Below are positions 1 through 44,605 of a stretch of DNA of 44,605 nucleotides, one piece after another. The translations under genes were made by a program, and so were the position numbers. The DNA is taken from NCBI GenBank assembly GCA_012031415.1, contig JAAUTN010000015.1, positions 1-44,605 on the forward strand, given 5' to 3'. The stretch comes from Leptolyngbyaceae cyanobacterium SM1_4_3. Lineage in GTDB: Bacteria > Cyanobacteriota > Cyanobacteriia > Elainellales > Elainellaceae. Within the stretch, counting starts at the first letter, position 1. Every line of letters begins with the position of its first letter. The notes under the pieces were generated by a model. The model saw only the letters and a program-made list of their open reading frames with translations, made no database searches and had not been told where the DNA came from.

Positions 1-464
1 GCGACTGCGGCGACCAGCGATTGCCGATGACGCGAATGCCTTCAAGGGTGGGCGAAAGGACGCTTGCCAGTCATCCAGCAGGTCATCCAATATGGGGTAA
101 AGCTTTTCCTCTGGCGGGTCCCAGGGCTTGAGCAAATAGTAGTCGAGCTTGGCGGCGTTGATCGCCCGAATCGCGGCATCGGTGTCGGCATAGGCAGTCA
201 GCAAAACCCGCTTGGCATCTGGGAAAATTTCCATTCCCTGTTCTAAAAATTCAACGCCCGACATTTGGGCATTCGCTGGTCTACCAAGAATAGGGCGACG
301 GGTTCATTTCGCAGGCTGAGTTGTTGGGCAGCTTCTAGAGCCGCTGCACCGGAGTCTGCCCGCACGACCCGAAAGCGATCGCCATACTGATGCCGCAGGT
401 CACGGGCGATCGCCTGCAACACTTCGGGATCATCGTCAACGGTCAAGATTGCAGGTTTAGCCAT
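1..464 (-). pseudogene. Fused response regulator / thioredoxin-reductase-like protein, N-terminal part, two frameshifts
   Basis: The gene starts at 464 and runs off the left edge. The first 60 or so residues are a receiver domain: an acidic patch in LTVDDDPEV, then FLVDQRMP with the phosphoacceptor Asp. The frame breaks near 269, where CCCAAA would need one more C. Restoring it gives QMSGVEFLEQ, then LLTAYADTDAAI and LLKPWDPPEEK, the usual receiver end with its conserved Thr/Ala and Lys. A second loss near 43 interrupts what should read EGIRVIGNRWSP, the linker I associate with cyanobacterial receiver-FAD oxidoreductase (thioredoxin reductase-like) fusions. The reductase part lies outside the window, so that identity is inferred from the linker. 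Both breaks are single-base losses that look like sequencing errors. Confidence 0.65.
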
Positions 465-604
465 GAGTCGAGGGTTGGATGTCTGGATTTAGCAAGCTGC
501 AATCAACTTATACCATTTTGGATTTTGGATTTTGGATTTGTGATTTCGCCATTCCTTAGAAGAATTTATTACACTTTGTGAGAATGGGCAGATGGGGATG
601 ACTT

Positions 605-1471
605 ATGGCAGTTCAGAGTGACACGCTGTTTGAGCGATTTTTAGCTCCTATCTTTAAGAACTTCTTGATTGATCGAGAGGCAATCATGCAGTTCTACAAG
701 AGCATTGATTGGGAGGTGGAGCGCGATCGCCTTCAGCAGCCAGACTTTCAGTATCCCGACTACTATCTCAGCCAAAACTTTCACGGCATTCAGAACGGCT
801 ACCTGAATGCAGATGCTGCCGTTTCCTATGACCCGATTACCCAATACGTGCTGCCGCCGAATGAAGCGCTGGTGCGTCAGGGGTTAATTCAGCGGATTCA
901 GAGCCAGCCTCGTCGCATCCTTGACCTGGGCTGCGGCACGGGTTCCACAACGCTGCTGCTCAAGCAAGCCTTTCCCCAGGCAGACGTGATCGGGCTGGAT
1001 ATGTCACCCTATATGCTGGTTGTTGCTAGCCACAAAGCCCGCACTGCCAAGCTCGATATCCAGTTTCAGCACGGCAATGCTGAGCAACCGGGCTTTCCAG
1101 ACGCAAGTTTTGACCTAGTGACGGCTTCGCTGCTGTTTCACGAAACGCCGCCTGCGGTTTCCTGTGAAATTTTGCGGGAATGCTTTCGCTTGCTGAAGGT
1201 GGGCGGTGAGGTCGCCATTCTCGACGGCAATCAGGCAACCCTGCGACAAACGGCTTGGCTCACCGAAATTTTTGAAGAACCTTATATTAAAGACTATGCT
1301 GCTGGTAGTGTAGATGCCTGGATGGGCGCTGCCGGATTTGGTGCCGTGCAAACTGAGGATGTCTGGTGGGTGCAGCAGGTGACACGCGGGGTCAAGCCCA
1401 TTCCCGGAGTCGCGGAGCCAATGCGGTATTCTGAATGGGAAGCAGGCGATCGCCAATGGGCAATGGGCTAA
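605..1471 (+). CDS. Class I SAM-dependent methyltransferase
   Basis: A 288-residue cytosolic methyltransferase of the UbiE/Methyltransf_11 type. Motif I, which binds S-adenosylmethionine, is ILDLGCGTG at residues 105-113. The acidic end of strand 2 follows in VIGLDMSPYML (about 128-138), then a motif II/III region FDLVTASLLFHE and LKVGGEVAILDG. About 100 residues precede motif I, longer than a minimal methyltransferase, and they may form a lid or substrate-recognition region. The substrate cannot be deduced. The next gene starts only 7 bp downstream, so the two are probably co-transcribed. The start follows a G-rich stretch that could serve as a weak ribosome binding site. Confidence 0.85.
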   Translation: MAVQSDTLFERFLAPIFKNFLIDREAIMQFYKSIDWEVERDRLQQPDFQYPDYYLSQNFHGIQNGYLNADAAVSYDPITQYVLPPNEALVRQGLIQRIQSQPRRILDLGCGTGSTTLLLKQAFPQADVIGLDMSPYMLVVASHKARTAKLDIQFQHGNAEQPGFPDASFDLVTASLLFHETPPAVSCEILRECFRLLKVGGEVAILDGNQATLRQTAWLTEIFEEPYIKDYAAGSVDAWMGAAGFGAVQTEDVWWVQQVTRGVKPIPGVAEPMRYSEWEAGDRQWAMG

Positions 1472-1478
1472 GGGAAGT

Positions 1479-2201
1479 ATGACCCTCAAGGCAGTTTTGT
1501 TTGACTTTAACGGCATTATCATCAACGACGAGCCACTGCACCAAAAGCTGATTGATGAACTATTAATCCAGGAAAACTTGCGCCCAAAACCGGGAGAGTT
1601 TTGGCAAGTGTGTCTTGGCAAGAGCGATCGCGTTTGCCTGAGAGATCTGTTACAGCAGCGGGGCCGCATCGTTACAGAAGACTATCTCGATCAACTCATC
1701 GTCCGCAAGTCGCGCCTCTATCAGCAGCAGCTAGAAGCGATCGAGAAGCTGCCCATTTATCCAGGGTTGGCTGATCTCATTTTTCAGTTGCGATCGGCGC
1801 AAATCAAAATGGCGATCGTCAGCGGTGCGCTGCGATCGGAAGTGGAACTCGTGCTAAACCGAGCCGACCTCACCCACGCCTTTTCGCTGATTGTGACAGG
1901 AGACGACATTACCACCAGCAAACCTGACCCCACTGGCTACCTGCTAGCAGTCGAGCGCTTAAATCAGCAATATCCGACGCTGAAACTAGAGCCAGGGGAA
2001 TGCTTGGCAGTTGAAGACACCTTCCCTGGTATTGAGGCAGCCAAACGAGCCGGAATGCAGGTGGTTGGCGTTGCCAACACTTACCCGTTTCACATGATGC
2101 AGCGTCAGGCAAACTGGGCTGTAGACTATCTCTCAGAACTGGAGCTAGACCGGGTACGGCAAGTGTTCGAGCGAGCAAAACCTCGCCAAGCCATTGGTTA
2201 A
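1479..2201 (+). CDS. HAD-superfamily phosphatase, CbbY / beta-phosphoglucomutase-like
   Basis: A 240-residue HAD hydrolase with a helical cap (about residues 17-95). The nucleophile is D9 in LFDFNG. Motif II is S115 in AIVSGA, motif III K148 in TSKPDP and motif IV E179-D180 in AVEDTFPGIEAAKRAGM. In phosphatases and beta-phosphoglucomutases the residue two after the nucleophile is usually a second Asp acting as acid/base; here it is N11. I recall the same DFNG motif in other cyanobacterial members, so it is probably a lineage trait. A sugar-phosphate or similar substrate is likely, but which one is unknown. It lies 7 bp after the methyltransferase gene, with AAGGGAAG just before its ATG. Confidence 0.85.
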   Translation: MTLKAVLFDFNGIIINDEPLHQKLIDELLIQENLRPKPGEFWQVCLGKSDRVCLRDLLQQRGRIVTEDYLDQLIVRKSRLYQQQLEAIEKLPIYPGLADLIFQLRSAQIKMAIVSGALRSEVELVLNRADLTHAFSLIVTGDDITTSKPDPTGYLLAVERLNQQYPTLKLEPGECLAVEDTFPGIEAAKRAGMQVVGVANTYPFHMMQRQANWAVDYLSELELDRVRQVFERAKPRQAIG

Positions 2202-2239
2202 GCAGGCTTCTTCCCGGTGTTAAAATGCATAAGCGACAC

Positions 2240-2312
2240 GGGGAATTAGCTCAGTTGGTAGAGCGCTGCGATCGCACCGCAGAGGTCAGGGGTTCAAATC
2301 CCCTATTCTCCA
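2240..2312 (+). tRNA. tRNA-Ala (anticodon CGC)
   Basis: A full 73-nt cloverleaf can be folded by hand. The acceptor stem GGGGAAT pairs with ATTCTCC and contains the G3-U70 wobble that identifies alanine tRNA. The D arm is GCTC/GAGC, the anticodon stem CTGCG/CGCAG with loop ATCGCAC (anticodon CGC, reading GCG), and the T arm AGGGG/CCCCT with loop TTCAAAT. The CCA tail is not encoded. A HIP1 octamer (2267-2274) covers the 5' side of the anticodon stem and most of the loop including the anticodon. Confidence 0.93.
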
Positions 2313-2321
2313 TCTTTTAGA

Positions 2322-2428
2322 TTGGGTTATTTCGTCAAAGTTGGGTTTCATGAAAACCTCCAGTGCCCTTAAGTGCCATTGCGGTACACCTCAACCTGAA
2401 GCTCATCTCCTGCAAAGATAGCCCCTCT
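2322..2428 (-). pseudogene. Remnant of a DUF6888-DUF6887 gene pair
   Basis: Read on the minus strand, this begins inside a DUF6888-like gene (FAGDELQVEVYRNGT, then a premature stop) and continues through the usual junction into a DUF6887-like start (MKPNFDEI at 2351). The homology then runs out next to the tRNA. The junction closely matches the intact pair at 4642-5048, so this is a truncated duplicate. It is unlikely to make protein. Confidence 0.7.
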
Positions 2429-2542
2429 AAACTTAATTCTTTGCTGGCGCTGTTGATGGGTCAAAGCTTGACTTCTATGTTTTTCAAGCGCCTCAAGCGA
2501 GAAAAGCAATCCTGGCTTCTGACACAGGTTTGAAACTGTAGT

Positions 2543-2901
2543 GCATCACCGATGAACCGTTGAGCATCATCGCTGAATAGCTGAGCATCATCGCTGAATA
2601 GCTGAACATCATCGCTGAATAGCTGAACATCATCGCTGAATGGCTGAACATCGCTGCTGAATGGCTGGACATCGCTGCTGAATGGCTGGACATCGCCGAT
2701 GAATGGCTGGACATCGCCGATGAATGGCTGGACATCGCCGATGAATGGCTAAAGATTACTGCCGAGTAATTAAGTATCATCGCCGAATGGTTGGGTGTTG
2801 CCGTTGAGCAGTCAGGCATCATCGCTAAATAGTTTAGATATCGTTGCTGAATAGTTGAACATCTCCAATGAATAGCTGGACATCATCGCTGAATGGTTGA
2901 A
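2543..2901. repeat. 21-bp tandem repeat array (about 17 units)
   Basis: About seventeen head-to-tail copies of a 21-bp unit close to CATCGCTGAATGGCTGGA. Variants carry TAG or TGG in the middle and ATC, GCT or GAT at one variable codon. The array stays in 21-bp register until one extra base appears in a late unit. It has no spacers, so it is not a CRISPR. Read on the plus strand, the central six or so units encode a seven-residue repeat (IADEWLD), but stops interrupt both ends and no start codon serves it. It looks like a minisatellite or the decayed core of a repeat protein. Confidence 0.85.
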
Positions 2902-2946
2902 CATTATCGTTTCTTGTTCCAGGCTCCACTAGAAACGAGGTTAATG

Positions 2947-3051
2947 CTAGATTTCTCCTTCAAGCTTGCGGCGAAACACCTCTTCCATTTGCCGCTGACC
3001 TTCCTCGGTGTAAGGAGAGTGATACCAGGTTGCCTCAGCGTCAGGGCAACG
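2947..3051 (-). pseudogene. Remnant: 3' half of a DUF6887 gene
   Basis: Minus-strand translation gives CPDAEATWYHSPYTEEG and then a C-terminus ending RRKLEGEI and a stop. This nearly matches residues 35-67 of the intact DUF6887 copies at 6176-6379 and 7552-7755. The 5' half is absent. A partial REP-like motif (TTCCAGGCTCC then GAAACGAGG, about 2908-2937) lies just downstream on the minus strand, as it does next to the intact copies. It is a decayed duplicate. Confidence 0.75.
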
Positions 3052-3077
3052 TTCCTGGTTTTCTCAAATAGCATCAG

Positions 3078-3206
3078 ATGCCAACAGAACTTTCAAAACT
3101 TTTGGGCGATCGCCAGATCGATCTAGTCATCCCCAAGTCTCTCGATTACCGAGTCGGCGATCGCATCCTGGCAGAAGCTGAGGTTTACTCTGTCGCAGAG
3201 GGATGA
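3078..3206 (+). pseudogene. C-terminal fragment of a nucleotidyltransferase-like (MNT) protein
   Basis: A 42-residue open frame reading LLGDRQIDLVIPKSLDYRVGDRILAEAEV. It resembles the end of small MNT-type nucleotidyltransferases, where a conserved Asp in the ..VDLV.. strand precedes the C-terminal helix. The GSFARGE nucleotide-binding motif expected further upstream is missing, and the preceding sequence is unrelated. It is therefore a fragment. Such proteins are usually one half of an MNT/HEPN toxin-antitoxin module, which fits a neighbourhood with other such genes. Confidence 0.5.
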
Positions 3207-3288
3207 GCAAGTTTATGTTGAGTACGTGCTAGACACAGCTAACAAAGCGAAAGATGTTACGCTTAGACCAAATTATTCCGTTAAATCA

Positions 3289-3549
3289 ATGGCTAGTTTA
3301 CAGGTCGAAATCCCGGATTCTTTAATGGCTCGGCTAGAATCGACCGGACAACCCGTGCAAGATGTTGTGTTGAAAGCATTGGAACAATACATTGAAGCTG
3401 AGGGCTTTTCTCTAACCAAAACTCAAACCTGGCAGTTGTGCGGCTCGTTGCAGATCAAAGACCCAGCAGCCTCTTACATAATTGGCAAGGATAACCAGGG
3501 TCAATCCGTGACAAATTACGCCGAACATATTGATGAAGTTCTCTATTAA
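3289..3549 (+). CDS. Antitoxin-like partner of the PIN toxin
   Basis: An 86-residue protein starting MASLQVEIPDSLMARLE. A short amphipathic beta strand and helix at the N-terminus resemble ribbon-helix-helix or VapB-type antitoxins, followed by an acidic C-terminus (YAEHIDEVLY). The open frame extends upstream to a GTG at 3226, but similarity to the start of the protein at 6798-7166 (LTIQIPDDLAERL) favours the ATG at 3289. The stop codon is 5 bp before the PIN gene, the usual antitoxin-then-toxin order with close coupling. The role is inferred from position and length; no DNA-binding motif is certain. Confidence 0.65.
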   Translation: MASLQVEIPDSLMARLESTGQPVQDVVLKALEQYIEAEGFSLTKTQTWQLCGSLQIKDPAASYIIGKDNQGQSVTNYAEHIDEVLY

Positions 3550-3554
3550 AGCAA

Positions 3555-3962
3555 TTGCCAGAACAAGTTCTTGTTGACACTTCAGCATTGATTGCCTTTT
3601 TTGTTCAGTCCGAAAGGCATCATCCAGCAGTACGTGAGTACTTTCTCCAGCACTCAAATACTCAGTGGATTATCCTGTCTTCGATATTTGATGAAACAGT
3701 GACTTGGCTTCGCCTTCGAGTTTCAGCTAAGCAATCTATCCAAATTGGTCGTCTTTTACGAAAGGAACATCGCTATATTGCCTTGTCTGAATCTGAGGAC
3801 TTGGCAATATGGGAGGCTTTCTGTCGCTACGATGATAAAGCCTGGAGCTATACGGATTGTTCTTTGCTGGTGATGGCGCGTCGTTTGGGCGTACTCAACA
3901 TTGTTTCATTCGATGAGCATATTCGGCAGATGGCTGGTCTAGGCATAGTTTGCTTGCCATAG
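3555..3962 (+). CDS. PIN-domain ribonuclease (VapC-like toxin)
   Basis: A 135-residue single-domain protein with the spaced acidic residues of a PIN nuclease: D8 in LVDTSALIAFF, E47 in IFDETVTW, D101 in YTDCSLLVMARR and D120 in IVSFDEHI. These would hold the metal ions used for RNA cleavage. The start appears to be TTG at 3555, because no ATG precedes VDTSALIAFF in this frame; a TTG start would suit low, coupled expression. With the small gene 5 bp upstream it forms a probable type II toxin-antitoxin module. The RNA target is unknown. Confidence 0.85.
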   Translation: MPEQVLVDTSALIAFFVQSERHHPAVREYFLQHSNTQWIILSSIFDETVTWLRLRVSAKQSIQIGRLLRKEHRYIALSESEDLAIWEAFCRYDDKAWSYTDCSLLVMARRLGVLNIVSFDEHIRQMAGLGIVCLP

Positions 3963-4019
3963 TAGCGATCGCCCCTCCATTCTTTTGTATCTATTTCAAT
4001 CGTTGAGGACGCAGAAAAC

Positions 4020-4076
4020 TTAGGAGAACAAATCGCCAAAATAAAAGAGCTTGATGTTGCGATCGCAGTTTGACTG
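4020..4076 (-). pseudogene. Remnant of a DUF6888 gene
   Basis: The minus strand reads SNCDRNIKLFYFGDLFS and a stop. It matches the middle of the DUF6888 copies (SNCYRDIKLFRFGD) up to Asp and then shares an unrelated tail (LFS, stop, and about 30 bp further) with the fragment at 7323-7469. Both remnants therefore descend from one already truncated copy. Confidence 0.65.
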
Positions 4077-4092
4077 CACATTCTATTAACTG

Positions 4093-4308
4093 CTACTGCT
4101 CGGTCTTTCTAAGCTTCTCTTCAAAGATAGACTGTACTTCACCTTCAGGATCACTCAGGTCAAAGGGATAAGGTTGATATGGAGCATTTGGATCACGGCG
4201 GCTCATCAGTACTTCTAAAGCTGCCCTGAATGCTTCTTCATCATTTCGGTGTGCTGAAATAAACTGCTTTAATTCTGCATTGGTCATTTGATACAGGTTT
4301 TGTGTCAT
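4093..4308 (-). CDS. DUF6887-family small protein
   Basis: A 71-residue acidic protein, MTQNLYQMTNAELKQFISAH and onward. The N-terminal pattern MT.AELK.F...HR.D.EAF is shared with the copies at 4642, 6176 and 7552 and fits the cyanobacterial family I know as DUF6887. The start at 4308 is preferred over 4323 because it gives an ATGA overlap with the stop of the upstream DUF6888 gene, implying translational coupling. This is the most diverged copy in the array. Function is unknown; the fixed pairing and small size suggest a two-protein complex or a toxin-antitoxin-like unit. Confidence 0.75.
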   Translation of the reverse strand: MTQNLYQMTNAELKQFISAHRNDEEAFRAALEVLMSRRDPNAPYQPYPFDLSDPEGEVQSIFEEKLRKTEQ

Positions 4309-4487
4309 AGAACAAAATCCCAATTACCGTCTTCTTTTATTATCAACGTGATCTCGTCAGCCGCCCCAGCTTGAATGTAGATTGTCTTCAATTTGTAATC
4401 GTAACGGAAGACCTGAATGGGTTGGTACAGGTTGGATAGCAACTGACAGAGAAAAATTGCTGTGTTGGATTGTTGTTGCGTTGGCAA
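4305..4487 (-). CDS. DUF6888-family small protein
   Basis: A 60-residue protein that starts at a TTG (4487) preceded by GGGAG. It reads MPTQQQSNTAIFLCQLLSNL, then IYIQAGAADEITLIIKEDG and ends NWDFVL. The family pattern is a helix with CQMLSN(L/C)Y, an FR(Y/F) strand, then (V/I)YI.AG and an end like GNW.F. The open frame extends to 4562, but the added residues have no counterpart in the other copies. The stop overlaps the DUF6887 start by 4 bp. The fold appears to be one helix followed by a small beta sheet. Function is unknown. Confidence 0.75.
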   Translation of the reverse strand: MPTQQQSNTAIFLCQLLSNLYQPIQVFRYDYKLKTIYIQAGAADEITLIIKEDGNWDFVL

Positions 4488-4583
4488 GCTACAGCTCCCA
4501 TAGTTACGCCGAACGTAGCTTACCAGAAGAGCGATCGCTCCTCCATTCTTTTGTATCTTCAATCTTTAAGCTCTTTAAGCTCG

Positions 4584-4605
4584 TTGCCAAGCTCCAGCTT
4601 GGCAA
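4584..4605. repeat. REP-like palindrome
   Basis: A hairpin with arms TTGCCAAGCT and AGCTTGGCAA separated by two bases, preceded by CTCG and followed by TGCGGTCGAGG. Its layout matches the REP-like elements near the RAYT transposase and at 14665-14743, with a variant core. It lies between two DUF6888/6887 modules. Confidence 0.6.
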
Positions 4606-4641
4606 TGCGGTCGAGGAAGCGAAAGCTCATTTGGTTAACGC

Positions 4642-4875
4642 TTACTCACCGTTTTGTTGCTTTAGTCTTTCCCTCTCCTGATCTCGCTCAAGAATAGGTC
4701 TAATCTGTTCTATTTGCTGCTGCCATTCCTCTTCACTGCTCGGTAAATGAAACAGCATTGATTCTGAACTTGAGTGAAGGCTAAACAAAGCCTCAATTGC
4801 ATCTAAATCGTCTCGATGCTCCAGCACATAAGCCCTCAGTTCAGCTTTAGTCATTCCATTAAAGTTGGGTTTCAT
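4642..4875 (-). CDS. DUF6887-family small protein
   Basis: A 77-residue protein starting MKPNFNGMTKAELRAYVLEH. It shares MKP.F..M...EL.AYVLAHRDD.EA with the 6176 and 7552 copies and ends in a highly charged helix (ILERDQERERLKQQNGE). The ATG at 4875 overlaps the stop of the upstream DUF6888 gene as ATGA; the longer frame to 4887 would cover that gene's end. It forms the second intact DUF6888-DUF6887 module. No enzymatic motif is visible, and a small helical cytosolic protein is likely. Confidence 0.78.
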   Translation of the reverse strand: MKPNFNGMTKAELRAYVLEHRDDLDAIEALFSLHSSSESMLFHLPSSEEEWQQQIEQIRPILERDQERERLKQQNGE

Positions 4876-5048
4876 AAGAACCTCCAAGTGCCGTTACGGT
4901 ACACCTCAACCTGAAGATCGTCACCTGCCAGGATGTAAACGATGCCTGTGCGATCGCCAAAACGAAAGAGCTTGATATCTCGATAACAGTTTGACAACAT
5001 CTGGCAAACCCTTACACAAGCTTGAGCTTGTTCAGCAGTCGGTAAAAT
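4872..5048 (-). CDS. DUF6888-family small protein, non-canonical start
   Basis: A 58-residue frame too short for an ordinary ORF scan: (I)LPTAEQAQACVRVCQMLSN, then LFRFGDRTGIVYILAGDD and the end NGTWRFL. It is collinear with the 4305-4487 protein. In that copy the LPT Leu is a TTG start; here it is TTA. A stop codon lies a few codons upstream, so the only likely initiator is the ATT at 5048, just after GGGAAGG. The gene either uses ATT or is poorly translated. It overlaps DUF6887 by ATGA. Confidence 0.6.
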   Translation of the reverse strand: MLPTAEQAQACVRVCQMLSNCYRDIKLFRFGDRTGIVYILAGDDLQVEVYRNGTWRFL

Positions 5049-5095
5049 AACCTTCCCTCAATTCTGACACAGCCGTTTTTGCACAAGGCTGTTCT

Positions 5096-5142
5096 CATTC
5101 CCAGGCTCCGCCTGGGAATGCTGATCATGAGGCTCTGCCTCA
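5096..5142. repeat. REP palindrome pair, left flank of RAYT
   Basis: Two palindromes lie just upstream of the transposase. The first has arms CATTCCCAGGC and GCCTGGGAATG (5096-5120). The second is TGAGGCTCTGCCTCA (5128-5142). Their mirror-image partners lie downstream at 5712-5754, so the gene is bracketed like a REP-RAYT unit. Confidence 0.8.
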
Positions 5143-5164
5143 TCCTCAAACACTAGAACTACCA

Positions 5165-5698
5165 ATGGGACGTAGCCGCTACCACTTCTTAGACAAACAA
5201 CCTCATTTCCTGACCTGTACTGTAGTCAACTGGCTTCCCTTATTTAGCAATCCAGCGTTAGTTCAAATTCTGCTCGATTCTCTCACTTTTTTGCACAATC
5301 AGCACCGTATTGCGATACACGGTTATGTGATTATGGAAAACCATCTTCATCTGATTGCATCATCCAGCAAGTTGTCAAAAGAAATAGGCACATTCAAATC
5401 CTTTACTGCTCGTTCTATGGTGGACTGGCTCAAGGTAAACAACAGGCAACGCTGGTTGTCTCAACTTGCGTTCTACAAGCAAATCCACAAAATAGGGCAG
5501 GACTACCAGCTTTGGCAGGAGGGTTCACATCCACAAGCATTGTTGACCGCAGAGATATTCCAACAGAAGTTGGAGTATGTGCATCAAAATCCTGTCCGTA
5601 GAGGCTATGTTGATGATCCAGCACATTGGCGCTACTCAAGCTACCGAGATTACCTGGATCAGCAAGGACTTTTACCGATTGTGCAGTTAGAGATCTGA
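5165..5698 (+). CDS. REP-associated tyrosine transposase (RAYT)
   Basis: A 177-residue Y1 (HUH-superfamily) transposase of the IS200-like RAYT group. The metal-binding HxH is H60-L-H62 in MENHLHLIA, and the likely catalytic tyrosine is Y138 in LEYVHQNPVRRGYV. The sequence WQEGSHPQ is typical of RAYTs. It is intact and flanked on both sides by pairs of GAGGC-core palindromes, its probable substrates. RAYTs are thought to cut single-stranded REP sequences and spread them through the genome. Related palindromes at 6122-6170, 7498-7547 and 14665-14743 look like its products. It lies opposite in strand to the surrounding DUF6888/6887 modules. Confidence 0.9.
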   Translation: MGRSRYHFLDKQPHFLTCTVVNWLPLFSNPALVQILLDSLTFLHNQHRIAIHGYVIMENHLHLIASSSKLSKEIGTFKSFTARSMVDWLKVNNRQRWLSQLAFYKQIHKIGQDYQLWQEGSHPQALLTAEIFQQKLEYVHQNPVRRGYVDDPAHWRYSSYRDYLDQQGLLPIVQLEI

Positions 5699-5711
5699 TT
5701 AAAACTTGGTG

Positions 5712-5760
5712 GAGGCAGAGCCTCTGGGTAGCATTTCTAGGCAGAGCCTAGAAACGAGGC
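5712..5760. repeat. REP palindrome pair, right flank of RAYT
   Basis: GAGGCAGAGCCTC (5712-5724) is followed by a palindrome with arms TTTCTAGGC and GCCTAGAAA (5734-5754) and then CGAGGC. It mirrors the left-flank pair at 5096-5142. Confidence 0.8.
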
Positions 5761-5763
5761 AGT

Positions 5764-6093
5764 GTCGTCTCCAGCCAAAATATAGACGGTTCCCTGCTAA
5801 AATCTTGCACCAACGGCAGGAGGTCTTGCACTAGAGCCTTGAGATCAATCTCAGGCTTAAAGCGAAAACTCGTTGAAACGAGTTGAAATGAGCTTCTGAT
5901 GGGTGTTTTAGTCAGTTTCAACTGACTTAAGCTATCAGCCCGGAATTGATTCCAGGGCGGGACATTGGGTAACAGACCAAGCCTGGTGCAAGATCCCAGA
6001 CAACATCTGGCAAACCCTTACACAAGCTTGAGCCTGTTCAGCGGTCGGTAAAATACCTTCCCTCAATTCTCTCAATGCCCCTGCTGCTTGCAA
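5764..6093 (-). pseudogene. DUF6888 gene split by a MITE-like insertion
   Basis: The right part (5996-6093, minus strand) encodes the DUF6888 start QAAGALRELREGILPTAEQ and continues to CQMLS. The left part (5764-5800) encodes a strand equivalent to TVYILAGDD. Between them sits a 193-bp element with inverted termini at 5802-5994, and about 40 bp of the gene's middle are missing. No intact protein can be made. Confidence 0.7.
5802..5994. mobile_element. MITE-like element with 11-bp terminal inverted repeats
   Basis: It is bounded by ATCTTGCACCA (5802-5812) and its exact reverse complement TGGTGCAAGAT (5984-5994). Inside are three more palindromes: AACTCGTTGAAACGAGTT (about 5871), AGTCAGTTTCAACTGACT (about 5910) and an imperfect CCCGGAATTGATTCCAGGG (about 5939). 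It has no coding frame. It sits between the two halves of a DUF6888 gene, which marks it as an insertion. No target-site duplication is visible, probably because flanking bases were lost. Confidence 0.7.
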
Positions 6094-6379
6094 CGATTAG
6101 CTTCAAGGATGAAAACAAGGTAGAGCAGAGCTTCCAAGTAGCATTTCCAGGCGGAGCCTAAGAACGAGGCTGATGCTAAATTTCTCCTTCAAGCTTGCGG
6201 CGAAACACTTCTTCCATTTGTTGCTGACCTTCTTCAGTGTAGGGAAAGTGATACCAGGTTGCTTCAGAATCAGGGCTGCGACGATCAATTAACACTTCAA
6301 ACGCCTCATTATCGTCTCGATGTGCCAGCACGTAAGCAATTAGTTCTTTTCGAGGCATTTTCTTAAAGTCCGGCTTCAT
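5997..6379. repeat. 383-bp direct repeat, copy 1
   Basis: This segment matches 7373-7755 at a constant offset of 1376 bp. I see about seven mismatches and no gaps. It contains the DUF6888 5' fragment, a REP-like element (6122-6170, GCATTTCCAGGCGGAGCCTA) and the whole DUF6887 gene. The two copies flank the HNH gene pair. Confidence 0.85.
6176..6379 (-). CDS. DUF6887-family small protein, solo copy
   Basis: A 67-residue protein MKPDFKKMPRKELIAYVLAH and onward, ending RRKLEGEI. It differs from the 7552-7755 copy at a single residue (Lys/Arg near the C-terminus). The ATG at 6379 is preferred over the extension to 6406, which runs into the HNH gene. It lacks its own DUF6888 partner: the gene immediately upstream is the HNH nuclease, 4 bp away, so it may now be expressed from that operon. 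It probably arose with the direct repeat. Function is unknown. Confidence 0.75.
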   Translation of the reverse strand: MKPDFKKMPRKELIAYVLAHRDDNEAFEVLIDRRSPDSEATWYHFPYTEEGQQQMEEVFRRKLEGEI

Positions 6380-6383
6380 TCGT

Positions 6384-6797
6384 CTACGGATAGCACTGTT
6401 GAGCAATCAGAATCTGACGTTCTAGGATACGGGATTGGGTATTAAACATTAAGAGTTTTGCTGTAGCCCGCCCTACAGAGCTAGTACCCTCAATCCGTCC
6501 ATCCTTTAGAAGAAAATGTCTTGACCAAGTTTGTTTACGAGGATGAAAAAGTTGCACAATTTTGCCAGTTATAGGGTCAAAGGTTGCCAAATCAGTTCCT
6601 TTGTGTCGGTTACAGGATAGACACGATAAAGCCAAGTTGTCTGCCAATGTTTTACCGTCATGCTTCTGGGCAATAATGTGATCTACCTCATGGGTATAAA
6701 CAGAAAAGTTTTGATGGAGCAGACAATATTCACATCTTCTTTGGGCGCGATCGCTAACTAACTGACGTAGCTCAGCAGGAATCTTGGCGATCGTCAT
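6384..6797 (-). CDS. HNH endonuclease
   Basis: A 137-residue HNH nuclease with a zinc site from C22/C25 (RCEYC) and C59/C62 (CLSC). The catalytic core is D39-H40 in EVDHIIAQ, N54 in DNLALSC and H65 in NRHKGTD. It resembles stand-alone McrA-like HNH proteins that are common in cyanobacteria. It begins directly after the stop of the 6798-7166 gene (TAA then ATG), so the two are translationally coupled. The pairing with a small antitoxin-like protein suggests a nuclease toxin module, though a selfish or DNA-repair role is also possible. The pair sits between 383-bp direct repeats. Confidence 0.88.
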   Translation of the reverse strand: MTIAKIPAELRQLVSDRAQRRCEYCLLHQNFSVYTHEVDHIIAQKHDGKTLADNLALSCLSCNRHKGTDLATFDPITGKIVQLFHPRKQTWSRHFLLKDGRIEGTSSVGRATAKLLMFNTQSRILERQILIAQQCYP

Positions 6798-7166
6798 TTA
6801 CTTCATCGCTGCGACGGCTCTCGCTTTCAACAGAATCATGAGGTGTTCAAGTTGCTCGTAAGCATCTAGTTCCCTAGTTTCGGCTTCCGTTAGAGCATTC
6901 TCTTTATTCTTACTAAGAAGAATGCTTAGCCGCTCTTGTGCTTGGGGTGAAACCTTAAAGGCAAGAATATCTTGAGGAGATGGTTGGGTTGTCAAAAAAT
7001 CTAGAACTTCTAGATAAGCTTGAGGCATTTCTCGCAAACTGACAGTTGAAGCTGGAGACAAATCAGTTGGATTTAAAAGTTGGCTCAGTAGCTCAGGCAA
7101 ACGATTCTGTAACGGCTTTAACCGCTCTGCAAGATCATCTGGAATTTGAATAGTTAGTTCAGCCAT
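6798..7166 (-). CDS. Antitoxin-like protein coupled to the HNH endonuclease
   Basis: A 122-residue protein with an N-terminal MAELTIQIPDDLAERLKPLQ segment like the start of antitoxins (compare 3289-3549). A Pro/Ser-rich linker follows, then a long charged helix (VSPQAQERLSILLSKNKE) ending LDAYEQLEHLMILLKARA. I have seen this C-terminal helix in small cyanobacterial proteins encoded next to nucleases, but I cannot name the family. It lies 0 bp upstream of the HNH gene on the same strand. An antitoxin or regulator role is inferred from context only. Confidence 0.6.
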   Translation of the reverse strand: MAELTIQIPDDLAERLKPLQNRLPELLSQLLNPTDLSPASTVSLREMPQAYLEVLDFLTTQPSPQDILAFKVSPQAQERLSILLSKNKENALTEAETRELDAYEQLEHLMILLKARAVAAMK

Positions 7167-7322
7167 TGCTGTTTCTTGCTAGTAACTCTTCAACTATAGT
7201 CTTACCCATTTTGTTGTAGGCAACTCTGCTGTCAAGAAAAGGTGAAGTCAAATAGCAGTAGTGTGGGCGATCGCCCCTCCCCTCCTTCATCCCTATTTTG
7301 AATCGTTGAGGACGTAGAAAAC

Positions 7323-7469
7323 TTAGGAGAACAAATCGCCAAAACGAAACAGCTTGATATCTCGATAACAGTCAGACAACATCTGGCAAACCCTTACACA
7401 AGCTTGAGCCTGTTCGGCGGTCGGTAAAATACCTTCCCTCAATTCTCTCAATGCCCCTGCTGCTTGCAA
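7323..7469 (-). pseudogene. Truncated DUF6888 gene
   Basis: A 48-codon frame from a TTG at 7469: MQAAGALRELREGILPTAEQ, then CVRVCQMLSDCYRDIKLFRF and GDLFS, stop. The first two-thirds of DUF6888 is intact, but the beta-strand end (VYILAGDD to the terminal NW.F) is lost and replaced by LFS. The 5' two-thirds is duplicated at 5997-6093. It lies upstream of the HNH pair and may share its transcript. Confidence 0.65.
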
Positions 7470-7755
7470 CGATTAGCTTCAAGGATGAAAACAAGGTAGA
7501 GCAGAGCTTCCAAGTAGCATTTCCAGGCGGAACCTAAGAATGAGGCTGATGCTAGATTTCTCCTTCAAGCCTGCGGCGAAACACTTCTTCCATTTGTTGC
7601 TGACCTTCTTCAGTGTAGGGAAAGTGATACCAGGTTGCTTCAGAATCAGGGCTGCGACGATCAATTAACACTTCAAACGCCTCATTATCGTCACGATGCG
7701 CCAGCACGTAAGCAATTAGTTCTTTTCGAGGCATTTTCTTAAAGTCCGGCTTCAT
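7373..7755. repeat. 383-bp direct repeat, copy 2
   Basis: Near-identical to 5997-6379, with about seven substitutions and no gaps. Its internal REP-like element is at 7498-7547. Recombination between the two copies would delete the 1376 bp that hold the HNH pair and one DUF6887 gene. Confidence 0.85.
7552..7755 (-). CDS. DUF6887-family small protein
   Basis: A 67-residue protein, MKPDFKKMPRKELIAYVLAH, then RDDNEAFEVLIDRRSPDSEA and an end in VFRRRLEGEI. It is nearly identical to the 6176-6379 copy. Its ATG lies inside the end of the upstream DUF6888 frame (17-bp overlap), so it forms a complete, coupled module. The prediction is two helices around an acidic centre (EATWYHFPYTEEGQQQ). Function is unknown. 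Confidence 0.78.
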   Translation of the reverse strand: MKPDFKKMPRKELIAYVLAHRDDNEAFEVLIDRRSPDSEATWYHFPYTEEGQQQMEEVFRRRLEGEI

Positions 7756-7930
7756 TTAGAAACCTCCAGTTTCCATCACGAGATATTAAAACCTCTATGT
7801 CGTCTCCAGCCAAAATATAAACAGTTCCCTGCTCTTCACTGTAACGGAACAGTTGGATGCTTCGATAACAGTTTGACAACATCTGGCAAACCCTTACACA
7901 AGCTTGAGCCTGTTCAGCAGTCGGTAAAAT
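7739..7930 (-). CDS. DUF6888-family small protein, non-canonical start
   Basis: A 63-residue frame: (I)LPTAEQAQACVRVCQMLSN, then LFRYSEEQGTVYILAGDD and the end DGNWRFLNEAGL. It covers the whole family length, with a short C-terminal extension reading into the DUF6887 start. As in the 4872-5048 copy, the TTG start seen at 4487 is TTA here. The only in-frame initiator before CQMLSN is ATT at 7930, preceded by GGGAAGG. The upstream 50 bp also match those of the 4872-5048 copy, so promoter and leader were duplicated with the gene. Confidence 0.6.
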   Translation of the reverse strand: MLPTAEQAQACVRVCQMLSNCYRSIQLFRYSEEQGTVYILAGDDIEVLISRDGNWRFLNEAGL

Positions 7931-7977
7931 AGCCTTCCCTCAATTCTGACACAGCCATTTTTGCACAAGGCTTACTC

Positions 7978-8012
7978 TCATCCCTCATCCTTCATCTTTC
8001 ATCCTTTCATTC
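7978..8012. repeat. Heptameric short tandem repeat (TCATCCY)
   Basis: About five imperfect copies of a seven-base unit TCATCCC/TCATCCT/TCATCTT, overlapping the last codon and stop of the caspase gene. Similar heptamers recur at 19607-19654. They fit the STRR class known from cyanobacteria. Confidence 0.7.
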
Positions 8013-10982
8013 CTCCTCTATCCCCAACTGTCTCCGAAACTCCTCATCATAAATCGCTTCCTCCCAATTTCGAGCAGCTTTAACTTGCTCAGGAGTTAGA
8101 TCGTGGGCATTACTGAGATTAGCATCGCGAAGATCAGCGTTACTGAGGTTGGCGAAGCGGAGGTAGACATAGCGGAGGTCAGCACCACTTAAGTCGGCAC
8201 CACTTAGGGTAGCACTATCGAGACGAGCAGGGTCGAAGGAGAGGAAGTCAGCATCGCTGAGGTTAGAACCGCTAAGATTGGCATTGCTAAGGTTAGCACC
8301 ATAGAATTTAGCATCGCTGAGGTTGGCATTGCTGAGGTCAGTATTGGTGAGACCAGCATTGCTGAAGTTGGCACCACTGAGATTTGCTCCATAGAGGTTG
8401 GCGTTCTCAAAGGTTGTGTCCATGAGTTTGCTGCTGCTAAGGTTGATGCTGTGGAGATTGGCACTGGTGAGGTAAGCGCCAACAAGATTGGCAGTACTAA
8501 GGTTGGCACCGCTAAGATTGGCATCACGAAGGTCAGCACCACGAAGATTGGTACGGCTGAGGTTGGTGCAGTTGCCAAATAGAAGAGTTATCAGGTAATT
8601 AGGTATCTTTAATTGCTGCCGCTCTAGAAATTGTCTCTCATGACATCCCTCAGTTAATACTTCTAAGGCTTCCCGTGTCCCTGCACCACGAGTTGCGACA
8701 ATGTTGCGGGCTTGAGCATAATTTCTTTGCCTTAGATGAGGCACGATCGCCACAAACACAACCAGCACAGGAACAGTGAGAAAACCAGCGGCTCTAAGCT
8801 GATTAACTCGCTTCTGTCTGGAGCTTCTTTGGATAAACTCTACCGCTAAGTCTGAGAGCGAGAGAGTATTAGCCTGCTGCTTGTGAAATGCTTTTGCGTC
8901 TGCTAGCGGTTTCCCTTGAAGCAGATAATCTTTGGATTTGTGGTGCGATCGCCATTCCTCTGCTCTCTCCTCAATCTTGCGTTTTTGTCGGAGTTGGTCA
9001 CGATTTTCGTTTAGCCATTTTCTTAACAGCAGCCAGTGACGAATTAGGGCTTCATGGGCGACATCGATGACGGCTTCTCGGTTGCTTCCTCCCTTCTCAC
9101 CTTGCTCATCGGTGACGATTAGCTTTTCGTCTGCCAAGCGCTGCACAACGAGATCAATCAGGGATTCTGGGAAGCAGGGGCTGATCAAATCTTGCTTCAG
9201 GACTCGTCTGCGGGTATCTTCGGTGCCTTCGCCCAGTTGCGTTAGCGAGAGGAAGATGTGTTGGGCTGCGGCTTGCTGCTCTGGGGAGAAGGAGTCGTAT
9301 ACCTGGGTAGCGCGTTTTTGCAGCGTGCCCATGACACCGCCGAGTTGGGTGTAGGTTTTGAGCTGAAGGCAGTTGTCGGTGCGCTGTTTCCAGAGTTCGG
9401 TGAGGGTATATTGCAGCAGCGGTAAACTGCCGGGGGAGCCTTCTACGTCTGTCAGCATTTGGGCGACAAGTTCGGGTTCCAGGTTGAGGCTGACCTGTTT
9501 GGCGGGTTTAAGGATGGCGTTTTGCAACTCTTCCCGGCTCATGGGCGTGACCGTCACCAGGTTTTGCTGAATCTGCTGTGCCAGTCCGCTATAGTCCTGC
9601 TCCAGACATTTGCCGAAGAAGTCTGCCCGCATTGCCAAAACAATGGAGAGTTTTGAGTTTTGGGTTTTGACTGCATCAGGTGGGTGGTTTACATCTCCAT
9701 TGCTTCTTGACGGCTGGGTTAATTCCAATGCACTCAGCAAGCAGGCAAAGAACTGTTGACGTTCGTTCAGGTTTTGGCAAAGGGTGAAGACTTCCTCAAA
9801 CTGATCGATCACAAGTAAGGTCTTGGGGTGGGGAGAGGATTGGATCAGTCGCCGCAATCCTTCTGCTCCCTGGGCTAGCTGCTGTTCGGCAAATTCTAGC
9901 TGCTTTGCCCGTTCTATAGTCGAGAGGTTGGGGTCGAGGAAGGTTTCTGCCAAATTTTGTAGCGGATGTTCACCGGGTTTAAGAATCAGGATTTGCCAGC
10001 GATCGCTCCCCGACAACCTGCGACCCTGCTTAAGCTGATGGATCAATCCGGCTCTGAGAACGGAAGATTTGCCGCTGCCCGATGCGCCCGCGATCGCCAA
10101 AAAACTTCCCTGGCGCACCTGGTCGAGTAGCTGATCGGTGAGTGCCTCTCGTCCATAGAAGTACTTCGGGTCTTCGTCGTTGCAGTCAAAATACTCCAGC
10201 CCCTTGTAGGGACAAATCGCTACTGTCGGAGCCTGGTGTGTCACTTCCCGTTGGGGTATGGCAGCACGGGTCAGACCAATCGGTTCCCCGAAGTTGGCAA
10301 AGACGGGACGCTGGGTAGCCGATTCAAACTGCTGGCTGAGAAATGCGCTGAGTGAGTGGTTAGTAGTCCAGCGATCGCCCCCTCGCGCCGGATCAAGTCC
10401 TTCCAAAATGGCTTTCGTCAACACGCTGTGAGCGTTATCGATGCCTTCATACGCGACCTCAAACTCTCTAGCAGCAGCGATAAAGCAGCGATCGCGCCCT
10501 TTACCTTTTTCTCCCGGATTAGCTTCATCGACATTGAATAGTTCACCGCTAAAGCAGCAGTCTAGCCAAACGATTTGCTGCCGAACTGGGCTTTGCTGCA
10601 ACAATTCCCGTAGCCATTTCAACCGAATGCCCCAGTTGCCAGATTTGGGGTCAGCGTCACTAGTAGCTAAGAATCCTTCGGGAATGCCCCGTTCTTTTCG
10701 CAGCCCGTGCCCCGAAAAGTAGAATAGGGCGGTATCGGGGATGCTTCTGCCGCTGGGTAAGAAGAGTTGAACAATCGCTTCCTCCAATTCCTCGAGCGTC
10801 ACTTGAGTCTTTTGCCCAACACGCAAGCTGTTGTCCTGAACCACTTCGGGCAGTCGTTTCACCTGAAAGTCGCTGTGGTGGGTGAGCAACTGGGCGATCG
10901 CCTCTGCATCATTAGCAGGTGCAGTCAGCCGATTCAACCCGTCATACGAATTAATTCCAACAACCAGGGCATCTCGGCTCAT
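8007..10982 (-). CDS. Orthocaspase - STAND NTPase - pentapeptide-repeat protein
   Basis: A 991-residue multidomain protein. Residues 1-240 are a caspase-like peptidase (C14) with the His-Cys dyad intact: H92 in YFSGHG and C143 in LDCCFSG. Residues 258-700 are an nSTAND1-type NTPase with Walker A GASGSGKSS (299-307) and Walker B LLVIDQFEE (389-397). A hydrophobic stretch follows (about 738-757, FLTVPVLVVFVAIV), probably one membrane segment. The C-terminal 160 residues before the tail are pentapeptide repeats of the A(N/D)LS form, a likely sensor or docking surface. Such proteins are thought to sense an invader or damage, oligomerise through the NTPase and activate the protease. A Trypco1-like gene is divergently transcribed 93 bp away. 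Confidence 0.92.
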   Translation of the reverse strand: MSRDALVVGINSYDGLNRLTAPANDAEAIAQLLTHHSDFQVKRLPEVVQDNSLRVGQKTQVTLEELEEAIVQLFLPSGRSIPDTALFYFSGHGLRKERGIPEGFLATSDADPKSGNWGIRLKWLRELLQQSPVRQQIVWLDCCFSGELFNVDEANPGEKGKGRDRCFIAAAREFEVAYEGIDNAHSVLTKAILEGLDPARGGDRWTTNHSLSAFLSQQFESATQRPVFANFGEPIGLTRAAIPQREVTHQAPTVAICPYKGLEYFDCNDEDPKYFYGREALTDQLLDQVRQGSFLAIAGASGSGKSSVLRAGLIHQLKQGRRLSGSDRWQILILKPGEHPLQNLAETFLDPNLSTIERAKQLEFAEQQLAQGAEGLRRLIQSSPHPKTLLVIDQFEEVFTLCQNLNERQQFFACLLSALELTQPSRSNGDVNHPPDAVKTQNSKLSIVLAMRADFFGKCLEQDYSGLAQQIQQNLVTVTPMSREELQNAILKPAKQVSLNLEPELVAQMLTDVEGSPGSLPLLQYTLTELWKQRTDNCLQLKTYTQLGGVMGTLQKRATQVYDSFSPEQQAAAQHIFLSLTQLGEGTEDTRRRVLKQDLISPCFPESLIDLVVQRLADEKLIVTDEQGEKGGSNREAVIDVAHEALIRHWLLLRKWLNENRDQLRQKRKIEERAEEWRSHHKSKDYLLQGKPLADAKAFHKQQANTLSLSDLAVEFIQRSSRQKRVNQLRAAGFLTVPVLVVFVAIVPHLRQRNYAQARNIVATRGAGTREALEVLTEGCHERQFLERQQLKIPNYLITLLFGNCTNLSRTNLRGADLRDANLSGANLSTANLVGAYLTSANLHSINLSSSKLMDTTFENANLYGANLSGANFSNAGLTNTDLSNANLSDAKFYGANLSNANLSGSNLSDADFLSFDPARLDSATLSGADLSGADLRYVYLRFANLSNADLRDANLSNAHDLTPEQVKAARNWEEAIYDEEFRRQLGIEEE

Positions 10983-11075
10983 AGGGGCAGTGGGTGAAAT
11001 ACCGTGTGATGGTTATGCCCATTACTCTAAGCTTGAATTCGGGAATCATCCAGCTAGCGTTTATCTAAAATTCAC

Positions 11076-11471
11076 ATGAGTAGACTTCAAGCGATTCAAG
11101 TGGACGAGAATACGGTGATTTATGTGGAGGCGACTGAGGAAGTCGATACACCTGTCACCGTTCCTCAAGAGAGCGAGGGAGAGGTAAGACGTGGGGGCGC
11201 GAAAGGGGCATTCACGAAACCGCAAGAACAAATGGTGAGAAGCTTTCAGGCGATCGAGGGAACGATTCGCACATACACGGCTTATACACTGAAGGCATTT
11301 AAGGATTTGGCGATCGCCGAAGTCAAGAAAGTAACCCTGGAGTTTGGCGTGAATGTCACGGGCGTGGGAGGTGTTCCCTATATCGCCTCTGGTACGGCTG
11401 GCTGCAACATGAAAATTACGGTGGAATGTGCTTTTCCAGAAACGAAGCCTGAGGCTCCGCCTGCACCATAG
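11076..11471 (+). CDS. Trypco1-like (CU044_2847-family) protein
   Basis: A 131-residue soluble protein. It begins with a strand that ends VIYVEATEE, followed by an acidic linker, then a helix (EQMVRSFQAIEGTIRTYTAY) and VKKVTLEFGVNVTGVGG. The end IASGTAGCNMKITVECAF is the usual finish of the trypsin-co-occurring domain 1 family. In comparative studies that family appears beside trypsin-like or caspase-like proteases and STAND NTPases. Here it is divergent from just such a gene, 93 bp away, so the two probably share a regulatory region and act together. The C-terminus is Pro-rich. The molecular role is unproven. Confidence 0.75.
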   Translation: MSRLQAIQVDENTVIYVEATEEVDTPVTVPQESEGEVRRGGAKGAFTKPQEQMVRSFQAIEGTIRTYTAYTLKAFKDLAIAEVKKVTLEFGVNVTGVGGVPYIASGTAGCNMKITVECAFPETKPEAPPAP

Positions 11472-11515
11472 GCTTGAGTCTGAATAGCGTTGAAATCAGC
11501 AAGCATGAAGCATTC

Positions 11516-11562
11516 AGATCTGCGACTTCTTAAGGAAGCAGATCTTTAGAAGCCGCAGATCT
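11516..11562. repeat. Interspersed palindrome, AGATCTGCGACTTCT family (copy 1)
   Basis: This begins AGATCTGCGACTTCT and ends with a near-complement AGAAGCCGCAGATCT. An extra GGAAGCAGATCT lies between them, as if one copy inserted in another. Simpler copies are at 23501-23535 and 28677-28709. Confidence 0.75.
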
Positions 11563-11589
11563 CGAACCCTTATTCCGTTTGAAGAGTAA

Positions 11590-11625
11590 AGAGGCGATCG
11601 CAGTAGCAGTATGGCGATCGCCTCT
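11590..11625. terminator. Bidirectional terminator-like hairpin built from HIP1 sites
   Basis: Perfect 12-bp arms AGAGGCGATCGC and GCGATCGCCTCT enclose a 12-base loop, with AAA before and TTCTCTTC after. It lies between two convergent genes (11076-11471 and 11661-12227), where a shared terminator is expected. Each arm carries a HIP1 octamer. Confidence 0.6.
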
Positions 11626-11660
11626 TCTCTTCGAGCGATCGCATCCAAAAGGGGAGTTGC

Positions 11661-12227
11661 CTAGAACAGTTGACTCACCAAACAGCTAAAACCAGGCAGA
11701 ATGGGGCTAGTCATTTCATCTTGGGCATAAAGCGTTGCGACGAGTTTCAGTATTGCATTCTCGCGGCGATACACTTCAACGCTTTGTTCCCTAAAATTCA
11801 CAATCCAATATTCCAGCACGCCCCGAACAGAGTACAGTTTTAGCTTTGCTTCTCGGTCTCGTCTTTCATTCGGTTTCCCTGGAGACAGCACTTCAACCAC
11901 AAGTTCAGGGGCAGCCGTTAAATGTCCAGCTTCATCCAACAACTGTTCCAATCGTTCGTGACTTGCCCAAACGACATCGGGAATAACATTATCTGATTCT
12001 GAGAAAACAATGCCCGGATTGATTGCCGCTTGTCCCAAGCCACTCTGATCAGACCACAGCTTCAGCGCAGTTCCAATATTGACGCAGACTGCTTGATGCT
12101 TCCAATCCGGCGCTCTGGTCACAAACAATTCTCCGTCAATGATTTCGTAGCGATTGGCGCGATCGCCTTCAAAGAGCGTTAGATCGGCTGTGGTCCAGCG
12201 GACTGAATTGGTGGTTGTGGACTGCAT
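11661..12227 (-). CDS. Uma2-family (DUF820) putative endonuclease
   Basis: A 188-residue protein with the PD-(D/E)XK arrangement of the Uma2 family. It has an N-terminal YEIIDGELFVT segment, then PDVVWASHERL, PELVVEVLSPG and REAKLKLYSVRGVLEYWIV. The metal ligands are likely the Asp in PDV, the Glu in VVEV and the Lys in AKLK. The ATG at 12227 is chosen because GAGGAG lies 5 bases upstream; the longer frame to 12311 covers that site. A second Uma2 gene is divergent at 12451. These proteins are very numerous in cyanobacteria, and their biological role is unsettled. Confidence 0.9.
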   Translation of the reverse strand: MQSTTTNSVRWTTADLTLFEGDRANRYEIIDGELFVTRAPDWKHQAVCVNIGTALKLWSDQSGLGQAAINPGIVFSESDNVIPDVVWASHERLEQLLDEAGHLTAAPELVVEVLSPGKPNERRDREAKLKLYSVRGVLEYWIVNFREQSVEVYRRENAILKLVATLYAQDEMTSPILPGFSCLVSQLF

Positions 12228-12450
12228 AGAACTCCTCGCCATTCTTCTTTGATCATAAGTCCCCTCGTTGCTCCTAGCCAGATAGATACTGTTCCAGTCG
12301 CCATTCGGCATAGGTAGTCGGAGCGATCGCCTGTTTTTTTATTGGCAACATGGCAGTAGGAAGCAGGGGCTTCCCTTCGGCCGTTACCAATTGCCGCTGT
12401 TACAATGGCAGTCAACAACAGTCAACCCGCAAGTGGCTTGGCAGCACACG

Positions 12451-13137
12451 ATGACGACAGAACGATTGGTCAAGCTTCCGCCTTTAGAGAGTGGCGATCG
12501 CCTCAGCCGCACTGAATTTGAGCGCCGCTACAGCGCCATGACCAACCTCAAGAAAGCGGAACTGATCGAAGGAGTCGTTTACGTGGCATCTCCCCTACGC
12601 GCTCAGGCTCATGGCAATCCCCATGCCCACGTCATTACCTGGTTGGGAGTCTATGAAGCTGCGACCTCAGGCGTAAAGTGTTACGACAACCCGACTGTGC
12701 GGTTGGATGCAGATAACGAACCCCAACCGGATGCAGTGTTAAGGCTCATGGCAGGCGGGCGATCGCAGATTAGTGAAGACGACTACATCGAAGGTTCCCC
12801 TGAACTGATTGTTGAAATTGCTGCTAGCAGTGCCTCCTATGACCTGCATGACAAACTGCGGGTCTACCGACGCAATGAGGTACAGGAGTATGTTGTTTGG
12901 CGCACTTATAATCAACAAATTGATTGGTTTTATCTAGACGCTGGGGAATATCAATCCCTTGCTGCTGACTCACTGGGTGTCTTTTGCAGTCAGCAATTTC
13001 CTGGTTTATGGCTGGCAGGTAATGCTCTTCTGTCTGGCAATTTAAGCGAGGTACTCCGCGTTCTTCAGCAGGGAATTGACAGTCCAGAACATCAGGCGTT
13101 TGTGAATGGCCATTCTTCCCTAAACCGTCAGTCTTAA
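12451..13137 (+). CDS. Uma2-family (DUF820) putative endonuclease
   Basis: A 228-residue Uma2 protein: ELIEGVVYVASPLR near the N-terminus, PQPDAVLRLMAGG, then SPELIVEIAASSASYDLHDK and YRRNEVQEYVVWRT. The PELIVEIA...DK pattern supplies the PD-(D/E)XK-like acidic and Lys residues. The frame is open upstream to 12391, but MTTERLVKLPPLESGDRLS looks like the natural beginning. It has about 35 extra residues at the C-terminus compared with the divergent paralogue at 11661-12227. The two sequences differ too much to be a recent duplication. Confidence 0.88.
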   Translation: MTTERLVKLPPLESGDRLSRTEFERRYSAMTNLKKAELIEGVVYVASPLRAQAHGNPHAHVITWLGVYEAATSGVKCYDNPTVRLDADNEPQPDAVLRLMAGGRSQISEDDYIEGSPELIVEIAASSASYDLHDKLRVYRRNEVQEYVVWRTYNQQIDWFYLDAGEYQSLAADSLGVFCSQQFPGLWLAGNALLSGNLSEVLRVLQQGIDSPEHQAFVNGHSSLNRQS

Positions 13138-13237
13138 AGAGGTTGAAGCTCGACGAGCCAGTTCTTAATCTGGTAGTTTCTAGCGCCGAAACTCACCGTT
13201 CACTGGTAAAGTCAGCATCAGGACTTATGGATGGATT

Positions 13238-14643
13238 ATGAACTCAGTTGATTTAGCATTTGCCCCCGCGCTCGAACAGGCTCGGCTGATTCGCAAGAAA
13301 GAAATCTCGCCGCTGGAACTGGTGCAGCTTTATCTAGAGCGAATTGAACAACTAGACTCTCGCATTGGCAGCTACTTCACGGTGATTGCAGATCTGGCGC
13401 TGAAGGATGCAAAAGCTAAAACTGAAACGCTGGCTCAGGCTGACCTAGAGGAAAAATTTCCGCCTTTTTTGGGGGTGCCCACAGCGATCAAAGATTTGAA
13501 TGCGCTGGCGGATGTGCCCTGTAGCTATGGCAACTCAATGCTCAAGCAACAGATCGTCACTCATGATGCGGCAGTTGTCAGTCGAATGAAGCAAGCTGGA
13601 TTCATTATTCTGGGTAAAACGGCAACCTCTGAGGTGGGGTCGCTTCCTTACACGGAGCCGGAAGGGTTTCCGCCAACCCGCAATCCGTGGAATCTGGACT
13701 ATACGCCGGGAGGGTCAAGTGGTGGGGCAGCAGCGGCGATCGCCAGCGGATTCTGTTCAATTGCTCAAGGCTCTGACGGTGGCGGCTCAATTCGTGGGCC
13801 CGCTTCCTGCTGCAACCTGGTGGGCATCAAACCTTCACGAGGACGAGTTCCTATGCGCCAGTGGGCGACTGTCAGAGCGGTATTGCGACTAACGGCCCGA
13901 TCGCCCGCACCGTCACCGATGCTGCTGCTTTGCTGGATGTGATGACTGGTTATGAAATCGGCGACCCGTACTGGTTGCCAACTCCGAGTACGCTATTTAT
14001 CGAAACCTCGCAGCAGGGGTTGGCTCAGCCGCTCAAGGTTGCCTTCAGTACAGGAATTCATCCCATCGGGGAAGCTGATCCAGTGGGACAACAAGCCGTC
14101 TTAGAAACGGTTAGCCTGATTCAGGAATTAGGGCACACGGTTGAGCAAGCCTGCCCGGATTGCAGCGATTTGATTGAGCCGTTTAGCGTAGTTTGGCGGG
14201 CGGGTGTCGCGGCTTCGGGCATTCCTGCTGAGGCGCTTAGTTCATTTAACCGCTGGCTGCTGTCTCACCATGACTCCAGTGGCGACTACTTACGCGCAGT
14301 CTGGGCCATGCAGGCGATCGCCCGTCGTATTGTCGCCTTCTTTGAAAACTACGACGTACTGGTGCTGCCTGTTTACCTGCATCCCCCCATCCGCATTGGC
14401 GAATTTGCAAACTTAAGTCCAGAGGAGACGCTCCGGCGGATTATTCACTGGATTGCGCCCTGTCCTCCGTTTAATGCCAGTGGACAACCTGCGATCGCCA
14501 TTCCCGCCACCTTCACCCCAGAAGGCTTACCCATCGGCATACAAATTGTCGGTCGCCCCGCCGCCGAAGCTACGATCATTGCGCTGGCAGCTCAGATTGA
14601 ATCGGTGAATCGCTGGAGTGAGAAGCGTCCGATTTTGGAATAG
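13238..14643 (+). pseudogene. Amidase-signature hydrolase, one frameshift
   Basis: Adding one base near 13850 (GTTCCTATG read as GTTCCCTATG) joins two frames into a 468-residue amidase of the GatA/AtzF family. The amidase triad is present: Lys in TAIKDLNALADV, a Ser in GGSSGGAAAAIASG and the nucleophile Ser in GSDGGGSIRGPASCC. The repaired junction reads GRVPYAPVGDCQSGIATNGP. The second half carries the usual end FNASGQPAIAIPATFTPEGL and GIQIVGRPAAEA. It would hydrolyse an amide or allophanate-like substrate; the substrate is unclear. The break is of the same homopolymer type as seven others in this window, so the gene is probably intact. Confidence 0.8.
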
Positions 14644-14664
14644 GGGCTAGGGTCCAAGGAATTC

Positions 14665-14743
14665 CTCGTTTCCAGGCTCCGCCTGGAAATGCAAACCTGA
14701 GGCTTCGCCTCAAGTCAACGACGAGGCAGAGCCTGGGAACGAG
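14665..14743. repeat. REP/BIME-like element between convergent genes
   Basis: It starts CTCGTTTCCAGGCTCC and ends GAGGCAGAGCCTGGGAACGAG in reverse-complement register, so the whole is an imperfect inverted pair. Inner palindromes are TCCAGGCTCCGCCTGGA and TGAGGCTTCGCCTCA. The same cores bracket the RAYT gene at 5096-5760. GGGGCTAGGG and CCCCTAGCC flank it, and it probably doubles as a terminator. Confidence 0.75.
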
Positions 14744-14763
14744 ACAGCCCCTAGCCACTTCCC

Positions 14764-15759
14764 CTACACCTTCTTCAGCCAGCTAAACATCGCCCGCAAA
14801 TCCTTACCCACTTCCTCGATCGGATGTTCGGCTTCACGGCGGCGCATAGCGGTGAACCCGGCTTTGCCTGAGAGGTTTTCCAGGACGAACTCACGAGCAA
14901 ACTGTCCCGTTTGGATTTCCTTGAGAATCTGGCGCATTTCAGCGCGGGTGTCGTCAGTGACAATGCGTGGGCCACGGGTATAGTCACCGTATTCAGCGGT
15001 GTTGGAGATGCTGTCGCGCATTTTGGCTAAGCCGCCTTCCACCACCAGGTCTACGATTAGCTTAACTTCGTGCAAGCATTCAAAGTATGCCAGTTCGGGC
15101 TGATAGCCTGCTTCGACCAGGGTTTCAAACCCGGCTTTGATCAGGGCACTCAAGCCACCGCACAGGACAACCTGTTCGCCAAAGAGATCCGTCTCGGTTT
15201 CTTCACGGAAGGTGGTTTCTAGAATTCCAGCACGGGTGCCGCCGATGCCTTTGGCGTAGGCCATGGCGCGATCGCGAGCCTGACCCGTCGCATCCTGATA
15301 AATCGCAAACAGGCAGGGAACCCCTTCCCCCTGCTCATAGGTACGCCGCACCAGATGTCCGGGGCCTTTGGGGGCAACCATCACCACATCTACATCAGCA
15401 GGAGGCACCACTTGAGCAAAGTGAATGTTAAAGCCGTGAGCAAACGCCAGCACTTTACCTTCCGTCAGGTGCGGCTCAATTTCCTGCTTGTAAACCGTCT
15501 TTTGCACTTCATCGGGCAGCAAAATCATAATAAAATCTGCGGCTGCGGCTGCATCGGCTACGGGCTTAACGGTTAGCCCTTCTGCTTCTGCTTTGGCTGA
15601 TGAACGGCTGCCTGCATAAAGGCCGACGATGACATTAACGCCGCTGTCTTTGAGGTTAAGGGCGTGAGCATGACCCTGAGAGCCGTAACCAATGATGGCA
15701 ACGGTTTTTCCAGATAAAAGGTCTAAATTTGCGTCAGCGTCGTAATACATACGAGCCAT
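14764..15759 (-). CDS. ilvC: Ketol-acid reductoisomerase
   Basis: A 331-residue class I enzyme that isomerises and reduces acetolactate or acetohydroxybutyrate with NADPH, the second common step of valine/isoleucine synthesis. The Rossmann motif is [20 protein letters not shown] near residues 20-40, followed by the phosphate-binding loop [13 protein letters not shown]. The knotted C-terminal domain carries the metal ligands in [11 protein letters not shown] and the segment [15 protein letters not shown]. The length matches the family. The ribosome binding site AAGGAGAT is 6 bases from the ATG. The gene appears monocistronic and faces the amidase gene across the REP element. Confidence 0.97.
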
Positions 15760-15937
15760 AGGGGTATCTCCTTTGCAGCAGGCGTGATGATTTTGATGCA
15801 GCCTTTAATCTTACCGCAGATTTTGTGCAGATAAAGCAGTGCGAAGATTCGGAGATTAGTTAGAACAAGAGCTATGGCAGAAGGATGAGGTGAAGTTCTA
15901 GTTAGAAACAAGCATTGGCAAACCAACTTTGTTTTGA

Positions 15938-16270
15938 TCATCCCTTCGACTGCTTCTGAACTAACGTTTTGCTGCGCTCTCTGAGCGATCTACCTCTACT
16001 GAGGTGAAGACGACTCTCAGCCCGTAGCATTTGACTTCGAGTTAATAAAGTTTGATTGTATTTTTGAAGCTGTCTTCTAGTCGATTCTAAAGCGTAATCA
16101 TCAACATCTAGACCCGCAGAAACCCACTGACGATATTGAACAATCAACTCTACAGAGAGTACGTACCGCCAAAAGCTGATCTTTGCGAACTCCTGTTGCT
16201 CTGGAGTTGCAAATTGTAGCCAAAACCAGAAGAGTGTTCTGCTACTGACGCGATCAGGAACCCGAACCAT
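15938..16270 (-). CDS. Conserved cyanobacterial protein of unknown function
   Basis: A 110-residue basic protein: MVRVPDRVSSRTLFWFWLQF, then ATPEQQEFAKISFWRYVLSV, YRQWVSAGLDVDDYALESTR and an Arg/Lys/Ser-rich tail. It appears mainly helical and has no membrane segment or catalytic motif. I have the impression of homologues across cyanobacteria with the same start, which favours the ATG at 16270 over 16309, but I cannot name a function. It is transcribed towards ilvC with a 180-bp gap. Confidence 0.6.
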   Translation of the reverse strand: MVRVPDRVSSRTLFWFWLQFATPEQQEFAKISFWRYVLSVELIVQYRQWVSAGLDVDDYALESTRRQLQKYNQTLLTRSQMLRAESRLHLSRGRSLRERSKTLVQKQSKG

Positions 16271-16377
16271 AGCAATCTGCTGGCATTTGCATAGACACGT
16301 TATAGACAATGTACTTGCTAGATGTGGTTTGTGTCTGCCTACAGCGAGAGATTTTCTAGTTAAGCAACCAGTAGGTT

Positions 16378-17235
16378 CTAGTCAACTATTGTGAGCATCT
16401 GGAGCTTCAGATTTCCTCCCACTTCGGCAAAAGTGACCCGTGTACCAATGGGATGATAGGCATTTTGCGTAGAGATATAGCCACTTTGACCGTCGGGTAG
16501 AACGACTGGAACCCAGCCTAGCGGATTGTTAAAGTCAAAGACTTCTCCCTGAGTTTGCAAAGAAGCAGACTGATAAGTTTGGCGATCGAACCGCACGATT
16601 GCGTTAGAAACGGTTTGAATCGCAGGGCTGTTAATGTTGGGCTGAGTTCGGACGCTGACATCTTGTCCAATGACAACGACGTGTTCTTCGTAAGGGGTGA
16701 TATTGGGCTGGTCTAGTAGTCGTTCTTCGAGAATGGCATCAAAGGCAGATAGGGCACCCGGACAGAGCCAAGTCTGATCGGCTTGCCAGACAGGTTGGAG
16801 GCTGTTTGCCTCAATCACACAGCCATCTGACAGGGCCCGCTCCATGTAAAACCAGAAGGGGTCGGTGGGGCTATTCAAGTTGAAGGTTTCTGCCCGAATC
16901 AGATCGCCATCTGCACCAAATAGCGTGTAAGGGGTGATGATGCTGCGAATGAAGTCGGCATTGCGATCACGCACCGCCTGCCGCACCTGGGTCAAAAATT
17001 CTGAAAACTCAGCAGACTCTCCCGTTTGGTCAATCACTGGTAGCTGAACGCCATTCAAATCCTCTGACTCACCTTGAGCAGGAACAGCAGGTGCAGTGCC
17101 ATTTTCCGAGGCAGGATCAGCTTCCGTCTGGGCTATTTCTGCTTGCGAGGTTGGCACGGTCGGAGTTGACTGTGAAACTCCCGGTAGCGCGATCGCCCCA
17201 GCCAGCAAAATTCTAATTACAGCAGGATAAGTCAC
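16378..17235 (-). CDS. Exported bacterial SH3-domain protein
   Basis: A 285-residue protein with an N-terminal hydrophobic signal (IRILLAGAIALPGVSQS) and a low-complexity Thr/Ala/Glu/Gln region to about residue 60. A globular middle follows (AEFSEFLTQVRQAVRDRNAD, then ALSDGCVIEANSLQPVWQAD). The C-terminal SH3_3-like module (about 185-275) has the pattern VSVRTQPNINSPAIQTVSN and ends GWVPVVLPDGQSGYISTQNA. It is probably periplasmic and binds cell wall or another ligand. It is divergent from lexA, with about 175 bp between the starts. Confidence 0.75.
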   Translation of the reverse strand: MTYPAVIRILLAGAIALPGVSQSTPTVPTSQAEIAQTEADPASENGTAPAVPAQGESEDLNGVQLPVIDQTGESAEFSEFLTQVRQAVRDRNADFIRSIITPYTLFGADGDLIRAETFNLNSPTDPFWFYMERALSDGCVIEANSLQPVWQADQTWLCPGALSAFDAILEERLLDQPNITPYEEHVVVIGQDVSVRTQPNINSPAIQTVSNAIVRFDRQTYQSASLQTQGEVFDFNNPLGWVPVVLPDGQSGYISTQNAYHPIGTRVTFAEVGGNLKLQMLTIVD

Positions 17236-17372
17236 AGCGATCCCTCTTGTTGAGTTCAGGTTAACGAGCCACTGGATATTATGCGATCGCCCCTGCGCTT
17301 TGTGAACTCCCCCTGGTATACAACTCCACCCACCAATTTTGAGTTTGAATCTGTTTTGCGTGCAAAATAGCA

Positions 17373-17386
17373 GGTATAGTAGTACA
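17373..17386 (+). promoter_or_regulatory. Possible LexA (SOS) box upstream of lexA
   Basis: GGTATAGTAGTACA resembles the cyanobacterial SOS box RGTACNNNDGTWCB, with two mismatches. It overlaps a TATAGT that could be the -10 element, 25 bp before the lexA ATG. It would allow autoregulation. The match is weak. Confidence 0.35.
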
Positions 17387-17410
17387 AGCGTTCCGCCCTC
17401 GCAGATTCCT

Positions 17411-18040
17411 ATGGAACCTCTTACCGAAGTTCAGCAGCGACTTTTAGATTGGCTTGAAGAATACATTTTTCAGCACAGTTATTCTCCCTCGACCCAACAG
17501 TTGCGGGAGGCGATCGGTTGGAAATCGGTGTCTGCGGTGCGCTATCACCTGAAAAAGCTGCGCGAAAAAGGATGGCTAGACTGGAGTGGCAGCCATTCTC
17601 GCGCCTATCAACTGGTTTATCCAAAGGTAGGCATGGTGCCCATTTGGGGAACGATTTCAGCCCACAGCCTGACCGAGGTTTTCCCTGATCAGGAAGTTGA
17701 ACGCATCAATCTATTCTGCTTTCCGCAATTTAGAAGAATGTCTGTCCACGAAGTCTCTCAATGTTTTGCCTTGAGAGTGCGAGGCGACAGCATGATTGGC
17801 GCATTGATTGACAATGGTGATGTTGTGATTATGAAGCCGCCTTCTGACCAGAAAGCAATCAAAAACGGCACGATTGTCGCAGCCAGAGTGGAAGGAAAAA
17901 CGACCTTAAAATGCTTTTTCCGCAAGTCCAATACTGTAACGCTGAAGCCTGCTAACTCAATGTATCCGCCTACTGACGTGAATGCTTCTATTGTGGATAT
18001 TCAGGGCGTTTATGTTGGGCTAGTGCGAGATTTGATTTAA
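17411..18040 (+). CDS. lexA: LexA-family repressor
   Basis: A 209-residue protein with the LexA plan. The N-terminal winged helix is MEPLTEVQQRLLDWLEEYIF, then SPSTQQLREAIGWKSVSAVR. The C-terminal S24 domain has S127 in VRGDSMIGALIDNGD and K167 in GKTTLKCFFR, the Ser-Lys dyad. The self-cleavage site is unusual: where standard LexA has Ala-Gly, this has Ala84-His85 in WGTISAHSLTEV. Cyanobacterial LexA proteins with altered sites have been linked to carbon, redox or motility control instead of SOS. The ATG at 17411 gives the family N-terminus; the frame runs open to 17339. Its end overlaps the convergent EamA gene by 4 bp. Confidence 0.85.
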   Translation: MEPLTEVQQRLLDWLEEYIFQHSYSPSTQQLREAIGWKSVSAVRYHLKKLREKGWLDWSGSHSRAYQLVYPKVGMVPIWGTISAHSLTEVFPDQEVERINLFCFPQFRRMSVHEVSQCFALRVRGDSMIGALIDNGDVVIMKPPSDQKAIKNGTIVAARVEGKTTLKCFFRKSNTVTLKPANSMYPPTDVNASIVDIQGVYVGLVRDLI

Positions 18041-18936
18041 CTATCTCGACGTTTTTGTGGAAAAGTTCGCAAGACAATAACAGAGGAAATTACCAGCAAT
18101 CCCCCCAAAATTTGTTGGATTGACAATACTTCGTTGAGGAAAGCAATGCCTAATAGAACCGTCACGATGGGTTCTAATGTGGAAAGGATTGCAGCTTGAG
18201 AGGTGCCGAGTCGCCGAATTCCTTCAAATATACTGACGATGGGAATGACGGTCGCGATCAGGACAATGCCCGTGAGAGTCAACCCTGATGGCAGGTTGTA
18301 GGGAAAATCCAACCCGCTTCCTAATAAGGCGATACTAATGAACGAGAAGCCTGCCCCCGTTGACAGATAAGCCGTCATGGTTACGGGTGGAACGGAGCGA
18401 ATGATGCGGGCACTAAAAGTTAGATAGAGAGCATACCAGGCTCCAGAGGCGATCGCCAACCCTAACCCCAGAGGTGTAGCGCTTGCCCCACTCAAATCAA
18501 TGGTCAGCAAACAACCCACAAACGCCAGAACCAGAGCAGCAAGCTGGGGAGAACTGGGGCGATCGCCCTCTAGCCCCCAGCCCAATAGGGTGACAAAGGC
18601 GGGATAGGTATAAAGCAGCAGCGACGTAACGCCTGCTCCTGCATAGTTCAACGCTGCAAAAAACAAGCCAGACTGAATGGCAAACCCAATTGCCCCCAAA
18701 AGCGTAGAGGCGATCGCCTGCGGTACTGGTAATCGCCAATTGCCTCGCCATACCATCCACACCCACAGCACAACTGCTGCCCCAGCAAATCGCCAAAACA
18801 GCGTGCTAGGTAAATCCAGCCCATCTGCGTAGGCAAACTTTCCCAAGATTGGCAGCGTGGCAAACCCACTCGCCGAAAGCATCACCAGCGCAGCCCCAAC
18901 CGTACCAGAGCGTTGTTCAGAGCAATTTTTAGTCAT
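18037..18936 (-). CDS. EamA/DMT-family membrane transporter
   Basis: A 299-residue inner-membrane protein with about ten hydrophobic segments in two EamA repeats. The first repeat ends around LDLSGASATPLGLG, and the second holds AILSTLEPIVTVLLGIAFLN, a typical DMT signature near the C-terminus. It would export or import a small metabolite such as an amino acid or nucleoside; the substrate cannot be told. Its last codons overlap the end of lexA on the opposite strand, which leaves no room for a conventional terminator between them. Confidence 0.88.
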   Translation of the reverse strand: MTKNCSEQRSGTVGAALVMLSASGFATLPILGKFAYADGLDLPSTLFWRFAGAAVVLWVWMVWRGNWRLPVPQAIASTLLGAIGFAIQSGLFFAALNYAGAGVTSLLLYTYPAFVTLLGWGLEGDRPSSPQLAALVLAFVGCLLTIDLSGASATPLGLGLAIASGAWYALYLTFSARIIRSVPPVTMTAYLSTGAGFSFISIALLGSGLDFPYNLPSGLTLTGIVLIATVIPIVSIFEGIRRLGTSQAAILSTLEPIVTVLLGIAFLNEVLSIQQILGGLLVISSVIVLRTFPQKRRDS

Positions 18937-19017
18937 GGCTAATTGGAGTCATGGGTCATCCGCCAGCCACGATCTACGATTGGCGACGAATGGACAAGCC
19001 TCAATGACAAACAAGCC

Positions 19018-19551
19018 TCAAGCGGGTGAAGCAATCCGCTTTTTGAGTGCTTCAGCACGGCGTTTGGCGATCGCGTTCTTAGGATCGCTTTTCAAGGCTG
19101 CTTCATAGGCTTCGACGGCCTGAGCAATCAACTGCTTTTTTTCATAGGCAAAGCCTATGTTGTTTAGGGCGGTCACGTAGCCTGGGTTTTGCTCTAGCGC
19201 ATCTTTATATTGTCGAATTGCCAGGTCATACTGCTCTTGAGCGGCGTAGGTAAACCCCAGCGCATTAAACACCAGAGCCGCATTTTCCCCCGGCTCCAGG
19301 TCTTTTGCTTTGATTGCTTTTTGGAACTGAGCGATCGCCTGGGAGTACAGCTTTTTATCTAGAAAAATGCTACCCAACTCGTAATGCTCCTGAGCAGTAC
19401 CTTTCTCTTTGTTGAGCTTGTTTTGCAATTGGGAGAGTGTGGTTTCAACCTTACGAGTTTTAAGTACCTGGCGAAACAGCGCTACGCCTGCACCAGACAG
19501 CAAAACCACCAGGATGCCGAGATAAACAACTGGAAGAATGCTATCGTCCAT
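19018..19551 (-). CDS. Membrane-anchored TPR protein
   Basis: A 177-residue protein with one N-terminal transmembrane helix (ILPVVYLGILVVLLSGAGVA), then a coiled segment and three or four tetratricopeptide repeats: AQEHYELGSIFLDKKLYSQA, ALVFNALGFTYAAQEQYDLA, VTALNNIGFAYEKKQLIAQA. GAAGG before the ATG at 19551 supports that start over 19560. It is probably a scaffold at the plasma or thylakoid membrane for assembling a complex; the partner is unknown. It lies downstream of the solute-binding protein gene on the same strand, with STRR repeats between them. Confidence 0.85.
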   Translation of the reverse strand: MDDSILPVVYLGILVVLLSGAGVALFRQVLKTRKVETTLSQLQNKLNKEKGTAQEHYELGSIFLDKKLYSQAIAQFQKAIKAKDLEPGENAALVFNALGFTYAAQEQYDLAIRQYKDALEQNPGYVTALNNIGFAYEKKQLIAQAVEAYEAALKSDPKNAIAKRRAEALKKRIASPA

Positions 19552-19606
19552 AACCTTCAATTGAAAAATCTTTTGTCTTTACATTCTCAGGGTACAGCAG
19601 AAGCAG

Positions 19607-19654
19607 GGATGAAGGATGAAACAGGTTTTCTTCTTCATCCCTCATCCCTCATCC
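19607..19654. repeat. Heptameric STRR with inverted flank
   Basis: GGATGAAGGATGAA on one side and TTCATCCCTCATCCCTCATC on the other. It combines tandem seven-base units with an inverted arrangement that can form a hairpin. It lies between two minus-strand genes. The unit matches the one at 7978-8012. Confidence 0.7.
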
Positions 19655-19657
19655 TTC

Positions 19658-20413
19658 CTACGGCAGCCCCCAGTAATCAGCACGATCCTCCAGCCAACCT
19701 TCTTCGTGAAGGCGGGCGATCGCCTCGTTCACTCGGCGACGCAAATCGTCATACTGTACGCCCCTGGGCATGACGACGGATAAGGCTTCTGCGGATAGCA
19801 ATGTTGGCAACAGGTGATAGTCAGGATTTTCCTGCACCCAACCGCTGAGAACGCTAGCATCAGCAGCAAAGGCGATCGCTTCTCCAGATTCTAAGAGGGA
19901 CTGGGCTGCCCGGTAAGAGTCAACTCCAGTTAAGCGAACGGTCGGAAGGCGCGATCGCACCACAGAAATTGTGCTGGAGCCATTCAGGACGGCGATCGTT
20001 TGCCCGCGCAAGTCTGAAAACTGCTGCACTGCTGAATCTGGTGTGATCAGAGCAGTGCCATCCAGGTAGTAAGGAAGGCTGAAGTCGATGACGCGGGAGC
20101 GAGAAGCAGTAACGGTGACTCTGGCGATCGCCATGTCAACTTCGCCTTGCAGCACTGCATCCAGCCGTTCCTGATTGGCTACAGGTTGCAGCACGACCGC
20201 ATCTGATCGCCCTAGAAGCTCTTGAGCCAATCGACGTGCCAGGTCAACTTCCAGACCCACCAGTTCGCCTGCCTCATTTCTAAATCCTAGAGGCGGCACA
20301 TTATCTTTCACCGCTACGATCAGATAGCCGCGCTGCTGAATTTCTTCTAGCTCTGCTGCCTCAGCAACTTGGGGAACAGTGAATACACTTCCTGCAATCA
20401 GCCCTACGCTCAA
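19658..20413 (-). CDS. Periplasmic solute-binding protein (family 3, amino-acid type)
   Basis: A 251-residue SBP_bac_3 protein: LEEIQQRGYLIVAVKDNVPP begins the mature domain, then GELVGLEVDLARRLAQELLG, the hinge MAIARVTVTASRSRVIDFSL and LRGQTIAVLNGSSTISVVRS. It binds an amino acid or similar solute for an ABC importer, whose other parts are not nearby. The TTG at 20413 leaves a short signal peptide (LIAGSVFTVPQVAEAAE). The frame continues upstream as KNLTLNFSLSLG, a better signal, to an ATA at 20452 after GAGGG. That codon may be a mutated or misread ATG. Confidence 0.85.
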   Translation of the reverse strand: MSVGLIAGSVFTVPQVAEAAELEEIQQRGYLIVAVKDNVPPLGFRNEAGELVGLEVDLARRLAQELLGRSDAVVLQPVANQERLDAVLQGEVDMAIARVTVTASRSRVIDFSLPYYLDGTALITPDSAVQQFSDLRGQTIAVLNGSSTISVVRSRLPTVRLTGVDSYRAAQSLLESGEAIAFAADASVLSGWVQENPDYHLLPTLLSAEALSVVMPRGVQYDDLRRRVNEAIARLHEEGWLEDRADYWGLP

Positions 20414-20501
20414 GCCAAGACTAAGACTGAAATTGAGTGTCAGGTTCTTTATGCTACGCCCTCACAGGTAGGAATATTTTGGAGAGAAAATTTTAACCCC
20501 T

Positions 20502-20529
20502 GTAGGGACGAACGGCCGTTCGCCCCTAC
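20502..20529. repeat. 28-bp palindrome between genes
   Basis: GTAGGGACGAACG pairs with CGTTCGCCCCTAC around a GC centre, with one mismatch. It lies between rplT and the solute-binding protein gene, both on the minus strand, and probably ends the ribosomal transcript. I recognise this GTAGGGGCGAACGG type as a common cyanobacterial intergenic repeat. Confidence 0.7.
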
Positions 20530-20554
20530 CAACAACGCTGTCGAATCAATAACC

Positions 20555-20923
20555 CTAAGCAGACTTCCGTTGAGTTTGAGTCGCTGCGACCTCAACCACT
20601 TTGCCAAAACCTGTCGGGTCGAGGATTGCCATCTGGGCCAGCATCTTGCGGTTGATTTGAACGTCTGCCTTCTTCAAATTGCCGATGAGTTGGCTATAGC
20701 TCATGCCGTGCAGTCGAGCGGCTGCGTTGATGCGAGTAATCCACAGCCGACGAAAATCGCGCTTGCGCTTGCGGCGATCGCGATAGGCATTTCGCAGCGC
20801 CTTCATTACCTGCTGGTTAGCAGTCCGAAATAGCTTGGAATGGGAGCCGCGAAACCCTTTGGCGAGTTTCAGAATTTTATTGCGGCGTTTACGTGCCACA
20901 TTCCCGCGCTTAACCCTTGTCAT
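20555..20923 (-). CDS. rplT: 50S ribosomal protein L20
   Basis: A 122-residue very basic protein, [20 protein letters not shown], then the conserved [20 protein letters not shown] and [20 protein letters not shown]. It binds 23S rRNA early in large-subunit assembly. The length fits the bacterial family (about 117). It follows rpmI on the same strand with a 109-bp gap that contains STRR heptamers, the usual rpmI-rplT order. infC is not adjacent. Confidence 0.98.
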
Positions 20924-21005
20924 TGTTAGAAATCCTTATCGATATCGATGTACACGAAAACACTTGGGGGCGGTTGTGGGAAAGCCGAGGATTCAGGGCA
21001 TTTTC

Positions 21006-21036
21006 TAGCCCCTATCCCCTAGCTCCTAGTCCCTAA
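21006..21036. repeat. Heptameric STRR (CCCCTAG type)
   Basis: Four imperfect seven-base units, close to CCCCTAT, CCCCTAG, CTCCTAG and TCCCTAA, end just at the rpmI stop codon. They lie in the rpmI-rplT intergenic region, a short-repeat class typical of cyanobacteria. Confidence 0.7.
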
Positions 21037-21230
21037 AGGTAGGGGAGCATCAGTTCAACATTTTCAGCATCGCGCTCATCAACCAGTGCAATCTTAGAAA
21101 GGCGGCTTCTACGAGTTGCGCTCTTATGTTCGAGCATATGGTTTTTGAAAGCTTTTCGACGCATTAGCTTGCCGCTACCGCTACGCCGAAAACGCTTGGC
21201 AGCAGACTTACGAGTTTTGAGTTTGGGCAT
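21033..21230 (-). CDS. rpmI: 50S ribosomal protein L35
   Basis: A 65-residue basic protein, [20 protein letters not shown], then [20 protein letters not shown] and the end VELMLPYL. This is the full L35 pattern with the usual K.AAKRF...GSGK core. It lies upstream of rplT in the same direction and is part of the large ribosomal subunit. Confidence 0.98.
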
Positions 21231-21296
21231 GGCCTGGCTTAATTCAACACAGTCTATAATCTTAATACTGATCAGCGTGGCATCGCAAGTCCAGGT

Positions 21297-22019
21297 TTAG
21301 CGGTAGCGACGGTAATTGGTCTTGCCTGCATCGCTAAACAAGCCAAATAATGGCCCTAGCACTGCACCCACAGCAAACCCGCCAGCGTGTGCCCAGTAAG
21401 CAATACCGCCGCTTTCCATGCCGATGTTGGTGGGGGCATTAAGGCTGACCAAGCCGTAGAGTGCCTGCTGCACAAACCAAATACCCAGGAAGAAGAGAGC
21501 CGGAATGCGAATTGGATACAGTAAAAAGCCCAGTGGAATCAGCGTCAGTACCCTGGCTTGAGGAAATCTGAGAATGTAGGCTCCCATTACGCCTGCGATC
21601 GCCCCACTCGCACCCAAAGAAGGAATGTTAGATGTTTGAGCGAAGTACCACTGTGCCAGGGAAGCCAGAATGCCGCACAGTAGGTAAAAGATGATGTACT
21701 TAACTCGTCCTAAACGTTCTTCAATATTGTTGCCAAAGATCCATAAATAGAGCATATTTCCCCCCAAGTGGAGGAAACCGCCGTGCAAAAATTGAGCCGT
21801 GATTAAGGTGAGCCACTCTGGAGGAATAGTAGAAGTAGCGGCTCCCTGAAAGCTAGCAGTCAACTCCGCAGGAACGACCGCCCATTCTCGAAAAAATGCT
21901 TCCAGTGCGGGTGGAGATAGGCTAGCTTCATAGAAAAAAACCAGAATATTGAGCAGAATAAGCCCGTAGGTGACGTATGGAGTGATTTGCGTTGGGTTAT
22001 CGTCGCGTAGAGGAACCAC
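21297..22019 (-). CDS. Rhomboid-family intramembrane serine protease
   Basis: A 240-residue polytopic membrane protein with about six hydrophobic helices. The catalytic dyad is visible: S138 in LGASGAIAGVMGAY and H211 in YWAHAGGFAVGAVLGP. The conserved H79/H84-N88 stretch LHGGFLHLGGNMLYLWIFG on helix 2 is also present. It cleaves transmembrane segments of substrate proteins within the membrane; substrates are unknown. The N-terminus MVPLRDDNPT is the usual start of bacterial rhomboids of this class. It lies 60 bp upstream of rpmI. Confidence 0.93.
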   Translation of the reverse strand: MVPLRDDNPTQITPYVTYGLILLNILVFFYEASLSPPALEAFFREWAVVPAELTASFQGAATSTIPPEWLTLITAQFLHGGFLHLGGNMLYLWIFGNNIEERLGRVKYIIFYLLCGILASLAQWYFAQTSNIPSLGASGAIAGVMGAYILRFPQARVLTLIPLGFLLYPIRIPALFFLGIWFVQQALYGLVSLNAPTNIGMESGGIAYWAHAGGFAVGAVLGPLFGLFSDAGKTNYRRYR

Positions 22020-22056
22020 AGGCTTGTCCTGATAGTTTTATTTTATGGATCGTAAC

Positions 22057-23378
22057 TTATCCTGTCTGCTTCAAGTCTGTCTTCTGACCTACGGAGGGTT
22101 TGATGATTGACTCATTGAGTTCCTCAATTACTAGAGTCACCAGTTTGCTTGCTGCCCCTGATTCCCCTCGACTTTGGCGGAGGCGATCGCGCATTTGCTC
22201 TAACTTCTCAGGATGGGCGAGTAAATCAAGCGCAAGATCAGCAACTTGCTGCGGCTGAAGCTGCCCAACTAACTCCGGTACAATTTCCTCTCCTGCCCAA
22301 ATGTTAGGCCACGCTAACAGTCGAGATTTTGCAAGAACAGCCAATTAATTAATTTGGCGAAAGCAGAACCCACTCCAGGCAGATTTGCTAGCAGTCCAGG
22401 CAAACCGTCCCATGCCCGCATTGCGTCAAGTTGCTGTGTCGGCAGCAAAACTATCATCGGCACTGCTAAGGAACCGAGTTCTGCGGTGTTGGCTCCTACT
22501 GTAGTTAAGCAAAGGCGACACTGCGCCAGTAGATCATAGGCAGGCGAATCTGTGCATAGCTCAATTTGCAGTCCATTTGAAGTTTTGAGGAAAGGTTGCC
22601 CCTGATGGGTAATCAGTTCAGCCGACAGGTTGCCAAACTGCTGAGTTACTGGGTTGTGCTGGGGGTCAGCAAATCGCGCTAGAGTTTGCAGTTCCAGCGT
22701 TGGAGCAACCGGAATAACAAATTGGGTTTGAGGACGGGCGGCGTGCAGGTGGTGGGCGATCGCCAATGATAGTGGTACACCCTGAGCTAGCTTTGCCGCC
22801 TTTGATCCAGGCAATAGTCCAATTAGCTCCACCTCTGGAGCGTGCTTTAAAAGTTGATTCCCAATAGTTGCGGTATCTGCCATCAAGTCCCCGACAACGG
22901 TGAACTTGTGAGCATATTGGCGCGGTGCCTGATCGATTAGCTCAGGTTTCATTACACCAAAGCGATTGATCCATCGGTGCCAGCGGGTTTCCCATTCTCC
23001 ATAGATGACAGTGCGATAGCCCAAACGTTTGCCAATTACTACCGGGAAGAACTGATCGCCGCCCAGAAACACAACCACGCCGCGATCGCGCCAGTCCCAA
23101 TTTGCTGCTGTTTTGCCCTGGATCAAAAACGAAAAGAAGTGTTCGGCTGCTTGAATGCGGTCGATTTCGCTATAGCGTTGGGCGATCGCCACTTCCCGAC
23201 CACTAGCGTTAGCACAAGGAGATAAAACCAGCGAAATTCTTACCTGATTGCCATCTTCCCCCAGCCGTTGACGCAAGGCTTTCACCACAGGTCGGACCCA
23301 GGTAGTTAGCTCACCTGGGCCGTTGGAAAGAATCAAAACATCGGCAGCTTGTTTGCTTCTAGCTTCCGTTACGTCCAT
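22057..23378 (-). pseudogene. Lipid-A-disaccharide synthase-like glycosyltransferase, one frameshift
   Basis: One extra A in the run near 22329 (GCAAAATCTC read as GCAAAAATCTC) fuses two frames into a 440-residue protein. The N-terminal part is ADVLILSNGPGELTTWVRPV. The middle has LPGSKAAKLAQGVPLSLAIA and CLTTVGANTAELGSLAVPMI, an LpxB/MurG-like fold. The C-terminal part reads LAWPNIWAGEEIVPELVG and onward, the expected ending of LpxB-like proteins. It is a cyanobacterial LpxB-related protein, and whether it acts on lipid A is uncertain. The break is a homopolymer loss like the other frameshifts here, so the gene is probably functional. Confidence 0.78.
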
Positions 23379-23500
23379 CCTGCACTCTACATTAAGGTCT
23401 TCAAAATCTCATCTTAAAGCCATAACCCTAGACAGACGGAGCGCCATAGCAACACTTGTTACGTTCGTCTACAGCGAAAACAGCACTAAACCACTCAATT

Positions 23501-23535
23501 TAGATCTGCGACTTCTTTGAGAAGTCGCAGATCTA
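23501..23535. repeat. Interspersed palindrome, AGATCTGCGACTTCT family (copy 2)
   Basis: Near-perfect arms TAGATCTGCGACTTCT and AGAAGTCGCAGATCTA around a three-base loop, 22 bp before the recQ ATG. A transcript through it would form a strong hairpin in the recQ leader. Confidence 0.8.
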
Positions 23536-23557
23536 AGCAGACATCTAGGGAAAGGGA

Positions 23558-25192
23558 ATGATGGCAAGCAAGAAGAATGTTCAGCGAGTGCGACGGGTTG
23601 CCAAAGAACGGTTTGGATATGAAACTCTGCGGGGCGGTCAAGAAACGGCAATTCATGCGTTGCTTAACGGTCACGATACGCTGGCAGTGATGCCAACAGG
23701 GTCCGGTAAGTCTGCAATTTATCAAATCGCAGCACTGTTGATTCCCGGTGCAACGGTGGTGATCTCACCTTTAATTGCCTTACAGCAAGACCAGGTAGAA
23801 GCGATCGCAGAGCAAGACGTGGGTGGTGCCGTCCAGGTAAATTCTACAATGAAGGTGGGCGATCGCACCGAAGCCTTTGAAGACTTGGAGGAAGGCGACC
23901 TGGAGTTTATGTTTCTGGCTCCAGAACAGTTCAACAACCCAGAAACTTTAGAGAAACTACAGGCAGCTAAACCTTCCCTGTTTGTGGTTGACGAAGCTCA
24001 TTGCATTAGTGAGTGGGGTCATGACTTTCGCCCTGACTATTTGCGATTAGGCACTATTATTGAAGCGTTAGATCATCCACTGGTGTTAGCACTCACCGCA
24101 ACGGCTGCACCACCCGTGCGGACAGAAATCATTGAACGGCTAGAAATGCGCGAACCGCATATTGTGGTGCAAGGATTCGATCGCCCTAACATTTGGCTAG
24201 GAGTGTTGCGCTTTGAAGATAAGAGTGAGAAACAACAGTCACTCATCAAAGCAGTGGTCGAAGCCGAAAAGCCCGGTATTGTCTATGCTGCAACCCGCAA
24301 GCAGGCAGAAGAAGTTGCCGAGTTGCTTCAGGCGCAGAATGTTAATGCTATCTTCTATCATGCTGGAATGAAATCTAAAGAGCGGGAAGCCGCACAAATC
24401 ACTTTTATGGAAGACGAGGCAGAAGTCATCGTTGCCACCACTGCCTTTGGGATGGGCATAGATAAACCAAATGTGCGTTTTGTGTTTCATCACAGCATTA
24501 GTGATTCGGTAGATGCTTATTATCAGGAAATTGGGCGGGCAGGACGGGATGGTGAGCCAGCTCAAGCAATTCTGTTTTATCACCCTGATGACTTAAATTT
24601 ACGTCGTTTCTTTGCTAGCAGTGGACAAATTGATTTGGAACAAGTGGAAAAAGTTGCCACTGTGGTTCAAGCGCAGGAGGGATTAATTGACTTAAAGACT
24701 TTAAAAGCACAAACCGATCTTTCTAAATCCAAACTGCAAACGGCATTGGGACATTTAGAAGCGGTGGATGCGATCGCCATTCTTCCATCGGGTGAAGTCA
24801 CTGCAACCGAACCTTCCCTTGATTTAAATCAGGTTGCAGCAGAAGCGATCGCGGTACAAGAACGACATCAACAGTATGAGCGATCGCGACTGGAAATGAT
24901 GCGGGGATACGCCGAAGTGCAAGATTGCCGCCGCAAATATATGCTCAACTACTTTGGGGAAGAGTTGGGTGAGCCTTGTGGAAAGTGCGATCGCTGCGAA
25001 GCCGGAATCACCAGTAAAGATGAGAAGCAGCCCTTTCCACTCAACAGCCGCGTCACGCACCAATCGCTGGGAGAGGGAATGGTGATGCGCTACGAAGGAG
25101 ATAAAATGGTGATCTTATTTGATGATGCTGGATATAAAACTCTGGGTGTAGATCTTGTATTGGAGCAAGGATTGCTCAAGAGCATTGAATAG
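23558..25192 (+). CDS. RecQ-family ATP-dependent DNA helicase
   Basis: A 544-residue SF2 helicase. Walker A is MPTGSGKSA (45-53), motif II is DEAH (145-148) in VVDEAHCISEWGHDFRPDY, and motif VI is QEIGRAGRDGEPA. The RecQ zinc-binding cysteines sit near residues 457-480 in CRRKYMLNYFGEE and PCGKCDRCE. A C-terminal beta-rich segment follows (RVTHQSLGEGMVMRYEGDKM), but no HRDC domain. It unwinds 3'-tailed DNA during recombination and fork repair. The zinc part is split from the core by about 100 residues of winged-helix-like sequence. The start is one of two adjacent ATGs after GGGAAAGGG. Confidence 0.93.
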   Translation: MMASKKNVQRVRRVAKERFGYETLRGGQETAIHALLNGHDTLAVMPTGSGKSAIYQIAALLIPGATVVISPLIALQQDQVEAIAEQDVGGAVQVNSTMKVGDRTEAFEDLEEGDLEFMFLAPEQFNNPETLEKLQAAKPSLFVVDEAHCISEWGHDFRPDYLRLGTIIEALDHPLVLALTATAAPPVRTEIIERLEMREPHIVVQGFDRPNIWLGVLRFEDKSEKQQSLIKAVVEAEKPGIVYAATRKQAEEVAELLQAQNVNAIFYHAGMKSKEREAAQITFMEDEAEVIVATTAFGMGIDKPNVRFVFHHSISDSVDAYYQEIGRAGRDGEPAQAILFYHPDDLNLRRFFASSGQIDLEQVEKVATVVQAQEGLIDLKTLKAQTDLSKSKLQTALGHLEAVDAIAILPSGEVTATEPSLDLNQVAAEAIAVQERHQQYERSRLEMMRGYAEVQDCRRKYMLNYFGEELGEPCGKCDRCEAGITSKDEKQPFPLNSRVTHQSLGEGMVMRYEGDKMVILFDDAGYKTLGVDLVLEQGLLKSIE

Positions 25193-25413
25193 GGCGATTT
25201 CCAGGAAAGCTGGTACACCTCATACTAAAGCTAGAGTTCTTTTAACGCTTGGGGATAGTGAGGTCTAACCTACAGCAGTTTTCATTTGCATAAAACACAA
25301 ATCTCGGTATGCGGACAGCGGCTCGCCCATACCTGTGGTTTACCCATCTGCAAAACGCTATAAGCCCCTTGTTCCACAGAGATGTGGGTTTCTCAAGTTC
25401 AAATCAAATTGGT

Positions 25414-27515
25414 TTAGGGGAACTGAATGTCTAGCGATCGCACCAAAAACGCCCAGCGATCGGAGATCTCCTCAATCACTTTGGTGGTTGGCTTTCCGGC
25501 TCCATGCCCTGCTTTTGTCTCAATTCGGATTAGCACTGGGCTATTTCCTGTATGAGCTTCCTGTAGTGCTGCGGCAAACTTAAAGCTGTGAGCAGGCACC
25601 ACCGATCGTCATGATCAGCCGTTGTGATCAATGTGGCAGGATAGGCAGTTCCGGGCTTGAGATTGTGCAATGGAGAGTAGGCATAGAGTACCTGAAACTC
25701 TTCTGGATTTTCTGGCGAACCGTAGTCAGAACACCAGGCCCAGCCAATGGTGAACTTGTGGAAACGCAGCATATCCATTACTCCTACCGCAGGTAAAGCC
25801 GCTCCAAATAGATCTGGGCGCTGAGTCATGCAGGCTCCGACTAATAGACCCCCATTGCTGCCTCCGGCGATCGCCAGCTTCTGCGGCGACGTATACTGAT
25901 GCTCAATCAGCCATTCTGCTGCTGCAATAAAGTCATCAAACACGTTCTGCTTATTCAGCTTCGTACCCGCCTGATGCCACTCCTCACCATACTCACCCCC
26001 ACCGCGCAAATTGGGGACTGCAAACACCCCGCCCAGTTCTAGCCAAACAATATTGCTGGGTGAAAAAGATGGCGTAAGTGGAATATTAAACCCACCGTAA
26101 CCGTACAAATAGGTGGGATTATTTCCATTCAGTTCTAATTCCTTTTTGTGAGTGATAAACATCGGCACTCTTGTACCATCTTTACTGGTGTAAAACGCCT
26201 GCGTTGTCTTATACTCATCAGGACTGAAATCTACTGTGGGCTGTCGAAATACACTACTTTCTCCACTTACCATGTCGTGCCGATAAATGGTTGTGGGGGT
26301 GGTAAAACTGGTGAAACTGTAGAAGGTTTCTGTCTCATGGCGCTTACCGCCAAATCCACCCGCAGAGCCGATTCCTGGTAGCTCAACTTCTCTTATGTAA
26401 GTTCCATTCAGGTCAAACACTTTTACCTGAGTGTAAGCATCTTTCAGGTAGAAAGCGACAAACTGGTGATTCAAAATGTTTACACCCATCAGCGTTTCAT
26501 CTGCCTGGGGGATCACTTCCTGCCAGTTTTCTCGCTCCGGTTTGGCAATGTCGATCGCAATCACTCGACCGCGTGGCGCATCCAGATCCGTCTCAAACCA
26601 GAACATAGTTCCTTCGTTATCAATCAGGCTAAACTTTGCCTCAAAGGAGTTAATTAACTCAATGACAGCCGTTTCGGGATCTCTTAAATCTTTCCAAAAC
26701 ACCAAATTCCGAGGATCTGTTCCTTGACTCACCGAAATTACTAAGTAGTCACCATCTTCGGTCACTTCGCCGCCAAACATCCAGCTTTTTTCGTCGGGGC
26801 GATCGTAAATCAGCACATCCTTAGATTGGGGTGTACCCAGTTGGTGAAAGTAAAGCTTCTGATAGTAATTAATGTCTTCTAGCTTCGTCGCTTCGTTTGG
26901 TTCGCCATAGCGGGAATAGAAAAATCCCTTGCCATCACGAGTCCAATCTGCCCCCGAAAACTTAATCCACTTCAAATGATCCGGTAAGTCCTCCCCTGTT
27001 TCTACATCCCGTACTTTCCACTCTTGCCAGTCAGAACCGGATGTAGATAATCCATATGCCATCAGCTTGGCATCTTCACTGATTGCCAACCCTGAAAGCG
27101 CTACCGTACCGTCTGCTGAAAGCATATTGGGATCAAGCAAAACCCTCGGTTCTGCATCCAACGCAGGCAGTGTGTAGAGAATACTCTGATTCTGCAAACC
27201 ATCATTCTTGAAGTAGAAATAGCGGTTTTCTCGCTTAAACGGAATGCCGTATTTCTCATAGTTCCAAAGCTGAGTTAAGCGCTGCTTCAAGCTTTCACGG
27301 GCAGGAATATCATTCAAGTATGTAAACGTTACCTGGTTTTGTGCCTCAATCCACTGACGGCTCTCATCTGAATCGGGATCTTCTAACCAGCGGTAAGGGT
27401 CAGCAACCTGAACACCATGATAGTCATCAACCTGGTCTATTTTAGGGCTGGGGGGATAAACCAGGGACGTGTCAGCTTGAGCGGCATCAGCTTGAGTCAT
27501 ATCGGCTTGAGACAT
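25414..27515 (-). pseudogene. Prolyl oligopeptidase (S9A), one frameshift
   Basis: Restoring one G near 25603 (CGGTGG to CGGGTGG) yields a 700-residue prolyl oligopeptidase. The broken frame ends at 25530 as DDRWCLLT; the repaired one reads [20 protein letters not shown]. The catalytic Ser is S553 in AGGSNGGLLVGA, the Asp lies in HDDRVVPAHS and the His in KAGHGAGK, so the last two are affected by the break. The N-terminal part is a seven-bladed propeller beginning PYRWLEDPDSDESRQWIEAQ. The enzyme cuts short peptides after proline, usually in the cytosol. The N-terminus carries a short ADMTQADAAQAD repeat. Confidence 0.9.
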
Positions 27516-27594
27516 TGCGAAGAACTCTGAACGACTTCTTTCAATGTATCGGAACCCTGATTTTTTGGAAGGCTTTGTTAAAGGGGCGATCGCC

Positions 27595-28584
27595 CTACAA
27601 ATGAGCTTCTAACCAGGTTTCTAAATCAACCAGACGATTGAAATCTAATAGCGCTTCCCCCAATGTCTCAAGCTGCTCTAGCGTAAGAGATTGAATTTGT
27701 GTCGTCAGCGCTGGAGGAAGGGAACCTACACGACGGGTTAGCTGTTTTAGGATTAGCGATCGCCCCTCCTCCTGTCTGCCTTCTTGTCTACCTTCTTGTC
27801 TACCTTCCTGTCTGCCTTCCTGTCTACCTTCCTGTCTGCCTTCCTGTCTGCCTTCTTGTCTACCTTCCTGTCTACCTTCTTGTCTACCTTCCTGTCTGCC
27901 TCTCTGTTCACCAATCCGCTCACCTTCTTTCAAAATCTCCTGATACCAGGGTGACTCTTGCAGTACTGCCATATCCCACCTCATAATCTGTCTGACGACC
28001 TCACTATCTAACACAAAACTAGCAAAAAATGCTAGCAGCGATTCCAATTCAACTAACTGCTCATCTTGACGAAGCAAAGTCAGAGCTTGCTGTACTGTAG
28101 AAACGTCCCTACCTTGCTTCAACACGGGTACAAAGGGCAACAAAGCATTCAAGGACTGCTCAAATACGATCGCTGCCTCAACTTCCCAGAGATTGATGAC
28201 TCGGTAGTCTTGGTAAGCTCGAATGCCCAGAAAGTCGGATTCAAAGCGATCGACAATTGTTACGGTTGCAGGTGGGGGCAGAATGTTGACCAGGACCGGA
28301 TAGACTGGCAGTGCGTACTTTTCTTGGGCAAGGGCGGCATAAGCTCGCATTCGGGATGGCAGGTTGGAGTTGTAGCGTAACTGCAACTCGTTAAGTACTA
28401 GAAATTGGCCGTGTGTTGGACTCTTTACCTTCACCAACACATCGTTCTCTCGGCTAACCCACTGAAACTCTGAGCCTAGAATTTCCTCAGCAACGACATC
28501 AGGTTGCTGCGTCACCCACTTCACCCAGGGAGTTGGGGCTAACCCAATGAGTCGTTTACCGCCAATGTCTGCTTTTTTCGCCAC
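27595..28584 (-). CDS. Rpn-family nuclease/transposase-like protein with DUF4351
   Basis: A 329-residue cyanobacterial Rpn/DUF4351 protein. The N-terminal part has a PD-(D/E)XK-like segment ([20 protein letters not shown], then [20 protein letters not shown]). A helical middle follows, then ten RQEG repeats (27774-27905) and the C-terminal DUF4351 ([20 protein letters not shown] and [20 protein letters not shown]). The family is linked to recombination-promoting DNA cleavage, but no function is proven here. The charged RQEG repeat probably makes a long helix or linker. It ends about 80 bp upstream of prolyl oligopeptidase on the same strand. Confidence 0.85.
27774..27905 (-). repeat. 12-bp in-frame repeats encoding RQEG
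   Basis: About ten to eleven head-to-tail 12-bp units, seen on the plus strand as TCTACCTTCTTG or CTGCCTTCCTGT variants. They encode Arg-Gln-Glu-Gly. Alternating synonymous forms suggest slippage over time. The array can expand or contract without shifting the frame. Confidence 0.85.
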
Positions 28585-29086
28585 AGTTGATCCGCAGAAT
28601 AATGATGCAGTTGTTCATTGTTGTTGGGTTGAAAAATTGGTTGAGGAAGAGGCGATCGCTCCGAGTTAAGGGGCTGAGATCTGCGACTTCTCGAAGAAGT
28701 TGCAGATCTGAATACTTACTTTTTACCTACTTTCAAATACATTCTCTCACATACTCCAATTCAGTGCGATCGCTTGGTTTATATTCTGCTTGCGTAAGTC
28801 TTGGGAATGTGAAGTGCGATCGCCCCATCCTTTAAGCAAACTTATAGATACTCAATCCTAAAGTAAGTAACGCTCAAACTAATATAAGTAGTCCTTAAAC
28901 AATCTCCAGAAATTTTAAGCTCATCTTATTGACTCTTTCACCTCACCTACTAACGTTTAAGCAGGACACATGAGTGCTTCAGTGTCGTAGAGTTTGCCAA
29001 TCTCTAAATTGTCAGGAGCTTAAGCAAACCTGATTGTTGCTCATGTTGAATCCAAAATCTTTGTCCTAAACAGAGTAACAAACTAG
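28585..29086. other. 500-bp intergenic region, no gene seen
   Basis: I see no convincing coding frame or RNA gene. It holds the palindrome at 28677-28709, two HIP1 octamers and an isolated TTGCGTAAGTC (about 28789) like one end of the MITE-type element at 38707-38803. The rest is AT-rich. Confidence 0.6.
28677..28709. repeat. Interspersed palindrome, AGATCTGCGACTTCT family (copy 3)
   Basis: Arms AGATCTGCGACTTCT and AGAAGTTGCAGATCT around CGA, one mismatch. The same sequence as the elements at 11516 and 23501, with a similar loop. It lies in a gene-free stretch. Confidence 0.8.
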
Positions 29087-29401
29087 TCAATCAATTAATC
29101 CTTTAAAGCTTTTGAGGCACGCGGCTAAAACATCCCGGTTCAAGGCATTGTACTTAGTTTGTCCGTCTCGACGAGTGGTGATCAGTCCGGCTTCCGCCAG
29201 TGTCTTCGAGTGATGGCAGAACAACGCCAAACTGATATTAAGCTGCTGGGCAATTTCAGAGCCGCTTAACTCATTCTGACTAACCAGTAGCTCTACGATA
29301 CGCAAACGAGTTGGGTCAGACAGAGCCGCAAAAATTTTGGCGCGACAGTCATTTTCAGTTTTCTCAAGCAACGGTGACACAGGCAACGATTGATTATCCA
29401 T
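29087..29401 (-). CDS. ArsR-family winged-helix regulator
   Basis: A 104-residue DNA-binding protein: AKIFAALSDPTRLRIVELLV, then the recognition helix region SGSEIAQQLNISLALFCHHS and LITTRRDGQTKYNALN. It lacks the CVC metal motif of ArsR/SmtB and instead has CHH in the helix (ALFCHHS), so metal or redox sensing through that cysteine is possible. The frame runs to a TTG at 29470, but the ATG at 29401 gives the usual length. It is divergent from a thioredoxin-OYE operon and probably represses it, releasing it on oxidative or thiol stress. Confidence 0.82.
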   Translation of the reverse strand: MDNQSLPVSPLLEKTENDCRAKIFAALSDPTRLRIVELLVSQNELSGSEIAQQLNISLALFCHHSKTLAEAGLITTRRDGQTKYNALNRDVLAACLKSFKGLID

Positions 29402-29478
29402 TTCAGATACAGGCAGCAAAATAAACTTGTTTTCCAAATAAAACTTGAGTGGGCATATTGAAGTACTCAAACAACCAC

Positions 29479-29506
29479 TTGACTATTGTGTTATCCTTTG
29501 TATATT
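29479..29506 (+). promoter_or_regulatory. Promoter of the thioredoxin-OYE operon
   Basis: TTGACT then 16 bp then TATATT, close to the consensus for the main bacterial sigma factor. It lies about 150 bp before the thioredoxin ATG and just upstream of an inverted repeat. Confidence 0.55.
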
Positions 29507-29511
29507 ATCGT

Positions 29512-29539
29512 AGTTAAGCGATTGTTTAACCACTTAACT
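29512..29539. promoter_or_regulatory. Inverted-repeat operator candidate
   Basis: AGTTAAG and CTTAACT are separated by 14 bp, directly after the -10 element at 29501-29506. The position and symmetry suit ArsR-family repression. The core also contains GTTTAAC, so there may be more than one half-site. Confidence 0.5.
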
Positions 29540-29655
29540 AGGTAACGAGTCCGCCACATGGTAATGATTTGATTTTCGTGCAAGTGTGAGCATTCTGCCC
29601 ACACTCCACAAAAGTCTGAACACGTTCGCTACATGGGCTAAAGGAGATTACCGTT

Positions 29656-30051
29656 ATGTCAAGTACATCTCAGTTAAAAACTTCCTCAGAGGCTTCCAGT
29701 TCACTCGGCTACGTCACCTTGACTGAGGATAACTTCCAGACAGAGGTTCTCGAAAGTTCGCAACCTGTGCTGGTTGATTTCTGGGCTGCCTGGTGTGGAC
29801 CTTGTCGGATGGTTAACCCCATCGTCGAAGAGTTAGCTGCTGATTTCGCAGGTCGAGCTAAGATTGCCAAGCTTAACATTGATGACTACGGCTCCATTGC
29901 CAGTCACTACGGCATTAGTGCCGTGCCCACGCTATTGCTGTTTCAGTCAGGGCAAGTCGTGGATCAGGTCATAGGTGTAGCGCCTAAGCGAGTCTTTGCG
30001 TCCAAGCTAGAAGCCTTGCTAGAAGCAACTTCCTCGGAGCAGGCAGCTTGA
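29656..30051 (+). CDS. Thioredoxin
   Basis: A 131-residue thioredoxin with the active site WCGPC (C47, C50) in DFWAAWCGPCRMVNPIVEEL. It also has the cis-proline loop YGISAVPTLLLFQSG. The N-terminal 18 residues (Ser/Thr-rich, MSSTSQLKTSSEASSS) are an unusual extension. It is a cytosolic disulfide reductase and the first gene of an operon with the OYE. The ribosome binding site AAAGGAG sits before the ATG. Regulation by the divergent ArsR protein is suggested by the operator-like repeat at 29512. Confidence 0.95.
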   Translation: MSSTSQLKTSSEASSSLGYVTLTEDNFQTEVLESSQPVLVDFWAAWCGPCRMVNPIVEELAADFAGRAKIAKLNIDDYGSIASHYGISAVPTLLLFQSGQVVDQVIGVAPKRVFASKLEALLEATSSEQAA

Positions 30052-30283
30052 GTGAATTGGGGCAATCTTTAGAAAAACCTACATCCGTTGTGTAAGAGGA
30101 TGTTTGAAAAGTCTAATCTGTCACCCACGAGTGTGTAGGGGCGTGGCTATTCCAGAGTCTACCTGCCGAATGCTACGCCCTTGCAGGGAACATTTGCTAC
30201 TTCTCAGAAACCCTCTCAGAGTGAAGCGTTTGTGAAGGCGTAAGTTTTGATTCAATTGCAGTTGTTTTGAAGGAGATAAATTT

Positions 30284-31388
30284 GTGAGTTCTAATGTTCA
30301 TCTGCTTTCGCCAGTTAAAGTTGGTGCGTATGAATTGCCCAACCGGATTGTGATGGCTCCGCTGACTCGTAATCGGGCGGGTGCAGGCAATGTGCCTCAA
30401 CCTCTGAATGCAGCTTACTATGCACAGCGGGCATCGGCAGGGTTAATCATCAGTGAAGCAACACAAATTTCTCCTCAAGGTGTAGGCTATCCCGCAACTC
30501 CAGGTATTCACTCTCAAGAACAAATTGAAGGGTGGAAGCTGGTGACGAATGCAGTACATGAACGGGGCGGCAAAGTTTTTCTACAGCTTTGGCACGTCGG
30601 ACGCATTTCTCACCCGTTGCTACAGCCCGATGGAGTGCTTCCGGTTGCACCTTCGGCGATCGCCCCTGCTGGCGAAGCTTCAACCTATGAAGGACAAAAG
30701 CCGTTCGTCACCCCACGTGCCCTAGAAATTGCGGAAATTCCTGGCATTGTTGAAGATTATCGTCGGGCTGCCCAAAATGCGCTAGAAGCTGGGTTTGACG
30801 GTGTAGAAATTCACGGTGCAAACGGCTATTTGCTCGATCAATTCCTGCAAGATGGGACAAATCAACGCACCGATGAGTATGGCGGTTCAGTTGAGAATCG
30901 CAGTCGCTTTTTGTTGGAGGTAACTGAGGCTGTAACAGGCGTATGGGGGGCGATCGCGTCGGGGTTCGGCTTTCTCCCAGCGGCACCTTCAACGATATGC
31001 AAGATTCTGATCCGAAAACGTTATTTGACTACGTGGTTGGAGCGTTAAATCGCTTTGGACTTGCCTACCTGCACCTCGTCGAGCCAAGAGTTCCAGGTAT
31101 GGGTGCAGAGGAACCTAACCGTCCAGATTTACCCTCTAGCCATTTTCGCTCAATCTTCAACGGCACACTGATCTCAGCCGGAGGGCATAACCATGAGTCG
31201 GGCAATGCGCTATTAGCAGAAGGGTCAGCCGACCTGATTGCCTATGGCAGACTTTACATTGCCAACCCAGATTTGCCAGAGCGATTTGCTGCGAATGCTT
31301 CGCTCAACACACCCGATCGCTCTACCTTTATGGTGGCACTGAGCAGGGATACACCGACTATCCTACGCTTGAGTTGCAAAGTGCTTAG
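30284..31388 (+). pseudogene. Old Yellow Enzyme (ene-reductase), two frameshifts
   Basis: Two homopolymer repairs restore a 368-residue FMN-dependent ene-reductase: a seventh G after GTAT near 30950, and a fourth T at about 31329. Repaired, the middle reads GVWGGDRVGVRLSPSG and the end STFYGGTEQGYTDYPTLELQ. The N-terminal PNRIVMAPLTRNRAG, the active-site region LQLWHVGRISHP and HGANGYLLDQFLQDGTNQR are typical. It reduces activated alkenes with NAD(P)H and often helps with electrophile or redox stress. The GTG start follows AAGGAGATAAATTT. It lies 232 bp after thioredoxin on the same strand and probably shares its ArsR control. Confidence 0.88.
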
Positions 31389-31408
31389 GGATCTGCGTTT
31401 ATTTAAGA

Positions 31409-31450
31409 TCCCATTTTTTAGCGCGGCTCAGCCGCGCCTAAAAAATGGGA
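31409..31450. terminator. Strong Rho-independent terminator-like hairpin
   Basis: Arms TCCCATTTTTTAG and CTAAAAAATGGGA enclose an inner GCGCGGC/GCCGCGC stem, giving about 19 paired bases. It is followed by CTTTTATTTTT. It lies 20 bp after the OYE stop and would end that operon. Confidence 0.75.
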
Positions 31451-31525
31451 CTTTTATTTTTATGCAAGTCCCTTAGGGTCGTGAATTGATTAGCCTGCAA
31501 TATTTTGGATTAGGGATTTAAAGAG

Positions 31526-31563
31526 GCTGAGAGCGCTACATTCGAGAATGTAGCGCTCTCAGC
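31526..31563. terminator. Hairpin at the end of sigF
   Basis: Arms GCTGAGAGCGCTACATTC and GAATGTAGCGCTCTCAGC are separated by two to three bases and sit 23 bp past the sigF stop on the minus strand. It has no long T tract on the minus side. It is the end of sigF or a repeat element. Confidence 0.6.
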
Positions 31564-31585
31564 TTCAGGATTGTTGTAGGGATTA

Positions 31586-32371
31586 CTAGGGGTCAGTGCC
31601 TAGCGTTTGAGCTTGCATGAGTGTCGTCATTTGCTCTAAACCACGCTGGATACGGCGAGTCACGGTCATAGGGCTAATTCCGATTCTCTTAGCGACTTCC
31701 TTGCGCGAAAGTCCGCTGAAAAAGACAAACTCAATTGCGGCTCTGGTTGTGTCTTCTAGCTGACTCAGGGCAAGCTGAAGCTGTTGTCGATCTTCTTCTA
31801 AAATCTGGAGGCTCTGATAGTGGGGGTCTGTCAGGGAATCGCCTAAAGTCATTGAAGAATCTGTCTGTTGAGATATGGTTGCATCGAGGCTAAGCGGTGA
31901 GCGGTTTTGGGTGGCTAGCTTCACTTCACGCCATTCGTTTAGAGGAATTCCTAGCTGCTTAGCAACTTCCATGTCGGAGGGTTGATGTCCCAGGGATTGG
32001 GCAAGCTGGGCGCGAATCCGCTGTCCTTCTTTCTGCAAATCTTGCCAGCGACGAGGAATTCTAATGGAACCGCTGCGATCGCGCAAAAAGTGCAGCATTT
32101 CGCCCCGAATGTAAGGAACAGCAAAGGAGCTAAAGGCATAACCTTGACTTGGGTTAAACCGTTCAACTGCACGAATTAAACCCAAGTAGCCGATTTGTTC
32201 TAGATCTTCGTAAGGTTCGCAGCACTGGCGGCTGATACGATGAGCAATTTTGCGGACTAGACCTGCGTTTAGGCGCACAAGTTTGTTACGAAGGGCAACG
32301 CTGGGATTTTGCTGATAGGACATCAGCAATTCCACGTTGTCAGAGCGAAGAGAAGATTCAGTAGCCACCAT
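31586..32371 (-). CDS. sigF: Group 3 RNA polymerase sigma factor SigF
   Basis: A 261-residue alternative sigma factor. Region 2 has RLNAGLVRKIAHRISRQCCE, YEDLEQIGYLGLIRAVERFN and YAFSSFAVPYIRGEMLHFLR; regions 3 and 4 end with SRKEVAKRIGISPMTVTRRI, the -35-binding helix-turn-helix. Length and order match the cyanobacterial SigF group, known from Synechocystis for type IV pilus and motility genes. A second helix-turn-helix (KQLGIPLNEWREV) lies in region 3. No anti-sigma gene is adjacent. Identity as SigF is by resemblance, not proof. Confidence 0.85.
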   Translation of the reverse strand: MVATESSLRSDNVELLMSYQQNPSVALRNKLVRLNAGLVRKIAHRISRQCCEPYEDLEQIGYLGLIRAVERFNPSQGYAFSSFAVPYIRGEMLHFLRDRSGSIRIPRRWQDLQKEGQRIRAQLAQSLGHQPSDMEVAKQLGIPLNEWREVKLATQNRSPLSLDATISQQTDSSMTLGDSLTDPHYQSLQILEEDRQQLQLALSQLEDTTRAAIEFVFFSGLSRKEVAKRIGISPMTVTRRIQRGLEQMTTLMQAQTLGTDP

Positions 32372-32510
32372 CTGGATAAGACCTCACGTCAGACTTAGGC
32401 TTATTCTCTTAGCGGAACCCTCAGCAAACCATCGTTAATTTACGGGTGTTTAGACGGCGCTCCTGAGGAGGATCAGCAAAACTACGGATGGTTGAAACTA
32501 TAATCAGGAT

Positions 32511-33332
32511 ATGTTGGAACTTCACTGTCACACGACTTATTCTGATGGCACGTTAACTCCAGGTGAACTGGTTGAAGCGGCAATCGCCACCGGAGTCAAA
32601 GCGCTCGCTATTACAGATCACGACACGCTCTCAGGTTGGAATGAGGCTTTTGCGGCAGCGGGGCAGCGTTTAGAGATTGTTCCCGGTGTCGAGTTAAGTA
32701 CGGTTCATAATGGGCGATCGCTCCATATTCTAGGTTTTTATCCAGATGCCGCCAAATTGAGTGACCCGCTTGCGCTGCGCCTGGAAGGACGCAAACGACG
32801 CGCTGAAAAAATGGTGGCAAACCTGGCAGAAATGGGCTACCCCATTGAGCTACCCGACCTGGGAGAAGGCATGGCTCCCGGTCGTCCCCATCTGGCAACA
32901 GCATTAGTCAAAGCGGGCTACGTACACTCTGCGCGAGAAGCATTCGATCGCTTTTTAGGAGACGACCAGCCAGCCTATGTTCACTACGAGAAGTTTTCAA
33001 TTGTAGAAGGGATTGAGTTACTGCGTTCAGCAGGAGCAGTGCCTGTGTGGGCGCATCCCTATCTGTTTCGAGGCGGTGAGGTGGAGGAGGTGCTGCAAGA
33101 ACTTCTTGCTGCGGGGTTAGTGGGAGTTGAAGTTTATCATCCTAGCCACACTCCGACTCAGACCCAAAATCTAGAGAAATTTTGCGCTCAGTTTGGTTTA
33201 CTAATGACGGGTGGAAGCGATTATCACGGTCGGCTCCCTGGTATGAAAGACAAGCACAGTAGCACGCTGAATCTGCTGAATTTGCCGATGAGCCTGCTGG
33301 AGCCTGTAAAGCAAGCTGCGAAGAAGCTATGA
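32511..33332 (+). CDS. PHP-domain phosphoesterase (TrpH/YciV-like)
   Basis: A 273-residue metal-dependent phosphoesterase. The PHP motifs are LHCHTTYSDG at the N-terminus, AITDHDTLSGW, PGVELSTVHNG, VWAHPYLFRGG and GGSDYHG. The inserted helical part (about residues 95-160) is typical of the 3',5'-nucleoside bisphosphate phosphatase / RNase AM group. It would trim 3',5'-bisphosphonucleosides or RNA 5' ends; which cannot be judged. The gene is single and divergent from sigF, with about 140 bp between. Confidence 0.88.
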   Translation: MLELHCHTTYSDGTLTPGELVEAAIATGVKALAITDHDTLSGWNEAFAAAGQRLEIVPGVELSTVHNGRSLHILGFYPDAAKLSDPLALRLEGRKRRAEKMVANLAEMGYPIELPDLGEGMAPGRPHLATALVKAGYVHSAREAFDRFLGDDQPAYVHYEKFSIVEGIELLRSAGAVPVWAHPYLFRGGEVEEVLQELLAAGLVGVEVYHPSHTPTQTQNLEKFCAQFGLLMTGGSDYHGRLPGMKDKHSSTLNLLNLPMSLLEPVKQAAKKL

Positions 33333-33380
33333 GGCAAAGCATTCCTTCTCATTTCTCAAACGGATTTCTCAAACGGGTTC

Positions 33381-33995
33381 TTAAACTGGGTCTGATGGTG
33401 AAGCTGAGTCGTCGTCATCATCTCGCCCCTTAGGTTGAGTAATTTGTGTGGCGTAGATCTCTACGTCTTGCTGAATGATTTGCTCAACTTGGCTAGCAAA
33501 GGTGTTAAAAGCTTCCTCATGGGTTTTGAACGGCAGGTAGGGACCACTCAATTGAAAAAATTGCCAGCCTTGAGTTTTGAGCGATTCTACGCTGCGACGA
33601 TAGTTTCGCCAGCGATCGCCATAGTTAAAAAACTGTTCAGTTGCAGCACTAATGGCGACTACCTGACTGAGAACAAAAGCAGACCAGCTAATCGCATCCC
33701 TAATGTAGAGCGATGAAGTAGTTTCGTTACTCTCTGGGTTGCCAGGATTGAGAATGCCTGCACTGACACTGCTCAGACTGACCAGCGCTGGGATGATTAC
33801 ACCGCCGATGATAGTAGTCAAACGCAATCTGTAATAGAGGTCACGCGCTCGTCCGGCTCGTCCTTCCATCCATAGAACCTGGTCTAGCCAGCGCGATCGC
33901 AAGTAGTGCTTTTGGCGATCCTTTAGCTCCAAATTTTCAAATAATTCACCAAAGTCTTTTCCTAAAAACTCTCGATAGGGGTCTTTTTTTGCCAC
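33381..33995 (-). CDS. DUF4231 / SLATT-family two-TM membrane effector
   Basis: A 204-residue protein: a charged N-terminus with YREFLGKDFGELFENLELKD, then two hydrophobic helices (about 60-80 TIIGGVIIPALVSLS and 102-120 ISWSAFVLSQVVAISAA), an Arg-rich loop (YGDRWRNYRRSVESLKTQGW) and a long C-terminal helix. This matches DUF4231, part of the SLATT membrane-effector group. SLATT proteins are thought to make pores or disrupt membranes after a signal. It starts with a GTG three bases after the stop of the upstream SLOG gene, so the two are coupled. The C-terminal DDDDDSASPSD tail is acidic. Confidence 0.8.
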   Translation of the reverse strand: MAKKDPYREFLGKDFGELFENLELKDRQKHYLRSRWLDQVLWMEGRAGRARDLYYRLRLTTIIGGVIIPALVSLSSVSAGILNPGNPESNETTSSLYIRDAISWSAFVLSQVVAISAATEQFFNYGDRWRNYRRSVESLKTQGWQFFQLSGPYLPFKTHEEAFNTFASQVEQIIQQDVEIYATQITQPKGRDDDDDSASPSDPV

Positions 33996-33998
33996 AAT

Positions 33999-34742
33999 CT
34001 ACTCCCCAGCAAAAAAGGCTTGTTTAATCTTTCGGAATAACGTTTTGAAGTCTGTCGTCAAATCAATGGCTTGTACTAGCCCAGATGATATCAGGTCTTC
34101 GGCTCGTTGGTCGGTTGCTTTACCCCTTAAAACAGAGGCCAGAATATCGGCTGTACGTCCGCTGCCAGCAATCACAACGACAGGTCTTCCCTCCTGAATG
34201 TTTTGCGATGCATCCTTCCAGGTCACTTCGCCCCCGTTGATCAGCACGACGATTGAAGGGTGAGAATCAGCCAGAATGGAAGCAACTTTGGCAATCCAGG
34301 GAGACTCATCTCCCCAGCTAGAGCCTGGAACCAGGATGAAGTGCGTATGATTTGGCTCAAGGAGGGAGGCATCATCGGATGTGGGAGGGAAATTGGGCAG
34401 CGTTGCCAGCCCGACTGGGGCAACCCCAATCAGGGGAAAAGCGGCGTTGATTTCGCTGCGGGCTTCTCCCATCAGTCTCATAATGCCTGCGTCCGTACCC
34501 CCATCCACTACAAAACCTTTCAGATCTTTTGCTAGAGGAGCCAACACTTTGACAAATAGGTCCTGAACTCGCCTTCGATCTGCATCGCTCAACTTACTCG
34601 CACCGCCAACGACCACTAGAACTGGGCTGGGACCTTTTAATCCAAGCTGGCTGAGCGCATTCGGTAGATCAGCGTCTTGCTGAAGATGAATTGCTTGTGC
34701 TGTTCGACCGTTTGCGAAGGTAAGTTGAAAGCTTTGTTCCAT
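33999..34742 (-). CDS. SLOG-domain nucleotide-signal sensor (LSDAT-type)
   Basis: A 247-residue protein of the SLOG superfamily (prokaryotic LSDAT group, related to the TRPM ion-channel SLOG domain). Motifs are VLVVVGGASKLSDADRRRV (about 41-59), GFVVDGGTDAGIMRLMGEA (about 76-94), FPLIGVAPVG and EPNHTHFILVPGSSWGDESP (129-148). A second Rossmann-like part has PSIVVLINGGEVTWKDAS. It is predicted to bind or process a nucleotide-derived signal. It lies immediately upstream of a SLATT membrane gene, a pairing known from predicted bacterial conflict systems. Confidence 0.82.
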   Translation of the reverse strand: MEQSFQLTFANGRTAQAIHLQQDADLPNALSQLGLKGPSPVLVVVGGASKLSDADRRRVQDLFVKVLAPLAKDLKGFVVDGGTDAGIMRLMGEARSEINAAFPLIGVAPVGLATLPNFPPTSDDASLLEPNHTHFILVPGSSWGDESPWIAKVASILADSHPSIVVLINGGEVTWKDASQNIQEGRPVVVIAGSGRTADILASVLRGKATDQRAEDLISSGLVQAIDLTTDFKTLFRKIKQAFFAGE

Positions 34743-34833
34743 GTAATAAGTGAAAATTAAATACTCATTAGCTTATCGCTTTATCGTATTCTGATTTAAT
34801 TTTTGTCTCTTGATTTTTGAAGCTGTCAAGATC

Positions 34834-36387
34834 TCATACCCAAGACCGCAAAGTTGGGATCAAAAATTGCGTCAAGGTGTGAGCGTCAACGCCTAGTTCA
34901 CTTCTTTCGTAGGCTGCTCGAATGCCTGCTTGGGCGTGCCACCAGGTTGCAGATTGGACGATCGCTTCTGCTGGGGTGGAATGGGCGATCGCCTGTGCCA
35001 ACAGTCCACCCAGTAAGCCAGTTAAGACATCGCCACTGCCACCGCGTGCAAGGGCAGGAGTGCTTTCGGGGTTGACCCAAACCGTGCCTTGAGAATTAGC
35101 GATCGCCACCCTTGCCCCTTTGAGCAGCACGATTGCGCCACTTTGCTGAGCGGCTGAGCGCACGGCAGCAATCCGATCGCCCAGTTGTTCAATTAAATCA
35201 GGAAAAAGTCGCTTAAACTCACCGGGGTGAGGCGTGAGAATAGTGGGTGCCTGACGTTGAGCTAGTTTTGGCATCAAAGAGCGGTTTGCCAGAATGTTTA
35301 ACCCATCTGCATCCAAGATGAGTGGGCGATCGCTAGCCAGAACTTGCTCTACGACAAAACCTGCGTTTTGAGTGAGTCCAGGGCCACAGGCGATCGCGCT
35401 ATATTTGCTCAGGTCTGTGCCATCAGGCAGTTGGGCGATCGCGCCTGACTCCTCTTCGAGGCAGCCTAGCGTCAGAGCATCGGGCAATTGGCTAATCAAA
35501 ATAGACTTGAGCGATTCAGGAACGGCAATAGAGAGCATTCCTACGCCGCTGGCTCTTGCTGCTAACGAGGTTAGAACAGCCGCACCCATATACTGACGAG
35601 AACCGCAGACTAGCAATAAATGCCCCTGCTTGTATTTGTGAGTAGTGGGCGATCGCGCAATCGAGAGGGGAGCGATCGCCGCTTTTGGGGTAATTCGATG
35701 TTGCTCAGGGTTGCCCAGCACTGCCCGAATGTCTGCTAGCGGCAAGCCAAAATCGACTAGCTCAGCCGTTCCCACATATTCTAGAGACTGATCTTGCAGA
35801 AAAGCGAGTTTCCATAAGCCCAAGCAGAAGGTGCGATCGGCGCGGATTGCGGTGCCCAAAGCCGCTCCGGTATCGGTGTGAATGCCAGAGGGCAGGTCAA
35901 TGCTAAGAACAGGTTGCTTCCACTGGTTAACCTGATTGATGGCATCGGCGATCGCCCCTTCTAGCGGTCGAGTTAACCCAAACCCAAACAGTCCGTCGAT
36001 CAGCAGATCACAGGCTTCTAGAGCAGCAGGCTGATCCGACCAGGGAATGCCTAAACTGGCGGCATACTGCGCGTGTTGCTGGGTCAATTGCTTGAGCTTG
36101 GTTAGCGGTTGGTAGAGTGTGACGTTATAGCCCTGGAAGTGCAACTCCCGCGCAATCACCAGCGCATCGCCGCCGTTGTGTCCCGGGCCAACCAAAATAC
36201 CAACGTGGGAAGCTTGCGATCGCGGGTAAAGCCCCTGAATTCGCTGAGCCAGCAGACCACCGACCTTTTCCATCAGCGCTGCTACAGGCATTCCCGCCGC
36301 AAACACCCGCGACTCAATCTCTGCCATTTGACTGGCGGTGACAGCAAAGCGCTGGATTTGCTCTAATCGCTCTGAGACGTTCAGCAC
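34834..36387 (-). CDS. nnr: Bifunctional NAD(P)H-hydrate repair enzyme
   Basis: A 517-residue fusion. The N-terminal YjeF epimerase (about 1-220) has GPGHNGGDALVIARELHFQG and LLIDGLFGFGLTRPLEG. The C-terminal ADP-dependent dehydratase (about 235-510) has the ribokinase-like signature LTPHPGEFKRLF and ARGGSGDVLTGLLGGLLAQA. It corrects damaged NADHX/NADPHX by epimerising and dehydrating it, a cytosolic housekeeping task. The length is typical for the fused cyanobacterial and E. coli forms. It is transcribed toward the SLOG-SLATT pair, 91 bp away, with no terminator between them that I can see. Confidence 0.95.
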   Translation of the reverse strand: MLNVSERLEQIQRFAVTASQMAEIESRVFAAGMPVAALMEKVGGLLAQRIQGLYPRSQASHVGILVGPGHNGGDALVIARELHFQGYNVTLYQPLTKLKQLTQQHAQYAASLGIPWSDQPAALEACDLLIDGLFGFGLTRPLEGAIADAINQVNQWKQPVLSIDLPSGIHTDTGAALGTAIRADRTFCLGLWKLAFLQDQSLEYVGTAELVDFGLPLADIRAVLGNPEQHRITPKAAIAPLSIARSPTTHKYKQGHLLLVCGSRQYMGAAVLTSLAARASGVGMLSIAVPESLKSILISQLPDALTLGCLEEESGAIAQLPDGTDLSKYSAIACGPGLTQNAGFVVEQVLASDRPLILDADGLNILANRSLMPKLAQRQAPTILTPHPGEFKRLFPDLIEQLGDRIAAVRSAAQQSGAIVLLKGARVAIANSQGTVWVNPESTPALARGGSGDVLTGLLGGLLAQAIAHSTPAEAIVQSATWWHAQAGIRAAYERSELGVDAHTLTQFLIPTLRSWV

Positions 36388-36423
36388 GATTCAAAAATCT
36401 AAAAAATCTGACATTAGATCAGC

Positions 36424-37251
36424 CTAACGCCTATAGTAAACCCTGGCATCCATGCCAAAGTCGCGGAAGTAGCGATTCCAGCGGGTGGCTGCATTGCGGT
36501 TAGCAAAAGGCCCAACCAAAACGTGGGGTCCGAGGGGCGATCGCCGACTCTCTGTAACCTGATTTAGTCTCAAGTTTCCACCCAGTCGCAACACCTGAGC
36601 ATTAATGTTAGACAGATCATCTGCATCTCCTGGAATGACAACGTAATAGGAGTCATCAGGAATCGGCGTATTAGCTTGGGCAACCTCAGTGCCGTCAAAA
36701 TCAGGCTGTTGCCCGGAGCCAACTTCCGGGTTGAAGGTAGCGGCTGGCAGCAATTCGGGCGGCGGCAGGGTAGACCCGGTTGAGGCGATCGCCTGAGTAT
36801 TTGAACTGGCTAACACCACGCCCGGAACCTGCACAACCTCAGCCCCAATGCCTTGAGCGGCAAGCTCTGCAATCCGCTGCTCTGCCCCTTCTGATTGGTT
36901 AAACACGCCCGCCTGAATCACCTGTCGCCCATCATAGTTTTGGAAGAATGCGTCTGCTTCTACCCGACGAACCTGATTGAGCAAGAGTGGGCTGTCTCCG
37001 TTAATGTAAACCAGAAAACGTTCTGAAGCAGTTGAACTGGACCGTTCCAGGTCAGCGGGTGCTGGAGCCGGATCGTTGTACTGCTGGGGATATTGCTGAG
37101 GCTGAGTGGGTGCGACTGGAATCTGGTCGCCAAAGGTAACGGACGGCGGCGGCGGAAGTCCGTCTACAACGCTCTGTGCCATCCACACGTTGCTAGATAG
37201 CGGCTCGGACCAACCCGGAGCAATCGGCCAGCAGCTTCCCCCAAATGGCAA
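36424..37251 (-). CDS. SPOR-like secreted protein
   Basis: A 275-residue protein with a low-complexity Pro/Gln/Ala region (about 40-65) and two SPOR-like modules. One is RFLVYINGDSPLLLNQVRRV with QAGVFNQSEGAEQRIAELAA; the other is SYYVVIPGDADDLSNINAQV with VLVGPFANRNAATRWNRYFR. SPOR modules bind denuded glycan strands of the cell wall. The N-terminus is odd: the frame begins at a TTG with no clear signal peptide, while a neighbouring frame upstream reads LGKLAISVAIWGKLLA, a possible signal. A lost base near 37240 is possible but unproven. Confidence 0.65.
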   Translation of the reverse strand: MPFGGSCWPIAPGWSEPLSSNVWMAQSVVDGLPPPPSVTFGDQIPVAPTQPQQYPQQYNDPAPAPADLERSSSTASERFLVYINGDSPLLLNQVRRVEADAFFQNYDGRQVIQAGVFNQSEGAEQRIAELAAQGIGAEVVQVPGVVLASSNTQAIASTGSTLPPPELLPAATFNPEVGSGQQPDFDGTEVAQANTPIPDDSYYVVIPGDADDLSNINAQVLRLGGNLRLNQVTESRRSPLGPHVLVGPFANRNAATRWNRYFRDFGMDARVYYRR

Positions 37252-37603
37252 CTGAGATGGCTAGTTTGCCGAGCAGTCTTATTGGCTGCAATCTAGAGAA
37301 AATAGAGGATACAGGCGACTGGTGGTGCGGGTAGCTCATGATGCGATCGCCCTTTTTCATAAAGCCGTTGAGTCGTAATTTTGAGTTGGAGTTGCCATGC
37401 TATCAAGCGTGTGATGGCAAAATTTGCAGCAAGTTTAACATGACACAGACCCGGAAAGCGTTTCTTGAAGGTTTTTCGGTCAATTTAACCATGCCTGTAT
37501 CTGCTGATAGAAGACCGAAGCCGCAATAGTCGCTAACCTGACATAACTGTTGTTTGAGTATCAGTAGTTCCCCAAACGGTTTTGACGGAGGATAAGATCA
37601 CCG
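37252..37603. other. 352-bp intergenic region
   Basis: The only open frame is a 63-codon one at 37338-37529 with no family resemblance and no clear ribosome binding site, so I leave it out. The rest should hold the promoters of the divergent genes on either side. I see no palindrome or RNA gene. Confidence 0.5.
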
Positions 37604-38026
37604 ATGATGACATCCAGCATTCCTACGCGGGGGCAGGTAGAACGCACCCTGGCACAGCGTATCCAGGCGCTCTATCGAGAAAAATTGGGACATCGACTGG
37701 AAAAAGTGACCTGTCAATTTTTTGATGAGAAGCTAGCTATCATCCTGGAAAATTCTACAACCCACGCTGAGCAACTTTTGCTGGGCACCGAGCAAGGGGA
37801 ACTTGCCGTGAAGCTGCGTTGGCAAATAGACATGGCGATTAGACCTCAAGTTAAAGCCATGATCGAGGAAATTGCCGGAGTATCTGTCATTGCTCTACTC
37901 AGCGATACGGCTATAGAAAGCGGATTTTCTGGCTTCCTGGCGATTCTCAACGGTTCTCCACCCGTGCGCGATCCGGCATCCATTCCCAAAATCAGGAAGG
38001 AAAAGGTGGTAGAGATAGATAGTTAG
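37604..38026 (+). CDS. DUF2294-family protein
   Basis: A 140-residue cytosolic protein: TLAQRIQALYREKLGHRLEK, then LAIILENSTTHAEQLLLGTE, QIDMAIRPQVKAMIEEIAGV and VIALLSDTAIESGFSGFLAI. The pattern fits DUF2294, a small family seen widely in cyanobacteria and Bacillus, of unknown function. The C-terminal end (RKEKVVEIDS) overlaps the convergent receiver gene by 35 bp. Two ATGs are adjacent at the start; the first follows GGAGGATAAGAT and is kept. Confidence 0.82.
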   Translation: MMTSSIPTRGQVERTLAQRIQALYREKLGHRLEKVTCQFFDEKLAIILENSTTHAEQLLLGTEQGELAVKLRWQIDMAIRPQVKAMIEEIAGVSVIALLSDTAIESGFSGFLAILNGSPPVRDPASIPKIRKEKVVEIDS

Positions 38027-38414
38027 CGGCGATCGCCGCAAGTTCTTCAACTTCATAAGGTTTTTTAAGCAACCCATTGCAGCCTGCCAGCGCCGCTAAC
38101 TCCAGGTAAGGATATTGCCAAAGGGTTGTCACTGCAACAATGGGAGTGGCGATCGCGATTTGGCGTACCTGCTTCACCAACTCAATGCCATCTATATCGG
38201 ACAGCATGAGTTCGCTCAAGATTAAACTGGGCTGCTTCTGCTGAAGGATTTTCAGCGCTTCTAACCCATTTGTAGCGGGTATCGGCAGGCAGCCGCACAA
38301 GCTCAAAATCTGTGTAGCCAGCCACAAGCTATCAGCGTTGCTATCAATTATGAGCACCAGAGAAGTTTCTCCAATCCCAGGCAAACTGCCACCAGAAGAA
38401 CGCTCCAAGTCCAT
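37992..38414 (-). CDS. Atypical receiver-domain (response-regulator-like) protein
   Basis: A 140-residue stand-alone receiver. The fold is visible from SLVLIIDSNADSLWLATQIL to PIVAVTTLWQYPYLELAALA and GLLKKPYEVEELAAIA. Its chemistry is changed. The acidic pair keeps one Asp (IIDSN). The phosphoacceptor position in LILSELMLSDIDG is Glu, not Asp. The conserved Thr and Lys (LLKKP) remain. Glu at that place can mimic phosphorylation, so the protein may be locked or act by partner binding only. No kinase is adjacent. It overlaps the convergent DUF2294 gene by 35 bp. Confidence 0.8.
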   Translation of the reverse strand: MDLERSSGGSLPGIGETSLVLIIDSNADSLWLATQILSLCGCLPIPATNGLEALKILQQKQPSLILSELMLSDIDGIELVKQVRQIAIATPIVAVTTLWQYPYLELAALAGCNGLLKKPYEVEELAAIAANYLSLPPFPS

Positions 38415-38879
38415 TAAAAAACACTCTCAACAAGCGTAACGCTGAGCAACCAACGGAGGGCGCTCCACTGAGTTATGGACGAGGCATTTCTAAGACGGGG
38501 TGTAGAGAACTGGCTCGCTTCTGGGCTATCCAGGTTATTCCCTGGCGCTGACGGACAAGGGATTATAAGCGGATAACCTCCAATACATTGTTGCAAATAG
38601 GTATTTAGAAGATAAGTACTTCTTCTGAAAATGAAGGAATCTTAAGGATTTCCATCGGATTTGAAGCGAATTCGATGGATTACTTTTCGCTTCATCTAAG
38701 CCCAGCAGGACTTACGTACCTCCCCTAGGGAACAAGGGGCTTAAGCCCCTTGTTAACGTGGCGATGCGATCGCTCGATTGCACGTTCTGCTTGCCTAAGT
38801 CCTAATCCAAAATTCAACGCTAAACGGTTTTGTCGGTAAATGCTAGCCTGAATAAGGGAAATTGCCTTATCACAGGTTC
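38415..38879. other. 465-bp intergenic region
   Basis: It holds the promoter of mnmA and a 97-bp MITE-like element (38707-38803). The stretch before it has no convincing gene. Confidence 0.5.
38707..38803. mobile_element. Short MITE-like element with internal palindrome
   Basis: It opens AGGACTTACG and closes CCTAAGTCCT, imperfect terminal inverted repeats. Inside is a perfect 24-bp palindrome (38731-38754) with arms AACAAGGGGCTT and AAGCCCCTTGTT. Elements ending AGGACTTACG are widespread in cyanobacteria. It stands 77 bp before mnmA. Confidence 0.55.
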
Positions 38880-39962
38880 ATGAACAAGGTTGTTGTCGGG
38901 CTATCGGGCGGAGTTGACAGTTCAGTGGCAGCGGCGACCCTTCATCGGCAAGGGTATGAAGTCGTCGGGCTGACTCTTTGGCTAATGAAAGGCAAGGGGC
39001 AGTGCTGCTCTGAAGGCATGGTGGATGCGGCCCAACTTTGTGAGCAGTTAGAAATTCCCCATCACATTGTCGATAGTCGGGACGTTTTTCAGTCCAATAT
39101 TGTAGATTACCTGGTCAGTGGCTATGGCGCTGGAATTACGCCGTTGCCCTGCTCTCAGTGTAATAAAGCGGTGAAGTTTGGGCCGATGCTGCGCTATGCC
39201 CAGGAAGAATTGGGGATCGACCAGATCGCTACGGGTCACTATGCCCGCATTCGCTACGATTCGGTGAGCGATCGCCATCAGCTACACCGCGCCGTAGACC
39301 GTAGCAAAGACCAGTCCTATTTTCTTTATGACCTGACGCAAGACTTGCTGGCTCATTCTTACTTTCCTCTGGGTGAGCAAACGAAGGTCGAAACCCGCAG
39401 ACTGGCGGCTGAATTTGGGCTGCACACTGCTGACAAGCCCGAAAGCCAAGATCTCTGCCTGATTGAAGCTCACGGTTCAATGCAGGCTTTCCTGGATAAA
39501 TACCTGGCACCGCAAAAAGGAGACATTGTGGACCAGTCAGGGCGAGTATTGGGACAGCACGATGGCATTCATCACTACACAATTGGGCAGCGCAAGGGAC
39601 TGGGCATTGCAGCAGCTCAACCGCTGTATGTCATTGGCATTGATGCAGGAAGGAATCGGGTGATTGTGGGCGATCGCGACAGCACTCATCAAACTGAATG
39701 CACCGTCCAACAGGTTAACTGGGTGTCCATTGCAGCGCCAGATACACCGGTTCAAGCTGAAGTTCAGGTACGCTACCGATCAGCGGCCGTACCAGCCACG
39801 ATCATTCCTTTAGAATCCTCGCAGGATGGTGCGGGGTTCCGCGTCAAGGTGATTTTTGACGAGCCTCAGTTCAGCATCACGCCTGGGCAGGCGGCGGTCT
39901 GGTATCGCGGCGATCTGCTGCTTGGCGGTGGGTTGATCGAACCCCTCAGCACAGTACGATAG
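38880..39962 (+). CDS. mnmA: tRNA-specific 2-thiouridylase
   Basis: A 360-residue enzyme that puts sulfur on U34 of tRNA Lys, Glu and Gln. The PP-loop that adenylates the tRNA is SGGVDSS (9-15). The two catalytic cysteines are C94 in [10 protein letters not shown] and C193 in [11 protein letters not shown]. The end has [20 protein letters not shown], the usual MnmA finish. The ATG at 38880 ([16 protein letters not shown]) is preferred over a TTG at 38862. It lies 91 bp before sat on the same strand and could share sulfur supply with it, though a common operon is not certain. Confidence 0.96.
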
Positions 39963-40053
39963 GGGTTGGTTTTGAACTGAACTTGGAGCAATGCTGACTG
40001 CTCAGCCTGATCCAATACTGCTAACCTCTTAACTTCGACTTACTGCAACTTCA

Positions 40054-41232
40054 ATGACTCAGCACGCAGACAATATCGCCCCGCATGGCGGGCATCTGAT
40101 TAACCGGGTGGCGACTCCAGAGCAGCACCAGGAATTTCTAGCGCAGGCAACTGCTCTGCCCAGAGTGCAGCTAGACGAACGCACTACCTCTGACCTGGTA
40201 ATGATTGCGATTGGTGGGTTTAGCCCCCTCACCGGATTCATGAACTCAGCAGACTATGAAGCCGTTGTGACGACGATGCACCTGTCTAATGGGTTGCCCT
40301 GGTCAATTCCGATTACGCTGTCGGTGGCAGAGGCGATCGCAGCACCGCTTCAGGAAGGTAGCCGGATTCGCCTGGATGCTCCCAATGGTGAGTTTATTGG
40401 AGTCCTGGAGCTAGAGCAGAAATATCCCTACGATAAGGTCAAAGAAGCAGTCAATGTCTACAGAACGGATGACGAAGCGCATCCTGGCGTAAAAGTAGTC
40501 TATGAGCAGGGCCCGATCAATCTGGCGGGTGCGGTCTGGCTGTTGCAGCGTGATCCCCATCCTGACTTTCCTGCCTATCAAATCGACCCGGTTGAGGCGC
40601 GATCGCACTTCCGTCAAAAAGGCTGGAAAACCGTTGTGGGTTTTCAAACGCGCAATCCGATCCACCGCGCTCACGAGTACATTCAAAAGTGTGCCTTAGA
40701 AACTGTTGATGGGCTGTTTCTGCACCCCCTCGTTGGGGCTACCAAAAGCGACGACATTCCGGCAGACGTGCGGATGCGCTGCTATGAAATCATGCTGAAA
40801 CATTATTTCCCCCAAGACCGCGTCATTCTAGCCATTAACCCAGCCGCCATGCGGTACGCCGGGCCGAGGGAAGCCATTTTTCATGCTCTAGTGCGGAAAA
40901 ACTACGGCTGCACGCACTTTATCGTGGGTCGTGATCACGCTGGAGTGGGTGATTACTATGGCACCTATGATGCTCAATACATCTTCGACGAATTTGATCC
41001 GGCTGCTTTGGGGATCGCGCCGATGAAGTTTGAACACGCCTTCTACTGCACCCGCACTCAGTCGATGGCGACAACCAAAACTAGCCCCAGCACTGCTGAG
41101 GAGCGGATTCACCTGTCTGGAACAAAAGTACGTCAACTGTTGCGTCAGGGCGAGTTGCCGCCGCCTGAGTTTTCTCGTCCTGAAGTGGCCGCAGAGTTGG
41201 CACGGGCAATGAAGGTTGCAGCAGAAGTTTAG
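40054..41232 (+). CDS. sat: Sulfate adenylyltransferase (ATP sulfurylase)
   Basis: A 392-residue homomeric ATP sulfurylase. It forms APS from sulfate and ATP, the first step of assimilatory sulfate reduction. Key segments are [20 protein letters not shown] (substrate site, QTRNP and HRAHE), [20 protein letters not shown] and [20 protein letters not shown]. The length matches the bacterial Sat group without a kinase domain. The last part, [20 protein letters not shown], is the typical end. It follows mnmA in the same direction. Confidence 0.97.
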
Positions 41233-41279
41233 TCACTTGTCGGGTAGTAACGCAGAAGTTTAGCAGCGTAGGGGATTCA

Positions 41280-43652
41280 GTGGGACTAAAGCGACGAGCT
41301 TTCTTACAGCAAGCTGGTTTAACACTGTTGACCCTGGGGATCAGTGAGGCTGGACTGTCTCTGGGGTTGAACCGCTATCAGCAGGCATTGGCTCAGCCAA
41401 CTAGCCGAAAGTTGGCGCTACTCGTTGGCATTAACCAATATCCAGAGCAGGTTTCCGATCGCTCTACTCATGGCACAGCGCTGAATGGCTGCATCACCGA
41501 TGTTCAGCTTCAGCGAGAATTGCTGATTCACCGCTTTGGCTTTCAGCCCAGCGACGTTCTGACGCTAACCGATCAGCAAGCTACTCGTGAAGCGATCGAA
41601 GCGGCCTTTTTAACGCATCTGACTGAGCAAGCCCGTCCGGGTGATGTGGTGCTTTTCCACTTCAGCGGCTTTGGCAGCCAGGTGAAGCTGGGAGAGAATG
41701 GTGAACTGATTCAAAGCCTCGTGCCAGTGGATGGCGTTTTACCGACTGAGGAAAATCCATTCATTAACGACCTGCCTGAAGAAACGCTGGGGCTGCTGTT
41801 GCGATCGCTCTCGACAGAGCAAGTCACTGCCGTACTAGATACTAGCTATGCAGACCCTAATCGGGCAATTCAGGGCAATCTGCGGATTCGCTCCCGTCCG
41901 ACTACACCAACGGGTTGGCTCGCTGCCTCAGAACTGGAATTTCAGGAGCAGTTGCGCGATCGGGTGAAGATTTCCCAAGAACAAAGTCAAGCCCAGTGGC
42001 GCACAGGTCAGCTTCCTGGCATTGTGCTGATGGCAGCCGGACTAGACCAGGTTGCAGCAGAAGGACAGTGGAACGGGTTTAGTGCTGGGCTGTTTACCTA
42101 CGCGCTAACGCAGCATCTCTGGAATGCGATGCCTGCCAGTACACTTCAGATGAATCTGAGCCTTGCGACTGGAGCGGTTGAGCAACTGGTTGGCAAAGAG
42201 CAACAGCCACAGATTCTTGGGCAAAAGAGCCAAAATCCTTCTTTGTTGCCGTATCATCTCAAGCTGGATGCTGCAACTGCGGCTGATGGCGTAATTACGG
42301 CAGTGGAAGAAGACGCTAAGACAGTTCGCCTGTGGCTAGCTGGGGTTCCTGCTGCGGTAGTAGAAAACTATGGTCAAAACTCACTTTTTTCTCTCACTCA
42401 GCTAGCGACTCCAGCGGATGAGGGCGTGCAGTTGCTTGAGGCAGTGTTGCCCGATGCTGAAGCCACCACGCTGCCAGCAAACAAGCGGTTACTCCAGATG
42501 CGTACCCGTGAAGGTCTATCGGTTAGAGCTAAAATTTACGCTGCCTCCAGTGCAGTTCCTCTGCAAGTGGGGCAGTTAGTGCAGGAATCGGTACGGGTTT
42601 TGCCCCGCAATGTTGGCTTGACTGTGGCGCTAGATTCTAGCCTGGAGCGAATCGAACGGGTTGATGCAACCAGTGCTTTTGCGACGATTCCCAGGGTGAC
42701 GGCGATCGCCCCTGGAGAACAATCTGCGGACTATGTTTTTGGCAAAACGCAACTGGGAACCCCAACCCTGGCAGCATCCCTGATTTCGGCTTCGACGGTA
42801 GAAGGAGGAGAGCCAAGCCAGCCTATCAATGGCGATTTACCCTCTCCTAAAAGCAGCTACGGCTTATTTCATCTAGGACGGTCTGCGCTACTCAATACGC
42901 TGTCTAAAGAAGAAGAAGCCGTCAAAACTGCGGTCAACCGAATTACGCCACAGCTTCATACCCTGTTGGCGACAAAGTTGCTGCGTCTGACCAGTAACGC
43001 AGAGTCGTCTCGGCTAGGGGTGCGGGCAACGCTGGAAATGACGGCTCCGCAGGAAAGAATTGTGATGCAGCGGGAGACTTCTCGCGCTCCCTGGGATGCT
43101 CCTGCCAGCAGGTTAGCAGGGCTGTTTGTGGGTGATGGCAGGTTGCCCACTTTGCCAATCGAGAGTCGCCTTCAGTATCGACTGTGTAACTATAGCGATC
43201 GCCCCGTTTATTTCATTCTCCTCGGTCTGGACAGTAGCGGTAGTGCGATCGCCCTTTTCCCTACACCTGCGCCCGAAAGCAACAGCTTCGACTTTAAAGC
43301 CGCTCCTGCTGATAGTCTGCTCTCACCTGGAGAAATCTTGCTCGTTCCACAATCGACCCCATCAGATTGGACGCTGCAAGGTCCACCCGGCGTGGTCGAA
43401 AATTACGTCATCTTCAGCCGTGCCCCGCTTACTCAGACCTACTCTGCTCTGGAGATCTCTATGCGCTCCAAAGCAGATGCCCGTCGAGTCAGTACCCTGG
43501 CAAACCCGTTAGAAGTTGCCCAGGCAGCCCTACAAGATTTGAATCAAGCCAGCCTACTTGCTAATAGTAGAACCGACTCAGCGACCGACACCTATGCACT
43601 GGATGTCAACAACTGGGCAACCCTGAGCTTCGTCTATCAGATTAATTCTTAA
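41280..43652 (+). CDS. Pseudo-orthocaspase (C14-like, inactive dyad) with DUF4384
   Basis: A 790-residue exported protein. The N-terminus MGLKRRAFLQQAGLTLLTLG is a Tat signal with the twin-Arg motif. The caspase-like domain (about 42-290) keeps the fold (LALLVGINQYPE, TALNGCITDVQL, QPSDVLTLTDQQ). The dyad is lost: the His of SGHGS is F131 in FHFSGFGSQ, and the Cys of DTC is S189 in VLDTSYADP. The C-terminal region (about 625-720, QYRLCNYSDRPVYFILLGLD) is DUF4384. Such pseudo-orthocaspases are known in cyanobacteria and probably act as binding proteins. The start is a GTG with weak spacing. Confidence 0.88.
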   Translation: MGLKRRAFLQQAGLTLLTLGISEAGLSLGLNRYQQALAQPTSRKLALLVGINQYPEQVSDRSTHGTALNGCITDVQLQRELLIHRFGFQPSDVLTLTDQQATREAIEAAFLTHLTEQARPGDVVLFHFSGFGSQVKLGENGELIQSLVPVDGVLPTEENPFINDLPEETLGLLLRSLSTEQVTAVLDTSYADPNRAIQGNLRIRSRPTTPTGWLAASELEFQEQLRDRVKISQEQSQAQWRTGQLPGIVLMAAGLDQVAAEGQWNGFSAGLFTYALTQHLWNAMPASTLQMNLSLATGAVEQLVGKEQQPQILGQKSQNPSLLPYHLKLDAATAADGVITAVEEDAKTVRLWLAGVPAAVVENYGQNSLFSLTQLATPADEGVQLLEAVLPDAEATTLPANKRLLQMRTREGLSVRAKIYAASSAVPLQVGQLVQESVRVLPRNVGLTVALDSSLERIERVDATSAFATIPRVTAIAPGEQSADYVFGKTQLGTPTLAASLISASTVEGGEPSQPINGDLPSPKSSYGLFHLGRSALLNTLSKEEEAVKTAVNRITPQLHTLLATKLLRLTSNAESSRLGVRATLEMTAPQERIVMQRETSRAPWDAPASRLAGLFVGDGRLPTLPIESRLQYRLCNYSDRPVYFILLGLDSSGSAIALFPTPAPESNSFDFKAAPADSLLSPGEILLVPQSTPSDWTLQGPPGVVENYVIFSRAPLTQTYSALEISMRSKADARRVSTLANPLEVAQAALQDLNQASLLANSRTDSATDTYALDVNNWATLSFVYQINS

Positions 43653-44129
43653 GAAATAAGGATAGCAAGTGTACCGAAAGCAAACGAGAAGCTTGCTGAT
43701 TTCTCTCTAAACGGTGTAAATCTATAGTCTTGGTTAAAGATCTTTAAAGAAGCAATAAAGTTATACGGAGTGCTACAAACACAAAGTTCAGAAATAGTAG
43801 CCATTTTTCGTTATTTGCCAAACTAGGACTCACTTTGCCCGTCTTAAAAAGCCGCACATAACAGAATTTCAACCCTTGTATGTAATGGGGATCACGCTTT
43901 AGGCTTATGATCCCCGGTTAAATTTACATTGCAACTTTTATTAAACGCTGACATAATATAATTAAATGTTGAAATTTTTTTCTAATTATTAACTATCTAC
44001 AAGTTAGTTAATTTAGATACACTTTTCGATAAACAAGCGGGAGAACGCAAACTCTCCGGTTTCTAGGATTTCAGGTCTGTTCAAGATTTACTTTTTTGTG
44101 AAAATTAGCTGAGCGGCGAGGATTTTAAG
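43653..44129. other. 477-bp AT-rich intergenic region
   Basis: No gene is convincing. It holds a hairpin GGGGATCA/TGATCCCC with a 13-base loop (43887-43915), which may end the caspase transcript, and AT-rich DNA before the zinc-ribbon gene. Its length suggests a regulated promoter. Confidence 0.5.
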
Positions 44130-44321
44130 ATGCAAACGCTACAAAAGGTACCTACAGTTCAAGCGATTCGATGCCCCAATTGCGGCAGTCCTGCCGAGCG
44201 GCATCACCTTACAGCTAGCCGGATCACCCGGACTCAATGCCCTGCTTGCGACTATCTGATGATTACTTGCTCTGAGACGGGCAACGTGATTGAGGCATAC
44301 GCTCCGGGTATTCCAGCTTAA
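44130..44321 (+). CDS. Small zinc-ribbon protein
   Basis: A 63-residue protein with two CxxC knuckles (C15/C18 in IRCPNCGS and C37/C40 in TQCPACDY), a further Cys at 47 (MITCSETG) and two His in ERHHL. It is a compact zinc ribbon, probably nucleic-acid or protein binding. I recall near-identical small proteins across cyanobacteria, often mislabelled as parts of PriA helicase. No partner gene is adjacent. The ATG follows GAGCGGCGAGG, an uncertain ribosome binding site. Confidence 0.78.
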   Translation: MQTLQKVPTVQAIRCPNCGSPAERHHLTASRITRTQCPACDYLMITCSETGNVIEAYAPGIPA

Positions 44322-44501
44322 GAGGGGTTTGAAAGGTTTCAAAGACTTTCCCCATTAAAGCTTCCCTCCAGAGCAAGGATCAGTCGCGCCAATTCTTTCA
44401 AGTCCGCATTTTGGGAGTGGGGTACCCTCCAAAAGTCGCGACTTCATCTGAAAACGGTATTAGCTATTGTGGAGTAGACAGCTTACTTCACAGTAGTTTA
44501 C

Positions 44502-44605
44502 ATGGTTCGTTCTATTTCGTTTACAAGAGTTATTGCGCTGTGGGTCGGTGCAGTTGGTTTGGTGCGATCGCCTCTTGCCAGGAAGTCACTTATGAAGTGT
44601 TGCCC
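44502..44605 (+). pseudogene. Start of a lipoprotein gene, partial, one frameshift
   Basis: The open frame starts MVRSISFTRVIALWVGAVGL and then goes out of register. Adding one G near 44564 (GGTGCG read as GGTGGCG) gives VAIASCQEVTYEVLP, a classic lipobox (IASC) with the lipidated Cys. The repaired protein is thus an exported lipoprotein whose mature part is beyond the window. The break is another single-base loss in a short run. Confidence 0.65.

What the first reader, a model, noticed from the sequence alone, without database searches (positions are those of the whole stretch)
8007..11471. Caspase-STAND-pentapeptide protein divergent from a Trypco1-like gene
An intact His92-Cys143 protease, a STAND NTPase with Walker A and B and a pentapeptide sensor end are combined with a protein family that co-occurs with such proteases. 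The 93-bp gap is the only shared control region. The set looks like an NTPase-gated cell-death or anti-phage module.
Basis: partly seen in the sequence, partly recalled or inferred. Interest (0 to 1): 0.65.

Follow-up and report, generated by a model that had tools for sequence, protein, structure and literature searches.

The report
Paired caspase-switch and Trypco1 gene module
In this cyanobacterium a caspase-like protease wired to an ATP-driven switch sits back to back with a small helper-type gene, and the same back-to-back pair turns up again and again in other cyanobacteria and on their plasmids with the rest of the protease swapped, which suggests an untested molecular alarm-and-cut module.

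Summary
11076-11471(+) is Trypco1 (PF19493, 72 bits). The gap is 93 bp.

Trypco1 genes of this subfamily have a divergent C14 caspase close upstream at 13 loci among the 60 nearest genomes, at 27 of 71 usable loci in a second cyanobacterial sample, and on all 5 plasmid records that carry it. Chance expectation is below 0.1 locus per sample. Start spacing is mostly 63-170 bp. The caspase's C-terminal part is swapped freely: STAND-pentapeptide, STAND-WD40, STAND-FGE, FGE, NB-ARC, VMAP-C.

Published Trypco1 pairs with trypsin; those are separate clades here (28 of 28 beside a same-strand trypsin).

Limits: the sister FACHB-471 has Trypco1 without the caspase, most Trypco1 copies of this type have none beside them, many related caspases lack Trypco1, the flanking genes are not a defence island, and no function has been measured.

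Verdict: a real, recurrent two-gene module, a new variant of known NTPase/protease conflict systems. Anti-phage function is plausible but unshown.

The parts
8007..10982 (-). caspase - nSTAND1 - transmembrane helix - pentapeptide protein, 991 aa, intact ORF
10278..10982 (-). Peptidase C14 (orthocaspase-type) domain, residues 1-235; His92 at 10707-10709, Cys143 at 10554-10556
   Evidence: Pfam PF00656; motif positions
8931..10211 (-). nSTAND1 NTPase, residues 258-684; Walker A 10065-10088, Walker-B-like 9792-9818
   Evidence: Pfam PF20703 E 7.8e-125; motifs
8742..8798 (-). predicted transmembrane helix, residues 729-747
   Evidence: hydropathy 2.36 over 19 residues; no dedicated TM predictor run
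8115..8567 (-). pentapeptide repeat region, about residues 806-956
   Evidence: Pfam PF00805 E 2.7e-37; boundaries approximate, NCBIfam pentapeptide models cover 799-966
10983..11075 (.). 93-bp divergent intergenic region; about 85 bp of it conserved in FACHB-471, which lacks the caspase; similar start-to-start spacing (about 68-136 bp) in the closest homologous pairs
   Evidence: no sigma-70-type consensus found
11076..11471 (+). Trypco1 / CU044_2847 family protein, 131 aa; acidic loop with R38-R39-G40 (11187-11195)
   Evidence: PF19493, NF041216, alignments

Best explanation
The locus is a two-gene protease module: a STAND-gated caspase and its divergently transcribed partner Trypco1. Most likely mechanism: the C-terminal repeat region (pentapeptides here; WD40 or FGE-like elsewhere) senses or docks on a trigger; the nSTAND1 ATPase then switches and oligomerises, held near the membrane by the helix; this brings caspase domains together and activates His92/Cys143 cleavage after basic residues, harming or killing the cell or switching a stress programme. 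Trypco1 is the constant partner of the protease part, a regulator, adaptor or substrate rather than a strict antitoxin. Its conserved Arg in an acidic loop is a candidate cleavage or docking site. SHOWN: domain content, catalytic motifs, recurrence of the divergent pair, spacing, swapping of C-termini, presence on plasmids, separation from trypsin-linked Trypco1 clades. INFERRED: sensing, oligomerisation, activation, cleavage of or binding to Trypco1, and the defence or cell-death outcome.
For: Recurrent divergent pairing in 12 cyanobacterial families and on 5 of 5 plasmid records, 3 typed conjugative and 1 mobilizable. 27 of the 28 caspase-adjacent loci in the second sample are divergent. Exact window architecture (caspase-nSTAND1-pentapeptide plus divergent Trypco1, start spacing 91-94 bp) also in Acaryochloris pMB04 and pREC3 and in genomes G181 and G198. 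The caspase and Trypco1 are constant while the rest is swapped: FGE (L137), VMAP-C (L159), NB-ARC (L110), nSTAND1-WD40 (L115, L129, L172), nSTAND1-FGE (L171). One caspase clade of 11 rows lies wholly at Trypco1 loci: 9 divergent plus 2 second copies at the same loci. Of 19 distinct caspases facing Trypco1, 18 match the Cys motif. Arg (Lys in one) in the Trypco1 loop in the caspase-linked sequences inspected; basic P1 specificity of orthocaspases is from the literature.
Against: Sister FACHB-471 keeps Trypco1, its upstream region and the downstream amidase but has no caspase there. In the Trypco1 tree the window copy sits in an amidase-linked, largely vertical clade. About two thirds of this Trypco1 type have no caspase beside them. 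A 26-row clade of caspase-STAND proteins has no adjacent Trypco1; Acaryochloris pREC2 keeps the caspase without Trypco1. The loop Arg is equally present in Trypco1 copies without a neighbouring caspase. No defence genes recognised in the flanks; no expression or activity data.
Confidence: 0.55

Rival explanations
1. Toxin-antitoxin-like pair: the caspase is toxic and Trypco1 is its dedicated inhibitor, made from the same control region.
For: Tight divergent pairing and plasmid carriage; small acidic partner; conserved spacing.
Against: Related caspases persist without adjacent Trypco1: pREC2, Nostoc C052, 26-row WD40 clade. Trypco1 is widely kept without an adjacent caspase. Divergent rather than the usual co-transcribed order. 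A trans-acting copy elsewhere could still protect.
Confidence: 0.15
2. Two neighbours with separate jobs: Trypco1 belongs to the chromosomal Trypco1-amidase locus and the caspase arrived or was lost independently in a hypervariable block.
For: Trypco1-amidase synteny in 22 loci; FACHB-471 lacks the caspase; a 6.4-kb block (4539-10990) with duplications and a REP-associated transposase holds the caspase.
Against: The same divergent pair with similar spacing recurs in G009 (same Trypco1 clade, amidase also downstream), in G013, on unrelated plasmids and in 12 families. This could explain the window alone but not the general pattern.
Confidence: 0.2
3. A non-defence signalling protease (stress, development, photosynthesis status) that uses the same parts.
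For: Mostly housekeeping flanks; a vertically kept WD40-type paralogue in most family genomes; no PADLOC system.
Against: Patchy presence, plasmid carriage and swapping of C-termini are typical of conflict systems.
Confidence: 0.2
4. Chance adjacency.
For: None beyond the absence of the caspase in the sister species.
Against: 13 and 27 loci against expectations of about 0.03 and 0.05; orientation bias 27 of 28.
Confidence: 0.01

Closest known systems
EACC1-caspase two-gene system (Kaur et al. 2020, PMC7159879)
   Same: Two genes; constant N-terminal caspase with many interchangeable C-terminal domains including STAND and repeats; small partner gene; proposed membrane proximity.
   Different: Partner is Trypco1, not the membrane-spanning EACC1; genes are divergent rather than in 5'-3' series; caspase scores 99.8 bits against the 140-bit cut-off of NCBIfam caspase_w_EACC1.
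Trypco1/Trypco2-trypsin pairs in VMAP ternary and related systems (Kaur 2020)
   Same: Same small Trypco1 family beside a protease fused to an NTPase or repeat domain.
   Different: Protease is caspase-type, orientation divergent, and the Trypco1 falls outside the trypsin-linked clades; no MoxR or vWA gene beside the window pair.
Cyanobacterial orthocaspases with AAA_16, WD40, FGE or pentapeptide parts (PMC8283722)
   Same: The caspase protein itself: His-Cys dyad with NTPase and repeats.
   Different: That survey lists accessory domains of single proteins; the passages read here do not describe a Trypco1 partner.
Pepco (PF24393) - caspase same-strand pairs
   Same: Small gene directly beside a C14 gene; Pepco has a borderline match to Trypco1 (24.1 bits).
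   Different: Same strand, other family, seen here in the window's own genus (L045, L113, L114).

Membership tests
Peptidase C14 / orthocaspase | C14 domain with His-Cys dyad | tested here: met
   PF00656 55 bits over cut-off 21.4; H92 in SGHG, C143 in DCCFSG
Peptidase C14 / orthocaspase | cleavage after Arg/Lys | not testable with these tools
   needs enzyme assay; basic P1 preference is literature
STAND NTPase (nSTAND1) | nSTAND1 domain with Walker A and B | tested here: met
   PF20703 E 7.8e-125; GASGSGKS and LLVIDQFEE
Trypco1 (PF19493) | domain match above curated cut-off | tested here: met
   72.1 bits against 24.6
Trypco1 (PF19493) | neighbouring trypsin-like peptidase gene (the published association) | tested here: not met
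   no trypsin among the adjacent window genes scanned; none at any fetched locus of this subfamily, against 28 of 28 in the trypsin-linked clades
VMAP ternary conflict system | MoxR ATPase, vWA protein and VMAP together | tested here: not met
   adjacent window genes are HNH, transposase, Uma2, amidase, ilvC-type reductoisomerase; not every ORF of the window was scanned. One relative (L159) does join caspase-VMAP-C, an AAA protein and Trypco1
EACC1-caspase system | caspase of the EACC1-associated type | tested here: not met
   NF047832 99.8 bits, cut-off 140
EACC1-caspase system | EACC1 partner gene | tested here: not met
   divergent neighbour matches only Trypco1
alpha/beta-hydrolase - caspase pairing | neighbouring alpha/beta-hydrolase gene | tested here: not met
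   none among adjacent genes scanned; nearest candidate, a prolyl oligopeptidase, is about 14 kb away
Known anti-phage defence system (PADLOC-DB) | complete system recognised | tested here: not met
   only single-protein matches: caspase and weak mad3/mad8
Anti-phage defence system | protects against phage | not testable with these tools
   experiment needed

The most novel reading that the evidence does not exclude
A distinct, transferable conflict system of cyanobacteria in which a Trypco1 subfamily has been re-paired from trypsin to caspase: Trypco1 is the direct regulator or substrate of a STAND-activated caspase, cleaved or docked at its conserved basic loop, and any sensor can be plugged in behind the caspase.
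Probability: 0.35. Interest if true: 0.7.

Novelty: new variant of a known kind. Interest (0 to 1): 0.47.

Why it matters
Cyanobacterial caspase homologues have been linked to programmed cell death for years without a clear trigger or partner. A small protein that repeatedly sits beside them, in fixed orientation, while the sensor part changes, is a concrete candidate regulator or substrate that can be tested biochemically. It also shows that Trypco1 is a partner of two unrelated protease folds, which points to a role tied to protease control rather than to trypsin as such.

Tried and rejected
Structure prediction of Trypco1 from the single sequence gave mean pLDDT 51, so no fold search was made. 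PDB by sequence gave nothing usable: for Trypco1 one odd match to a designed repeat protein with no stretch passing on its own, for caspase-STAND none. A conserved motif in the divergent gap across lineages was sought by alignment and not seen beyond close relatives; no sigma-70 consensus. The genome-contig scan by sequence patterns returned only FACHB-471. The idea that FACHB-471 still carries caspase remnants was not supported; it does keep a 55-bp piece of a repeat that in the window lies on the far side of the caspase (alignment score 68 against a shuffled maximum of 32), so whether the caspase was lost there or gained in the window stays open. The loop-Arg count used a regular expression that parsed only 19 of 45 caspase-linked sequences and does not separate caspase-linked from orphan Trypco1. 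Genomes outside Cyanobacteria were not surveyed.

Full report
What is there. The window comes from a cyanobacterial genome (7.79 Mb in 700 contigs; the window is contig C40). The minus-strand ORF 8007-10982 encodes 991 aa with Peptidase_C14, nSTAND1 and pentapeptide repeats. The plus-strand gene 11076-11471 is Trypco1. The gap is 93 bp.

Recurrence. In the 60 nearest genomes, 49 have a Trypco1 match and 58 a C14 match. After fetching neighbourhoods, 12 loci besides the window have a C14 gene divergent from a Trypco1 gene: G008, G009, G013, G023, G027 (same family) and G037, G040, G043, G053, G055, G057, G058 (other families). To test this on new data I built an alignment from caspase-linked Trypco1, searched about 200 genomes of the class and fetched 75 loci from genomes not used before. 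Of the 71 not at a contig end, 27 have a divergent C14 upstream, one has a C14 downstream on the same strand, none has a trypsin. Together this is 12 families. With about 5 C14 genes per 5.7-Mb genome, random placement would give about 0.03 and 0.05 such loci; shared ancestry means the events are fewer than the loci, so the p-values there should not be taken literally.

Plasmids. tblastn of the window Trypco1 against PLSDB finds five records, and every one has a caspase divergent from it: Acaryochloris pMB04, pREC4 and pREC3, Nostoc C057, Gloeothece PCC 7822. Two of the Acaryochloris proteins have the window's own architecture, as do G181 and G198. Start-to-start distance is 93 bp in all Acaryochloris pairs, 94 in the window, 91-92 in G181 and G198. 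The pREC4 caspase is cut to 207 aa.

What is constant and what varies. The caspase and Trypco1 stay; the part behind the caspase changes: FGE-sulfatase-like alone, VMAP-C, NB-ARC, nSTAND1 with WD40, FGE or pentapeptides. This resembles the EACC1-caspase organisation described by Kaur et al. 2020, but the partner and gene order differ and the caspase falls below that family's cut-off.

Two kinds of Trypco1 partner. In 91 aligned Trypco1-like sequences, all 28 trypsin-adjacent ones lie in clades of their own with the trypsin on the same strand; the window's subfamily never has a trypsin beside it. Kaur et al. named Trypco1 and Trypco2 for trypsin and reported caspases with an alpha/beta hydrolase instead. 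No paper found in the library describes a divergent Trypco1-caspase pair; supplementary files could not be read, and the library lacks most subscription papers. One paper mentions Trypco1/2 adapters and trypsin- or caspase-like effectors near the same DGR loci.

The window in its own lineage. Trypco1 here belongs to a largely vertical clade that is followed by an amidase gene in 22 loci. The sister FACHB-471 (89% identical Trypco1) has the same chromosomal order, Trypco1-amidase-reductoisomerase, without the caspase. DNA identity with it stops at window 4538 and restarts at 10991, eight bases beyond the caspase start codon. The 6.4 kb between holds the caspase, an HNH gene, a REP-associated tyrosine transposase and duplicated short genes. 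G009 has caspase, Trypco1 and amidase together at one locus, so either the pair is old here and the caspase was lost often, or it was gained more than once at the same spacing. In the caspase tree the window's nearest rows by path are four Trypco1-linked ones, though the joins there are weak, and a well-supported 26-row clade of unlinked WD40 types branches within this grade.

How it probably works. From established knowledge of STAND NTPases and caspases, the repeat end would sense or dock, the NTPase would switch and cluster, and the caspase would be activated by proximity. That Trypco1 regulates or is cut by it is inference. Its acidic loop carries a basic residue in the caspase-linked sequences inspected, which fits the basic P1 preference reported for orthocaspases, but orphan Trypco1 copies share it.

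Verdict. The defence reading remains a hypothesis: patchy presence, plasmid carriage and domain swapping speak for it; housekeeping flanks and lack of any recognised system give it no support.

Noticed in passing
window 41280-43652 (+): Second C14 protein (790 aa, with DUF4384) whose His motif reads SGFG and whose Cys motif is absent (DTSYAD): a probable pseudo-orthocaspase.
   Followed up: partly
window 13238-14643 (+): Amidase split into two overlapping frames where FACHB-471 has one intact gene; frameshift near 13849, real or an assembly error.
   Followed up: partly
window 11661-13137: Two Uma2-family genes between Trypco1 and amidase that are absent at the same place in FACHB-471.
   Followed up: no
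window 4539-7972: Variable block with a 300-nt duplication (98%, 5997-6296 and 7373-7672), 130-nt repeats and a REP-associated tyrosine transposase at 5165-5698.
   Followed up: partly
L045 2131-2673, L113 5634-6032, L114 664-1122: Pepco (PF24393) gene directly upstream of a caspase on the same strand; assigned by Pfam in L113, by similarity in the other two (all within the window's genus).
   Followed up: partly
L198 (Acaryochloris marina MBIC10699 pREC2) 4001-7180: Caspase-pentapeptide gene that keeps sequence resembling the divergent gap but has no Trypco1 beside it.
   Followed up: partly
L130-L169 (22 loci): Trypco1 followed by an amidase gene, a conserved neighbourhood without a caspase in most cases; function of the link unknown.
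   Followed up: partly
L011 (G000:C343): The window genome's WD40-type caspase-STAND paralogue appears split into two frames.
   Followed up: no
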